Of a DNA stretch of 64,000 bases, positions 1 through 64,000 are shown piece after piece. Position 1 is the stretch's first letter. Every line of letters begins with the position of its first letter. Origin of the DNA: Pseudomonadota bacterium (lineage in GTDB: Bacteria; Pseudomonadota; Alphaproteobacteria; Acetobacterales; Acetobacteraceae); contig JAKBAD010000001.1 in NCBI GenBank assembly GCA_021809435.1, positions 620,001 through 684,000 of the forward strand, read 5' to 3'. The position numbers were made by a program, and so were the translations under genes. Below the pieces are notes generated by a model. It was not told the origin of the DNA. It saw only the letters and a list, made by a program, of their open reading frames with translations, and did no database searches.

Positions 1-1
1 C

Positions 2-946
2 GCGGCGCTGGGGGGGCATGGCCCCGCGGCCATGATGGTGGCGAATATTTATGCCACCAACAGCGATGGGCTGGCGCCCAATTACGCCGAGGCGGCGATT
101 TGGCTCCATATCGCCGCCGAGAAGAACATGGTGCAGGCCGCGCAGGCGCTGGGGGTGCTTTATCTGCTGGGCCAGGGCGTGCCGCGCGACCCCGACGAAG
201 CCGCGAAATGGCTGCGTAAGGCCGCTGAACTTGGTTCCTCGGGGGCGCAGGCGACTTATGCGCAGGCGCTCGCCAAAGGGCGCTTCAATCCGCGCATCAC
301 CGAGCCCGCGCCGGTGGCGGAATGGTTTGAGCAGGCCGCGCTCCAGGGCGACAGGTTCGGAATTTACAATTATGCCGTGTGCCTGGCCGACGGGTTTGGC
401 ATAGAGAAGGACGAGGCCAAGGCCGCCGAACTTTTTCGCCAGGCGGCGGAGACGGTGATCGACGCGCAATATCGCTACGGGCTGATGCTGGCCGAGGGGC
501 GCGGGGTGGAGCGCGATTATGAGCAGGCGCGGGTGTGGCTGGAAAAGGCTTGCAGCATTGACGCGCCGCTGGCGCTGAACGCGCTGGCGACGCTGTATCT
601 GCACGGGATGGGCGGGCCGAAGGAGCCGCAAAAGGCGCTGCGGCTGTTTGAACGCGCCGCCGCCAAGGGCAATTTACAGGCGATGTTCGCGCTGGGCGCG
701 CTGCTGGGCGGGGGCAACGGGATGGAGGCGGACCGGGTGGCCTCGCTCGCCTGGTATCGCCATGCCGCGCAGGCCGGGCATAAACAGGCCGCGCTGATGC
801 TGGGTAAATATTACAAGCTGGGCATCGCCACCGCGCCGGACGCCGAGGAGGCGCGCAAATGGTTCACACAGGCACGCGACGCCGGGGTGGCCGAGGCGCA
901 GGCCGAGCTGGACAGCCTGCCGCCACCGGTGGCGCCGGCGGCGTGA
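2..946 (+). CDS. Sel1/TPR-repeat protein, 5' end truncated by the window edge
   Basis: Repeated A-x-x-x-G-x-x-Y-x-x-G-x-G-V-x-x-D/A-x-x-x-A-x-x-W-x-x-x-A-A units; Sel1-like codons continue in frame upstream of the ORF-track ATG at 32. Confidence 0.85.
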   Translation, partial: AALGGHGPAAMMVANIYATNSDGLAPNYAEAAIWLHIAAEKNMVQAAQALGVLYLLGQGVPRDPDEAAKWLRKAAELGSSGAQATYAQALAKGRFNPRITEPAPVAEWFEQAALQGDRFGIYNYAVCLADGFGIEKDEAKAAELFRQAAETVIDAQYRYGLMLAEGRGVERDYEQARVWLEKACSIDAPLALNALATLYLHGMGGPKEPQKALRLFERAAAKGNLQAMFALGALLGGGNGMEADRVASLAWYRHAAQAGHKQAALMLGKYYKLGIATAPDAEEARKWFTQARDAGVAEAQAELDSLPPPVAPAA

Positions 947-947
947 G

Positions 948-3686
948 GTGAGCCGGGCCGCGCGGCACAGACCGCAAAAGGCCGCCGCCGAGGCCTGGGC
1001 CAAAGGCCGCCTGGGCGGGGCGGTGGCCCGCGATTGGCTGGAACGCGCCGCGCGCTTTGCCCCCGATGATCCGCGCATTGGCCTGGACCTTGCCCGCGCG
1101 CGGCTCGATGCTGATGATTTCGCCGCCGCCCGCGCGGCCTATGAGCGGTTGGCGCGGCGCTATGATGTTGCCACGGGCTGGATGGGCATGGCGCTGGCCG
1201 CTCTGCGGCAGGGCGACATGACCGGCGTGACAACGGCCCTGGACGTCCTGCTGACCCGCCATGTGCTGGCCGATGAGCCGGGCAGCGTGGCGTTTTTGCG
1301 CCAGGCCGCGGCCATGGCGGGGTTTGGGGCGATTGCCCTGACGCGCCCCGATGGCGCGCGGGTGCGCCTGGGCACCGGGCGCTGCCTGGGTGAGAGGGCC
1401 GATGAACTGGCCCTGACCCGTGTGGAGGGGCTGGTGACGCCGCGCGCCGATGGCGGGTTGGAGGGCTGGGCCGCACGCCCCGCCTGGCCGGATGAGCCCC
1501 CTGCCCTGTTTCTCACCGATGCCACGGGCCGCCGTGAGCGCGTGCGGCTGGGCCGGGCCTTGCCCGCCGATGACAACGCGCCGCTGCTGCCGCGCTATCG
1601 GTTTAGGGTGAGCGCGCGGAAATTGGCCGGGCTGGTGCCGCCATTTGGTTTAGCTGGCGCCACGGGGGGCGATATTTTTGGCAGCCCCGTGGACCCGCGC
1701 GCGCTGGCAGAGCCGCCGCGCCGCGCAGAGGCGCGCGGGCCGCTGCCCCCGGCGCCCAAGCCGGCGGCCGGACTGGCGCTGGTGATGCCGGCCTACCGGG
1801 GGCTTGAGGAGACGCGGGCGGCACTGGAAAGCGTGCTGGACAGCGCGCCAAGGGGCGCGCGCGTGCTGGTGGTGGATGATGCCTCGCCCGAGCCCGGATT
1901 GTCGGCTTATTTGGCCGGCATGGCGGGGCGTGGGCGGATTGAGCTGTTCAGGCATGAGCGCAACCAAGGCTTTTGCGCGGCGGTGAACACGGCGCTGGCC
2001 AAAGCGCCCGGCCATGACGTGGTGCTGCTCAACAGCGATATTTTGCTGCCCCCCGGCGCGCTGGAGACGCTGCGCGACGTTGCCTATGCCAATCATGCGA
2101 CCGGCACGGTGACGCCGCTTTCCAATGAGGGTAGCCTGGCTTCCTATCCGCGCGCGCAAGGCGGTAACCAGATGCCCGATTTGGCCGAAACCACGCGGCT
2201 GAACGGGCTGGCGCGGGCGGTGAACGGGCTGGACGCGGTGGAGGTGCCGACCGGCGTGGGGTTTTGCCTCTTTATTCGCCATGATTGCCAGGCGGCGGTG
2301 GGGGCTTTGCGCGGGGATTTATATGCGCAGGGTTATGGGGAGGAGAATGATTTTTGCCTGCGCGCGCGCCAGGCCGGGTTTGTGAGCGTGCTGGCCACGG
2401 GGGCGTTTGTGGCGCACCGGGGGGGGGTGTCGTTCCGCGCCCAGGCGCGGGGGCTGATGGCACGGAATTTGGCGATTTTGGAGCGGCTGTTTCCCGGCTA
2501 CCAGGCACTGGTGGCGGCGCATTTTGCCGCCGACCCGGCGGCCGGCGCGCGCGCGCGGCTGGATGAGGCGCGGCTACGCGAGGCGGTGAGCGGCGCGCGC
2601 GAGGTGGTGCTGATGATCTCGCACAGCCATGGCGGGGGCGTGGCGCGGCAGGTGCGGGCCGAGATGGCGCGGGTGCGGGCCGATAAGGGCGCCGCGCTGC
2701 TGCTGGCGACTGAATTTCCCGCTGACCCCGAGCGGACGCCTTACCCGTGGCGCGCGCGGCTGCAGGCGGGCGAGGCCGATGATATGCCGGGGCTGAGCTT
2801 TGCGCTGGAGACCGCGTTTGACCAGCTAATGGCGCTGTTGCGCGACCTGGGGGTGGGACGGGTGGTGCTGCACCATACGCTCGGCCACCACCCGCGCGTG
2901 CGCGAGATTGCCGGGGCGCTGGGCGTGGCGCAGGAGATTGTGGTGCATGATTATGGCGCCTTTTGCCCACGGGTGAATCTGCTGAGCCGCCCTGCCCCGA
3001 CCGAGCCGCCGCGCTATTGCGGCGAGCCCGCTGAGGCGGCCTGCGTTGCCTGCTGCGCGCGTGACAAGGGCGGGGTGCATGAGCGGCTGGGCGTGCGGCG
3101 GCTGCGCGCGCGCACGCGGGCGGAGTTTGCCGCCGCCAGCCGGGTAAGCGCGCCCTCGCGGGATGCAGCGCGGCGGATGATGCGGCATTTTCCCGGCGTG
3201 ACGGTTGAGGCGACGCCCTGGGAGGAGGATGCTCTGCCCTATGAGTTGCGCCGCCCGCCGGCCACGGGCAAACGGCGCGTGGCGGTGATTGGCGGTATCG
3301 GCCCGGCCAAGGGGTTTGAGGTGCTGCGCGACTGCGCGCTGGATGCGCGCGCGCGCGGGTTGGGGCTGGAATTTGTGGTGGTGGGGGGCAGTTCTGACGA
3401 TGAGCGGCTGATTGAGGCCGGGGTGTTTGTGACCGGACCTTACCAGGAGGGCGAGGCGCAGGGTTTAATTGCCCAGCTCCGGCCTGATCTGGCGTTTCTG
3501 CCCTCGATTTGGCCCGAGACCTGGTGCTTTGCGCTGACCGAGGCCTGGCGGGCCGGGCTGTGGCCGGTGGTGTTTGATTTGGGGGCCCAGGGCGAGCGGG
3601 TGCGGACCACCGGACGCGGGCTGGCGCTGCCGCTGGGCCTGCCGCCAGGGCGCGTGAACGATGTGCTGCTGCGCGCTGGCCCATGA
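948..3686 (+). CDS. Multi-domain glycosyltransferase (N-terminal region, GT2-like domain, GT4-like C-terminal domain)
   Basis: GT2 motifs LVMPAYRGLEETRAALESVLDS, VLVVDDASPEP, RNQGFCAAVNTAL, VVLLNSDILL; C-terminal AVIGGIGPAKGFEVL and FLPSIWPETWCFALTEAWRAG typical of GT4. Confidence 0.85.
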   Translation: MSRAARHRPQKAAAEAWAKGRLGGAVARDWLERAARFAPDDPRIGLDLARARLDADDFAAARAAYERLARRYDVATGWMGMALAALRQGDMTGVTTALDVLLTRHVLADEPGSVAFLRQAAAMAGFGAIALTRPDGARVRLGTGRCLGERADELALTRVEGLVTPRADGGLEGWAARPAWPDEPPALFLTDATGRRERVRLGRALPADDNAPLLPRYRFRVSARKLAGLVPPFGLAGATGGDIFGSPVDPRALAEPPRRAEARGPLPPAPKPAAGLALVMPAYRGLEETRAALESVLDSAPRGARVLVVDDASPEPGLSAYLAGMAGRGRIELFRHERNQGFCAAVNTALAKAPGHDVVLLNSDILLPPGALETLRDVAYANHATGTVTPLSNEGSLASYPRAQGGNQMPDLAETTRLNGLARAVNGLDAVEVPTGVGFCLFIRHDCQAAVGALRGDLYAQGYGEENDFCLRARQAGFVSVLATGAFVAHRGGVSFRAQARGLMARNLAILERLFPGYQALVAAHFAADPAAGARARLDEARLREAVSGAREVVLMISHSHGGGVARQVRAEMARVRADKGAALLLATEFPADPERTPYPWRARLQAGEADDMPGLSFALETAFDQLMALLRDLGVGRVVLHHTLGHHPRVREIAGALGVAQEIVVHDYGAFCPRVNLLSRPAPTEPPRYCGEPAEAACVACCARDKGGVHERLGVRRLRARTRAEFAAASRVSAPSRDAARRMMRHFPGVTVEATPWEEDALPYELRRPPATGKRRVAVIGGIGPAKGFEVLRDCALDARARGLGLEFVVVGGSSDDERLIEAGVFVTGPYQEGEAQGLIAQLRPDLAFLPSIWPETWCFALTEAWRAGLWPVVFDLGAQGERVRTTGRGLALPLGLPPGRVNDVLLRAGP

Positions 3687-3867
3687 GGCGTTAGGCCATG
3701 ACCGCAAAGGTTTTTTTGCACGCGCGGGGCTGGATAATTGCCGCGCTTTAAACTAACCCATGCCACCATGTCGGGGATTATCGATGTCTTCTTATGGGGA
3801 TGAGATGGCCGACTTCGAGTGACACAGAGCAACCCGGACCCGACAGGGTAAGACGCAAGGATCTGAC

Positions 3868-4767
3868 ATGACCGCCGCGAAATCCGCCTCCTCTGCCCCC
3901 AACGACCAAGCCTCCGGGCCCGCGCCGCATTTGGGCGCTGGAGCGCCGGCGGGGGATCCGGCCAAGATGGTGCAGGAGCTGAAGGTGAGCGGCCACATGA
4001 TGGCGCTGCCGCCGGGGCTGTTTTGCATAATCAACGAGCCGGTGCCGGGGGCCGCGCGCATGGGCGGGCTGCCGGGCGTGCGGCTCTCGCCGCCGCCGGG
4101 CGACACCAGCAATGTCGAGATTTCGAGCTTCCGGGCCGATGGCTGGCTGGGTGGCGAGGGTGACGCGGCGCTGGTGCGGGTGAAGCACCGGCCCGCGCAG
4201 CTGATGGTGACCATTTATCAGGCCGCCAACCTGCCCGATGCCAAGCCGCGCCTGCAGGTGCACCAGATTTTGGGCGGCGCGCCGGAGGCACAGGCCGCGC
4301 CTGGGCCCCAAGCCGCCGCCGCGCCGCCGCCCGTGCCGGCCCGGCAGGATGTGATGGCCCATATCCAGACGCGCGGGGATGTGACCACCGGCTTTGGCGA
4401 CTGGCTGGGCGAGGCGGGATCGAACAACTGGGTGGAGGGATTTGCCCTGAACGCCCCCGAGGGCATGGCCGCCGAAGACCTTACCTATCAGGCCGTGCTG
4501 GGGCGCGGGTGGCTCTCGCCTTGGGTGGAAGCCGGGCAATATTGCGGCTCACGCGGGATGGCGCTGCCGCTGCTGGGGCTGCGCGTGCGGCTGACCGGCG
4601 AGGCGGCCGAGCGCTATGAGGTGAGCGTGGAGGCGAGCTTTGTGGGCGGCGCCAAGGCCGGGCCAGTTGGCAATGACGAAACCTGCGAAGCCGAGACGCT
4701 GGCGCCGCTGGAGGCGCTGTGCGTGACACTGACCCCACGCGCGCCGCGCAAGGGCAAGAAACGCTGA
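3868..4767 (+). CDS. Hypothetical protein with ChW-like (clostridial hydrophobic W) repeats
   Basis: 299 aa; YQAVLGRGWLSPWVEAGQYCGSRGMALPLLGLRVRL resembles the ChW pattern (GW..w...G...G..G..L.lealki.l); a second degenerate unit starts at AHIQTRG. Confidence 0.5.
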   Translation: MTAAKSASSAPNDQASGPAPHLGAGAPAGDPAKMVQELKVSGHMMALPPGLFCIINEPVPGAARMGGLPGVRLSPPPGDTSNVEISSFRADGWLGGEGDAALVRVKHRPAQLMVTIYQAANLPDAKPRLQVHQILGGAPEAQAAPGPQAAAAPPPVPARQDVMAHIQTRGDVTTGFGDWLGEAGSNNWVEGFALNAPEGMAAEDLTYQAVLGRGWLSPWVEAGQYCGSRGMALPLLGLRVRLTGEAAERYEVSVEASFVGGAKAGPVGNDETCEAETLAPLEALCVTLTPRAPRKGKKR

Positions 4768-4826
4768 ACCAGAATGGCCCGGCCGGATGGCGGCCGGGTT
4801 TACGCCACAGGCAGTGAGGGCATGAC

Positions 4827-6140
4827 GTGAATTTCCTGTTCGTGCACCAGAATTTTCCCGGCCAGTATCTGCACATCATCCGGGATTTGCTGGCCGATAA
4901 CGAAAAACACCCGGGCACCCATGAGATCGTGTTCATGTCTGAACCGAACCAGAACATGATGCGCGGCGTGCGCAAGGTGACCTATGCCCGGCCACCTGCC
5001 ATTTCGACCACCGTATCGCTCGATGCGCGAGACTTCGAGATGGCCGTGCGCCGGGCCAACGCGGCCTATCAGGGGGCGTTGCAGATCAAGGCGCTGGGCT
5101 ATCGGCCTGATATCATCATCGGCCATCATGGCTGGGGCGAGATGCTCAATTTGTGCGACGTGTTTCCGGGCGTGCCGATTTTGGGGTATTTCGAGTTTTA
5201 TTACCGGATCTTGGGCACGGATGTGAATTTCGACCGGGAATTTCCCATGCCCGTGGCGCGGTTTGGCATGGTGCGCGCCAAGAACACCATTAATCTGCTG
5301 GCGCTGGATTTGGAGCAATATGGCCAGACGCCGACGCAATGGCAGCTCAAGACCTACCCCGACTGGGCGCAAAGCCGGATTAAGGTGATTGAGGAAGGGG
5401 TGGATTTGGAGCTGTGCCAGCCCGAGCCGGAGCTGGCCAAAAACAGCCTGACCGTGGGGCCGCTGACCGTGGGGCCGACGCAGAAGCTGATTACCTATGT
5501 GGCGCGCAACCTGGAACCTTATCGGGGGTTTCATACCTTCATGCGCGCGCTGCCACGGATTTTGGCCGCGCGGCCGGATGTGGTGGTGAGCGTGGTGGGC
5601 GGCGATGAGGTGAGTTATGGCGCGCCGCCGCCCCAGGGCGGCACCTGGCGCCAGGCGATGATGGCGGAGGTGGGCGAGGCAATCGACCTCTCGCGCGTGC
5701 ATTTCATGGGTAAAGTTGGGTACCGGGATCATCTCACGCTGCTCAAGCGCTCGGACGCGCATGTTTATCTGTCGTTCCCGTTCGTGGCGTCGTGGTCGCT
5801 GCGCGAGGCGCTGGCCTGCGGCTGCGTGGTGGTGGGCTCGGACACCGAGACCGTGACCGAGTTTGTGCAAGAGGGAGTGACCGGGATTGTGACCCCCACA
5901 CTCGACCATGAGGCGCTGGCGGCGAATGTGCTGCGGGCGCTGCGTGATAAGAAGCTGGCCGCGCGGGTGCGCAAGGGTGCGCGCGATTATGCGGTGGCGC
6001 GCCTGGGGATGAGGGATTATCTGGACCGCTACCGGGCTTATATCGAGGAAATTACCGGCAAGACGCTGCTGCCGCCCGCCCCCGCCACGGTCCGCAAACC
6101 GGCTGGCCGCCGCAAGCCCAAAGCCGCCGCGGCGCGATAG
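4827..6140 (+). CDS. Glycosyltransferase family 4 protein
   Basis: [17 protein letters not shown] start, [20 protein letters not shown] and [28 protein letters not shown]4 motifs; GTG start. Confidence 0.85.
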
Positions 6141-6220
6141 TGGCGCCGCTGTTTCTGGTGCTTGCTTGCGGTTCGCGCTATGAGCCCCAGATAAACACGG
6201 ATTTTACTAGGACGAGACCC

Positions 6221-8071
6221 ATGCCCGCTTACCGCTCACGCACCTCCACCCATGGCCGCAACATGGCCGGCGCCCGCGCGCTGTGGCGCGCCACGGGCAT
6301 GAAGAACGAGGATTTCGGCAAGCCCATTATCGCCATCGCCAATTCGTTCACGCAGTTCGTGCCGGGCCATGTGCACCTCAAGGATCTGGGCCAGCTGGTG
6401 GCGCGCGAGGTGGAAAAAGCCGGCGGCGTGGCCAAGGAGTTCAATACCATCGCCATCGATGACGGGATCGCCATGGGACATGGGGGGATGCTGTATTCGC
6501 TGCCCTCGCGCGATCTGATCGCGGATTCGGTGGAGTATATGGTCAATGGTCATTGCGCCGATGCGCTGGTGTGTATCTCGAACTGCGACAAGATCACGCC
6601 CGGCATGCTGATGGCCGCCATGCGGCTCAATATCCCGACCGTGTTTGTCTCGGGCGGGCCGATGGAGGCGGGCAAGGTTTCGGCCGGCGGCAAGATCAAG
6701 GCCGTGGATTTGATCGACGCCATGATCGTGGCGGCGGATGACCGGGTTTCGGACGAGGAGGTGGACGAGTATGAGCGCTCGGCTTGCCCGACCTGCGGCT
6801 CATGCTCGGGGATGTTCACCGCCAATTCGATGAATTGCCTGACCGAGGCGCTGGGCCTCTCGCTGCCGGGCAATGGCTCGCTGGTGGCCACCCACGCCGA
6901 CCGCGAGGGGCTGTTCCGGCGCGCGGGGCAGTTGGCCGTGGACCTGGCCAAGCGCTATTACGAGGGCGAGGATGCCACCGTGCTGCCGCGCGCCATCGCC
7001 AGCTTCGAGGCGTTTGAGAACGCCATGACGCTCGATATCGCCATGGGGGGCTCGACCAACACGGTGCTGCATTTGCTGGCCGCCGCCCAGGAGGCGGGGG
7101 TGAATTTCACCATGAGCGACATCGACCGGCTCTCACGCCGCGTGCCATGCCTGTGCAAGGTGGCGCCGAGCCGTAACGATGTGCACATGGAAGACGTGCA
7201 CAGGGCCGGTGGCATTATGGGCATTCTGGGCGAGCTGGACCGCGCCGGGCTGCTCAACACCGCCACCCACACCGTGCACAGCCCGACGCTCAAAGCCGCG
7301 CTCGCCCGCTGGGATGTGGCGCAGACGCAGGATGACGCGGTGCATGGATTTTATAAAGCCGCGCCCGGCGGCGTGCGCACCACCGAGGCGTTCAGCCAGG
7401 ATTGCCGCTATGCGGCGCTGGATTTGGACCGGGCGAGTGGCGTGATTCGCGACATGGCCCATGCCTATAGCCAGGATGGCGGGCTGGCGGTGCTGTTTGG
7501 CAACATCGCGGAGGATGGTTGCATTGTGAAGACCGCCGGGGTGGATGCCTCGATTTTGAAATTCTCCGGCCCCGCCTTGGTGTGTGAGAGCCAGGATGAG
7601 GCGGTGGCGAAGATTTTGAGCGGGGGCGTGCGGAAGGGCGATGTCGTGGTCATTCGCTATGAGGGACCGCGCGGGGGGCCGGGCATGCAGGAGATGCTCT
7701 ATCCGACCTCGTATCTGAAATCGAAGGGGCTCGGCAAGGATTGCGCGCTGCTCACCGATGGGCGGTTCTCGGGCGGGACCTCGGGGCTTTCGATTGGCCA
7801 TGTGTCGCCCGAAGCGGCGGAGGGCGGGTTGATCGGGCTGGTTGAGACCGGCGATCTCATCGAGATCGATATTCCGGGCCGCGCGATTAATGTGAAGCTG
7901 GATGCGGCGGAGCTGGAGCGGCGCCGGGTGCAGATGGAGGCGCGCGGGGCGAAGGCCTGGAAGCCGGTTTCGCGCGAGCGTCAGGTTTCACCCGCTTTGC
8001 GCGCCTATGCCGCCATGGCGACCAGCGCCGCCTATGGCGCCGTGCGCGATGTGAGCAAGCTGGGCGATTGA
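6221..8071 (+). CDS. ilvD: Dihydroxy-acid dehydratase
   Basis: [26 protein letters not shown] start; [61 protein letters not shown]. Start moved downstream of the track ORF (6140). Confidence 0.95.
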
Positions 8072-8094
8072 GCCAAGGCCCGCGACGACTTGGG

Positions 8095-8125
8095 AGGCGG
8101 CCTTTTCGCGAAGGCCGCCTTTTTT
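8095..8125 (+). terminator. Rho-independent terminator after ilvD
   Basis: AGGCGGCCTT-TTCGCG-AAGGCCGCCT followed by TTTTT. Confidence 0.9.
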
Positions 8126-8161
8126 ATTTGTGGCTGATGGGGGGCGCGGCGCCGGCTTGGC

Positions 8162-9631
8162 TCAGGCGGAAGCGAGGGTGCGGGGCTTGTTGGTGTGGCT
8201 GGAGGAGACGCTGAGATTATCGACCGCGTAATCGATGGTGGCGGCGTCGAGCTTGGGCTGCACGTTCATGAAACGCGCGATGGCCAGCACCTGATCGACG
8301 ATGAAGCGGGCATGGTAGGCGGCGAGCTCGAGGCCTTTTTCCTGCGTGACCTTGTGCACGATGGTGTTGAAGATCAGGTCGTTGAACTCGACATTGGCGC
8401 GCCGGCAGACATTTTCGAAAATGGCCCGGTAGGTCTGGCGGTTGGGGGCGGCGACCTCGACCTTGTAGGGCAGACGGCGGAGGAAGGCGGTGTCCATCAG
8501 CTCGGCGGGGTCGAGATTTGTGGAGAAAATGAGCATGGCCTCAAACGGGACCATGAAGCTCTTGCCGGTATGGAGCTTGAGATAGTCGATGTGATTTTCC
8601 ATCGGCACGATCCAGCGGTTGAGCAGTACCGAGGGGGAGACGAGCTGACGACCAAAATCGTCGATGACGAAGCAGCCGCCCAGCGCCTTGATATGGAGGG
8701 GGGCTTCGTAGAAGCCGGTGGCGGGATCGTGGCGGAGATCGAGCATTTCGAGCGTGAGCTCGCCGCCCGCCACCACGAAGGGCCGGCGCATGGGCACCCA
8801 GCGGCCATCATAGCCATCCCGGCGCAGGGAGGTGACTTGACCGGTGGCGGCGCGGTCGGCTTGCGCCTCGATGGGGCGATGCAGGCTGGGGTCGAAGACG
8901 CGGATGATCTGGCCTTCGACGATGATCGCGTAAGGCAGGTAGATGAGACTGCTGAACACGTTGGCGAAGCTGTAGGCGACGGTGGTTTTGCCGTTGCCGG
9001 GCGGGCCGTACATGAGCAGGGGCCGCCCGGAATTGAGAGCCGGGCCGATTTTACGGATGAAGGCGTCGGTGACATCGAAGCCTGACAGGGCGCGGCGCAC
9101 GGAATCGAAGCTCACAGGCTGGCTGGTGACGCGCTGCTGGCGCACGCGCTGGCAAAACACATCGAGCGGCACGGGCGCGGGGCCGCTATATTGCGAGAGC
9201 TTCATGGAATCATGCGCCCAGCGCTTGCCGTTTTCAGACAGCTCATAGCGGATGACATTGCTTTGCCCGCCCTGCGCGCCCAGCGCCACCAGCAGGTTGC
9301 GCCCAATGGCCATGCGGATCAGCTCATCGACCAGATGTGGCGGCAGTTTGAGCGAATCGACCAGTTGCGGCGTGGTTTCCAGGCGCATGGCATACATGTG
9401 CTTGAGCAGCAGCGACATCAGCTCGGTGGGGTGGACGCCGGTTTCCTCGAGGCTGCGGGGCTCGGGCGGCAGGCGGGCGGCGAAATCCTGCAAGATAAGC
9501 GCGCGCTGGGGCAGCATGGCGCACAGATGCTCGATGATGCGGCCGCCACGCACCGCCTGGGTGGTAAGCGCCTGCTCAAGCTCTTCCGGCGTTACCAAGC
9601 GGGTCGCGACGAGAAGATCAGTGAGCTGCAT
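8162..9631 (-). CDS. Uncharacterised AAA+ ATPase with N-terminal MshEN/GspE-N-like region
   Basis: Walker A GPPGNGKT, Walker B-like CFVIDDFG, sensor-like IFSTNLDP; N-terminus MQLTDLLVATRLVTPEELEQALTTQ resembles MshEN/T2SS-E N-terminal repeats. Confidence 0.65.
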   Translation of the reverse strand: MQLTDLLVATRLVTPEELEQALTTQAVRGGRIIEHLCAMLPQRALILQDFAARLPPEPRSLEETGVHPTELMSLLLKHMYAMRLETTPQLVDSLKLPPHLVDELIRMAIGRNLLVALGAQGGQSNVIRYELSENGKRWAHDSMKLSQYSGPAPVPLDVFCQRVRQQRVTSQPVSFDSVRRALSGFDVTDAFIRKIGPALNSGRPLLMYGPPGNGKTTVAYSFANVFSSLIYLPYAIIVEGQIIRVFDPSLHRPIEAQADRAATGQVTSLRRDGYDGRWVPMRRPFVVAGGELTLEMLDLRHDPATGFYEAPLHIKALGGCFVIDDFGRQLVSPSVLLNRWIVPMENHIDYLKLHTGKSFMVPFEAMLIFSTNLDPAELMDTAFLRRLPYKVEVAAPNRQTYRAIFENVCRRANVEFNDLIFNTIVHKVTQEKGLELAAYHARFIVDQVLAIARFMNVQPKLDAATIDYAVDNLSVSSSHTNKPRTLASA

Positions 9632-9753
9632 ACCGTACTCCGGTGGACGAAATTACCAGAACGTCATCTCTCAATTTCCGCCGTCAGGCAATGAATACTT
9701 CAGGTTGGGCAGGAATGCGCGATGTCAAGGAGGCGCACGGATCGCGCGGGCAT

Positions 9754-10485
9754 TTAACCCGGGCGGCGCGACCAGCCGGCAAGCTGATAGCGGCTGCCCA
9801 GCGCGTAACGGCTGCCGGGATGGGTGAGCGCCGAGCGCGTGGCCTGGGCGCCATTCCACCAGGTACGGCGCGAGAGGCGCAGGCAGGGCTCGTGGGCGGG
9901 GATGGCGAGGAGGTGCTGCATGCGCGCGTCGGGGGCGACGGCGTGGATGATGTGCTCGACCTCATCGGGCGGGGCGATGGATTGCAGATAGCGGTTGGGG
10001 GTGATCTGGGTGAAATCCTGGTCGAGATAGCCGGGCGCGAAGGCGGGGGAGATGAAGCGAAGCTCGAACTGCACGGGCGTGTCGCTCTCGAAATGGACGA
10101 TTTCGGAATAAAATAGCGGCGTGCGCGGTGGCAGGGAAAATTCGGCGCTTTGCGCGGCCGAGGGCGGCAGGGCGGTGAGCACCAGCACCTGGGCGCGGTG
10201 GTGGTGGCCACGGGCGGTGATGTCTTCGGCGATATCGTGAATTTCGATGAGCGCCGAGCGCGGCTCGCGCGGCTGCACGAAGCTGCCCACGCCCTGCACA
10301 CGGTGCAGCACGCCTTCGGCGGAAAGCTCGCGGAGCGCGCGGTGCACGGTCATGCGCGAGGCGCCCAGGCGCTCCATCAGCTCGAACTCTGAAGGGATGC
10401 GCCCGCCCGGCGGCCAGGTGCCGGCGGCGATGCCTTCCAGCAGGTGATGTTTCACGCGTTCATAGAGCTTGGGGGGCTTGTTCAT
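9754..10485 (-). CDS. hutC: Histidine utilization repressor, GntR/HutC family
   Basis: N-terminal GntR wHTH (IPSEFELMERLGASRMTVHRALRELSAEG) and UTRA domain; adjacent to hut genes. Confidence 0.93.
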   Translation of the reverse strand: MNKPPKLYERVKHHLLEGIAAGTWPPGGRIPSEFELMERLGASRMTVHRALRELSAEGVLHRVQGVGSFVQPREPRSALIEIHDIAEDITARGHHHRAQVLVLTALPPSAAQSAEFSLPPRTPLFYSEIVHFESDTPVQFELRFISPAFAPGYLDQDFTQITPNRYLQSIAPPDEVEHIIHAVAPDARMQHLLAIPAHEPCLRLSRRTWWNGAQATRSALTHPGSRYALGSRYQLAGWSRRPG

Positions 10486-10489
10486 TCCG

Positions 10490-11785
10490 TCACATCAATT
10501 TTCTCACCACAGCTTCAAAGCGCGCCCGGGCGCTGGGCGCAAGCCTGTGGGCGCCATCCGCCACCTGCTGCACGCCGCCCGCCCAGACCTGCGCGAGCGC
10601 GCTGGCGCGCTGGGCGAACACCGCCTGGCTAAGGGCGATGTCGGGGGTGGGGGCTTCGGGCAGCACCACGAAGCTGGCGGGCGCGCCGGGGCGCAAGCCC
10701 GATGTGAGCCCCAGCGCCTGGGCGCCGCCCTCGCTCGCCCGTGCCCACAGCGCCGTGGCGGTGGTGGGAAAGCCAGGGGTGGCCATGACGTTGCGTGCCC
10801 GGAGGCTGAAGCGCTGGCTGTATTCGAGCAATTGCAGCTCGGCGAAGGGGTCGATGAGGACGTTGGAGTCGGAGCCGATGCCGAAGGCGCCGGTAAAGGT
10901 GGCGGCGGGAAAAATGCCATCGCCGAGATTGGCCTCGGTAATGGGGCAAAGCCCGGCCACCACGCCGCGCGCCGCCATGGCCGTGAGTTCGGCCGGGGTG
11001 ACATGGGTGGCGTGCACCAGGCACCAGTTTGGCCCGGCCGGGGTGGTGGCGAGCAGGTGCTCGACCGGGCGCTGGCCACACCAGGCAAGGCAGGCTTCGA
11101 CCTCGGCCGTTTGCTCGGCGATGTGGATATGCACCGGGCGCGGGCCGGCGAGGCCGGCTAGATGGGCGAGCTCATCGGGCGTGACGGCGCGCAGCGAATG
11201 GGGGGCGAGGCCGGTGGGCGCGAGCCTGGAGGCGCCTTCGAGGATGGCGTCATAGTGGTCGAGCGAGGAGACGAAGCGGCGCTGGGCGGGGCCGGGCGGC
11301 TGGCCGCCAAACCCGCCATGGGCATAGAACACCGGCAGCAGCAGCAGCCCGATGCCCGCCTGTTGGGCGGCGGCGGCTAAGCGGGCGCTCATTTCGGCGG
11401 GGTTGGCGTAGGCGCTGCCATCGGGCGCGTTGTGGAGGTAATGGAACTCGGCGACATGGGTGAAGCCGCGCTCCAGCATTTCGATGTAGCCGTGCAGGGC
11501 GACGGCCTCGAGATCATCGGGGGTGAGAGCATGGGCGAAGCGATACATCAGGTCGCGCCAGGTCCAGAAACTATCAGCCCCCGGGCCGCGCCGCTCGGTG
11601 AGGCCGGCGAAGGCGCGCTGGAACACATGCGAATGCAAATTGGGCATGCCCGGCAGCGCAATGCCCTGGCCGCCACTTTGGCCAGGTATGACGCCGGTGA
11701 TGAGGCCGTTTTCGAACACCAGGCGAACATGCTCGGCCCAGCCGGTGGGCAGCAATGCGTGACGGAAAATCAAGCTCGATGACAC
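10490..11785 (-). CDS. hutF: Formimidoylglutamate deiminase
   Basis: Amidohydrolase motifs [68 protein letters not shown]. Likely GTG start at 11785 ([16 protein letters not shown]). Confidence 0.92.
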
Positions 11786-11809
11786 TGGACTTCTCCCGCT
11801 GATCCGGTT

Positions 11810-11825
11810 AGTTGTATATACAACT
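11810..11825. promoter_or_regulatory. Putative HutC operator
   Basis: Perfect 16-bp palindrome AGTTGTATATACAACT between divergent hutF and hutI; matches known HutC-type sites with a TGTATATACA core. Confidence 0.85.
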
Positions 11826-11852
11826 GAAATCGGAAACCGCCAAGGCCAGACC

Positions 11853-13034
11853 ATGCACGCTGACCGGATTTTCACCAATGCCCGCCTTGCCACCATGGAC
11901 CCCACCCTGCCCGGGCTTGGCGTGGTGGCGCGCGGCATGGTGGCGGAGCGGGCCGGGCGGATTGTTTATGCTGGGCCGGAGATGGCGATGGCCGCGCGCG
12001 AGGTGGTGGATTGCCAGCAGCGCTGGGTGACGCCGGGGTTGATCGATTGCCATACGCATCTGGTTTACGCGGGCAACCGGGCCGGGGAGTTTGAGGCGCG
12101 GCTGGAAGGGGCGAGCTACGCCGAGATTGCCGCCAAGGGGGGCGGCATTGCCGCGACCGTGGCGGCCACCCGCGCGGCCAGCGAGAATGAGCTTGACACG
12201 CTGGCGCGGGCGAGGCTGAGCGCGCTGATGGCTGACGGCGTGACCACAATGGAGGTGAAGTCGGGCTATGGGCTGGCGGCGGAGGCGGAATATAAATGCC
12301 TGCGCGTGGCGCGAAGCCTGGGCGATGTTTGCGATGTGGCCGCCACCTTTCTGGGCGCGCACGCGCTGCCGCCGGGCACCCCGCGCGGCGAATATGTGCG
12401 CGCGCTGTGCGAGGAGATGATTCCCCATGTGGCCCGCCACGGCTTGGCCGAGGCGGTGGATGGGTTTTGCGAAGGCGTGGCGTTTTCGCCCGATGAGATC
12501 AGGCGGGTTTTTGAGGCCGCGCGCCTTCATGGCTTGCGCGTGAAGCTGCATGCCGATCAGCTCTCGGATTTGGGTGGCGCGGCCTTGGCGGCGGAATTTG
12601 ACGCGCTCTCGGCCGATCATATTGAGTACACGAATGATGATGGCGTGGCGGCGATGGCGGCCAGCGGCACGGTGGCGGTGCTGCTGCCCGGCGCGTTTTA
12701 TGCGCTGAGGGAAACCAGATTGCCGCCGATTGCCGCGCTGCGCGCGCGGCGGGTGCCGATGGCGGTTTCGACCGACCATAACCCTGGCACATCGCCGCTT
12801 TATTCGCTGACACTGGCCATGAACATGGCCGCCGTGCAGTTTGGCTTGAGCGTGGCCGAGTGCTGGCTGGGGGTGACACGCCACGCCGCCCAGGCATTGG
12901 GGCGGGCGGATGTGGGCGTTTTGCGCGTGGGCGCGAAATGCCATCTGGCGATATGGGACATCGGGGAATTGGCCGAGCCCGTGTACCGGATGGGCGGGCG
13001 GCTTTTACAACAACGAATTTGGAGTGCGACATGA
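11853..13034 (+). CDS. hutI: Imidazolonepropionase
   Basis: [53 protein letters not shown]. Confidence 0.96.
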
Positions 13035-14539
13035 TTTTGACCCCTGGGGCGGTGGAGCTGGCCGCGTGGCGCGCGATTTATCGGGGCGCCGAGGTAAGGT
13101 TTGATGAGCGCGCGCTGGCCGATGTGGCGCGCGGCGCGGCCGCCGTGGCGGCGATTGTTGAGAAAGGCGCGCCGGTTTACGGCATCAATACCGGCTTTGG
13201 GAAGCTGGCCTCGGTGCGGATTGCGCAGGAGGATTTGGCGCTGTTGCAGACCAATCTGGTGCTCTCGCACGCGGCTGGGGTGGGCGAGCCGATGCCCCGC
13301 GAGGTGGTGCGGCTGATGATGGCGTTGAAGCTGGCCTCGCTCGGGCAGGGCGCCTCGGGGGTGCGGGTGGAGACGGTGCGGATGCTGGCCGCCATGCTCG
13401 CCCAAGGGCTGGTACCGGTGGTGCCGGCGCAGGGCTCGGTGGGGGCGAGTGGGGATTTGGCGCCGCTGGCGCACATGACCGCCGCCATGCTCGGTGTTGG
13501 CGAGATTTTTGCCGGTGGCGTACGCAAACCCGCCGAAGCCGCGCTGATGGAGGCCGGGCTGGCGCCGCTGGCGCTGGGGCCGAAGGAAGGGCTGGCGCTG
13601 CTCAATGGCACGCAATTCTCGACCGCCTTCGCGCTGGCCGGGTTGTTTGAGGCCGAAGCCAATTTTCGGGCCGCGCTGGTGACCGGCGCGCTCTCGACCG
13701 ATGCGGCGCGCGGCACGGATGCGCCGTTTGACCCGCGCATTCATGAGCTGCGCCGCCAGCAGGGGCAGAAGGAGGTGGCGGCCGCGCTGCGGACGCTGAT
13801 GGCGGGCAGCCCGATCCGCGCCTCGCACCGCGAAAATGATCCACGCGTGCAAGACCCTTATTGCCTGCGCTGCCAGCCGCAGGTGATGGGCGCGGCGCTG
13901 GATGTTTTGCGCCAGGCCGCCGAGACCCTGACCCGCGAGGCCAATGGGGTTTCGGACAATCCGCTGATTTTCGCGGATACCGGCGAAGCGCTCTCGGGCG
14001 GGAATTTTCACGCCGAGCCGGTGGCGTTCGCCGCCGACATGATCGCCATGGCGGTGTGTGAGATTGGCTCGATCGCCGAGCGGCGGATTTCGTTGCTGGT
14101 TGACCCGGTGCTCTCGGGCCTGCCGGCGTTCCTCACGCCCAAGCCCGGCCTGAATTCGGGGTTCATGATTCCGCAGGTGACGGCGGCGGCCTTGGTCTCG
14201 GAGAATAAGGGGCGGGCGTTTCCCGCCAGTGTCGATTCGATTCCGACCTCGGCCAACCAGGAGGATCATGTCTCGATGGCGGGGCATGGGGCGCGGCGGC
14301 TGATGGTGATGAATGATAATCTGCGCGCGGTGCTGGCCATTGAGTATCTGGCCGCTGCGCAAGGGTGCGATTTGCTGCCCCTGCCCTCCTCGGCCCCGCT
14401 GGAGGCGGCCAAGGCCAAGCTGCGCGCGCGGGTGGCCAGGCTCGACGATGACCGGCATTTCGCGCCCGATATAGAGGCGGCGATTGGGCTGCTGAAGGAC
14501 GGGGCGCTCAATGATGCCAGCCTGCCGGGCGTGGCATGA
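13031..14539 (+). CDS. hutH: Histidine ammonia-lyase
   Basis: MIO motif [51 protein letters not shown] overlap with hutI stop fixes the start at 13031. Confidence 0.96.
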
Positions 14540-15316
14540 GCTTTACGCTGCACCAGGGCACAACGCCGCTGATTATCTCCATCCCGCATGCGGGGGTGGA
14601 GATTCCGGCCGCGTTTGCCGGGCTGTTTCGCGCGGACTGGCTGGCGCGGCGGGATGCGGATTGGCATATTCCCGCGCTCTATGGCTTTGCGCGCGAGCTG
14701 GGGGCGAGCGTGATCAGCGCCCGGGTGAGCCGCAGCGTCATCGATTTGAACCGCGATCCCGAGGGCGGCTCGCTCTATCCCGGCCAGGCGACCACGGGGC
14801 TTTGCCCGGTGGAGACATTTGACGGCGAGCCGCTTTATGACGGCGCGGGGCCGGATGCGGCGGAAACCGCGCGCCGGGTGGCGGAGTATTTCTGGCCTTA
14901 CCACCAGGCGCTCAGCGCCGAGATCGCGCGGGTGAAGGCGGCGCACGGATTTGCGGTGCTCTATGACGCGCATTCGATCCGCAGCCGGATTCCGCGCTTG
15001 TTTGCGGGCGAGTTGCCGCACTTCAATATCGGCACGCATGACGGGCGCGCCTGCCCGCCCGCGATGACCGCGAAGGTGGCGGAGATTTGCGCGGCCAGCG
15101 GGTTTTCGTTTGTGGTGAACGGGCGGTTCAAGGGCGGGTGGATCACGCGCCATTACGGGCAGCCCGAGGCGCGCGTTTATGCGCTGCAAATGGAGCTGGC
15201 CATGCGCGGCTATATGGACGAGCCCGAGATACCCACCCCCCTGAACTGGCCGGGAGCGATGAAAAACCCCGCGCCCGTGGCCGCGACACTGAAACAAATT
15301 CTGGAAGGATTACGTC

Positions 15317-15333
<17 letters not shown>
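14536..15333 (+). CDS. hutG: N-formylglutamate deformylase
   Basis: [53 protein letters not shown]. Confidence 0.93.
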
Positions 15334-16978
<1,645 letters not shown>

Positions 16979-17001
16979 AGATTAAAAATTTTTGGGAGGG
17001 T

Positions 17002-17065
17002 TTGGGGGCGCTTTTTATAAAAAGCGCCCCCAAGATTCCGCCCCTTTTTTGAAAAAAAGGGGCGG
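17002..17065. terminator. Two stacked hairpins between convergent hutU and dmpG
   Basis: GGGGGCGCTTTTTATAAAAAGCGCCCCC (17004-17031) and CCGCCCCTTTTTTGAAAAAAAGGGGCGG (17038-17065). Confidence 0.75.
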
Positions 17066-17086
17066 CCCCAAAAAACTTTTGATATC

Positions 17087-17112
17087 TGGATCGTGATGAT
17101 CATCACGATCCA
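17087..17112. repeat. 26-bp perfect palindrome
   Basis: TGGATCGTGATGATCATCACGATCCA, 17 nt from the dmpG stop. Confidence 0.8.
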
Positions 17113-17129
17113 ACCCAACCGATCAGGCT

Positions 17130-18182
17130 CTAAGCGGCGTGGGAAACCTTGATGCCGCGTTCCTTGGCCATGGTCAGCGCGGTGTCTTCGATCATGTCTT
17201 CCTGGCCGCCGATCATTTTCTTGCGACCAAGCTCGACCAGAATATCGCGCGCGGGCACGCCGTAGCGGGCCTCGGCGCGTTTGGCGTGCAGCAGGAAGGT
17301 GGAATAGACGCCGGCATAGCCAAGGGTCAGCGCCTCGCGGTTGATGCGTACCATGTGGTCCATCATCGGCAGGATGATCTCCTCGGCGATGTCCATCAGC
17401 GGGAACAGCGCGCAGCCGGTCTCGATGCCCAAACGTTCACACACCGCCACGAACACTTCGAGCGGCGTGTTGCCCGCGCCCGCGCCGAGGCCGGCGACCG
17501 AGGCATCGATGCGCGAGGCGCCGGCCGCAATGGCGGTGAGCGAATTGGCGATGCCCATGCCCATATTGTGGTGGCCATGAAAGCCGATTTCGGTTTCGGG
17601 CTTTAACACCGCGCGCAGGGCCGAGACGCGGGCGTGCACGTCATCGGGGAGCATGTAGCCGGCTGAATCGGTCACGAAAATGGTTTGCGCGCCGTAGGAT
17701 TCCATGAGTCTGGCTTGCGCGGCCAGGCCTTCGGGGCTGTTGAGATGCGCCATCATCAGGAAGCCCGACGTATCCATGCCGAGCTTGCGGCCATAGGCGA
17801 TGTGCTGCTGGGCGGTGTCGGCCTCGGTGCAATGGGTGGCGACATGGACGCTGCGCGCGCCGCATTCATGAGCCGATTGCAGCTCTTTCATGGTGCCGAG
17901 GCCGGGGATGAGCAGCACCGAGATTTTGGTGTGTGTCACCGCCTCGGCAACCGCGCTGATATAGGCCTCGTTGGTGTGGGGGGCGAAGCCGTGCTGGATG
18001 GAATTGCCGCCAAGCCCGGCGCCGTGAGTGACCTGGATCATCGGCACGCCGGCATGATCGAGCGCGGTGGCGACCTTGACCATTTGCGCCAGCGAAATCT
18101 GCTCGCGCTTGGCATGCATGCCGTCGCGCAGGCACATATCATGCACCAGAATCTTGCGGCCCTTGAGGGATTCGAAGCTCAT
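17130..18182 (-). CDS. dmpG: 4-hydroxy-2-oxovalerate aldolase
   Basis: [57 protein letters not shown]. Confidence 0.93.
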
Positions 18183-19099
18183 GCCAGGCTCTCCTGCGGC
18201 TGGGGGAGTTTGAGGGTGCCGTTGAGGAGTTCCTCGGCGAACATCTCGGCGGTGCGGGTGGCGGCGGCGGTCATGATGTCGAGATTGCCGGCGTAAGTCG
18301 GCAGGTAATCGCCCAGCCCCGCCACTTCGAGGAAGATGGCGACGCGGTTGCCATCGAACACCGGGCCGTTGACCAGCTTGTAGCCGGGCACGTATTTTTG
18401 CACGTCGCTGATCATGGCCAGAACGGACTCGGTGATTTTGGCTTCGTCGGGTGCGTCATCGGTGAGGCAATAGACGGTGTTGCGCATGATCATCGGCGGC
18501 TCGGCCGGGTTGATGACCGCCAGCGCCTTGCCACGCCGGGCGCCGCCCACGCGGACCAGGGCATCGGAGGTGGTGTAGGTGAATTCATCGAGGTTGGCGC
18601 GGGTGCCGGGGCCGATGGATTTGGAGGCCAGCGTCGCCACGATCTCGGCGTAATCGACGCTTTGCACGCGCGAGACGGCGGCGACCATGGGGATGGTGGC
18701 CTGGCCGGCGCAGGAGATCATGTTGACGTTCATTTCAAGCTTGGCGGTGTGCTGCTTGAGATTGACCGGCGGCACGCAGAGCGGGCCAATGGCGGCGGGG
18801 GTGAGGTCGATCATCATCACGCCGAGCGCGGTGAGCTTGGCGGAATTCTCGGGGTGGACATAGGCGCTGGTGGCATCGAAGGCGATTTGGATGTGATCGG
18901 CCAGCACGTGGGGGAGCAGGCCATCGACCCCTTCGGCGGTGGTTTTGAGGCCCATGGCCGCCGCGCGCTTGAGGCCTTCGGACGCCGGGTCGATGCCGAC
19001 CATCCATACGGGCTCAAGATATTCGCTGCGACGCAGCTTATAGATCAGATCGGTGCCGATATTGCCCGAGCCGATCAAGGCACATTTGATTTTGGTCAT
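18179..19099 (-). CDS. dmpF: Acetaldehyde dehydrogenase (acylating)
   Basis: [51 protein letters not shown]; start at MTKIK (19099). Confidence 0.93.
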
Positions 19100-19182
19100 G
19101 TCCTCCCGCCTTGCAGATTTTGCTGGGCGCAAGAGTTAAAGATGAGGGGCCATGCCGTCCAATACCGTTTTTCCGGCCTCTC

Positions 19183-19198
19183 CATACCGATCAGGCAT
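19183..19198. promoter_or_regulatory. Putative second LysR-type box upstream of dmpF
   Basis: CATACC-GATCA-GGCAT, T-N11-A, related to the box at 20149-20167. Confidence 0.45.
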
Positions 19199-20102
19199 CA
19201 CCCTCGACACCGTTCTCGGCGCGGAATTCCTCGATCACGCGCAGGAATTCGGACAGGATGGGGGATGGGTCGTCTTGGCAATAGAGGCAGGAGACATCGA
19301 GCATGGTGGGGGGAGATTCCTTCATGGGCCGGTAGACCATGCCCGAGGCTTTGAAATGGGTGGCGGATTGGGGGATGATGCACACCCCAAACCCCGAGGC
19401 GACCAGGGCGACCCCGGTGACAGCATCGCCCACCTCTTGCACCACTTGCGGGATGAAGCCGTATTCGCGGCATTTATGGGCGACGAAATCGGAGAAATTG
19501 GGGTGGCCGCGGCTGGGGAACAGCACCAGGGGCTGGTCCGCGAGGTCTGAGAAGGAAATGACCTCGCGGGTGGCCAGCGGGTTGGAGCTGTGCAGCCCGA
19601 CCATCAGGCGCTCCCACATCACCACGCGGGATTTGATGTCGGGGTTTTTGGGGATCAGGCGGTTGAAGCCAATGTCGATGCGGCGCTGGCGGAGCGCTTC
19701 GAGCTGCTCATCCTTGGTCATGGTGTGGAGGGCGATTTCGACATCGGGGAATTCGTTGCGGAATTTGCGCAGCACGCGGGGCACCACATCGAACACGCCA
19801 GTGCCGAAAATGCCGATATCGAGCCGGCCGAGCTGGCCCTTGGCCGCACGCCGGGTGCGCTCGACCGCGAGGCCGGCCAGGGTGAGGATGGATTGCGCGT
19901 CTTTATAAAGCGCCTCGCCGGCGGCGGTGAGCTCGACGCCCTTGACCGAGCGGATGAACAAGGGCGCGCCGATGTATTCCTCGAGTTGCTGGATTTGGCG
20001 GGTGAGCGGGGGCTGGGAGATGTTGAGGCTGAGCGCCGCGCGGCCGATATTGCCCTCACGCGCAACGGCGGCGAAATATTTGAGATGGCGCAGTTCGAGC
20101 AT
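19191..20102 (-). CDS. LysR-family transcriptional regulator of the meta-cleavage locus
   Basis: MLELRHLKYFAAVAREGNIGRAALSLNISQPPLTRQIQQLEEYIGAPLF HTH. Confidence 0.92.
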   Translation of the reverse strand: MLELRHLKYFAAVAREGNIGRAALSLNISQPPLTRQIQQLEEYIGAPLFIRSVKGVELTAAGEALYKDAQSILTLAGLAVERTRRAAKGQLGRLDIGIFGTGVFDVVPRVLRKFRNEFPDVEIALHTMTKDEQLEALRQRRIDIGFNRLIPKNPDIKSRVVMWERLMVGLHSSNPLATREVISFSDLADQPLVLFPSRGHPNFSDFVAHKCREYGFIPQVVQEVGDAVTGVALVASGFGVCIIPQSATHFKASGMVYRPMKESPPTMLDVSCLYCQDDPSPILSEFLRVIEEFRAENGVEGDA

Positions 20103-20148
20103 CGGGGCCTTCCGGTTTATTGCGGCGCAGCATGAAGCTGGGGCTTAT

Positions 20149-20167
20149 TCATACCAGTTAGGTATGA
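20149..20167. promoter_or_regulatory. Putative LysR operator (T-N11-A dyad)
   Basis: TCATACC-AGTTA-GGTATGA perfect 7-bp arms in the divergent LysR/ferredoxin intergenic region. Confidence 0.65.
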
Positions 20168-20243
20168 CTTGACGCATAAAAAAGTATTTTTGGGAATTGC
20201 GCAAATGCCGCAGCATGCTCGGAGAACCAAAACGGGCGGGAAC

Positions 20244-20573
20244 ATGGGCGTTCAGGCGGAGCCGCGCACGGCGGTGATGGTGCGGATTACGGACACGGGC
20301 GAGAGCTATAAATGCCACACGGATGAGAGCCTGCTCACCGGCATGCACCGGATGGGCAAGCGCGGCATTCCCGTTGGCTGCCGGGGCGGCGGGTGCTCGG
20401 TGTGCAAGGTGCAGGTGGTGGCCGGGGCATATTCGCAAATCCGCGCCATGAGCCGGGAATATGTGTCCGAGGAGGATCTTGCCCATGGGCGCGTGCTGGC
20501 CTGCTGCGTGGCGCCCAGGGGGGAAATTGAGCTGGCGGTGATCGGCAAGCTCAACAAGGCGGTTACCAGGTAA
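20244..20573 (+). CDS. XylT/DmpQ-type [2Fe-2S] ferredoxin
   Basis: GCRGGGCSVCKVQV plus VLACCVAP; directly upstream of catechol 2,3-dioxygenase, as in xyl/dmp operons. Confidence 0.85.
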   Translation: MGVQAEPRTAVMVRITDTGESYKCHTDESLLTGMHRMGKRGIPVGCRGGGCSVCKVQVVAGAYSQIRAMSREYVSEEDLAHGRVLACCVAPRGEIELAVIGKLNKAVTR

Positions 20574-20619
20574 GGCGCCAGGGTGGCGCTGAAATTTTAA
20601 ACCAAGGGAGAAACGGAAA

Positions 20620-21549
20620 ATGGCTGTTACTGGTGTGTTGCGTCCGGGTCATGCGCAAATTCGCGTGTTGAACCTGGAAGAGGATGTGAAATTCTACCGC
20701 GATGTGTTTGGGCTGGTGGAGCAGGGCCGCGATGCGCAGGGCCGTGTGTATTTCAAGGCGTGGGACGAGCGCGACCATAACAGCGTGATTTTGCGCCAGG
20801 CCGATACGGCGGGCATCGATTTCTTTGGCTTCAAGGTTGATAGCGTGGCGACGCTGAACAAGCTCGAGGGCGACTTGAACGCTTATGGCGTGAAGACCGA
20901 GCGCGTGCCTGCGGGCGAGATGCTGGCGACCGGCGAGCGCGTGCGCTTTGAGGTGCCGACCGGCCATGTGATCGAGCTGTATGCCGAGAAGAAAGATGTG
21001 GGCAATGGGCTCGGCTACTCGAACCCCGCGCCGTGGAACAAGCAGTCGGAGACCGGCTTCGCGCCCACCCGCATGGACCATGCGCTGCTGGGCGGCGGCG
21101 ATTTGGACGGCGCGCGCGATATTTTCATCAATGTTTTGGGTTTCTACCTGACCGAGGAAGTAGTGGCCGAGGACGGCAAGACCCAGATTGCCGTGTGGCT
21201 GAGCTGCTCGAACAAGACCCATGATATCGCCTTCGTGCGCTGCCCGGAGAACGGCAAGCTGCACCATGTGTCTTACTGGATTGAGACCTGGGAGAAGGTG
21301 CTGCGCGCGGCGGATCTGATGTCGATGAACGATGTGCCGGTGGATATTGGCCCGACGCGCCATGGCATTACCCGTGGCGCCACCATTTATGCCTTCGACC
21401 GCTCGGGCAACCGGTTTGAGACCTTCTCGGGCGGCTATATCTCTTACCCCGACATGCATGTGCTGACCTGGCCGATTCAGCATCTGCCCGAAGGGTTGGA
21501 TTATGCCCAGCGCAAGCTGCACGAGACCTTCCTGACCGTGTTCAGCTAA
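20620..21549 (+). CDS. xylE: Catechol 2,3-dioxygenase (extradiol)
   Basis: MAVTGVLRPGHAQIRVLNLEEDVKFYRDVFGL, TRMDHALLGGGDL, KLHHVSYWIETWE, GNRFETFSGGYISYPD. Confidence 0.96.
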   Translation: MAVTGVLRPGHAQIRVLNLEEDVKFYRDVFGLVEQGRDAQGRVYFKAWDERDHNSVILRQADTAGIDFFGFKVDSVATLNKLEGDLNAYGVKTERVPAGEMLATGERVRFEVPTGHVIELYAEKKDVGNGLGYSNPAPWNKQSETGFAPTRMDHALLGGGDLDGARDIFINVLGFYLTEEVVAEDGKTQIAVWLSCSNKTHDIAFVRCPENGKLHHVSYWIETWEKVLRAADLMSMNDVPVDIGPTRHGITRGATIYAFDRSGNRFETFSGGYISYPDMHVLTWPIQHLPEGLDYAQRKLHETFLTVFS

Positions 21550-21656
21550 AACGGCGCCTGGGCCCGCGGCGGCCTGGGCATGAATTGACGACCGACCAAG
21601 GCATCCGGTGGCGCGCCGGATGCCCCTCTCCCCCCCCAAAAACCGGATCGCACGAC

Positions 21657-23114
21657 GTGACCCATATCCAGAATTTCATCAACGGCGCGTTTTGCGACGG
21701 CGCCGAAGGCAAGAGCTTTGAGAAACGCTCACCGCTGACCAATGCGGTGATCGCGACCGTGGCGGAAGCCGCGAAGGCGGATGTGGACGCGGCCGTGACC
21801 TCTGGCCGCCGGGCGCTGAAGGGCGGCTGGGGCAAGATGGAGCTGGCGGCGCGCGTGGCGCTGCTGAACAAGGTGGCCGATGAGATGGACCGGCGGGCGG
21901 AGGAGTTTATGGCCGCCGAGATCGCCGATACCGGTATGCCGGCCGGTGTGGCCAGGCATATGTGCGCGCGCGGCGCCGCCAATTTCCGCATCTTCGCCGA
22001 TGTGGTGAAGAATGTGCCGACCGAGTTTTTTGAGATGAGCACCCCCGATGGCCGGGGCGCTCTGAATTATGCCATCCGCCGCCCTGTGGGCGTGGTGGGG
22101 GTGGTGTGCCCGTGGAACGCGCCGCTGCTGCTGATGACCTGGAAGGTTGGCCCGGCGCTGGCCTGCGGCAATGTGGTGGTGGTGAAGCCCTCGGAAGAGA
22201 CGCCCCAGACCGCCGCCTTGCTGGGTGAGGTGATGAAGGCCGTGGGCGTGCCCGATGGCGTTTATAACGTGGTGCATGGGTTTGGGCCGGGCTCGACGGG
22301 GGAGTTTTTGACCACGCATCCGGGCGTGAACGCCATTACCTTTACCGGCGAGACGCGCACGGGCGCGGCCATTATGAAGGCCGCCGCCGATGGGGCGCGG
22401 CCTGTGTCGCTGGAAATGGGCGGCAAGAATCCGGGCATTATTTTCGCGGATGCGGATTTGGATGCCGCCATCGAGGGCACGCTGCGCTCATGCTTCATGA
22501 ATACCGGGCAGGTATGTTTGGGCACCGAGCGGGTGTTTGTGGAGCGGCCGCTTTTTGAGACCTTTGTGGCCGCGCTGAAAACAGCCGCCGAGGCGATGAA
22601 GCTGGGTGAGCCTTATGCCCCCGGTGTGACCATGGGGCCGCTGATTTCGCAGGAACACCGGCGCAAAGTGCTCTCTTATTACGCCAAGGCGGTGGAAGAG
22701 GGCGCAAAGGTGGTGACGGGCGGCGGCGTGCCGGACATGCCAGAAGCCTATAAGGGCGGCGCCTGGGTGCAGCCGACCGTGTGGACCGGGCTGCCCGATG
22801 AGGCGGCGGTGTGCCGGGAAGAGATTTTTGGGCCTTGCTGCCATGTCTCGCCGTTCGATAGCGAGGACGAGGTGATCGAGCGGGCGAATGCGGTGCAATA
22901 TGGGCTATCGGCCGCGGTGTGGACCCGCGACCTCGCCCGCGCGCACCGCGTGGCCGCGGAAATTGAGGCCGGTGTGGTGTGGGTGAATAGCTGGTTTCTG
23001 CGCGATCTGCGCACGCCGTTTGGGGGCGCCAAGCAATCGGGCATTGGCCGCGAGGGCGGGGTGCATTCGCTGGAATTCTATACGGAGCTGAAAAATGTCT
23101 GCATCAAGCTCTGA
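21657..23114 (+). CDS. dmpC: 2-hydroxymuconic semialdehyde dehydrogenase
   Basis: ALDH motifs LEMGGKNPGIIFADADLD, FMNTGQVCLGTERVFV; likely GTG start (VTHIQNFINGAF). Confidence 0.92.
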   Translation: MTHIQNFINGAFCDGAEGKSFEKRSPLTNAVIATVAEAAKADVDAAVTSGRRALKGGWGKMELAARVALLNKVADEMDRRAEEFMAAEIADTGMPAGVARHMCARGAANFRIFADVVKNVPTEFFEMSTPDGRGALNYAIRRPVGVVGVVCPWNAPLLLMTWKVGPALACGNVVVVKPSEETPQTAALLGEVMKAVGVPDGVYNVVHGFGPGSTGEFLTTHPGVNAITFTGETRTGAAIMKAAADGARPVSLEMGGKNPGIIFADADLDAAIEGTLRSCFMNTGQVCLGTERVFVERPLFETFVAALKTAAEAMKLGEPYAPGVTMGPLISQEHRRKVLSYYAKAVEEGAKVVTGGGVPDMPEAYKGGAWVQPTVWTGLPDEAAVCREEIFGPCCHVSPFDSEDEVIERANAVQYGLSAAVWTRDLARAHRVAAEIEAGVVWVNSWFLRDLRTPFGGAKQSGIGREGGVHSLEFYTELKNVCIKL

Positions 23115-23886
23115 GCTGATCGCGCAACTGGGCGATGAGCTGCATGCGGCGCTGACCGCGCGCGCGCCCCTCAGCCCCCTCACCTCTCGCCACCCTGAGC
23201 TGACCATCGAGGATGCTTACCGGATTCAGGAGCGGATGCTGAGCCACCGTTTCGCGGCGGGCGCGCGGGTGGTGGGCAAGAAGGTGGGCGCCACCTCGGC
23301 CGCCGTGCAAAACCTGCTGGGCGTGAACCAGCCCGATTTCGGGCTTCTGCTCTCGGATATGCTCTATAACGAAGGCGATGTGATTCCGATGAGCCGGCTG
23401 ATGCAGCCCAAGGCGGAAGGGGAGATCGCGTTTATTTTAAAGCGCGACCTGATGGGGCCGGGCGTGACCATGGCCGATGTGCTGGGCGCGACCGAAGCCG
23501 TGATGCCGTGCTTTGAGATTGTGGATAGCCGCATCCAGGACTGGAAGATCAAAATCCAGGACACGGTGGCGGATAATGCCTCGTGCGGGGTGTTTGTGCT
23601 GGGCGGCGCGGCGAAATCGCCCTCGGCGGTGGATTTGGCGCTGTGCGGCATGGTGATTGAGAAGAACGGCGAGGTGGTGGCGACCGGCGCGGGCGCGGCG
23701 GCGCTGGGCCATCCGGCCAATGCCGTGGCGTGGCTGGCCAACACGCTGGGGCCGCTGGGCATGGCGCTGAAAGCTGGCGAGGTGGTGCTTTCGGGCTCGC
23801 TCGCCACGCTCATTCCCATTGCGGCGGGGGATCATCTTTCCATGACCATTGGCGGGCTGGGCTCATGCTCGGTGCGGTTTGCGTGA
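23095..23886 (+). CDS. dmpE: 2-oxopent-4-enoate hydratase
   Basis: GKKVGATSAAVQNLLGVNQPDFG, EGEIAFILKRDLMGPGVT, VDSRIQDWKIKIQDTVADNASCG, close to DmpE. Confidence 0.93.
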   Translation: MSASSSELIAQLGDELHAALTARAPLSPLTSRHPELTIEDAYRIQERMLSHRFAAGARVVGKKVGATSAAVQNLLGVNQPDFGLLLSDMLYNEGDVIPMSRLMQPKAEGEIAFILKRDLMGPGVTMADVLGATEAVMPCFEIVDSRIQDWKIKIQDTVADNASCGVFVLGGAAKSPSAVDLALCGMVIEKNGEVVATGAGAAALGHPANAVAWLANTLGPLGMALKAGEVVLSGSLATLIPIAAGDHLSMTIGGLGSCSVRFA

Positions 23887-23893
23887 GGGCACC

Positions 23894-24676
23894 ATGACAC
23901 CTGAAACCATTGCACAACTGGCTGAGTATCTGGAAAACGCCGAGCTGAACGCCGCGGCGGTGGCGCAGATTTCGATCGCGCATCCGGGGATCACGGAAGC
24001 CGATGGCTATGCCATTCAGCATGAGATCCGCCGCCGCAAGCAGGCGCGAGGCACGCAGATCGTGGGCATGAAGGCGGGGCTGACCTCGCGCGCCAAGATG
24101 CGCCAGGTGGGGGTCGAGAACCCTTCCTACGGCTTTCTGGCCGATTATTTCGCGGTGGCCGATGGCGGTGAGGTGGAGCGGGCCAAGCTAATCCACCCGC
24201 GTGTGGAGCCCGAGATTGCCTTTGTGCTGAAAAAGCCGCTGCGGGGGCCGGGGTGCCATATCGGCGCGGTGCTGGCGGCCACCGACTTCGTGATGCCGGC
24301 ACTGGAGATTATTGATTCACGCTACCAGAATTTCAAATTCGACTTCCCCTCGGTGGTGGCGGATAATTCCTCCTCCGCGCGCTTTGTGCTGGGCGGGCGG
24401 GCACGGCCGGTGGCGGATTTGGATTTGCGCGCCATGGGGCTGGTGATGGAGCATAATGGCAAGCCCTTCTCGTTTGGCGCGGGGGCGGCGGTGTTGGGGC
24501 ATCCGGCGCTCGCCGTGGCGCTGGTGGTGAATTTGCTGGCCCGGCGCGATGAGGGGCTGGAGGCCGGGACGCTGATTTTGACCGGCGGGGTGACCGAGGC
24601 GGTGGCCTGCAAGGCGGGCGATCATGTCAGCTTGCGGATGCAGGATCTGGGCGCGGTGTCGGTGAGGTTCGCATGA
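23894..24676 (+). CDS. dmpH: 2-oxo-3-hexenedioate (4-oxalocrotonate) decarboxylase
   Basis: MKAGLTSRAKMRQVGVENPSYGFLADYF, EPEIAFVLKKPLRGPG, IDSRYQNFKFDFPSVVADNSSS. Confidence 0.92.
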   Translation: MTPETIAQLAEYLENAELNAAAVAQISIAHPGITEADGYAIQHEIRRRKQARGTQIVGMKAGLTSRAKMRQVGVENPSYGFLADYFAVADGGEVERAKLIHPRVEPEIAFVLKKPLRGPGCHIGAVLAATDFVMPALEIIDSRYQNFKFDFPSVVADNSSSARFVLGGRARPVADLDLRAMGLVMEHNGKPFSFGAGAAVLGHPALAVALVVNLLARRDEGLEAGTLILTGGVTEAVACKAGDHVSLRMQDLGAVSVRFA

Positions 24677-25422
24677 GCGGCGAAATCGCCATTGTTTCGG
24701 GTGGTGCCGGGGCCATTGGCCAGGTGATCGTGCGGGCCTTGCGCGCGCGGGGGCTTACGGTGGTGATCGTGGGCCGGCGCGAGCGCGAGCTGGTGGCGCT
24801 GGCCGCGACCGATCCGGGCATCCGCCCCTGTGTCGCGGATCTGGCCTCGGATGACGCGATTGCGGCGGTGCGCGCGGGGCTGGATGCCCCGGTGCGCGCG
24901 ATTGTGCACAGCGTGGGCGTGCCGGTGGCGGGCGGGGTTTTGGAGGCCGGAACCGAGGCCATTTTGGGCGCGGTGAATGTGAAAGTGTGCGGGCTGCTGC
25001 GGCTGGTGCGCGCGGCCGAGGGGCGGTTTGCGCGCCAGTCGCGCATCATCGCCATTGGCGGGCATTATGGGCTGGAGCCGACCGCTTATGCGGCCACCGC
25101 CGGGGTGGGCAATGCCGCGCTCATGAACCTCGCGCGCCAGCTGAGCCTGGCTTACGGGCCGCGCGGGGTGACGGCGCATGTCATTGCGCCCGGACCCGCC
25201 GACACCGAGCGGCTGCGCGCCGTGGCGGCCGCGCGCGCCGCCCAGCGCGGCGTGGGGGTGGCGGAGGTGTTTGACGAGCTGAAGGCGGAATCGTCGATCG
25301 GCGCCTTTACCACCCCTGAGCAGGTGGCCTGGGGCGTGACCATGCTGCTTGCGCCTGAGGCGGATGCCATGACCGGCTCGACCTTGATGCTCGATTCAGG
25401 CCGCCGGCGCGGCCTGCCATAA
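24673..25422 (+). CDS. SDR-superfamily protein with degenerate catalytic motif
   Basis: SGGAGAIGQ Rossmann glycine motif; IAIGGHYG...YAATAGVG where SDRs normally have S...YxxxK. Confidence 0.8.
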   Translation: MSGEIAIVSGGAGAIGQVIVRALRARGLTVVIVGRRERELVALAATDPGIRPCVADLASDDAIAAVRAGLDAPVRAIVHSVGVPVAGGVLEAGTEAILGAVNVKVCGLLRLVRAAEGRFARQSRIIAIGGHYGLEPTAYAATAGVGNAALMNLARQLSLAYGPRGVTAHVIAPGPADTERLRAVAAARAAQRGVGVAEVFDELKAESSIGAFTTPEQVAWGVTMLLAPEADAMTGSTLMLDSGRRRGLP

Positions 25423-25442
25423 CCAGATTAGGGAGTTTTGAG

Positions 25443-25877
25443 ATGCCTGTTGCCCATATCAACCTGCTTAAAGGCCATCCGCGCGCGGTGCTGCGGGCGG
25501 TGATCGCGGAAGTCTCGGACGCCATGGCCGAGATTCTGGCCGCGCCCAAGGACCGGCTGGAGGTTTGGATTACGGAGGTGGACCCCGAGCTGTGGGGCAT
25601 TGCCGGAGAGAGCGCCGCCGAGGTGCTGGCCCGCGCGCCCCGCGGCCAGGTGGAGATGCCCTTTGTGCAGATGGTGCTGATGGAAGGCCGGCCCAAGGAG
25701 CAGCATCACCGCATCATCGGCGCCATTACCGAGATTCTGGCGCGCCATCTGGGCACCGAGACGGGGCGGATTCGGGTGCATATCGCCCCCGCCCAGCCCG
25801 ATAGCTGGGGCATTGGCGGGGTGCCCGCCAGCGTGGCGCGCGCCGCCGAACTGGCCGCACGCGCGCTGGCGTCTTAA
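25443..25877 (+). CDS. Tandem-fused 4-oxalocrotonate tautomerase family protein (two domains)
   Basis: MPVAHINLLKG...WGIAGESA and (M)PFVQMVLMEGRP...WGIGGVPA repeat within 144 aa. Confidence 0.82.
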   Translation: MPVAHINLLKGHPRAVLRAVIAEVSDAMAEILAAPKDRLEVWITEVDPELWGIAGESAAEVLARAPRGQVEMPFVQMVLMEGRPKEQHHRIIGAITEILARHLGTETGRIRVHIAPAQPDSWGIGGVPASVARAAELAARALAS

Positions 25878-25930
25878 CCTCCGGGCCCGGCGCTTGCTTG
25901 GCCCATCGCGCGCGTTCAGGCTTTCCACCA

Positions 25931-25955
25931 CCGCCCGGTCCACCGGGCGGTTTTT
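25931..25955 (+). terminator. Terminator after the meta-cleavage operon
   Basis: CCGCCCGGT-CC-ACCGGGCGG-TTTTT. Confidence 0.9.
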
Positions 25956-26124
25956 ATGTGCGCAACATATTTTCGATATTACGCGGGCGTGCCGCGGCGC
26001 AATGAATTTCGCAAGATCAAGCACCTTTGGCGAAGAGCCCGGACCGGCCACGGCACCGCGCGGATTTTGTGCCGGTATCGATTTGTTTTCACGCCGCGAA
26101 AGACTGATTGCCAAATCATATTTT

Positions 26125-26142
26125 TGTATTGAAGCCAATACA
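26125..26142. promoter_or_regulatory. Putative operator dyad
   Basis: TGTATTG-AAGC-CAATACA, perfect 7-bp arms in an AT-rich intergenic region. Confidence 0.45.
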
Positions 26143-26236
26143 GGACAAGATTTTTTATTTACGATATGTAAACTAGATGCACGTAAGACCGCTGGGCGGG
26201 ATTTGGCGAAAAAACGGTGAAATTTTGACAAGAATG

Positions 26237-26252
26237 TGGTTTTGGCTTTGCA
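26237..26252 (+). promoter_or_regulatory. Possible sigma-54 (-24/-12) promoter
   Basis: TGG-N10-GC spacing (TGGTTTTGGCTTTGCA) about 70 nt upstream of the small ORF; the CAC of the consensus is not conserved. Confidence 0.3.
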
Positions 26253-26318
26253 ATCGGGAAAGCTTTCCCTCTAATCTCAGATCTAGAGCCCCCCACCGAA
26301 CAAGAAGGAGTGTCCAGG

Positions 26319-26543
26319 ATGCCGACAGACAGCACACTCTCCGGCGAGGCCAGGGTCGCGGCCCGGCGCGATGGACAAGCACCGGGTAATTTTCATGCCC
26401 CGCGGCGGGCGGAAGAGAGAATTGTGATCGAGGATGGCTGGGTGTTCCGCGAACATCATGGCAAATATGTTGAATGTATTTGTCGCAGCGATGAGGTTTT
26501 GCCGCTGCACGGGCATGAGGACGGCGCCACCGGGCGCTGCTGA
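26319..26543 (+). CDS. Small hypothetical Cys/His-containing protein (74 aa)
   Basis: AAGGAG SD 8 nt upstream of ATG; MPTDSTLSGEAR...VFREHHGKYVECICRSDEVLPLHGHEDGATGRC. Confidence 0.55.
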   Translation: MPTDSTLSGEARVAARRDGQAPGNFHAPRRAEERIVIEDGWVFREHHGKYVECICRSDEVLPLHGHEDGATGRC

Positions 26544-26602
26544 ACGCCACCGCGCGGCTTTGAAAGCCGCGCTTGAAGATCAGCCTGCTCTGCCGTCTTT
26601 TT

Positions 26603-26634
26603 TAGAGCGAGATGGATTACCTCCACTCGCTCTA
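26603..26634. repeat. Imperfect hairpin of the TAGAGCG repeat family
   Basis: TAGAGCGAGATGGATTACCTCCACTCGCTCTA. Confidence 0.6.
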
Positions 26635-26650
26635 CTCATGTTTCGACGAC

Positions 26651-26757
26651 TAGAGCGACATCCAATCAAATGGAATCATTTGATTGGATAAAGTTGCTCG
26701 CCCAAACAAAGAGTTAGAGCAGTTTCCATGAACCTACGTGAATGGAAAATGCTCTAA
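26651..26757. repeat. Composite dispersed palindromic repeat, copy 1 (two hairpins)
   Basis: TAGAGCGACATCCAATCAAATGGAATCATTTGATTGGAT... then TTAGAGCAGTTTCCATGAACC...GAATGGAAAATGCTCTAA; same arrangement as 38212-38317. Confidence 0.9.
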
Positions 26758-26766
26758 TTCATTGCC

Positions 26767-27069
26767 TTAATTGCCCGTACCCGTAGCGGTGGTGCCGCCG
26801 GGGCCGGCCATGGGCACGTTGGAGCCGATTGTGGCTTGGGGGTGGAGCGCGATTTGCGGCGTGGTCGGCACATTGACGCCGATGCCGCTGTTTTTGTCGT
26901 GTTTGGGCTTGGGCTTGGGAAGCGGGGCATTGGCGGGCGGCTTGGCCACGCCGGTATTGTGCGAGACCGTGCCCGAAGTGCTGGTTTGAGGGCTGGTTTG
27001 GGCCAGCACAGAGCCCGCGCACAGCGTGAAGGCCAGGCAGGCCGCAAGATGGAGGACCGGTTTGGACAT
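26767..27069 (-). CDS. Small secreted hypothetical protein
   Basis: Signal peptide MSKPVLHLAACLAFTLCAGSVLAQ, then low-complexity P/K/T-rich region. Confidence 0.6.
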   Translation of the reverse strand: MSKPVLHLAACLAFTLCAGSVLAQTSPQTSTSGTVSHNTGVAKPPANAPLPKPKPKHDKNSGIGVNVPTTPQIALHPQATIGSNVPMAGPGGTTATGTGN

Positions 27070-27156
27070 GGCTTTCGTCTCCTTCATGGCCAGGATAGGG
27101 GCAGGCACGGCACCATGGCAATGACCCCGATCAATCCGCCCCGCCCCCGCGCGGGT

Positions 27157-27942
27157 TCAGGGGATTAATTCCATGCCATCGAACCCCGGCTCGATGCCGG
27201 CGGGCAGCGTGCGTTTGAGGGTGGCATAGTCCATTTCGGGCCCCAGATGAGTGAGCACGGTGCGTTTGGGGGTCAGGCGCTCGACCCAGGAGAGCACGGT
27301 GGGCAGGCCGGCATGGGTGGGATGGTCGCGGGTGGTGAAGCAATCGACCACCAGCAGGTCTAGCCCTTTGAGGCTGGCGAGCGCCGCGTCGCTCAGCCGC
27401 ACCACATCGGTGCAATAAGCGAGCGTGCCCACCCGCAGGCCGAGCGAGGTGGAAAACCCGTGATCTTGCTCGAACAAGCGCAGCTGGGCGCCGGCGATTT
27501 CGGTTACCTCGCCAGGCGTGACATTGTGCGGCGCGATGACCGGGCGGATGAAGAATTTGCCGTCATGGGGCAAAAACGCATAGGCGAAGCGGGTTTGCAG
27601 CTCCGCCCACACGGGGGCGGTGGCATAGCCGGGCATGGGCGCGTTCAAAAGCCGGTTGAGGATACGGATGTCATCGAGCCCGGCGACGTGATCGGCATGG
27701 GCGTGGGTGTAGAGCACGGCATCGACACGCGCGATACCGCAGGCGGTGAGCTGAAGGCGGAGTTCGGGGCCGGTGTCGATGAGGATGACGCGGCCATCAT
27801 CGAGCGTCAGGGCGGCGCTGGCGCGGGTGCGGCGGTTGCGGGGCTCGGTCGGGTCGGTTTTGCCCCAATCGCCCTTGCCGTCCGGCCCGCCAATTTGTGG
27901 CAGCCCCGCCGAGCCGCCAGTGCCCAGCAAAGTCAGCTTCAT
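27157..27942 (-). CDS. MBL-fold metallohydrolase (PhnP-like)
   Basis: LLGTGGSAGLPQIGG, ILIDTGPELRLQL, YTHAHADHVAGLDD. Confidence 0.88.
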   Translation of the reverse strand: MKLTLLGTGGSAGLPQIGGPDGKGDWGKTDPTEPRNRRTRASAALTLDDGRVILIDTGPELRLQLTACGIARVDAVLYTHAHADHVAGLDDIRILNRLLNAPMPGYATAPVWAELQTRFAYAFLPHDGKFFIRPVIAPHNVTPGEVTEIAGAQLRLFEQDHGFSTSLGLRVGTLAYCTDVVRLSDAALASLKGLDLLVVDCFTTRDHPTHAGLPTVLSWVERLTPKRTVLTHLGPEMDYATLKRTLPAGIEPGFDGMELIP

Positions 27943-28721
27943 GCCGCCGCCTTGGTGAACAGCGTGCGGAAATTTCGCGTGGTGAGGGCGGCCATGTCAT
28001 CGCCGCTTATGCCCTTGAGCTCGGCCAGGGTGGCGGCGGTGTAGGCGGTATAGGCGGGCTCGTTGCGTTTACCGCGGAAGGGCACGGGGGCGAGATAGGG
28101 ACTGTCGGTCTCGACCAATAGCCGATCGAGCGGCACATCCTTGGCGATCTCGCGGATTTCGGGGGCTTTGGGGAAGGTGAGCATGCCCGAGAAGGAGAGA
28201 TAACCGCCCAGCGCCAGCGCGGCCTCGGCCAGGCGGCGGGTGGAGGAGAAGCAATGGAGCAGGAAGGGGAAGGCGCCGGCTTGGTCGGTTTCCTCGCGCA
28301 AGATGGCGGCGATGTCGTCATCGGCGTCGCGGGCGTGGATGCAGAGCGGCAGCTGGGTGATTTGGGCGGCGCGGATATGGGCGCGGAAATTCTCGCGCTG
28401 AATGTCCTGGGGGGCGGTGTCGTAGAAATAATCGAGCCCGGATTCGCCGATGCCGATGACCTTGGGATGCTGGGTCAGCTCGGCCAGCTCTTGGGGCGTC
28501 ACCAGGGGCAGGGTTTCGGCGGCGTGATTGGGATGCACGCCGACCGTGGCCCAGACATTGGGGAATGCCTCGGCGAGTTTCACGATCTCTCTGGATTGCG
28601 CCAGGGTGACGCCGATGGTGACCATTTCGCCCACGCCCGCCGCCACGGCGCGCGCCACCACCTCGGCGCATTCATCGGGCTTGTTGAAATAATCGAGATG
28701 GCAATGGGAATCGATGAGCAT
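27939..28721 (-). CDS. tatD: TatD-family hydrolase
   Basis: MLIDSHCHLDYF, IGESGLDYFYD, LLVETDSPYLAPVPFRGKRNEP. Confidence 0.92.
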   Translation of the reverse strand: MLIDSHCHLDYFNKPDECAEVVARAVAAGVGEMVTIGVTLAQSREIVKLAEAFPNVWATVGVHPNHAAETLPLVTPQELAELTQHPKVIGIGESGLDYFYDTAPQDIQRENFRAHIRAAQITQLPLCIHARDADDDIAAILREETDQAGAFPFLLHCFSSTRRLAEAALALGGYLSFSGMLTFPKAPEIREIAKDVPLDRLLVETDSPYLAPVPFRGKRNEPAYTAYTAATLAELKGISGDDMAALTTRNFRTLFTKAAA

Positions 28722-30259
28722 CAGGCGGTCTCGGTCACGCGCGGGAACAGGCCCTGGGGCGCGGGCAAGGGGGTGAGGTCGGGCATTGGGGCATCGAGCG
28801 CGGCGAGGTCGCGGGACGCGGCGGGCAGGCCGAGATAATCAAGCAGCCGGGCCATGGTGTGGGGCATGAAGGGTTGCAGCACCACGCCAATCACACGCAG
28901 CACCTCGCAAATCACGCGCAGCACCGATTTCATGCGGAGCGGATCGGTTTTGCGCAACGACCAGGGGGCCTGGGCATCGATATAGGTGTCGGCGGCGCGG
29001 ATGACGCGCCAGACCTCATCGAGCGCCTCGTGGAAGGCAAGCTTGTCCATCGCCTCGCTCACGCGGGTGGGGAGGTTTTGGGCCAGTTCGAGCAGGGCGT
29101 GGTCGGCCTCGAACATCTCGCCACGGGCGGGCAACAGGCCCTCGGCGTTTTTGGCGATGAAGGAGAGCGTGCGCTGGGCGAGATTGCCGAGACCATTGGC
29201 GAGGTCGGCGTTGATGCGGCCAATCAGCGCCTTGCGGGAGAAATCGCCGTCATTGCCAAACGGCACTTCGCGGAGCAGGAAATAGCGCACCTGGTCGAGG
29301 CCGAATTCCTCGGTCAGGGGCCGGACATCGATGAAATTGCCGAGCGATTTGCTCATTTTCTCGCCCTCGACCGTCCACCAGCCATGGGAGAAGACGCGCT
29401 TGGGCAGCCTCAGGCCAGCGGCCATGAGGAAGGCCGGCCAATAGACGGCGTGGAAGCGGATGATCTCCTTGCCGACGAGATGCAGATCGGCCGGCCAGAA
29501 TTTACCCCTGGGGCCGGAAAGATCGGGGAAGCCGCAGGCAGTGATGTAGTTCACCAGCGCATCGAGCCAGACATACATGACATGGCTCTCATCGCCCGGC
29601 ACCGGGATGCCCCAGGAGAATTTGGTGCGGCTGATCGAGAGATCGCGCAGACCTGATTTCACGAACGAGACGATTTCGTTGCGCTTGGCGTTGGGCGCGA
29701 TGAAGCCAGGATTTTGCTCGTAATATTCGAGCAGGCGGTCTTGGAACGCGGAGAGTTTGAAGAAATAGGAAGGCTCGACCACCCATTCGACCGGCGCGCC
29801 GGAGGCGGCGGCGACGCGGGTGCCGTCGGGCTTCAGGATGGTTTCCGATTCGTCGTAATAAGCCTCATCGCGGACCGCGTAATAGCCTTCATAGGCGCCG
29901 AGATGGATGAAGCCGTTGGCCTGGATGCGGCGCCAGATTTCCTGGCAGGAGGCTTTGTGGCGGGCCTCGGTGGTGCGGATGAAATCATCGTTGGAGATGT
30001 TCATGCGTGCCGCCATGTCGCGGAAATCATCCGAGACGCGGTTGGCGAATTCGAGCGGGGCTATGCCGGCCTGCTTGGCCGCGGCCTCGACCTTCTGGCC
30101 GTGCTCATCGGTGCCGGTGAGGAAAAACACCTCGCGCCCGCGCAGGCGCTGCCAGCGGGCCAGCGCATCGGCCGCGGTGGAGGTGTAGGCATGGCCCAGA
30201 TGCGGCGAGCCGTTGACGTAATAAATGGGGGTGGAGAGGAAATAAGTCTGCGTGCTCAT
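28721..30259 (-). CDS. metG: Methionyl-tRNA synthetase
   Basis: FLSTPIYYVNGSPHLGHAYT, GTDEHGQKV, GEKMSKSLGNFID. Confidence 0.97.
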   Translation of the reverse strand: MSTQTYFLSTPIYYVNGSPHLGHAYTSTAADALARWQRLRGREVFFLTGTDEHGQKVEAAAKQAGIAPLEFANRVSDDFRDMAARMNISNDDFIRTTEARHKASCQEIWRRIQANGFIHLGAYEGYYAVRDEAYYDESETILKPDGTRVAAASGAPVEWVVEPSYFFKLSAFQDRLLEYYEQNPGFIAPNAKRNEIVSFVKSGLRDLSISRTKFSWGIPVPGDESHVMYVWLDALVNYITACGFPDLSGPRGKFWPADLHLVGKEIIRFHAVYWPAFLMAAGLRLPKRVFSHGWWTVEGEKMSKSLGNFIDVRPLTEEFGLDQVRYFLLREVPFGNDGDFSRKALIGRINADLANGLGNLAQRTLSFIAKNAEGLLPARGEMFEADHALLELAQNLPTRVSEAMDKLAFHEALDEVWRVIRAADTYIDAQAPWSLRKTDPLRMKSVLRVICEVLRVIGVVLQPFMPHTMARLLDYLGLPAASRDLAALDAPMPDLTPLPAPQGLFPRVTETA

Positions 30260-31236
30260 GATGTGTGTAACTGCCCCAGCGCCACCGTGATGGCGGCGCG
30301 TTTATCGAGATTGAGGCCGATGACCTCACGTTCAAGTTTGCCGAACTCCTGCCAGAGCGCGACCTGGGCGGCAAGCTTTGCCCCCCTGCCCTCACGCGCG
30401 GCCAAGCGGGTGCGCGCCGCCAGCCGGGCGCGCAGCAGGGCGAAGAAGGTTTCGAATTTGTCGGTGCCTTCGACCACGCGGGCCACCTGATCGGCGATTT
30501 GGGCGACGCGGGCGGGTTTGAGGGGCGCGGCCAGGGCTTCCTCGACCAGATCGGCCAGGGCCAGCCCATCTTCGGCGGCGAGTTTGAGCGCCATGCCGAT
30601 GCTGCCTTCCGACAGGGTGACCAGCGTCTCGCGCTCCTCGAAGGTCAGCGCGGGGACATAGTCCTTCAGCAGGGTGCGCATGGGTTCATCGGGCAGGGCC
30701 GAGAGGGGCAGAAACCGGCAGCGGCTGCGGATGGTGGGCAGCAGCCGCCCGGGCGCTGAGCAGGTGAGCAGCAAAATGGCGCGCGGGGGCGGCTCCTCGA
30801 GCAGTTTGAGCAGGGCGTTGGCGGCGTTTGGGTTCATGTCCTCGGCGCCATCCACCACCACCACGCGCCAGCCGCCCTCGGCGGGGGTGAGGCGCATGAA
30901 GGCGCTGGCTTCCTGGATCGTGCGGATGACGATCTCGGATTGCAGCTTCTCGGTCTTTTCATTCACCCGCCGCTCGGCGGTGAACAGATCGGGGTGGGTG
31001 GAGGCTGCAACCCGGCGAAACACCGGGTCGGTGGGGGGAAGGCTGAGATCGTCGGTCTCGGCGCCGGCCAGCAGCCAGCGGGCGAAACGGAAGGCGAGCG
31101 TGGCCTTGCCGATGCCCGGCGGGCCGGCGAGCAGCCAGCCATGATGCAGCCGCCCGCCCATGGCGGCGTGATAGAGCGCGGCAACCGCGCCCTCATGGCC
31201 GGTGAAATGAGGGTTGGCGCGCGGCTCCTGGGTCAT
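30256..31236 (-). CDS. holB: DNA polymerase III delta' subunit
   Basis: [50 protein letters not shown]. Confidence 0.93.
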
Positions 31237-31859
31237 GAGCGCCCGAACCTTTCATGCACCAGCGCGCGCAGCTGGGCGGCGACCTCGGCGGGGGAGACGG
31301 CGGAGGAGACATGCGCGAACCGCGCCGGTTCGCGGGCGGCGATGTCGGCGAACCCGGCTTCGACACGGGCGAAGAACGCCTCGCCCATGGCGTCGTAGCG
31401 GTCGGAGCCGGAATTGCGCGCCTGCACGCGCGCGCGCGCCGTGGCCGGGGGCACGTGCAGCAGAAAACTGAGATCGGGCGTGAGGCCGAGCAGGGTGATC
31501 AGGGCCTCGATATAAGGGCGCGGCACGCCTTGGCCGTAATGCTGGTAGGCCATGGTGGAATCATAGAACCGGTCGCAGATGACGAGCGCGCCGCGCGCCA
31601 ATGCTGGGCGGATCAGCGCCTCGGCATGGTCGGTGCGGGCGGCGAAATGCAGCAGGGTCTGGGCCTCGGGGGTTAACGGCTCGCCGCCCAACAGCAGGGC
31701 GCGGATGGCCTCGGCGCCCGCGGTGCCGCCCGGCTCACGGGTGAGCACCACCTCGTACCCGTCCTCGCGCAGCAGCGCGGCCAGATTGCGCGCGGCGGTG
31801 GATTTGCCCGCGCCCTCGCCGCCTTCGAGCGTGATGAACAGGCCGGGGCGCACGGTCAT
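31233..31859 (-). CDS. tmk: Thymidylate kinase
   Basis: [49 protein letters not shown]; start at MTVRPG, well inside the track ORF. Confidence 0.95.
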
Positions 31860-31905
31860 GGCGCGTATTGCCCCCGCGCGCTCATCGCAGGATGCTTCAA
31901 CGCGC

Positions 31906-32772
31906 TCATCGCACGATGATCTGCGGATCGGCGATGCCAAGCCCGAGCACCTGGGAGAGGGCGGAATCGGCGTCCTCGACCGAATGATAGGGGCCGATGC
32001 TGACCGCCCAGAGCGTGCGGTCACCGCCAAAAACCGGCACCACCCGCGCGGGCATGCCGTAAATGCGCGCCATGGTGCGGTAGGCGTCGGCCTCGGTGCC
32101 AAAGCCCGGCACCTGCACCCAGAGCGGACCAGGGCTCGGCGCCACGCTGCCCACCACGCCCGAGAGGGTGACATCAGCGCTCCCCAGCCCCTGGTTGGCG
32201 GCGGCCGCCGGGCCGATGGACTGCGCCACCCCCGCCCCGCCCGCACCAGGCGGCGCCAGCGTTTGCGCCGTGATACCCGCCACCGGTGCCGCCGTGACCT
32301 TGGGGCCGGCGCCGAGATTGCCGGCGAGCGTGGCGCTCCGGCCGCTATCGAGCTTGACCTCGACCTCGACGATGCCGCCGGACGGGAAGCCCAGCAGCTC
32401 GGCCACACGGGGGGTGACCTCGAGGATACGGCCCGGATTGGCGGGGCCACGGTCATTCACCCGCACATCGAGCGTGCGGCCATTGACCAGGTTGGTGATT
32501 GTGACGATGCACGGCAGTTGCAGAACCGGCGAAGCCGCGGCCAGGGCGTTGGCGCTGTAGGGCTCATTGTCGGTGGTGAAGCCGGGCGCGCCATGGCCAT
32601 AGACGGTGGCGAGGCCGGTGACGTCGTAAGACGGAAACGCGCGCGGATAGAGCCACTCGCCCCCCACCTGATAGGGATTGCCGACGGTGAAGGTCACCGG
32701 CCCCGGCGGCGGGCCGCGAAAGGTGCAGCTGGCGAGGATGGCGAACAGGCCGAGAATGAAGCGGTTGATCAT
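31906..32772 (-). CDS. rlpA: RlpA-family septal ring lytic transglycosylase with SPOR-like C-terminus
   Basis: Lipobox-like LASC; LATVYGHGAPGFTTDNEPY, VNDRGPANPGRILEVTPRVAELLGF; C-terminal SPOR-like region. Confidence 0.9.
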   Translation of the reverse strand: MINRFILGLFAILASCTFRGPPPGPVTFTVGNPYQVGGEWLYPRAFPSYDVTGLATVYGHGAPGFTTDNEPYSANALAAASPVLQLPCIVTITNLVNGRTLDVRVNDRGPANPGRILEVTPRVAELLGFPSGGIVEVEVKLDSGRSATLAGNLGAGPKVTAAPVAGITAQTLAPPGAGGAGVAQSIGPAAAANQGLGSADVTLSGVVGSVAPSPGPLWVQVPGFGTEADAYRTMARIYGMPARVVPVFGGDRTLWAVSIGPYHSVEDADSALSQVLGLGIADPQIIVR

Positions 32773-33731
32773 GCGGAAAGCACCGTGCGGCCCAGCGCGC
32801 CAACGGCGAGGGCATAAAAATCGGAGGGGTTGTAGCGCCGGATGGCGTTGAAATTGGCATAGACCAAAAAGGCCTCGCCGCCTGGACCGTCGGGCAGCAG
32901 CAGGGCGCAGGGCGTGGCGGGGCCGACATTGGCCGCGCCGGGCAAGCGCTGCACGCCCGCCGCGAGCCACCACGATAAAGGCTGAACATTGCCCCGCCCG
33001 GTTTGCGCGGGCGCGATGGAGGCTGGCGCCAGCACCGGCTCGGAGGAAGGTTCGCCCGGCCGCCAGCCGGCTTTGGCCAGATAATTGGCCATGGAGGCCA
33101 GGCTATCAGCGGCGGAGTGCCAGATGTCGGGCGCGTGGGCGCCGGAAAAGGACACGGCCGTGGAGAGATAGACGCTGGGCATGAATTGCGGCTGGCCCAT
33201 GGCGCCCGCGTATGAACCCAGCAGACGCGAAGCCGGCGCGTCGCCTCTGGCGATGATACGCAGCGCGCAAACGGCTTCGTTGGTGAAATAGGGGCTTTGC
33301 CGGTCCCAGGCGAGGGTGGCCAGCGCATCGATGACGCCGAAATGGCCCTGGCTGGCGCCGAAATTGGTCTCGACCCCCCAGATGCCCAGCAGCGGCTCGG
33401 CCGAAACGCCGAAGCGGCTGGTGATGGCGGCCAGCAGCGACCGCACGGCGGCCGCCTTGCGCACACCGCCATCGATGCGCGGGGCGGTGAGGATGCGGGC
33501 GGAATAATCGGCCCAGCTCATGGTGAACTCGGCCTGGTGATGGTCGAGATGCAAAATTTTGGCGTTGGGGCGCAGATGCCGCGTGGCGGCGCGCACCACA
33601 GGGGCGGGAATACCCGCCGCCAGCGCGCGGGCGCGCAGATGCGCGACATAGGCCGCGAAGCTCTCGGCCCGCGCCGCACGGGGCAAGGCCAGCGCGGCGG
33701 ACAGGCCCGCCAGGAGAATTCGACGCTTCAT
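32769..33731 (-). CDS. Lytic murein transglycosylase (MltB/SLT_2 family)
   Basis: GIWGVETNFGASQGHFGVIDALATLAWD, LGSYAGAMGQPQFMPSVYL, DIWHSAADSLASMANYL. Confidence 0.93.
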   Translation of the reverse strand: MKRRILLAGLSAALALPRAARAESFAAYVAHLRARALAAGIPAPVVRAATRHLRPNAKILHLDHHQAEFTMSWADYSARILTAPRIDGGVRKAAAVRSLLAAITSRFGVSAEPLLGIWGVETNFGASQGHFGVIDALATLAWDRQSPYFTNEAVCALRIIARGDAPASRLLGSYAGAMGQPQFMPSVYLSTAVSFSGAHAPDIWHSAADSLASMANYLAKAGWRPGEPSSEPVLAPASIAPAQTGRGNVQPLSWWLAAGVQRLPGAANVGPATPCALLLPDGPGGEAFLVYANFNAIRRYNPSDFYALAVGALGRTVLSA

Positions 33732-33847
33732 GACCCCGCTTGTGCCATGGCGTGGCGCCGCGCCGCAACAGAGCCCGCGCAAAACCGGGGCATACGACAA
33801 GAGTTTCATCTTGTGAGGTCACGCGCAGGGCCAATATAGTGCGGCGC

Positions 33848-34303
33848 ATGAGTTTTTGGCGCGAAAAATCGCTCGACGAGATGAGCAAGGCTGAATGGGA
33901 ATCGCTTTGCGATGGCTGCGGACGCTGCTGCCTGCACAAATTGCGCGACGATGACACGGGCGAGCTGGATTTTACCAATGTCGCCTGCCGGCTGCTTAAC
34001 ACGCAAACCGCGCAATGCCGCAATTATAAGGACCGGCGCAAATTCGTGCCCGACTGCGTGCAGCTCACCCCGGCGAAACTGCGCAAGATCGACTGGCTGC
34101 CGCCATCTTGCGCTTACCGGCTGGTGGCCGAGGGTAAGGATCTTCCGCCCTGGCATCCGCTGCGCTCGGGCACCACGGAAAGCGTGATCGCGGCGGGGGC
34201 GTCGGTCGCGGGGCGGTGCATTGATGAACGCGAGGCCGGGCCGCTCGAGCATCATATCGTCGAGTGGCCGGGCAAGCGCCCGCGTAAAGCCCGCGCGCCA
34301 TGA
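33848..34303 (+). CDS. YcgN-like UPF0260 family Cys-rich protein
   Basis: [59 protein letters not shown]. Confidence 0.9.
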
Positions 34304-35007
34304 CCACCCCGCCGCCCGGCGCCGAGCTGATCGCGGTGGCCGGCGCGCTGACCCCGGTGACGTTTAAGCGCTCGGCACGCGCCAAGCGGATTTCGCTCAG
34401 GCTCGATACGGCGCGCAACGGCGTGCTGATTACCCTGCCCGAGCGTGCCACGCGCCGGGCCGGGCTGGCGCTGTTGCAGGCCCATGAGGGCTGGGTGGCC
34501 GAGAAGCTGGCCGCCCTGCCCCGGGCGCTCAAGCTGGAAGCCGGCGCGCATGTGCCCGTACAGGGGGTGGCGCATCTCATCACCCCAGCGCCTGGCGCGC
34601 GGGGGGGCGCGTGGCTCGAGGACGGTGCCATCATGGTCACGGGCGAGGCGGCGTTTCTGTCCCGGCGCGTGGCTGATTGCCTGAAGCGCCTGGCCCGCCA
34701 GGAGCTGACCGCGCGCGCCGCCGCCAAAGCCCAGCTGGCCGGGCTGAAACCCAAAACCGTGCGGATCAAGGATACGCGCACGCGCTGGGGCTCCTGCGCG
34801 CCCGATGGCACGCTGGCTTTTTGCTGGCGGCTGATTTGCGCGCCGGGCTTTGTGCAGGATTATGTGGTGGCCCATGAGGTGGCGCATTTGGGCCATATGA
34901 ACCACTCGCCCGCCTTTTGGGCGCTCACCGAGACACTCACCCCTCACCGCGCTCAGGCGACGCGCTGGCTGACCGATAATGGGCTGGAACTCTTGAGAAT
35001 TGGCTAG
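34300..35007 (+). CDS. YgjP-like M48-type metallopeptidase domain protein
   Basis: [38 protein letters not shown]. Confidence 0.9.
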
Positions 35008-35068
35008 GTCCAGCGCATCTTGAAAGCGAAGCCGGGCAGCGCCCGGCGCCTGACCAGGAGAGGCCGCC

Positions 35069-36079
35069 ATGAAAGCCGTTGCGTTCAAACGCTCCCGCCC
35101 GATCACCGATCCCGAGGCGCTCGAGGATATTGAACTCGATGTGCCCCTGCCCCGCCACCATGATTTACTGGTGGAGGTGAGGGCTGTGTCGGTGAATCCG
35201 GTGGATACCAAGCTGCGCCAGACCGAGGACCCGCTGAACGAGCCGCGCGTGCTGGGGTTTGACGCCGCCGGGGTGGTGAAGGCCATTGGCCCCGAGGTGC
35301 TGAATTTTGCCATCGGCGATGAGGTTTTTTATTGCGGCGCGCCCAACCGGCCGGGCTCGAACGCCGAATTCCAGCTCGTTGATGACCGGATTGTCGGGCA
35401 TAAGCCGAAAACGCTGAGCTTTGCCGAAGCCGCCTCGCTGCCGCTGACCGCCCTCACCGCCTGGGAGATGCTGTTCGAGCGTTTCCGGATTCCGCGCGAC
35501 CAGCCGGCCGAGGGCACGTTGCTGATTGTCGGCGGCGCGGGGGGCGTGGGGTCGATTGCCACGCAGCTGGCCGCCGAACTCACCGAGCTGACCGTGGTGG
35601 CCACCGCCTCGCGCCCCGAAACCCAGGAATGGTGCAAGCTGCTGGGCGCGCACCATGTGCTTGACCATAATGCCGAGCTGGCGCCGCAATTGCTGGAAAA
35701 AGGCCTGGCCGTGCCGGAATATATTTTCTGCACCACCCAGGCGCGCCTGCATTTCCGGCAGCTGGCCGAACTGGTGGCGCCCGAGGGGGCGATTGGGGTG
35801 ATTGAACCAGCCGCCGGGCCGTTTGACCTGGCGCCGCTGCTGCGTAAATCGGGCGCGCTGCATGGCGAATATGTGTTTGGCCGCGCCATGCGCCACGACC
35901 ACATGATGTCGGCGCAGCACCGCACGCTTGAAGCCATTGCCCATCTCATCGATTCGGGGCGGCTCAAGCCGACATATACCGAGCATTTCGGCACCATCAA
36001 CGCCGCCAATCTGAGGCGCGCGCACGCCGCCATCGAAGGCCTGCATGTGCGCGGCAAGATCGTGCTCGAAGGGTTTTGA
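35069..36079 (+). CDS. Zinc-type alcohol dehydrogenase-like / quinone oxidoreductase (MDR superfamily)
   Basis: VRAVSVNPVDTKLRQ, LGFDAAGVV, LLIVGGAGGVGSIATQLA. Confidence 0.9.
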   Translation: MKAVAFKRSRPITDPEALEDIELDVPLPRHHDLLVEVRAVSVNPVDTKLRQTEDPLNEPRVLGFDAAGVVKAIGPEVLNFAIGDEVFYCGAPNRPGSNAEFQLVDDRIVGHKPKTLSFAEAASLPLTALTAWEMLFERFRIPRDQPAEGTLLIVGGAGGVGSIATQLAAELTELTVVATASRPETQEWCKLLGAHHVLDHNAELAPQLLEKGLAVPEYIFCTTQARLHFRQLAELVAPEGAIGVIEPAAGPFDLAPLLRKSGALHGEYVFGRAMRHDHMMSAQHRTLEAIAHLIDSGRLKPTYTEHFGTINAANLRRAHAAIEGLHVRGKIVLEGF

Positions 36080-36093
36080 CCCCCCGCTCGGGC

Positions 36094-37104
36094 TCAGCCG
36101 ACCTGGAGCAGGCGGATGAGCCCGATGCTCAGGCCCAGCAACACCAGCAGCGACAGACACACCGCCGCCGTGACCCGCGGGCCAGCCTTGGAGACGGAAC
36201 GGACATCGACCCCCAACCCCAGCCCGGCCATGGAGACGGTGGTGAGCAGGCTGGCCAGCAGTTTGAGGGGCGCCAGCGCCAGCGCCGGCACCAGCCCCGC
36301 CGAGCGCGCGCCCAGCAGGGCCAAAAACCCGACAATGAACCAAGGCAGCATGGTTTTGAGCGGCGGCAGGCCGCGCACCTCGCCCTGCAGGCGCGCGGCG
36401 CCGATGGCCAGCACCGCCACCACCGGCCCCAGCATGAGCACACGCACCAGCTTGACCAGCGTGCCCACCTGATTGGCCAGGGCGCCAATGGGCAAGGTGG
36501 CGGCCAGAACCTGCGGCACGGCGTAAACCGTGAGCCCGGCCAGGGTGCCGTATTGGCGCATATCAAACCCCAGCGGCGCGGCCAGCAGCGGCAAGGCCAG
36601 CACCTCGACCACCCCCAGCACGGCCGTGAAGGCGATGGAGGAGGCGATATCATCGGCCTCGGCGCCGATGACCGGGGCCACCGCGGCGATGGCAGAATTG
36701 CCGCAAATGGAATTACCGCACGCCACCAGCAGCGCCAGACGCGGCTGCAGCCGCAGCCCCCGGCCGATGACGTAGCTGAGCGCGATGGACAGAGCCACCG
36801 CGCCCGCAATGCCCAGCAGCGCCTTACCGCCCAGCCCCATGACCGTGCCCGCGCTCACCGAGGCGCCCAGCAGCACCACCGCCACCTCGAGTAATTGCTT
36901 GGCGGAAAAGGCGATGCCGGGGCGCCAGGTGGGGCTTGGGGTCCACACCGCGCGGACCACCAAGCCCAGCAAAATGGCCAGCACCAGCGGCTCAAGCCAA
37001 GTGCCGCCGAGCAAAGCCCGCTCGGCCCCGGCAAGCAGCGTGGCCGCCGCGGTAACCACCAGACAAAGCGCGAGACCAGGAAAAATTCTTTTAAGCCTAA
37101 GCAT
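36094..37104 (-). CDS. YeiH-family putative sulfate exporter
   Basis: VAVVLLGASVSAG, ACGNSICGNSAIAAVAPVIGA, FIVGFLAL; multi-TM. Confidence 0.88.
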   Translation of the reverse strand: MLRLKRIFPGLALCLVVTAAATLLAGAERALLGGTWLEPLVLAILLGLVVRAVWTPSPTWRPGIAFSAKQLLEVAVVLLGASVSAGTVMGLGGKALLGIAGAVALSIALSYVIGRGLRLQPRLALLVACGNSICGNSAIAAVAPVIGAEADDIASSIAFTAVLGVVEVLALPLLAAPLGFDMRQYGTLAGLTVYAVPQVLAATLPIGALANQVGTLVKLVRVLMLGPVVAVLAIGAARLQGEVRGLPPLKTMLPWFIVGFLALLGARSAGLVPALALAPLKLLASLLTTVSMAGLGLGVDVRSVSKAGPRVTAAVCLSLLVLLGLSIGLIRLLQVG

Positions 37105-37314
37105 CGGCACGGGATAATTTGCCACGCTCAATATTAACAACAGAATATTTAACTTAAACCGTTCGATAATTTCTATGAATTGAGTGACAGCACGACGATG
37201 CGCTCCCGCATGATGCGGGAATGATGACACCAGGGCGAAGCCGTGGCGGTGCCAAACCCGGCATCCTGCCCCCCGGCCAGAGGTTGGTGGCCAGCCTCAA
37301 GAACGGGGGGGCAA

Positions 37315-37344
37315 CAAAAAAGCGCGGCCAGTGGCCGCGCTTTT
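37315..37344 (-). terminator. Terminator of the ompW-like gene
   Basis: Minus strand AGCGCGGCCA-C-TGGCCGCGCT-TTTTT. Confidence 0.85.
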
Positions 37345-37366
37345 CCGCAAGCTTGGGTAAGAAAGC

Positions 37367-38038
37367 TTAGAACTTGTAGCCGACGCCAACGCCGACCACG
37401 GTGGGGTCGAGCAGGGTCGAGCCGCGCACGGCGCCATGCAGCACGCGGGCGGCGGTGGGCAGGAACATCTGCTTGACATCCACATTCATCGACCAATTGC
37501 CAGACACGGGCACATCAAACCCGACATCGAGCGTGGGGCCAACGGCGGTACGCAGGCCGAGCTTGTCATCGACGCCGAGCAGCTGGCGGCTCGGGCTCAC
37601 GCCATAGAAGAACGCCACGGTCACGCCAACGCCGACATAGGGGCGCACAACGCCAACCTGGGCAAAGTGCCACTGGGCGGTGAGCGTGGGGGGCAGCACC
37701 CAGGCCGAACCGGCCGTGCCATGCAGACCGCCGCCATTCACGGTGATGGTATGACGGGTGGTTGCCGCGATCAGCTGCAGCGACAGATTCGGGGTCAGGA
37801 AGTAAGAGGCGTCCAGCTCAGGAGAGACGCCAACGGAAGCATGGATTTTAGCCCCCGGAATGCCCGTGAGATGGCTGTCGAAATTCTCGGGGATAACGCC
37901 GATGACGCTCAGATGCGCAAGGATGTCGCCAGCCTGGTAGCCGGTCGGGCCGGTCAGAAGATTCTGAGCGAGCGCCGGGGTATAGGCGGTAGCGGCCATC
38001 AGCGCGGCGGCAGCGACCATACGGAACGTGGACTTCAT
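37367..38038 (-). CDS. OmpW-family outer membrane protein
   Basis: Signal peptide MKSTFRMVAAAALMAATAYTPALAQ; LPPTLTAQWHF, RPYVGVGV, C-terminal GVGVGYKF. Confidence 0.88.
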   Translation of the reverse strand: MKSTFRMVAAAALMAATAYTPALAQNLLTGPTGYQAGDILAHLSVIGVIPENFDSHLTGIPGAKIHASVGVSPELDASYFLTPNLSLQLIAATTRHTITVNGGGLHGTAGSAWVLPPTLTAQWHFAQVGVVRPYVGVGVTVAFFYGVSPSRQLLGVDDKLGLRTAVGPTLDVGFDVPVSGNWSMNVDVKQMFLPTAARVLHGAVRGSTLLDPTVVGVGVGYKF

Positions 38039-38211
38039 TTTAAGGCTCCGATTGAGAGGTAACGACCTCCCGATAGGCGAGAGCGGGGCGCGGCCTCTTT
38101 GATCTGGAACAAATTTTGCAGCCGCGAAGGGAAAGAATGACGTTAAGGTGAAATCGAAACGGAACTGTGGCAAATTTACACACCCCCACCCTGGCTCACA
38201 TCACGCGCCGC

Positions 38212-38317
38212 TAGAGCGACATCCAATCAAATGGAATCATTTGATTGGATAAAGTTGCTCGCTTAAACAAAGCGTTAGAGCATTTTTCATGAACCCATGT
38301 GAATGGAAAATGCTCTA
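38212..38317. repeat. Composite dispersed palindromic repeat, copy 2 (two hairpins)
   Basis: TAGAGCGACATCCAATCAAATGGAATCATTTGATTGGATAAAGTTGCTCGCTTAAACAAAGCGTTAGAGCATTTTTCATGAACCCATGTGAATGGAAAATGCTCTA. Confidence 0.92.
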
Positions 38318-38322
38318 GCCCC

Positions 38323-38355
38323 AAACAAAAACGGCCACCCGCTTGGGTGGCCGTT
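38323..38355 (-). terminator. Terminator of tolB
   Basis: Minus strand AACGGCCACCC-AAGC-GGGTGGCCGTT-TTTG. Confidence 0.88.
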
Positions 38356-38377
38356 CTTGTCAGCTTGGCTGGGGAGC

Positions 38378-39838
38378 TCAGGTCAGCAGCGGCCCCCAGG
38401 ACGGGTCGGAAGCGTAGGTGGGGGTTTGCACCTGGCGCTCGTTGAAGCCGTCAATGCCGATGGTGACGAGACGGGACTGCGTGCCATCCGCCGCCGGGCT
38501 TTGGCGGTAGAACATGACCACGCGGCCATTGGGACAGAAGGTCGCGCCCTCGACCAGCCACCCCTGCGAGAGGATGCGCTCGCCGGTGCCGTCGGGGTCC
38601 ATGACGCCGATGGTGAAACCGCCGACATCGGAACCCCAGAACGTGTAGGCGATGAGGTCGCCGCGCGGTGACCAGCAAGGTTCGGCGTAATGACCATTGC
38701 CATAGGAAATGCGCTTAACGCCCGAACCATCGGCGTTCATGACGAAGAGCTGCTGGCTGCCGTCGCGGTCGGAGTTGAAGACGATCTGCGAGCCGTCGGG
38801 CGAATAGCAGGGTGTGACGTTGATGGAGCTGTAATCGGTCAGCTCCTGCATGCCGCCGCCCGAGAGATTGACCTTGACGATGGCCGCCCCGCCCTGGCGC
38901 GAGACCGACATCAGCAGCGAATTGCCATCCGGGCTGAAGCGCGGGCCGATGGTCATTTCGCCAAATGAGCCGATCTGGCGGATCGAGCCGCTTTGCAGGT
39001 CGAACAGATAGACGCGCGGATTGCCGCCGCCCTCGAACATCACGAAGGCGAGCTGCTGGCGGCTCGGGTTATATTCCGGGGTCACCGCCATGTTGGTGCC
39101 GTCGGTCAGGAACTGGTTGTTGTAGCCGTCATAATCCATGATGGCGAGGCGGCGGATCGGGCTGGTCTGGGTGCCCGACTCGGAGATATAGGCCACGCGC
39201 GTGTCGAAATAGCCCTTATCGCCGATCATCTGCTGGTACACCGCGTCGGCGATGATGTGCGAGATGCGCCGCCAATTATCGGCCGAGGTGGTGAAGGCGG
39301 TGCCTTGCAACTGGCTCTGCTGCTGCACGCTCCACAGCCGGAACTCGACGCGGAGCTGCCCGCCGCCGGCATCCGAGACATCGCCCGTGACCAGGCCCTG
39401 CGCGCCCAGAATGGACCAGTTCTGCCAGACCGGCGTGCCGTTATTGATGGAGTTGGGCATGAAGCTATTGGGGTCGATGGACCGAAACAGCCCGGAATGG
39501 TCGAGATCGTCCGAGATCACACCGGTGATCTGGGCGCCCACGCCCTGGGTGTCGAACGGCGCCACGGCGATGGGGATGGGAGCGTTTTGGGCCCCCGAGA
39601 CATTGATGGGCGCATTGCTGCCCGCGGGTGCGCCACCGGGGGCGGCGGGCGGCGCGGTGGGCGCGGGGGCCGCGCTGTCGCCGCCGCCCAGCAGGCTTTG
39701 GGCAAAGGCCGGGGCGCCGATGAGCGTGGCGCCGCCACCCCCCAGCAGCCGCCGGCGCGTGGTGGGGGAAAAGCGCGCGAGGCCGGGCAGCAGCCGGTGC
39801 ACGTGCAGCAAATGGGGGGGCAGGATCGATTGCGGCAT
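38378..39838 (-). CDS. tolB: Tol-Pal system beta-propeller protein TolB
   Basis: Repeated SPDG..l.f.SdRdGs.qlfvmnaDGsg propeller blades; YLFDLQSGSIRQIG; next to tolA. Confidence 0.95.
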   Translation of the reverse strand: MPQSILPPHLLHVHRLLPGLARFSPTTRRRLLGGGGATLIGAPAFAQSLLGGGDSAAPAPTAPPAAPGGAPAGSNAPINVSGAQNAPIPIAVAPFDTQGVGAQITGVISDDLDHSGLFRSIDPNSFMPNSINNGTPVWQNWSILGAQGLVTGDVSDAGGGQLRVEFRLWSVQQQSQLQGTAFTTSADNWRRISHIIADAVYQQMIGDKGYFDTRVAYISESGTQTSPIRRLAIMDYDGYNNQFLTDGTNMAVTPEYNPSRQQLAFVMFEGGGNPRVYLFDLQSGSIRQIGSFGEMTIGPRFSPDGNSLLMSVSRQGGAAIVKVNLSGGGMQELTDYSSINVTPCYSPDGSQIVFNSDRDGSQQLFVMNADGSGVKRISYGNGHYAEPCWSPRGDLIAYTFWGSDVGGFTIGVMDPDGTGERILSQGWLVEGATFCPNGRVVMFYRQSPAADGTQSRLVTIGIDGFNERQVQTPTYASDPSWGPLLT

Positions 39839-39848
39839 CACTAACCTC

Positions 39849-40799
39849 TCACGGCGTGAAGTTGAACAGGAAGGTCTGGTTTTGGCCCAACATGTTGGAG
39901 GGCAGAGGCAGGGTCGCGCACTGGTAATCCTCGACCGCGGCAATGGCGCGCTGCGTGAAGGCGAAATATTCGGGGTCTGACATATCACCGCCGTTATTTT
40001 GCGGCGACACCTGGGCCATGCGCACCGTACCGGTGGGGTCGGTGGTGACCAGCAGCAGCACCGCATAATTCTGCACATTCTGGGCGCCGGCGTCGATCGT
40101 CCAGCACCGGCGCACCCAGGCGCCGATGGCGTTGCGGTCGGCTTCCGACAGGCCGGAATTGGCGGTCGAGTTGGGGCTGCCGCCGGCATCGGGCGCGCCG
40201 CCGGCGTCGGGGTTGTAATGCGCGGTCGGCGGTTTGTCCTGCTTTTGCAGGGCCTGGAGCTTGAGCAGTGTGTTGAGCACGCTGGGGCTGAGCGGCGCGG
40301 GGGTTTTCACCTCGTGCTGCTGATGCATGGGCGACTTCATGGGCGCGGGCGGCTGCTTCACCGGCTTGGCTTTTTTGGGCGGCGTCACGCTGGTGCGCTT
40401 TTGCGGCGGCTGCGGGGGCGGCGGCGGCATGGGCGTGGGAATGGGCGTTTGGGTGGGCGGCGGCGGCGGCGCGGCGGGCGCGGGCGGCGTGGGGGTGGGT
40501 TTGGCGTCGGGCGCGGGCGGCGGCGGGGGCGGCGGCGGGGGCGGCGCCACCAGCGGCTGCGGCTTGGGCTGGTTGGTGGCGATCGGCCCCTGATGCACCT
40601 GGTCGAGCTTCATGTTCGCCGGCGTTTTGCCGGTGAGGTCTGAATGCTGGGGCACTTGCGGACCAACGAGGTCCACATCCACATCCTGGTCGGCCGAGGT
40701 GTTGAGCGGCTGCATGGGCAGGGCCACGATCGCCGCGATGATGATCGTGGCGTGAATCAGAGCCGAAATGGTCGCGCCGCGGCGCATGTCCCGGTCCAA
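39849..40799 (-). CDS. tolA: TolA/TonB-like energy transducer with proline-rich linker
   Basis: N-terminal TM anchor, long P-rich middle region, C-terminal RNAIGAWVRRCWTIDAGAQN domain; located between tolR and tolB. Confidence 0.85.
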   Translation of the reverse strand: MDRDMRRGATISALIHATIIIAAIVALPMQPLNTSADQDVDVDLVGPQVPQHSDLTGKTPANMKLDQVHQGPIATNQPKPQPLVAPPPPPPPPPPAPDAKPTPTPPAPAAPPPPPTQTPIPTPMPPPPPQPPQKRTSVTPPKKAKPVKQPPAPMKSPMHQQHEVKTPAPLSPSVLNTLLKLQALQKQDKPPTAHYNPDAGGAPDAGGSPNSTANSGLSEADRNAIGAWVRRCWTIDAGAQNVQNYAVLLLVTTDPTGTVRMAQVSPQNNGGDMSDPEYFAFTQRAIAAVEDYQCATLPLPSNMLGQNQTFLFNFTP

Positions 40800-40843
40800 C
40801 TTAAACTCCCCTTTCGCGGCTCACGTGAGCGCCCTTTCGCGGA

Positions 40844-41278
<435 letters not shown>

Positions 41279-42058
41279 TTATTTATGCTCCTCGGTCTGG
41301 CGCGAGAGAATGGCCGAGAACTCGGAGCTGAAGGCCTCGAGCCGGCCAGCGAAGCGCGTGAGGTCGGTGGAGATTTTGTTGTAAGCCAGCACCGAGGGAA
41401 TGGCCGCCACCAGGCCGAGCGCGGTGGCGAACAGCGCCTCGGCGATGCCGGGCGCAACCACCGAGAGATCGGTGTTATGCATGGCGGCAATGGCCGAGAA
41501 GGAGTGCATGATGCCCCACACCGTGCCGAACAGCCCGACAAACGGCGCCGTGGAACCGACCGAGGCCAGAAAGATCATGAACCGTTCCAGCCGGTCCATC
41601 TCGCGCATGATGGTGACGTTCATCGCCCGCTCGACGCGCTCACGCACGCTGGTTTTGGCGATTTCGGAGCCCGCGATGCGCGCGGTGCGCTTCCACTCGC
41701 TCATGGCGGCGCCAAACACGGCGGCCATGGGGGTGGCGGGATCGGCGCCTTCGCGCTCATACAGCACATCGAGGCTGCCACCCGACCAGAACTCATCCTC
41801 GAAGCTGTTGGCCTCGCGGTTGACGCGGCGCATGGTCAGGGTTTTTTCGATGATGATCGCCCACACCCACACCGAGGCGAGCAGCAGCACGATCATCACC
41901 AGCTTGACCACCACGTCGGCCTGCAGAAACAGGCCGAGCAGCGAAAGGTCAGCCGAAGGGGGCGCGATGCCCGACTGCGCCACCGCACCGGCGGCCGTGG
42001 TGGCCGCCTGATTTACCGCATCCGCGGCCGAGGCCGCCTGTGAAACCGAATCCTGCAA
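41279..42058 (-). CDS. tolQ: TolQ (MotA/TolQ/ExbB proton channel)
   Basis: FIGLFGTVWGIM-like motif PFVGLFGTVWGIMHSF, GIAEALFATALGLVAAIPSVLAYN. Confidence 0.96.
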   Translation of the reverse strand: MQDSVSQAASAADAVNQAATTAAGAVAQSGIAPPSADLSLLGLFLQADVVVKLVMIVLLLASVWVWAIIIEKTLTMRRVNREANSFEDEFWSGGSLDVLYEREGADPATPMAAVFGAAMSEWKRTARIAGSEIAKTSVRERVERAMNVTIMREMDRLERFMIFLASVGSTAPFVGLFGTVWGIMHSFSAIAAMHNTDLSVVAPGIAEALFATALGLVAAIPSVLAYNKISTDLTRFAGRLEAFSSEFSAILSRQTEEHK

Positions 42059-42071
42059 TGTCTTTCCCCAG

Positions 42072-42467
42072 CTAAATTTTCAGGCGCGCAACCCAGGCGC
42101 GCGGAATCCGTGTGGCCCGGCCGTCTGATACCCGCGCGCAACCGAGCCCGACCTCAAGCACAGCCAGCGAGTCGGCGCCACGCATGAATTTCTGACAAAG
42201 CGTGACAGACGCCCCGCCCAGACCCGTGAAGTCGGTCTCCACGCGTATTACCTCATCAATCTTCGCCGGCCGCTGATAGTGCAATTTGACGCGGTGCACC
42301 ACAAACATGACGCCGAACTGCGCCACCATTTCCGCATGGGGGGCGCCCATCTCACGCAGGGCCTCGGTGCGCGCGCGCTCGGCGATCGCCAAGTAATTGG
42401 CATGATAGACAATGCCGCCGGCGTCGGTGTCCTGGTAATAAATGCGGGTGGTGTAGGTGTAAGTCAC
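42072..42467 (-). CDS. ybgC: Tol-Pal-associated acyl-CoA thioesterase YbgC
   Basis: RIYYQDTDAGGIVYHANYLAIAERARTEALR. Confidence 0.94.
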   Translation of the reverse strand: MTYTYTTRIYYQDTDAGGIVYHANYLAIAERARTEALREMGAPHAEMVAQFGVMFVVHRVKLHYQRPAKIDEVIRVETDFTGLGGASVTLCQKFMRGADSLAVLEVGLGCARVSDGRATRIPRAWVARLKI

Positions 42468-42584
42468 GCGGGGCTCATGAGGCGATTTTGGGGCGATTCT
42501 GTGGCGCGGAGGTTGTTTTTAAAAGATTTTTAAGGTCTTTTGACGGTCGGCCGGCAGAAAAGCGCGTTTTTTCAGAGTCTTAGC

Positions 42585-42608
42585 GCCGCTTTTTTGGAAA
42601 AAAGCGGC
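42585..42608. terminator. A/T-cored hairpin followed by CCAAAAAACTTTTGAT
   Basis: GCCGCTTTTTTGGAAAAAAGCGGC. Confidence 0.7.
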
Positions 42609-42651
42609 ACCAAAAAACTTTTGATTCTGGAGGGCGCGGCCCCCGCTTGCG

Positions 42652-43683
42652 TTAATCCCCCAGCAAATCAGGCTGAAGGGGGCGGTCGCGCGGGGGCTCC
42701 AACCCCAGATGCCGCCAGCCCGGCTCGCCCAGCATGCGCCCGCGCGCCGTGCGCAGCAGCAGGCCTTCCTGGATGAGATAAGGCTCGATCACATCCTCGA
42801 GCGTGTCGCGCGCCTCGGCCAAGGCGGCGGCCAGGGTCTCGACCCCCACCGGCCCGCCGCCGTGATGTTCAGCCAGACGCATGAGATAGCGCATATCCAT
42901 GGCGTCCAACCCCTTATGGTCGACATCGAGGCGGGTGAGCGCGGCATCGGCCAGCGCGCGGGTGATTTCGGCCACGCCCTGGGCGGTGGCGAAATCGCGC
43001 ACACGCCGCGTCAGCCGCCCGGCCACGCGCGGCGTTCCGCGCGAGCGCTTGGCGATTTCCTCGGCCCCCTCATAGGCCAGGCGAACCCCGAGCTTCTCGG
43101 CCAGGCGCAGCACGATGCCGGTGAGCTCATCGGCGGTATAAAACACCAGCCGCAGCGGAATGCCGAACCGGTCGCGCAGCGGCGTGGCCAGCAGGCCCGC
43201 GCGCGTGGTGGCGCCCACCAGCGTGAAGGGCGGCAGATCGATTCGCACCGTGCGCGCGCCGGGCCCCTCGCCGATGATCAGGTCGAGCTGGAAATCCTCC
43301 ATCGCGGGGTACAGAATTTCCTCGATCGCCGGCTGGAGGCGGTGGATCTCGTCGATGAACAGCACGTCCTTGGGCTGGAGATTGGTGAGAATCGCCGCCA
43401 GATCGCCGGATTTCTGGATCACGGGGCCAGAGGTCGCCTTGAAGCCCACGCCCATCTCGCGCGAGACGATTTGCGCCAGCGTGGTTTTGCCCAGGCCCGG
43501 CGGGCCGTGCAGCAGCACATGGTCGAGCGCCTCGCCGCGCGCCTTGGCGGCGGCGATGAAGATTTTCAAATTCTCGCGGCTGGCCTTCTGACCGGTGAAA
43601 TCATCGAGCGATTGCGGGCGGAGCGAGACTTCGCCCGAATCATCGGGCAGGCGCTCGCCAGAGGTGAGGCGGTCTTCACTCAT
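42652..43683 (-). CDS. ruvB: Holliday junction helicase RuvB
   Basis: [53 protein letters not shown]. Confidence 0.98.
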
Positions 43684-44276
43684 TTGGCCAGGGCTTTCAG
43701 GCCAGCGCGGATGAGCTGGTCAAGCGAGGCGCTCTCGCCATGGGTTTCCACCGCCTTGGCCAGCGCGGCCTCGGCCTCCGCGCGCTTATAGCCCAAATTG
43801 GTAAGCGCGGAGAGGGCGTCATTCACCGCGCCCTTGGCGGCCACCGGGGCGGGCAATGCCGCCGCGCCGCCGCCGGGCATGGCGCCCGCCTTCTCACGCA
43901 GCTCGGTGACCAGGCGGATGGCGAGCTTGGGCCCAACCCCTTGCGCGCGCGACAGCGCCGCCTTGTCGCCGGCCGAAATGGCGGCGATGAGCTGGTCGGG
44001 CGAGAGGGCGGAGAGAATGGCCAGCGCCACCTTGGCCCCCACGCCCTGCACGGTGGTGAGCAGCGAAAACCAGTCGCGCTCGGCGGGGGTGGCGAAGCCA
44101 TAGAGCGTGATGGCGTCTTCGCGCACCTGCATTTCGGTGAGCAGCGTGACCGTGCCTTGCGGCAGGCTGGCCAGCGTGCGGCTGGAGCAGAACACCAGAT
44201 AGCCGACGCCGTTGACATCGATGACACAGCTCGATTCGGCGCTGGCGGCGAGCACGCCGCGCAAATGCGCGATCAT
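43680..44276 (-). CDS. ruvA: Holliday junction protein RuvA
   Basis: [44 protein letters not shown]. Confidence 0.96.
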
Positions 44277-44782
44277 GCCCGCGCCTGCCAGACACTCGCG
44301 GTTGAGCGGTGATGGGCGTGGCAGATGGCCACCGCCAGGGCATCGGCGGCATCGGCGCGTTTTTGCGCGGCGCCCGGCAACAGGCGGCGCACCATCTGGC
44401 CGACCTGGTCCTTATCGGCCGCGCCGGTGCCGACCACGGCCATTTTCACGGTTTTGGCGCCATATTCAAACACCGGAATGCCCGCGCGCGCGGGGGCCAG
44501 CAGCGCCACGCCGCGGGCATAGCCCAGCTTGAGCGTGGCGGTGGCGTTGCGGTTGACATAGGTTTCCTCGACCGCCGCCTCATCGGGCACATAGCGGGCG
44601 AGGAGTTCGGCGAGCGCGTCATCGAGCGCTTTCAGGCGCAACGGCACGCTCTCCTCGCCATTGGTGGCGATCACCCCATCAGCCACATGGCGCAGGCGGT
44701 TGCCCTCGGCCTCCAGCACGCCCCAGCCCGTGAAGCGCAGGCCGGGGTCGAGACCGAGAAGCCGGACCAGCCGCGCGCTCAT
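44273..44782 (-). CDS. ruvC: Holliday junction resolvase RuvC
   Basis: [55 protein letters not shown]. Confidence 0.96.
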
Positions 44783-45531
44783 CAGGCCGAGAGCTTCGCC
44801 GCCACGTCGTCCGCCACTTCGAAATTGGCGTAGACATTTTGCACGTCGTCATCGTCCTCGAGCACATCGACCAGCTTGAGCACCGCGCGGGCCTTGTCCT
44901 CATCGAGCATCACGGTGGTGTTGGGCTGCCACTCCACGGCGGCTTCGGCGGGGTCGCCAAACCGGACGGCCAGCGCGTCGCGCACCGCGAAAAAATTCTC
45001 GATGGTGGTCTGCACCTCGTGGCCATCCTCGTCGGAGACCACCTCATCGGCACCGGCCTCGATGGCGGCTTCGAGCATGGTGTCCGAGTCGGCGATGCTG
45101 GCGGGGTAACGCACCGCGCCCAGGCGCTGGAACATGAAGGAGACGGAATTGGTCTCACCCAACGCACCACCGGCCTTGTTGAAGGCCGCGCGCACGACCG
45201 ACGCCGTACGGTTGCGGTTATCGGTCAGCGCCTCGACGATGACGGCGACGCCCGCCGGGCCATAGCCCTCATAGCGCACCGACTCGTAATTCTCCTGCCC
45301 ACCCGCGCCCGTTGCCTTCTTGATCGCGCGATCGATGGCGTCGCGCGTCATGTTCTGCTTGAGCGCGGTGCCTATGGCGGCGCGCAGCCGCGGGTTAGCC
45401 GCCGGGTCGGGCAGTCCTTCCTTGGCGGCCACCGCGATCTCGCGGATGAGCTTGGCGTAAATGCGGGCGCGCTTGGCGTCCTGCGCACCCTTGCGGTGCA
45501 TGATGTTTTTTGCGTGTGAATGTCCAGCCAT
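44782..45531 (-). CDS. yebC: YebC/PmpR-family regulatory protein
   Basis: [54 protein letters not shown]. Confidence 0.96.
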
Positions 45532-45624
45532 GACAGGGGCTGTAGCATTTTTGGCCCCGTGCCGTGAAGGTGGCCGCGCAGGATTGACAGACGAAGCCGC
45601 CCCCCTTAAAGCCGCCCCCACACC

Positions 45625-45699
45625 GGGCGCGTAGCTCAGCGGTAGAGCATTCGCTTCACACGCGAAGGGTCACAGGTTCAATCCCTGTCGCGCCCACCA
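45625..45699 (+). tRNA. tRNA-Val(CAC), copy 1, CCA encoded
   Basis: 75 nt cloverleaf; acceptor GGGCGCG/CGCGCCC; anticodon loop TTCACAC. Confidence 0.96.
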
Positions 45700-45738
45700 T
45701 TCTCTCCGGTGTTTGCTCCCTCGGGAGCCACGAAAACC

Positions 45739-45813
45739 GGGCGCGTAGCTCAGCGGTAGAGCATTCGCTTCACACGCGAAGGGTCACAGGTTCAATCCCT
45801 GTCGCGCCCACCA
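45739..45813 (+). tRNA. tRNA-Val(CAC), copy 2, identical to copy 1
   Basis: Identical 75-nt sequence 39 nt downstream. Confidence 0.96.
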
Positions 45814-45823
45814 TTTTCTCCCC

Positions 45824-46342
45824 TCACCTGCCTCCCACCACCGCCTTGATCTTCTCGAGCAGCCGGTCGCGCGAGCCCAGCGCCTCTTCGAGCAAATTGG
45901 CCTGGGCGATCATCAGCGTGTGCATTTCGAGCAGCTTCACCCCTTCGGCCGAATGCACCAGCACGGGCTCGAAGCGCAGCTCATCGGGGCGGGTAAGCGA
46001 GAATTTCAGCGCCGCCGGCACGGTGGTGCTGGCGGGCAGCATCAGGGGGGCGGTGTCCATCTTGGCGGCCATCTCGCGCAAGGGGCGCTTGATGAACACT
46101 TCGCGCCCATAAGGCACGCTGATGGTGCCAAACAGCGCCCGGCGCGAGAGAATACCAAAAATCTCGCGGCCCTCGCGGATGATCAGGCCAGGCAGCGTAG
46201 GGTCGGCGAGAAATTGCCCCTCGATATCGGAGGTTTTTTCCTCCAGCCCGGCATCGCGTGTCCACAGCTTCAGCCGCCCGATCACGCCTTGTTGGGTCGT
46301 GGCCGCGTTGACGGCGTCAATCAATGTCTCGAACACGCCCAT
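45824..46342 (-). CDS. Hypothetical protein with CBS-pair-like region
   Basis: MGVFETLIDAVNAATTQQG; VIREGREIFGILSRRALFGTISVPYGREVFIKRPLREM resembles CBS-pair N-terminal modules. Confidence 0.55.
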   Translation of the reverse strand: MGVFETLIDAVNAATTQQGVIGRLKLWTRDAGLEEKTSDIEGQFLADPTLPGLIIREGREIFGILSRRALFGTISVPYGREVFIKRPLREMAAKMDTAPLMLPASTTVPAALKFSLTRPDELRFEPVLVHSAEGVKLLEMHTLMIAQANLLEEALGSRDRLLEKIKAVVGGR

Positions 46343-46434
46343 AGGCACCCCCGCGCTGCAAAACTGGCGCACAGATGCAAACAACCTGACCGCGCGGCAA
46401 TCACCTGGGCGCGACTTTAACTAAATGATCATGA

Positions 46435-46466
46435 ATAAAAAACGGCGCCCCGCTGCCGGGGCGCCG
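46435..46466 (-). terminator. Terminator of acnA
   Basis: Minus strand CGGCGCCCC-GGCAGC-GGGGCGCCG-TTTTTTTAT. Confidence 0.9.
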
Positions 46467-46506
46467 TGAATGAGTGGGCGGGGGCGCAAGCCCCCTGCCC
46501 CGTGGT

Positions 46507-49197
46507 TCAGGCGGATTTGGCCATGCCGCGCAGCACGTACTGCAGAATGCCGCCATGCTTGAAGTACTCGACCTCGTCGGCGGTATCGACACGGCAAAGC
46601 ACCGGCACCTCGGTCTTCGAGCCGTCAGCGCGGGTGATGACCAGCGTGAGGTCCATGCGCGGGCTCAGCTTGTCGAGACCGACGATGTCGATCACTTCGT
46701 CGCCGGTCAGGCCGAGCGATTTGCGCGTGGTGCCTTCCTTGAACAGCAGGGGCAACACGCCCATGCCGACCAGGTTGGAGCGGTGGATGCGCTCGAAGCT
46801 CTCGGCCACCACGGCCTGCACGCCCAGCAGCATGGTGCCCTTGGCCGCCCAGTCACGCGACGAGCCAGTGCCATATTCCTGCCCGGCGATGACCACCAGC
46901 GGCACGCCAGCCGCCTTGTACTTCACGGCCGCGTCGAAGATCGAAAGCTCCTCGCCGCCCGGATAGTACTTGGTGTTGCCACCCTCGGCGCCACCCAGCA
47001 TCTCGTTCTTGATGCGGATGTTGGCAAACGTGCCGCGCACCATCACGTCGTCATTGCCGCGGCGCGACCCGTAGGAGTTGAAGTCCTTCTGGAGGACCTG
47101 GTGCTCGGTCAGGTACACGCCGGCGGGCGAGGTCTTCTTGATGTTGCCGGCGGGGGAGATGTGGTCGGTGGTGATGCTGTCACCCAGCAGCGCCAGCACG
47201 CGGGCCCCCTTGATGTCGGCGGCGCCACGCGGCTCCATCGTCATGCCTTCGAAATAAGGCGGGTTCTTCACGTAGGTGGAGCCCGACGGCCAGGCGTAGG
47301 TGTCGGTGCCGCCGGTGACCTCGATGGCCTGCCACTGGGCCGGGCCCTTGAACACGTCGCTATAGCGCTCGACGAACATTTCGCGCGTCAGCGTGCTGTG
47401 CACGGTGTCCTGCACTTCCTTGGTGGTGGGCCAGATGTCCTTGAGGAACACGGGCTTGCCATCGGTCGAGGTGCCGATCTGGGCGGTGGTGATATCCTCG
47501 CGGATATTGCCGAACAGCGAGTAAGCGACCACCAGCGGCGGCGAGGCCAGGTAGTTGGCGCGCACATTGGCGTGCACGCGGCCCTCGAAGTTACGGTTGC
47601 CCGAGAGCACCGACGCCGCGACCAGCTTGTTGGTCTCGATGGCATCGACGATTTCATCGGGCAGCGGGCCCGAGTTGCCGATGCAGGTGGTGCAGCCATA
47701 GCCAGCCGTCTGGAAGCCCAGAGCGTCGAGATCGGCGGTGAGGCCCGACTTGTTGAGATAGTCGGTGACGACCTGCGAGCCAGGGGCCAGCGAGGTCTTG
47801 ACCCATGGCTTGGGCGTCAGGCCGAGCGCGCGGGCCTTGCGGGCCACGAGACCGGCGGCGACCAGCACATAAGGGTTGGAGGTGTTGGTGCAGGAGGTGA
47901 TGGCCGCGATCACGACATCACCATGGGTGATCTCGTAACCCTTGCCCGCGACCGGCGCCTTCACGCCAACGGCATCGGCGGCGACGCCCAGGCCCTTGGT
48001 CAGCTCGGTGTTGAAGGCGCTGGCGGCATCCTTGAGCAGCACGCGGTCTTGCGGGCGCTTCGGCCCGGCGAGCGAAGGCTGCACGGTCGAGAGGTCGAGT
48101 TCCAGCGTGTCGGTGAAGACGGGGTCTTCGCCGGTGGTGCGCCACAGGCCCTGGGCCTTGGCATAGGCCTCGACCAGCTTGATGCGGTGCTCATCGCGGC
48201 CCGAGAGGCGCAGATAGCCGAGCGTCGCGTCATCGACGGGGAAGAAGCCGCAGGTGGCGCCGTATTCGGGGGCCATATTGGCAATGGTGGCGCGGTCGGC
48301 GAGCGGCAGCTCATCCAGGCCTTCGCCGAAGAATTCGACGAACTTGCCGACCACTTTCTTGGCGCGCAGCATTTGCGTCACGGTCAGCACCAGATCGGTG
48401 GCGGTCACGCCCTCGGCTAGCTTGCCATGCAGCTTGAAGCCAATCACATCGGGGATGAGCATGGCGATGGGCTGGCCGAGCATGGCGGCCTCGGCCTCGA
48501 TGCCGCCCACGCCCCAGCCCAGCACGCCCAGGCCGTTGACCATGGTGGTGTGAGAGTCGGTGCCGTAGAGCGTGTCGGGGTAGACGAAGGTCTGGCCGTT
48601 ATTTTCCGACGTCCAGGCAACCTGGGCCAGATATTCCAGGTTCACCTGGTGGCAGATGCCGGTGTTGGGCGGCACGACGCGGAAATTATTGAACGCCTCC
48701 TGGCCCCAGCGCAGGAAGCGGTAACGCTCGCCATTGCGCTCGAATTCGAGGGCGAGGTTTTTGTCCAGCGCGTCAGCGGAGGCGGTGTAGTCCATCATGA
48801 CCGAGTGGTCGATGACGAGATCAACCGGGATCAGGGGGTTCACCTTGTCGGGCGAGCCGCCGAGCTTGATGACGCCGTCGCGCATGGCGGCGAGGTCGAC
48901 CACCGCCGGCACGCCGGTGAAATCCTGCATCAGGATGCGCGCGGGCTTGAAGGGCACTTCCTTGGCCGAGGAGGCTTTCTCCAGCCACTCGACGATCGCC
49001 TTGGCGTCATCGACCGTGTAGCTGGCGCCGTTCTCAAAGCGCAGCACGTTCTCGAGCAGGATTTTCAGGGTCTTGGGGAGCTTGGAAATATCACCCAGCT
49101 TGGCGGCCGCCTCGGCCACCGCATAATATTTATAGTCCTTCCCATCGACGGACAAGGTTTTCTGGGTTTGCAGAGTATCGACGCCGATCGCTGTCAT
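46507..49197 (-). CDS. acnA: Aconitate hydratase A
   Basis: MTAIGVDTLQTQKTLSVDGKDYKYYAV; GTDSHTTMVNGLGVLGWGVGGIEAEAAMLGQP, AAITSCTNTSNP, AGQEYGTGSSRDWAAKG. Confidence 0.97.
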   Translation of the reverse strand: MTAIGVDTLQTQKTLSVDGKDYKYYAVAEAAAKLGDISKLPKTLKILLENVLRFENGASYTVDDAKAIVEWLEKASSAKEVPFKPARILMQDFTGVPAVVDLAAMRDGVIKLGGSPDKVNPLIPVDLVIDHSVMMDYTASADALDKNLALEFERNGERYRFLRWGQEAFNNFRVVPPNTGICHQVNLEYLAQVAWTSENNGQTFVYPDTLYGTDSHTTMVNGLGVLGWGVGGIEAEAAMLGQPIAMLIPDVIGFKLHGKLAEGVTATDLVLTVTQMLRAKKVVGKFVEFFGEGLDELPLADRATIANMAPEYGATCGFFPVDDATLGYLRLSGRDEHRIKLVEAYAKAQGLWRTTGEDPVFTDTLELDLSTVQPSLAGPKRPQDRVLLKDAASAFNTELTKGLGVAADAVGVKAPVAGKGYEITHGDVVIAAITSCTNTSNPYVLVAAGLVARKARALGLTPKPWVKTSLAPGSQVVTDYLNKSGLTADLDALGFQTAGYGCTTCIGNSGPLPDEIVDAIETNKLVAASVLSGNRNFEGRVHANVRANYLASPPLVVAYSLFGNIREDITTAQIGTSTDGKPVFLKDIWPTTKEVQDTVHSTLTREMFVERYSDVFKGPAQWQAIEVTGGTDTYAWPSGSTYVKNPPYFEGMTMEPRGAADIKGARVLALLGDSITTDHISPAGNIKKTSPAGVYLTEHQVLQKDFNSYGSRRGNDDVMVRGTFANIRIKNEMLGGAEGGNTKYYPGGEELSIFDAAVKYKAAGVPLVVIAGQEYGTGSSRDWAAKGTMLLGVQAVVAESFERIHRSNLVGMGVLPLLFKEGTTRKSLGLTGDEVIDIVGLDKLSPRMDLTLVITRADGSKTEVPVLCRVDTADEVEYFKHGGILQYVLRGMAKSA

Positions 49198-49569
49198 GGG
49201 CAAAACCTTTCTGCTGTTGCCGCTTGTGATTTGGTGCGGCTTAAACCATAGGCGCCGCGCGGCGTCCATTGCGCCGGCGAGGTTTTTGCACCTGCTCACG
49301 GCGCAGCAGCCAGCAAAATTCGGGGGTGCAGGGGTCAGGCGGGGTTTTGGCCGCCAAGCGCGCCAAAAACCTCTCGGGGCAAGGCAAAACCACCGCCAAG
49401 GTGCGCGTGGAAGTAACGATCTGTGTCCTGTTGTGGGACGATACGCCCCCATCCCGGCTCTGGCTGCGCCATGCGCATGGCTGGGTCACAGGGTGGGCGC
49501 CAAACCAGGGCCGAACCGGCTGTCGGCGGCCAATAGCGGCGCCAACAGCCAGGATACGCCAAACCCCCC

Positions 49570-50274
49570 TCAGGTGCCGGCGGGAAAAGCCAAGCCCGAT
49601 CCCGGGTCGACGAACACCAGCCGGTCCTCGACCTCTTTCACGCCCGGCGCGTTCTCGGCCAGGCAGATCACGGCTTGCCGCTCTTCATCCGAGAAGATGG
49701 TGCCTTCGAGGGTCACGACCTTGTCCTTCACCTCGATGCGCAGCCCCGATTTCGGCGCCCATTTCGCCTTGGCCAGCTCTTCCTTGATGTAAGCGGCGAT
49801 CTCCTCATCGTTGACGCCGTTATGGGTCTCGATCAGCCGGCGAGCCAGCGGGCGCAGCAGATCGGAGCGGCTGACCACGCCGACCAGCTTGCCCTCCTCG
49901 ACCACCGGCAGGCGCTTGATGTGCTTGCGCGTCATCAGCCCGGCGACTTCGGCCAGATCGGTCTCGGGCGAGACGAAGATCGGGCTGTGGGTCATCACGC
50001 CGCTCACATGGCGGGCATGGGTGTGCACATAATCGGCCGCCACGGTGGAGGGCATGAGCATGGATTTAAGCCACCCGGCGGGCTTGCCATCGGTGCCGAT
50101 CTCGGCGCGGCGGAGCAAATCCCCCTCGGTTACCACGCCCACCAGCCCGCCATGTTCATCGATCACCGGCAGGCCGCTGACATGGTTGGCGAGCATGATG
50201 CGCGCGGCATCGGCCACGGTGGTTGCCGGCATCACCGAAATGGCGCTGCGGTTCATCACCTCTGAAACTTTCAT
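49570..50274 (-). CDS. CBS-pair protein with C-terminal BON domain
   Basis: MKVSEVMNRSAISVMPATTVADAARIMLANHVSGLPVID; C-terminal LRIEVKDKVVTLEGTIFSDEERQAV BON-like. Confidence 0.9.
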   Translation of the reverse strand: MKVSEVMNRSAISVMPATTVADAARIMLANHVSGLPVIDEHGGLVGVVTEGDLLRRAEIGTDGKPAGWLKSMLMPSTVAADYVHTHARHVSGVMTHSPIFVSPETDLAEVAGLMTRKHIKRLPVVEEGKLVGVVSRSDLLRPLARRLIETHNGVNDEEIAAYIKEELAKAKWAPKSGLRIEVKDKVVTLEGTIFSDEERQAVICLAENAPGVKEVEDRLVFVDPGSGLAFPAGT

Positions 50275-50370
50275 ATTATCCTCCGGATAGGCTGGCTTGT
50301 TCTCTTTCCTCGCGCGATTCCGCCCGCGCCTCCATGACGCAGGTCAAAACGCCACCGGCAAACGCAGCGC

Positions 50371-51144
50371 TCAGACAGCGGCTTCGGCGATATCGGAGAG
50401 CGCTTGAGGGCGCAGCAGCACCACTTCGTGGATGTTGGGGATCTCGATCAGCCCCTCGCGCTTGAGATTCGAAAGCGAGCGCGACACGGTTTCGATGGTG
50501 AGGCCCAGATAATCCGCCAAATCAGTGCGCGAAAGCGGCAGGGTGAGCGAGGAATGCGGCTTGGGCAGCGCCCCCGAGGCGCAGACATCCTGGCGTTCGG
50601 CCCAGGAGAGCAGAAAACTGGCGATGCGCTCGATGGCGGTTTTGCGGCCCAGCAGCAGCATTTGCTGCTGGCTGATCACCAGCTCATGCATGGCGACATC
50701 GAGCAGTTTGCGCTCCAGAATCGGGTATTCGGCGAACATCGAGAGCATGGCGGCGCGCGAGAAGCGGCACAACCTCACGGGCTCCATCGTCTCGGCCGAA
50801 AACACGTTTTTCTCGGTGGCGGCGAGGCCCAGAAAATGCCCGGGGCCGGCGAAGCCGGTGATCTGGCGGCGGCCATCGGGCAGAGACTTGAACAGCCGTA
50901 CATTGCCCGAATTGACGTTATAAAAATAAGCGGCCGGCTCACCTTCCTCGATGAACACGGTGCCGGCGGGCAAGGTTTGGCGCTGGGCGGCACGAAAGAG
51001 GAAGCCAACCTCGTCATCCGACAGGGCGTCGCACAGGCCATGACGGCGCGCGCCGCAATCGTCACAGGCGGAGGCCGCGGTGCGATTGGCCAGGTTGATG
51101 GCCACCGGGCGGCGGAAATCCGTGATCTTGTTGAGCGACGTCAT
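50371..51144 (-). CDS. FNR-type Crp/Fnr transcriptional regulator
   Basis: N-terminal C-X2-C-X7-C (CDDCGARRHGLC) plus central Cys; FIEEGEPAAYFYNVNSGNVRLFK; C-terminal HTH LSRTDLADYLGLTIETVSRSLSNLKREGLI. Confidence 0.92.
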   Translation of the reverse strand: MTSLNKITDFRRPVAINLANRTAASACDDCGARRHGLCDALSDDEVGFLFRAAQRQTLPAGTVFIEEGEPAAYFYNVNSGNVRLFKSLPDGRRQITGFAGPGHFLGLAATEKNVFSAETMEPVRLCRFSRAAMLSMFAEYPILERKLLDVAMHELVISQQQMLLLGRKTAIERIASFLLSWAERQDVCASGALPKPHSSLTLPLSRTDLADYLGLTIETVSRSLSNLKREGLIEIPNIHEVVLLRPQALSDIAEAAV

Positions 51145-51169
51145 GGGCTGGGTTTAACAAAGCTTACGA

Positions 51170-51187
51170 GATTGATCCAGATCAATC
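51170..51187. promoter_or_regulatory. FNR box (anaerobox)
   Basis: GATTGATCCAGATCAATC, exact TTGAT-N4-ATCAA, 26 nt upstream of the fnr-type start. Confidence 0.85.
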
Positions 51188-52109
51188 ATCTGGTTGACAC
51201 ACGGTTTCCTGCCAAGGGGCGGCGCGGGACACATAAAAATACCGCGAGCGCCGCCGCCCCCAATGCCGGCAGTGCCAGCACGCTGCCCTCGGGGCCGGTG
51301 AGCCCGCCCGTGAGCCAGCCCGGGCCGGAGGCGCTGAAATGCCACAGCGTGCCCGCGCAAAGCTGGCCGCTATCGGGCGTGCCGAAGAGAAAATTCTCAC
51401 CCCAGTCCCAGGCGGCATGGAAGCCGATGGCGCACCACAAGCCCCCCGTGCGCCAGAGCGCGAAGGCCAGCAGCAGCCCGGCGGTGAACAGCGTGACAAA
51501 CCCCACCGGGCTCTCGCCCCGGTTGAGCCCATGGGCCAGCGCGAACAGCAGCGAGGTGATGAGCGCCGCCGGCCAGAAACCCAGCCCGGCGCCCAGCGCG
51601 CGCTGCAAATAACCGCGGAAGCACAGCTCCTCGGCCAGGCCGGTGAGCAAGCAGGCAAAGCCCCAGAGCAGCGCGTAGCCAAGCGCCGTAAGGGGCGCCA
51701 GTCCGCCGGGCGTGAAGCGCCCCAGCCCCAGCGCGGCCAGCCCCAGCAGCAGCGCCGCCAGCGCGGCCAGCGCGCTCGCCCCGCCCAATCCGAGATGCCG
51801 CCCCGCCCGGCCGCCCGCCAAGCCAAACGCCCACGGCGAGACGCCTTCTAGCCAGGCCATGAGCCACGTCGCCCCCACCACGGGGATGAGCAGCAATAAT
51901 TCATTGACGATCACAAACCCTGGCCCGACATGGCCCGCGGCCAGGCTGGCGCGCAGCCAAGGGCCAGCCAGACGGGCCAGCACCAGCGCCGCGGCAAACA
52001 GCACCCCCAGCAGCACGGCGCCAAACAAGGCCGCCCGCCAGCCCGTGCGCACACCAGCCGCACCCCGCCAAAATGTGGGCGGCGCGGCTGGCCGGTTAAG
52101 CCAGTTCAC
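51186..52109 (-). CDS. CPBP-family intramembrane metalloprotease
   Basis: AEELCFRGYLQRAL, FALAHGLNRGE, GFHAAWDWGENFLFG; GTG start at 52109. Confidence 0.87.
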   Translation of the reverse strand: MNWLNRPAAPPTFWRGAAGVRTGWRAALFGAVLLGVLFAAALVLARLAGPWLRASLAAGHVGPGFVIVNELLLLIPVVGATWLMAWLEGVSPWAFGLAGGRAGRHLGLGGASALAALAALLLGLAALGLGRFTPGGLAPLTALGYALLWGFACLLTGLAEELCFRGYLQRALGAGLGFWPAALITSLLFALAHGLNRGESPVGFVTLFTAGLLLAFALWRTGGLWCAIGFHAAWDWGENFLFGTPDSGQLCAGTLWHFSASGPGWLTGGLTGPEGSVLALPALGAAALAVFLCVPRRPLAGNRVSTR

Positions 52110-53326
52110 CCTTCGGTGAGGTGTGTCATGGAGACGTTCTTGGCCTCCGGCCCGAACAGCATGAACAGGATCAGCACCACCGACACCACACCCGCCACCA
52201 GCATGAGCGCGAAGCCGTAATCCCCGCCATACCGGGCGGCGATGGCCGCCTGCATGGGCGCGTTGACCGAGGCCACGAAATTGCCCAGCTGATAGACAAA
52301 GCCCGGGAAGGTGCCGCGAATTTCGGAGGGCGAGAGCTCGTTGAGATGCGCGGGCACCACGCCCCACGCGCCTTGCACCGCCACCTGCATGACAAACGCC
52401 GAAATGGCGATGGTGGTGAAATCTGTGCCGTGCGACCAGGGCCAGAGCACCACCAGCGAGAGCAGGCAGGCGGCGATGATGGCATAACGCCGGCCGATCT
52501 TCTGGCTCAGCAGCCCGAACAGAATGCCGCCCACGATGGCGCCGATATTGAAGATGATGCCGGTATTGGCGATCTGCTCATGGGTGAAGTGCAGCTGCTT
52601 GCCCAGAAACGCCTTCTGATAAATATCTTGCGTGCCGTGCGAGAAAAAATTGAACGCCGCCATCATCAGCACGCCGTAAATGGCGAGCTTGGCGTTCTTG
52701 GCCAGCACCTGACCGATGGAAATCTTCGGCCCCGCCTTCATCTTGGCGAAGGCTGGGCTCTCCTGCACCGAATGGTTGATGAAGAACACCAGAATGGCCG
52801 GGGCGGCGCCGACAAAGAACATGCCGCGCCAGCCCAGCGCCTTGTCGCCAAATTCAAACAGCAAGGTGGCGAGCAGGAAGCCGGACGGATACCCCGCCTG
52901 CAACAGCCCCGAAACCCAGCCGCGCCAGCGATCGGGAATGGTTTCCATGACCAGCGAGGAGCCGATGCCCCATTCGCCGCCCATGGCAATGCCAAACAGC
53001 GTGCGGATGACCAGGAAGGAGGTAAAGGACCAGGCGAAGCCGGTGGCGGCCTCGAACACCGAATAGAGCAGCACCACCAGCATCAAAACCGGTTTGCGGC
53101 CATAAATATCGGCGAGTCGGCCAAAAATGAAGGCGCCGATGGCGCGGGTCGCCAGGGTGAGCGTGATGGCGAAGGTGATCGAGGTGATCGAGACCCCGAA
53201 GGTCTTGGCGACTTCGTCGAAGGTCAGGATGAGGATGAAAAAATCAAACGCATCCAGAGCCCAGCCCAGATAAGCCGCGACAACGGCATTTCGGGCGCGC
53301 GAAAAATCTTCGGCGGCAATGGCCAT
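52106..53326 (-). CDS. MFS transporter (sugar/organic acid:H+ symporter type)
   Basis: AAYLGWALDAFDFFILILTFDEVAKTFGV, IFGRLADIYGRKPVLM, GMAMGGEWGIG-like motif GIAMGGEWGIGSSLVMETIP. Confidence 0.92.
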   Translation of the reverse strand: MAIAAEDFSRARNAVVAAYLGWALDAFDFFILILTFDEVAKTFGVSITSITFAITLTLATRAIGAFIFGRLADIYGRKPVLMLVVLLYSVFEAATGFAWSFTSFLVIRTLFGIAMGGEWGIGSSLVMETIPDRWRGWVSGLLQAGYPSGFLLATLLFEFGDKALGWRGMFFVGAAPAILVFFINHSVQESPAFAKMKAGPKISIGQVLAKNAKLAIYGVLMMAAFNFFSHGTQDIYQKAFLGKQLHFTHEQIANTGIIFNIGAIVGGILFGLLSQKIGRRYAIIAACLLSLVVLWPWSHGTDFTTIAISAFVMQVAVQGAWGVVPAHLNELSPSEIRGTFPGFVYQLGNFVASVNAPMQAAIAARYGGDYGFALMLVAGVVSVVLILFMLFGPEAKNVSMTHLTEG

Positions 53327-53486
53327 ATGGTCTCCCCCTGTCCTGATGACCGCCCCACAACGCGGCGGACGCCCCGCCTTCATGAAACGCGGCCATGGTT
53401 TAAGCAAGCGCGCAAAGCACAACACCCGCGCCCTGTTTCATGTGCGGGCCCGGGAAGCGGATACAAGCGATATATATGGAGAAAAT

Positions 53487-53564
53487 TGGTCGGAGTGAGA
53501 GGATTCGAACCTCCGGCCCCTGCGTTCCGAACACAGTACTCTAACCAGGCTGAGCTACACTCCG
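53487..53564 (-). tRNA. tRNA-Pro(CGG), CCA encoded
   Basis: Reverse complement CGGAGTGTAGCTCAGCCTGGTTAGAGTACTGTGTTCGGAACGCAGGGGCCGGAGGTTCGAATCCTCTCACTCCGACCA; anticodon loop TTCGGAA; C1-G72 typical of bacterial tRNA-Pro. Confidence 0.94.
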
Positions 53565-53729
53565 ATGGGGGCAGCCTATAGCGAAGCGGATGAGTGAGCG
53601 CAAGCCGCGCGGCGTATTTTCGTGCCGCCCCCCGCCCCAAGCCCGGCGCTGTGATGAATTTGCCGCATCAATCCATGAAAAATCAATAAGTCCTGGCCAC
53701 GATCGGAAGTTGCGTGTTAGAATTCGCCC

Positions 53730-54545
53730 ATGTGCGTGAATTGTGACTGGACAAGGCGTTCCTTCCTGCGACTCGCGCTTGGCGCGACGGGGGCGGCGGC
53801 GCTCGCGCCCCGGCCGGCTTTTGCCACGGCGGCCGAAATTCCCCCGGCGCAGCGGCCGCTGGTGATGCTCGACCCCGGCCATGGCGGGCACGACCCTGGG
53901 GCCATCGCCCCCGATGGGATATTCGAGAAACATATCACCCTGGCGACCGGTTTTGTGCTGCGCCGGGCGCTGCTGGCCACCAGGCGGTATCGCGTGGCCA
54001 TGACCCGCACGCGCGACGTGTTCGTGCCGTTGCAGGACCGGGTGAATGATGCCGTGAACCAGAACGCCAACCTGTTCATCTCGCTGCATTGCGACCATCT
54101 GCCGATCGATAATCTGCGCGGGGCGAGCGTGTTCACCCTCTCCAACACCGCCTCCGACGCGCTGTCCGCCGATCTCGCGCATGACGAAAACAGCGCCGAC
54201 ACCACCGCCCCCGCCATTACCGGCGTCTCGCCGAAAGTGGCCGATATTCTGGCCAGCCTGGAAGCGCGCGCCACCAACCTCAATTCCGCCAGCCTCGCCC
54301 AGGACATCGCGCGCTCGTTTCGCGGCGTGGTGCCCCTGCTGCCCGACCCCGAGCGCTCAGCCAATTTCGCCGTGCTGCGCGATGCCTCAACCCCCTCCAC
54401 CCTGGTCGAGATGGGCTGCCTCACCAACAAGCTCGACGAAAAGCGCCTGCGCGACCCCAAACAGCGCGCGCTGATCGCCGGGCTGCTGGTTCAGGCCATC
54501 GATGCCTATTTCGCCCATTATGCCCAACAGCGCATGGCGGGTTAG
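53730..54545 (+). CDS. N-acetylmuramoyl-L-alanine amidase (Amidase_3), Tat signal
   Basis: RRSFLRLALGATGAAAL Tat motif; LDPGHGGHDPGAIAPDGIFEKHITL, NANLFISLHCDHL. Confidence 0.93.
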   Translation: MCVNCDWTRRSFLRLALGATGAAALAPRPAFATAAEIPPAQRPLVMLDPGHGGHDPGAIAPDGIFEKHITLATGFVLRRALLATRRYRVAMTRTRDVFVPLQDRVNDAVNQNANLFISLHCDHLPIDNLRGASVFTLSNTASDALSADLAHDENSADTTAPAITGVSPKVADILASLEARATNLNSASLAQDIARSFRGVVPLLPDPERSANFAVLRDASTPSTLVEMGCLTNKLDEKRLRDPKQRALIAGLLVQAIDAYFAHYAQQRMAG

Positions 54546-54640
54546 AAAGCGGCCGCCAAACCCGATATTTACCACCGGTTTGCCAGGATTTTAGGCCCCA
54601 ACGCCTCGCCCGGGACCACACGTGATGCTAAGAGCCCCCC

Positions 54641-57214
54641 ATGTCTGACCCGCAAGACCCGTTTTCGGCAGGCGAACGCCTGGCCCCGCCCCGCCGCCAG
54701 CCCGAGCAAAAGCCCGAGCGGCCGCAACGCCCCGAACGCAAACGGCACCAAAGCCTCGGCGCCCGGCTGCTGGGCGGGCTGGTATTTGGCATTTACCGGT
54801 TCATTTTCGCGGGCGCGGTACTGGCCATTGCCGCCGGGGTCGGGGTGTTTTTTTACTTCTCGGCCAACCTGCCCAGCGTCGACAGCCTGAAGGACTATAA
54901 GCCGCCACTGGAAAGCCGGGTTTATGCCTCGGATTTCCAGGAACTGGGCTCGATTGGCAGCGAGCACTCGATTTATGTGACCTATGACCAGATTCCGCCG
55001 ATCGTCGCGCAGGCCTTCATCTCGGCCGAGGATCGGCTGTTCTGGTCCGAGCCCGGCATCAACCCCGCCGCCATCGTGCGCGCGGCGCTCACCGACATCA
55101 CCCTCATCGGCACGGGCCGGCGGCCCATCGGCGCATCCACCATCACCCAGCAGGTGGTGAAAAACATGCTGCTCGATAACCACATCACTTTCGCCACCAA
55201 AATCAAGGAGGCGCTGCTGGCCATGCGGGTCAGTCAGGTGATGACCAAGCAGCAAGTGCTCACGCTTTATTTGAACGAGGTCGATCTCGGCCATAATTCG
55301 CTCGGCATCGCGGCGGCCGCGCAAACCTATTTCGACAAGCCGCTCTCCCAACTCGACATCGCCCAAGCCGCGACGCTGGCCGCCCTGCCCAAGGCGCCAA
55401 CCAATTACGACCCCTTCCTGCATCCCGCCGACTCGCTGGCGCGGCGTAATTTCGTCATCAGCCGCATGTTGGCCGATGGCGCCATCACCCAGGCCCAGGC
55501 CGATGCCGCAACCCAGGAGCCGCTGCTGCCGCGGGCGGGCATTCTCGACCAAGGCATCCCCGATGGCGGCTATTTCGCCGACGCGGTGAAGGCACAGCTG
55601 ATTTCCCAGTTCGGCGCCGATACGGTCAATCAGGGCGGGCTGATCGTGCACACCACCATCGATCCCGCGCTGCAAAAGGCGGCGACCGATGCCGTGCGCG
55701 ACGGGCTGGAACAATATGACCATCGGCATGCGGGCTGGCACGGCCTCGTCACCACCATCGACACGCCCAACCTCGCCACCAGTTGGCAAAAGCCGCTGGC
55801 CAAGCTGGCCACACCGCCCGGCATGCGCGAGGCGTGGCGGCTTGGTGTGGTGCTGAACGCCGGCGCGCAAAGCGCGCTGATCGGCTCGATCGACCCGGCC
55901 TCGGGCGCCGCCCAAACCGGCAGCCTGCCACTGGCCAACATGCGCTGGGCGCGGCTGCGCGGCCATGGCGCGCCCAGCGCCGTTTCGCAGGTGCTGCACA
56001 CGGGCGATGTCATCATGGTCTCGGGTCAGGGCAATGATCTCTCGCTCGAACAAATCCCCATCGTGCAGGCGGCCTTGTTCTCCATCGACCCCAATACCGG
56101 CCGGGTGCTGGCCATGGTCGGCGGCTGGAGCCACGGCGTCAGCCCGTTCAACCGCGTGACACAGGCCCAGCGCCAGCCCGGCTCCTCGGTCAAGCCGCTG
56201 GTCTACCTCACCGCCATGGAACAAGGCGTGCAGCCCGATGCCGTGGTCCTCGACGCCCCCTTCGTGGAGCAACTGTCCGACGGCACCGTTTACCGCCCCG
56301 GCAATTACGAGCAGACCTTCCAGGGCCCGGTGCCGCTGTTCCACGCGCTTGAGCAATCGCTCAATCTCGCCACCCTGCATCTCGCGCGCCAGATCGGCTT
56401 GCCCAACATCGCCACCACGTTCCAGAATTTTGGCATCGTGAACCCGATGCCGCCTTATTATCCCTCGGCCATCGGCGCCATCGACACCACGCTGTGGAAA
56501 ATGGTCACCGCCTATGCCGCGCTCGATAATTATGGCCGCGAAGTGCAGCCGACGATGATCGACAGCGTGACCAACCCCGATGGCACCGTGCTCTATCAGG
56601 CGCCGGGCGAGAGCTGCCCCGGCTGCACCAACGGCACCCCCACCCAGCCGCCCCAGCTATCTCAGCCCGGCACCCAGGTGGCCGACCCCGATTCGGCGTT
56701 CCAGATCATCACCATGATGAAGGGCGTGGTGCTGCGCGGCACCGGCGTGCCGGCGGTGGTGGGCATTTCCCAACCCGTGGCGGGCAAGACCGGCACCACC
56801 AATAATTTCAACGACGCCTGGTTCATCGGCTTCACGCCGGGAATCGTGACCGGCTGCTGGATCGGCTATGATCAGCCCCAGGGGCTGGGCAACGATGAAA
56901 CCGGTGGCAGCGTGTGCGGGCCGATCTGGAATGAGTATATGAAGGCGGCGCTCAAGGACCAGCCCGACCTCGATTTCGCCGCGCCCCCCGGCATGAGCCT
57001 TGAGCAAGTGCCCGAGCCCGATGGCGAGATGGTGACGGAAGCCTTCAAACCCGGCCAGACGCCCGGCGCCCAGGACCAGAACTCGCTGCTCGGCGGTAAT
57101 GATACCGGGCTTGGCGCCTCCACCGGCGCGCCCGGCACCACCCCGGCCCCAGGCCAGCCAGGCGCCGCCAGCCCGCCCGCGAATGGCGGCTCCTCGCTCG
57201 GCGGGCTGTACTAA
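54641..57214 (+). CDS. mrcA: Penicillin-binding protein 1A
   Basis: GT51 motifs AEDRLFW, GASTITQQVVKNM; transpeptidase RQPGSSVKPLVYLTA, KTGTTNNFNDAWFIGF. Confidence 0.95.
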   Translation: MSDPQDPFSAGERLAPPRRQPEQKPERPQRPERKRHQSLGARLLGGLVFGIYRFIFAGAVLAIAAGVGVFFYFSANLPSVDSLKDYKPPLESRVYASDFQELGSIGSEHSIYVTYDQIPPIVAQAFISAEDRLFWSEPGINPAAIVRAALTDITLIGTGRRPIGASTITQQVVKNMLLDNHITFATKIKEALLAMRVSQVMTKQQVLTLYLNEVDLGHNSLGIAAAAQTYFDKPLSQLDIAQAATLAALPKAPTNYDPFLHPADSLARRNFVISRMLADGAITQAQADAATQEPLLPRAGILDQGIPDGGYFADAVKAQLISQFGADTVNQGGLIVHTTIDPALQKAATDAVRDGLEQYDHRHAGWHGLVTTIDTPNLATSWQKPLAKLATPPGMREAWRLGVVLNAGAQSALIGSIDPASGAAQTGSLPLANMRWARLRGHGAPSAVSQVLHTGDVIMVSGQGNDLSLEQIPIVQAALFSIDPNTGRVLAMVGGWSHGVSPFNRVTQAQRQPGSSVKPLVYLTAMEQGVQPDAVVLDAPFVEQLSDGTVYRPGNYEQTFQGPVPLFHALEQSLNLATLHLARQIGLPNIATTFQNFGIVNPMPPYYPSAIGAIDTTLWKMVTAYAALDNYGREVQPTMIDSVTNPDGTVLYQAPGESCPGCTNGTPTQPPQLSQPGTQVADPDSAFQIITMMKGVVLRGTGVPAVVGISQPVAGKTGTTNNFNDAWFIGFTPGIVTGCWIGYDQPQGLGNDETGGSVCGPIWNEYMKAALKDQPDLDFAAPPGMSLEQVPEPDGEMVTEAFKPGQTPGAQDQNSLLGGNDTGLGASTGAPGTTPAPGQPGAASPPANGGSSLGGLY

Positions 57215-57242
57215 ACCGGTGCGTTTGGAGTAGTACGCCCCA

Positions 57243-58374
57243 ATGTCTGCTGAATCCGACCAACTGAATGAGCAAATCGGCCGCTCGGTCGCCTTGCTGA
57301 GGAGGCATCTTTGACTGGGATGCCGCTGTCATCAAGCTCGCTGAGCTGAACCACCGCGCCGAGGATCCCAACCTCTGGAACGACGCCGAGGCCGCGCAAA
57401 CCGTGATGCGCGAGCGCAACCGCATCGCCTCGATGGTCGAAGGCGTGCAGGCGATCGAGACCGAGACCAAGGATACGCTCGAACTCATCGAGATGGCCGA
57501 GGCCGAGGCCGACGAGGCCATGGTGCAAGACGGCATCAAGGCCCTGGAGCGCCTGGCCGAGACCGCCAAACAAAAAGAGATCGAGTCGCTGCTCTCGGGC
57601 GAAGCCGACGGGCGCGACGCGTTTGTGGAAATCAACGCCGGGTCGGGCGGTACCGAGGCCCAGGACTGGGCGCAGATGCTCTACCGCATGTATATGCGCT
57701 GGGCCGAGCGCAAGGGCTTCAAGGTCGAGGTGCTCGATGAATCAGAGGGCGAGCAGGCGGGCATCAAATCGGTGACGCTCCAGATCACCGGCGCCAATGC
57801 TTATGGCTGGCTGAAGACCGAATCGGGCGTGCACCGGCTGGTGCGTATCTCGCCATTCGACTCCGCCGCCCGCCGCCATACCAGCTTTTCCTCCGTATGG
57901 GTCTATCCGGTGGTCGACGATACGATCGAAATCGAGATCAACCCGGCGGATTTGAAGGTGGATACGTTCCGCGCCTCGGGCGCGGGCGGCCAGCACGTGA
58001 ACAAAACCGAATCGGCCATCCGCATCACCCACGTGCCCACGGGCATCATCGTCGCCTGCCAGACCGACCGCTCCCAGCACCGCAACCGCGCCACGGCCAT
58101 GAACATGCTCAAGGCGCGCATGTATGAGATGGAGCTGCAAAAGCGCGAAGCAGCCTCGGCCGCGACGGAAGCCGCCAAAACCGACATTGGCTGGGGTCAC
58201 CAGATCCGCTCTTACGTTCTGGCGCCTTATCAGCTGGTGAAAGACCTGCGCACCGGCTGCGAAAGCGGCAACCCCGCCGCCGTGCTCGATGGCGCGCTCG
58301 ACCCGTTCCTGGCCGCCTCGCTCGCCGCGCGCGTGGGCGCCACGCGCTCGGAAGCCTCGGCGATGGCCGAGTAA
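57243..58374 (+). CDS. prfB: Peptide chain release factor 2, programmed +1 frameshift
   Basis: ATG at 57243 to in-frame TGA at 57312-57314 (MSAESDQLNEQIGRSVALLRRHL*), then +1 frame DWDAAVIKLAELNHRAEDPNLWNDAEAAQ...; SPF and GGQ motifs present. Confidence 0.96.
57300..57315 (+). other. RF2 programmed frameshift site
   Basis: AGGAGG-CAT-CTT-TGA-C: SD-like element 3 nt before the CTT TGAC slippery/stop. Confidence 0.95.
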
Positions 58375-58401
58375 GGGCTGGGACCGGTTTCAGACGTTTT
58401 T

Positions 58402-58440
58402 AGGGGCGGCCTTTTTAAAACAGGCCGCCCTAAAACTTTT
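58402..58440. terminator. Terminator-like hairpin after prfB, repeat-family member
   Basis: GGGCGGCCT...AGGCCGCCC followed by TAAAACTTTT. Confidence 0.7.
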
Positions 58441-58509
58441 AAGCTCATCCAAAGCCAATTTATCCCCGCCCGGCTTTCACGGGGCGGCATGCGCGGTTAG
58501 GTTGGTGCC

Positions 58510-59208
58510 ATGTTCGCGCATTTGCCCGCCCTGCTCGCCGCCTTCGCCGCCTCGGCGGTCGAATTCATCGAAGCCCTGACCATTGTGCTGGCGGTGGGCG
58601 TGGCGCGCGGCTGGCGCCCGGCGCTTACGGGCGCGGGGGCGGCTTTGGCCTTGCTGGCGGGTAGCGTCGCGCTGATTGGCCCGTTGCTGGCGCGGGTCGA
58701 TCTGCGCGTCATCCATCTGCTCACCGCCGCGCTGCTGCTCACGCTCGGGCTGCGCTGGCTCAGAAAATCCGTGCTGCGCGCGGCCGGACGGATGAAACAA
58801 CGCGACGAGGCGGCGGCTTATGAACGCGAGCTGAAGCTGCTGCAAAACCCCGCGGTGGCGGCGTTTGGCACGGCGTTCAACATCACCCTCACCGAAGGCA
58901 TCGAGGTGGTATTCATCGTGCTGGCCATTGGCGCCGGGGCGCCGGCGCTGCTGCCATCCGCCGTCGCGGGCGCGCTCATGGCCCTGGTGCTGGTAATGTT
59001 CGCGGGCCTGCTGGTGCATCGCCCGCTGGCCCGGATCCCGGAAAACACCCTGAAATTCGGCGCCGCCATCCTGCTGGTCTCGTTCGGGCTGTTCTGGGGC
59101 GCCGATGGGCTGGGTCTGGCGCTTCCCGGTGGCGATGCCACCCTGCCCGCGCTCATCGCCCTGGTGCTGGCCGCCGCCCTGCTGGCCACCCGCGCGCTGC
59201 GCGTGTAG
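58510..59208 (+). CDS. Multi-TM membrane protein (COG4280/GDT1-like)
   Basis: Hydrophobic, internal duplication: AVEFIEALTIVLAVG and TEGIEVVFIVLAIG; PENTLKFGAAILLVSFGLFWG. Confidence 0.65.
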   Translation: MFAHLPALLAAFAASAVEFIEALTIVLAVGVARGWRPALTGAGAALALLAGSVALIGPLLARVDLRVIHLLTAALLLTLGLRWLRKSVLRAAGRMKQRDEAAAYERELKLLQNPAVAAFGTAFNITLTEGIEVVFIVLAIGAGAPALLPSAVAGALMALVLVMFAGLLVHRPLARIPENTLKFGAAILLVSFGLFWGADGLGLALPGGDATLPALIALVLAAALLATRALRV

Positions 59209-59234
59209 CGCCATAACCGTTTGGTCGGAACATC

Positions 59235-59282
59235 TAGAGCGACATCTAATCAAATGGAATCATTTGATTGGATGTCGCTCTA
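59235..59282. repeat. Near-perfect 48-nt palindromic repeat, copy 3 (single hairpin)
   Basis: TAGAGCGACATCTAATCAAATG-GAAT-CATTTGATTGGATGTCGCTCTA, one mismatch. Confidence 0.92.
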
Positions 59283-60131
59283 GGCCCAGCCCCGCGCGCG
59301 GCACAGTTTCACAAACGCGCCCGCCGCCGGGCGCATCACCCGCCCGGCCACGGCGGTCAGATAAATCCGCCGGGTCAACTCTGGCTCCACAAACCGCCGC
59401 GCGGTGAGGCTGGGCGGCAGGCTGAGCCGCTCGGAGAGCAGCGCCACCCCAAGCCCCGCCGCCACCAGATCAAGCACCTGCCCCTGCGTGCCCCGGCAGG
59501 GCCGCAGCGCCACACCCTGCCCCGCGCGGGTGCCAAAACCGCCGCACGCATCGCCCACCAGCAGCGTCTCACCGGCCAGATCCGCCAACATGCACTGGTT
59601 GCGCGCGGCCAGACGGTGGCCCACCGGGCACACCAGCGCCGCCCGGTCGAGGTAAAGCGGCCAGCGGTGCAGGCGCTCGGGCAAATCACCCTCGGGTATC
59701 AGCGCGCAATCAAGCGCATCGGCCAGCAACGCCTCCGACAAACCGGCGCTCGAGGCCTCGGTGAACTGCACCTCGGCCTCGGGCATGGCGCGCAGCACTT
59801 CGGCCACTTCGGCGCCCACCACGCCAGCCGCAATGCCCGGGCCAAAGCCAATGCGCAGCCCCCCCGGCCCGGCAATATGGGCGGCGGCCAGGGCGCGGGC
59901 GGCATCGGCGGCCTCCATCATCGCCCGCAGGGGCGCGCGCATATCCTCGCCCAGTTGGGTCAGGCGGGTCTGGGTGCCTTCACGCAAAATCAGCGCGCCG
60001 CCAAACTCCTCCTCCAGCCGGGCGATGGCGCGCGAAAAAGCCGGCTGGGTGACATGGCAGGCCTCCGCCGCGCGCGAAAAATTCAGCACGCGGGCCAGCG
60101 CCAGAAAATAGCGCACCTGGGTCAGCTCCAT
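59280..60131 (-). CDS. LysR-family regulator
   Basis: MELTQVRYFLALARVLNFSRAAEACHVTQPAFSRAIARLEEEFGGALI. Confidence 0.92.
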   Translation of the reverse strand: MELTQVRYFLALARVLNFSRAAEACHVTQPAFSRAIARLEEEFGGALILREGTQTRLTQLGEDMRAPLRAMMEAADAARALAAAHIAGPGGLRIGFGPGIAAGVVGAEVAEVLRAMPEAEVQFTEASSAGLSEALLADALDCALIPEGDLPERLHRWPLYLDRAALVCPVGHRLAARNQCMLADLAGETLLVGDACGGFGTRAGQGVALRPCRGTQGQVLDLVAAGLGVALLSERLSLPPSLTARRFVEPELTRRIYLTAVAGRVMRPAAGAFVKLCRARGWA

Positions 60132-60760
60132 GCGCCCTGCCCTTCCAACCGGGCGATGATCTCGTCAGGCTCCGGGCGCTTGGCGAAATCCCCCTCGGCA
60201 AAGCGCCAGGACACCACGCCATCGGGGCGGATGATGAACACGGCGGGCACCGGCAGGCACCAGGCGGCATTGCCGTGGCGCATGGCGAGATCCACCGCCC
60301 CCAGCCGCGCGCGGTAGAGCGGCGGCACGCGATAAACCACCCCCGCCTGCACCCCAACCCCGAAATCAACATCGCACAGCACCTCGAAGGCGCCGTGATG
60401 ACGGGCGCTGAAGCGGGCGGGCAGATCGCCGGTTTCCGGTGTCAGCGTCAGCAGCCGCCCGCCGGCCTGGCTGATGCGCGGCGCGGCCTCGGCCAGGGCT
60501 TCGGCCATGAGCTTGCAAAACGGGCACCATTCACCACGGAAAAACACCAGCACCACCGGGCCGCGCGCCAGCTCGTCACGCAAGGTAACCAGCCGCCCCG
60601 CGGCGCTGGGCAGGCAGAATTCCGGAAAAACCGCTCCCTGAGGCAGAATACCCTCCAGAAACCCAGTGCGCGCGAGCGTGCCCAGCACCTGGATGTAGGC
60701 GGCATCCCAGTCAGGATTTTCGCGCCGGGCGGCGAGCAGCGCGCCCAGGCGGTCGGTCAA
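60122..60760 (-). CDS. Peroxiredoxin-like (AhpC/TSA) family protein
   Basis: VLVFFRGEWCPFCKLMAEAL; thioredoxin fold pattern. Confidence 0.88.
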   Translation of the reverse strand: MTDRLGALLAARRENPDWDAAYIQVLGTLARTGFLEGILPQGAVFPEFCLPSAAGRLVTLRDELARGPVVLVFFRGEWCPFCKLMAEALAEAAPRISQAGGRLLTLTPETGDLPARFSARHHGAFEVLCDVDFGVGVQAGVVYRVPPLYRARLGAVDLAMRHGNAAWCLPVPAVFIIRPDGVVSWRFAEGDFAKRPEPDEIIARLEGQGAWS

Positions 60761-60827
60761 CGTGCCGATGTCAGCCTCCTTGCCTCCGGGCGCGAGGGTA
60801 GAACCCCGCCCCGGTTGCGCGCAATGC

Positions 60828-61094
60828 TTACTGCGAATTGCTCATGGAATTATGGCTCATGCCGGTGCTGGCGCCATTGCCCATGGTGTTGGCCTTGCTG
60901 TTGCCCATGGCACTGGCGGTGGAAGGCTTGGCGCTGTTGCCCATGGCGCTGTCTTGGCCCATCGCGCCGCCACCCGACATGGCGGTGCCCGAGACATTGC
61001 CCATGGCATTGCTCATGGACGAGCTGGTTTGCGCGTGCGCCATGCCAAACCCCGCCAGGCTGAGCACCACGAGAGCGGCAGTGATACGAGACAT
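60828..61094 (-). CDS. Met/Ser/Gly/Asn-rich secreted microprotein
   Basis: MSRITAALVVLSLAGFGMAHAQ signal peptide; repeated AMGN/SAMGNS motifs. Confidence 0.6.
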   Translation of the reverse strand: MSRITAALVVLSLAGFGMAHAQTSSSMSNAMGNVSGTAMSGGGAMGQDSAMGNSAKPSTASAMGNSKANTMGNGASTGMSHNSMSNSQ

Positions 61095-61242
61095 TCTAAA
61101 ATCCTCCTGCGAAAACCGGGATCATCCGGCCCGCCAGAGATGCCAGCCCAAGCCCCCTTGCGCCAATGCCGTTGCGGCATAAATCCGATGCCTTGAGGCG
61201 GTCGTATCTTCCAGAGCTAATAGCGCCTGAAAGGAGCCGGAC

Positions 61243-61836
61243 ATGGCGAACAAGCCCATCCACCCCTGGCCATTGCGGTTGATGCACGCGCTCAACGCCC
61301 TGGCCATCATCATGATGATCGGTTCAGGCTGGCAGATTTATGATTCCTCCCCCCTGTTCACCTTCACCTTCCCCGCAACCATCACCATAGGCCAATGGCT
61401 CGGCGCCGCCATCGCCTGGCATCTGGCCTGCATGTGGCTGCTGGTGCTCAACGGCCTTTGCTATGTCGGCTGGAGCCTGGCTTCGGGCCATTGGCGTAAA
61501 TTCCTGCCGCTCACGCCCCGGCTGGTGTGGCAAGATCTGAACGCCGCGCTCCGCTTCCGCCTGCCCCATGAAACCGGCGTCTATAACGCCGTGCAGCGGC
61601 TGCTTTACGTGGGCGTGCTGCTGGCCGGGCTGGTGCTGGTCATTTCGGGGCTTGGCATCTGGAAGCCCGTGCAATTGTGGTTCTTGTGCGATCTGTGCGG
61701 CGGCTTCGTGGTGGCGCGCTATGTGCATTTCTTCGCCATGAGCGCGGTGGTGCTGTTTCTGGTCGTGCATCTGGCGCTGGTCATCGCCGTGCCCAAGGTG
61801 TTGCCGCCCATGATCTTCGGGGGGCGCGCGCCATGA
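61243..61836 (+). CDS. Cytochrome b561-type membrane subunit
   Basis: HPWPLRLMHALNALAIIMMIGSGW, WHLACMWLLVLNGLCYVGW, VHFFAMSAVVLFLVVHLAL heme-His pattern. Confidence 0.85.
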   Translation: MANKPIHPWPLRLMHALNALAIIMMIGSGWQIYDSSPLFTFTFPATITIGQWLGAAIAWHLACMWLLVLNGLCYVGWSLASGHWRKFLPLTPRLVWQDLNAALRFRLPHETGVYNAVQRLLYVGVLLAGLVLVISGLGIWKPVQLWFLCDLCGGFVVARYVHFFAMSAVVLFLVVHLALVIAVPKVLPPMIFGGRAP

Positions 61837-62543
61837 TCCGCCGCCGCACCCTGCTCTACCGCGCCATGGCGCTCGGGCTCATTTCGCCCCTCACCGCCTG
61901 TGATTTCGACGATCCGATGCACCCAGACCTCGCCGACAAATTCCTCTCCGCCATGTCGCGCTGGAACGACATGGTGCAGGCGGCGCTGTTCAACCCCCAC
62001 ACCCTCGCCCCCAGCTTCCGCCCAGACCAGATCACCCGCCCGCCGCGCTTCAACGCCTTCTACGATATTTCCCAGGCGCCCATCGTCTCGCCCGCCACCT
62101 GGCGGCTGGCGCTGTCCGGCCAGATCGCCGACAAGCGCCCCTGGGGGCTCGATGAGCTGCTCGCCCTGCCGCAGGAAAGCCAGATCACCCAGCTCACCTG
62201 CGTGGAGGGCTGGCGCACCATCGGGCAATGGAGCGGCGTGCGCCTGAGCGCGTTCCTGCGCCGCGTGGGGGCCGATCTCTCCTGCCGCTATGTCGGGTTT
62301 CAATGCGCCGATGGCTATTACACCTCCATCGACATGGCCTCCGCCCTGCACCCGCAAACCATCCTGGCCCTCACCTTTCTGGGCGCGCCACTCACGCCCC
62401 CCTTCGGCGCGCCGCTGCGGCTCAGAATTCCCACCAAGCTTGGCTTCAAAAACCCCAAGAGCGTGGTGGCGCTCTCGGTCACCAACCACTACCCGGGCGG
62501 ATATTGGGAAGATCAGGGCTATAACTGGTTCTCCGGCTCTTGA
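61833..62543 (+). CDS. Molybdopterin-dependent oxidoreductase (sulfite oxidase/YedY-like)
   Basis: QLTCVEGWRTIGQWSGVRLSAFL (Mo-Cys), CADGYYTSIDM, PLRLRIPTKLGFKNPKSVVAL; ATGA overlap with the cytochrome gene. Confidence 0.88.
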   Translation: MIRRRTLLYRAMALGLISPLTACDFDDPMHPDLADKFLSAMSRWNDMVQAALFNPHTLAPSFRPDQITRPPRFNAFYDISQAPIVSPATWRLALSGQIADKRPWGLDELLALPQESQITQLTCVEGWRTIGQWSGVRLSAFLRRVGADLSCRYVGFQCADGYYTSIDMASALHPQTILALTFLGAPLTPPFGAPLRLRIPTKLGFKNPKSVVALSVTNHYPGGYWEDQGYNWFSGS

Positions 62544-62574
62544 TGATTGCCGTGAGCTGCGCCAAGCAACGGGC

Positions 62575-64000
62575 ATGAAAGCGACCCTCTGGCTCATTGC
62601 CCTCGCCACCATCCTGCGCCTCATTTTTGCCGGCTATACCGGGCTGGGGGTCGATGAATCCTATATGGTGGCGGCGGCGCACAGCTTCGACGCCTCATAT
62701 TTCGACCATCCGCTCGTCTCCTGGTGGCTTGAGCTGGGGGCCCGCGCGCTCACCGGCTCGGCCGCGCCGCTTGTGGTGCGCCTGCCATTCGTCAGTCTCG
62801 CCGCCATCACCTCCTGGCTGCTCTTCTTCATCACCGCCCGGCTGTTCGATGAGCGGGCCGGCTTCTGGGCGGTGGTGGCCTACAGCGTCTCACCCGTGTT
62901 TTCGCTGGCGGCCGGCTGCTGGGTGCTGCCCGACGGCCCCGTGGATCTCGCGCTCGCCGCCTTCATGCTGGCCACTCTGCGCGCGACAGGCTTCATCGAC
63001 GGCAAACCCACGCCCAATTGCTGGCTGGTCGCCGGGCTGTTCGCCGGATTGGCCATGATCTCGAAATACAACGCCGTCCTGGTCATTGCCGGGGTGGGCA
63101 TCGGCCTGCTGCTGGCGCCGCAATTGCGCGCCCAGTTCCGCCGCCCGCAGCTTTGGCTGGGCGTGCTCATCGCGCTTGGGCTAACGTCGCCGCTGCTATG
63201 GTGGAATGCCCATCATGGCTGGGTCAGCCTCCACTACCAGGGCGGGCGCGTGGATGGGGGGCATCTGCGCCCCTATATGCCCTTCTATGTCTGGGGCGGC
63301 GAGGCGCTGTTCGTGCTGCCCTGGCTGTGGCTTCCCATGATCTGGGCGCAAATCCGCGCCCTGCGCGCGGGGCCGGCCCAGGCCGCGCCCTGGCTGCTAG
63401 CCTGGGCCGGGTTGATTCCGGTGCTGCTGTTCGCGGTCATCAGCATCTGGTCATCGACCCATATCCTGTTCCACTGGGCGGCGCCGGGCGAGCTTTTGCT
63501 CTTTCCGCTGCTCGGCGCCTGGGCGCGCGGCATCTCTCCTCGCCTGCGCAACACGGTCGCCGTGGGTTCGGGGGCCTTGCTGGCGGGCGCCATGCTGTTC
63601 ATCGCCGCCGAGGTGCAATTCGCCTTTCTCCCGCATCTCGACAGGCTCTCCAAACCCGGCAGATCACCGCTCTTGCAGGCCATCGACTGGACCAGCATCG
63701 GCCCGCAAATTCCCCCGGGCATCGACGCCATCGCCGCTCAGCGCTGGTACGATGCCGGCAAGGTCGGCTACGCGCTGGCGCTTGACCATGTGAACATCCC
63801 CGTCACCGTGTTCGCGGGCGGGCCGCACCAATTCGCCTTCTCGGCGCCACCGGCCTCCTTCATCGGCAAAAACGTGCTGGTGCTCTCCATGCCCTGGACC
63901 ATGGAACAAACCGCCTCGTTCTGCGCCAGCTCCTTCCAGAGCTTCACCCCCGGCCCGGTGCTCACCGTCACCTTCCACGGCCATGTGCTGCTGGCCATGC
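62575..64000 (+). CDS. Glycosyltransferase family 39 (ArnT/PMT-like), 3' end beyond window
   Basis: Open frame MKATLWLIALATILRLIFAGYTGLGVDESYMVAAAHSFDASYFDHPLVSWWLELGARAL...; not in the ORF track because no stop lies in the window. Confidence 0.85.
   Translation, partial: MKATLWLIALATILRLIFAGYTGLGVDESYMVAAAHSFDASYFDHPLVSWWLELGARALTGSAAPLVVRLPFVSLAAITSWLLFFITARLFDERAGFWAVVAYSVSPVFSLAAGCWVLPDGPVDLALAAFMLATLRATGFIDGKPTPNCWLVAGLFAGLAMISKYNAVLVIAGVGIGLLLAPQLRAQFRRPQLWLGVLIALGLTSPLLWWNAHHGWVSLHYQGGRVDGGHLRPYMPFYVWGGEALFVLPWLWLPMIWAQIRALRAGPAQAAPWLLAWAGLIPVLLFAVISIWSSTHILFHWAAPGELLLFPLLGAWARGISPRLRNTVAVGSGALLAGAMLFIAAEVQFAFLPHLDRLSKPGRSPLLQAIDWTSIGPQIPPGIDAIAAQRWYDAGKVGYALALDHVNIPVTVFAGGPHQFAFSAPPASFIGKNVLVLSMPWTMEQTASFCASSFQSFTPGPVLTVTFHGHVLLAM

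Follow-up and report, generated by a model that had tools for sequence, protein, structure and literature searches.

The tRNA-Pro(CGG) gene and its genome

A tRNA-Pro(CGG) gene of 78 nt, including an encoded CCA, is located at positions 53487–53564 on the minus strand of the window, the whole 64-kb stretch of DNA that was analyzed. ARAGORN and Rfam (RF00005, 61 bits) agreed on the gene, and the tRNA fold, CGG anticodon, C1-G72, A73, and 3′ CCA are all present. The anticodon arm is CUGUG-UUCGGAA-CGCAG, and its loop (positions 32–38; 53525–53531, minus strand) reads U32, U33, C34, G35, G36, A37, and A38, with the anticodon (34–36) at 53527–53529, A37 at 53526, and A38 at 53525, all on the minus strand. 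Bacterial tRNA-Pro nearly always carries G37, which TrmD methylates to m1G37, and this keeps the ribosome in frame. The tRNA described here has A37 beside G36, where the m1G37 class has G37, in agreement with the earlier note on this DNA. In a folding energy model, the A37 and G37 anticodon arms are alike. The gene is functional by all sequence criteria at hand.

The identical 78-mer was found in 30 of the 36 congeners searched; two others differ by one T-loop base, and the four congeners with no match are assemblies that are only 73–85% complete. The isolates Acidocella facilis, A. aromatica, A. aminolytica, and A. aquatica carry the identical sequence. Because the 78-mer is unchanged while the proteins flanking it mostly share 41–86% identity between congeners, the tRNA is under strong constraint. 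Comparison among the congeners also yielded a conserved promoter motif, CTTGCG-N16-GCTATAG (53576–53604, minus strand), 11 nt upstream of the mature tRNA. The motif occurs once in the window, and the form CTTGCN-N16/17-GCTATAG/C was present 9–11 nt upstream of the mature tRNA in all 31 Acidocella-type loci inspected; a scan with the sigma-70 consensus gave no promoter on the tRNA strand. The divergent neighbor is an N-acetylmuramoyl-L-alanine amidase gene (53730–54545, plus strand), followed by the gene for PBP1A (54641–57214) and then prfB, and this arrangement serves as a genus-level synteny marker. The classical programmed +1 frameshift signal of RF2 is seen in prfB (57303–57315, plus strand), with the purine-rich AGGAGG just 5′ of CTTTGAC; the CTTTGA is at 57309.

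The source assembly (G000; 2.65 Mb, 12 contigs, rated 100% complete), in which the window is C4:620001–684000, is that of an Acidocella species (Acetobacteraceae), since Acidocella type strains have identical tRNAs and the flanks of the congener locus L224 match those of the A. facilis locus L134. All 45 tRNAs of the genome were located. The CGG gene is present once, and the other tRNA-Pro genes, which the earlier note had proposed to check, encode tRNA-Pro(UGG) and tRNA-Pro(GGG) that both keep G37. The genome encodes TrmD, which is still required for the other tRNAs with G36-G37 (tRNA-Pro(UGG), tRNA-Pro(GGG), tRNA-Leu, and tRNA-His), and RlmN (TIGR00048, 382.8 bits). No CmoB scored above its cut-off in this genome, so that the wobble base of tRNA-Pro(UGG) probably lacks cmo5U and the strength of this isoacceptor as a back-up for reading CCG is uncertain. 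CCG accounts for approximately 43% of the proline codons in the heuristically chosen predicted genes of the window, and tRNA-Pro(CGG) is therefore a used tRNA.

In regards to the other tRNAs, the tRNA-Arg(CCG) of the source genome (L019:306–382) has A37 in the loop CUCCGAA, as do the tRNA-Arg(CCG) genes of all Acetobacteraceae among the matches listed. The E. coli tRNA-Arg(CCG) is a classical m1G37 tRNA. Judged from these sequences, TrmD lacks tRNA-Arg(CCG) as a client throughout the family, and a tRNA with C34, G36, and A37 is thus normal in Acetobacteraceae; the difference is that A37 is family-wide in tRNA-Arg(CCG), whereas in tRNA-Pro it is confined to a few lineages. The tRNA-His(GUG) of the source genome (L026) has G37 (UUGUGGU), in contrast to the m2A37 of E. 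coli tRNA-His, and is a possible TrmD client. A tandem pair of tRNA-Val(CAC) genes is found at 45625–45813 (plus strand) of the window.

Occurrence of A37 and its association with the D arm

We drew 150 genomes of Acetobacteraceae, 139 of which contained a CCA-encoded tRNA-Pro(CGG). The base at position 37 was G in 132 and A in 7 of these 139, and the seven A37 genomes are spread over five genera. At the class level, we scanned 385 alphaproteobacterial genomes for A37 in tRNA-Pro of every isoacceptor, using a register-fixed pattern. Four genomes matched, three in the CGG isoacceptor (G000, G299, and G549) and one in the GGG isoacceptor (G541); no tRNA-Pro(UGG) with A37 was found among the 385. 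In a class subset of 230 genomes, tRNA-Pro(CGG) had G37 in 143 of 145 cases and A37 in two. These results confirm that G37 is near-universal in tRNA-Pro and A37 rare, as the earlier note had stated, and the predominance of G37 in both the family sample and the class subset indicates that A37 is derived.

In a collection-wide scan, at least 64 loci encoded a full A37 tRNA-Pro(CGG). Among the matches listed, the alphaproteobacterial loci belong to Acidocella, Robiginitomaculum, and several other lines, and those from elsewhere belong to Krumholzibacteria, a Hydrogenedentota, Fimbriimonadaceae, an Armatimonadetes metagenome-assembled genome, and Patescibacteria. The natural reading of these sequences is that A37 arose repeatedly in tRNA-Pro. 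Searches of open-access papers found no description of a natural A37 tRNA-Pro. The Acidocella tRNA-Pro(CGG) is, by its sequence, a natural member of this isoacceptor outside the m1G37 class.

The ancestral form in Acetobacteraceae, GCCUGGUAGAGCACUGUGUUCGGGACGCAG, differs from the Acidocella form, GCCUGGUUAGAGUACUGUGUUCGGAACGCAG, by G37 to A37 and by two changes in the D arm. The D loop is longer by one U (GGUUAG versus GGUAG in the G37 relatives; U20/U20a at 53543–53544, minus strand), and C25 is replaced by U25 (53538, minus strand), so that positions 10 and 25 of the D stem pair as G10-U25. In the distant alphaproteobacterial line Robiginitomaculum, the U insertion, G10-U25, and A37 are all present on a different tRNA body. 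A longer D region was found in 15 of the 36 distinct A37 sequences among the matches listed versus 2 of 143 G37 genomes (Fisher p = 2e-10, kinship ignored), and G10-U25 in 13 of these 36 versus none of 31 distinct G37 tRNAs, kinship again being ignored. The lone A37 tRNA-Pro(GGG), in the 8-Mb alphaproteobacterial genome G541 (L275, C1 about 5714847–5714923), also has a longer D loop, and the A37 pattern matches this genome a second time approximately 57 kb away. There are counter-examples: the genome G164 has A37 alone, without the D-arm changes, and the D-loop insertion is absent from Fimbriimonadaceae and some Hyphomicrobiales.

The association between A37 and the D arm, which the earlier note had not noticed, is the strongest new element of the finding. 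The +1 frameshift suppressors isolated in Salmonella include D-stem and D-loop mutations of tRNA-Pro(GGG), G10A being one of them (PMC3617221). This makes an effect of the D arm on frame keeping plausible. An effect on charging is plausible as well because m1G37 aids charging by E. coli ProRS 3- to 10-fold (PMC8384417). We tentatively suggest that A37 combined with a D-arm adjustment (the 20a insertion, G10-U25, or both) may be a repeatedly evolved means of TrmD-independent CCG reading, in which the adjustment makes up for the missing m1G37 in frame maintenance or charging. If so, the D arm and position 37 would form one co-evolving module of reading-frame control.

Proposed reading of CCG without m1G37

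TrmD requires G37, and methylation of the A37 tRNA-Pro(CGG) by this enzyme is therefore excluded, as the earlier note had argued. m1G37 blocks a pair between G37 and a fourth C. A37 would be unable to form this fourth pair, which is what makes unmodified G37 slippery, and C34 would not be cognate for the slippery codon CCC; on these two grounds, the tRNA would need no m1G37 and would read CCG through three G-C pairs.

Ribosome structures of E. coli tRNA-Pro(CGG) on its cognate CCG indicate that the loss of m1G37 is not destabilizing, whereas the tRNA without m1G37 is in trouble on the near-cognate CCC-U (PMC7577736). Of the Salmonella genes, proM (UGG) is reported to be essential and proK (CGG) dispensable (PMC3617221). 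By analogy, CGG appears to be the proline isoacceptor that is least in need of m1G37 on its own codon. The restriction of A37 to CGG and GGG in the class sample is in line with these dispensabilities, and the isoacceptors that bear A37 would be those for which slippage is the smallest risk or the back-up is strongest, since CCG is read stably without m1G37 and proK is non-essential. For the same reasons, only part of a further proposal of the earlier note, that frame maintenance at CCG may rely on something else, was upheld: independence from m1G37 stands, but a special factor is not necessarily required.

The Salmonella and E. coli proK tRNAs share the CGG anticodon, C1-G72, A73, U32 and A38, the encoded CCA, and the reading of CCG with the Acidocella tRNA, but the latter has A37 instead of their G37 (m1G37), an extra D-loop U, and G10-U25. 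In E. coli evolved without TrmD, A37 tRNA-Arg genes (argVYZQ/argW) were recoded to CCG (PMC8643618). These tRNAs likewise combine C34, G36, and A37 and are free of dependence on m1G37, and they can be regarded as a laboratory parallel of the escape, although they carry arginine and arose by anticodon mutation under TrmD loss, whereas the Acidocella case is natural, concerns proline, and retains TrmD.

The sequence comparisons show that this Acidocella species has the gene as its sole C34 tRNA-Pro, functional and with A37 in place of an ancestral G37. We consider it probable that the tRNA reads CCG independently of TrmD, without m1G37. The replacement would have been permitted by the back-up from tRNA-Pro(UGG), and the D-arm changes are probably compensatory, acting on decoding or on charging by ProRS. 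A tRNA of this kind beside G37 siblings in one cell is a natural experiment on the shares of m1G37 in frame keeping and in charging, and on whether some of its role can pass to the D arm. It also illustrates how a single base change releases individual tRNAs from TrmD and its otherwise essential modification.

The same back-up could mean instead that selection was relaxed, A37 being tolerated as a nearly neutral change with no adaptive role because CGG is redundant with UGG. This explanation draws on the dispensability of proK (PMC3617221) and on the restriction of A37 to backed-up isoacceptors in the class sample, but the conservation of the 78-mer and of its promoter in Acidocella indicates that the tRNA remains under selection, CCG is a heavily used codon, and the association with the D arm points to compensation. 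We therefore regard it as unlikely, though worth keeping in view.

It is similarly doubtful that the tRNA passed from TrmD to RlmN and carries m2A37, as do the E. coli tRNAs with G36-A37, such as tRNA-Gln and tRNA-Arg(ACG). The source genome has an RlmN gene, the tRNA has the A37 that the RlmN class requires and the favorable G29, and the E. coli m2A37 list for G36-A37 tRNAs includes tRNA-Gln, tRNA-His, and tRNA-Arg(ACG) (PMC10838301). Furthermore, the derived D arm (GGUUAGAGUAC) is similar to its counterpart in E. coli tRNA-Arg(ACG) (GGATAGAGTAC), and RlmN contacts the D arm (PMC5130265). However, the Acidocella tRNA has A38, where all E. coli substrates of RlmN other than tRNA-Arg(ACG) have a pyrimidine (PMC5130265). 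The change of U38 to A in tRNA-Gln abolishes methylation by RlmN, and tRNA-Arg(ACG), the only RlmN substrate with A38, is a poorer one (PMC5130265). In addition, rlmN was not found in 7 of the 26 genomes behind the A37 loci among the matches listed, mostly Patescibacteria whose assemblies may be incomplete; because several A37-CGG genomes show no rlmN, m2A37 is not a general requirement. m2A37 is thus a possible but not favored candidate in the Acidocella tRNA, and A37 would most likely be unmodified.

Probable origin of A37 in place

The preferred reading, in which G37 was replaced by A37 within an existing gene, can be compared with related loci. In two genera of the family (g35 and g51), both A37 and G37 species are present. 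In g35, the A37 genome G164 and the G37 genome G070 have conserved genes to either side of the tRNA, which indicates that the change occurred in place at least in this genus; in g51, the upstream gene is common to the A37 and G37 loci. Horizontal replacement of the gene, for example by an integrative element that brought a tRNA 3′ half, appears very unlikely. Some 3′ halves of A37 tRNA-Pro(CGG) without a 5′ half do occur (L097:258–302, L102, L108, and L170) and are likely attachment remnants, but such elements would not bring in the 5′ half, where the D-arm changes sit, the A37 and G37 genes of g35 have the same neighbors on both sides, and the surroundings of the Acidocella tRNA are conserved with no integrase among the neighbors. 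An assembly error, or a pseudogene in the form of a copy that is not expressed and lies next to a normal CGG gene, each of which the earlier note had named as grounds for withdrawing its claim, can practically be dismissed, since nothing was found in support and the same base is present in isolates and many assemblies, the CGG gene is single in the genome, and its promoter motif is conserved.

In Acidocella RAIPG19, a half copy (L097) precedes the usual MFS neighbor and the whole tRNA is on a different contig (L122), an arrangement that looks like the result of an element inserting itself into the gene.
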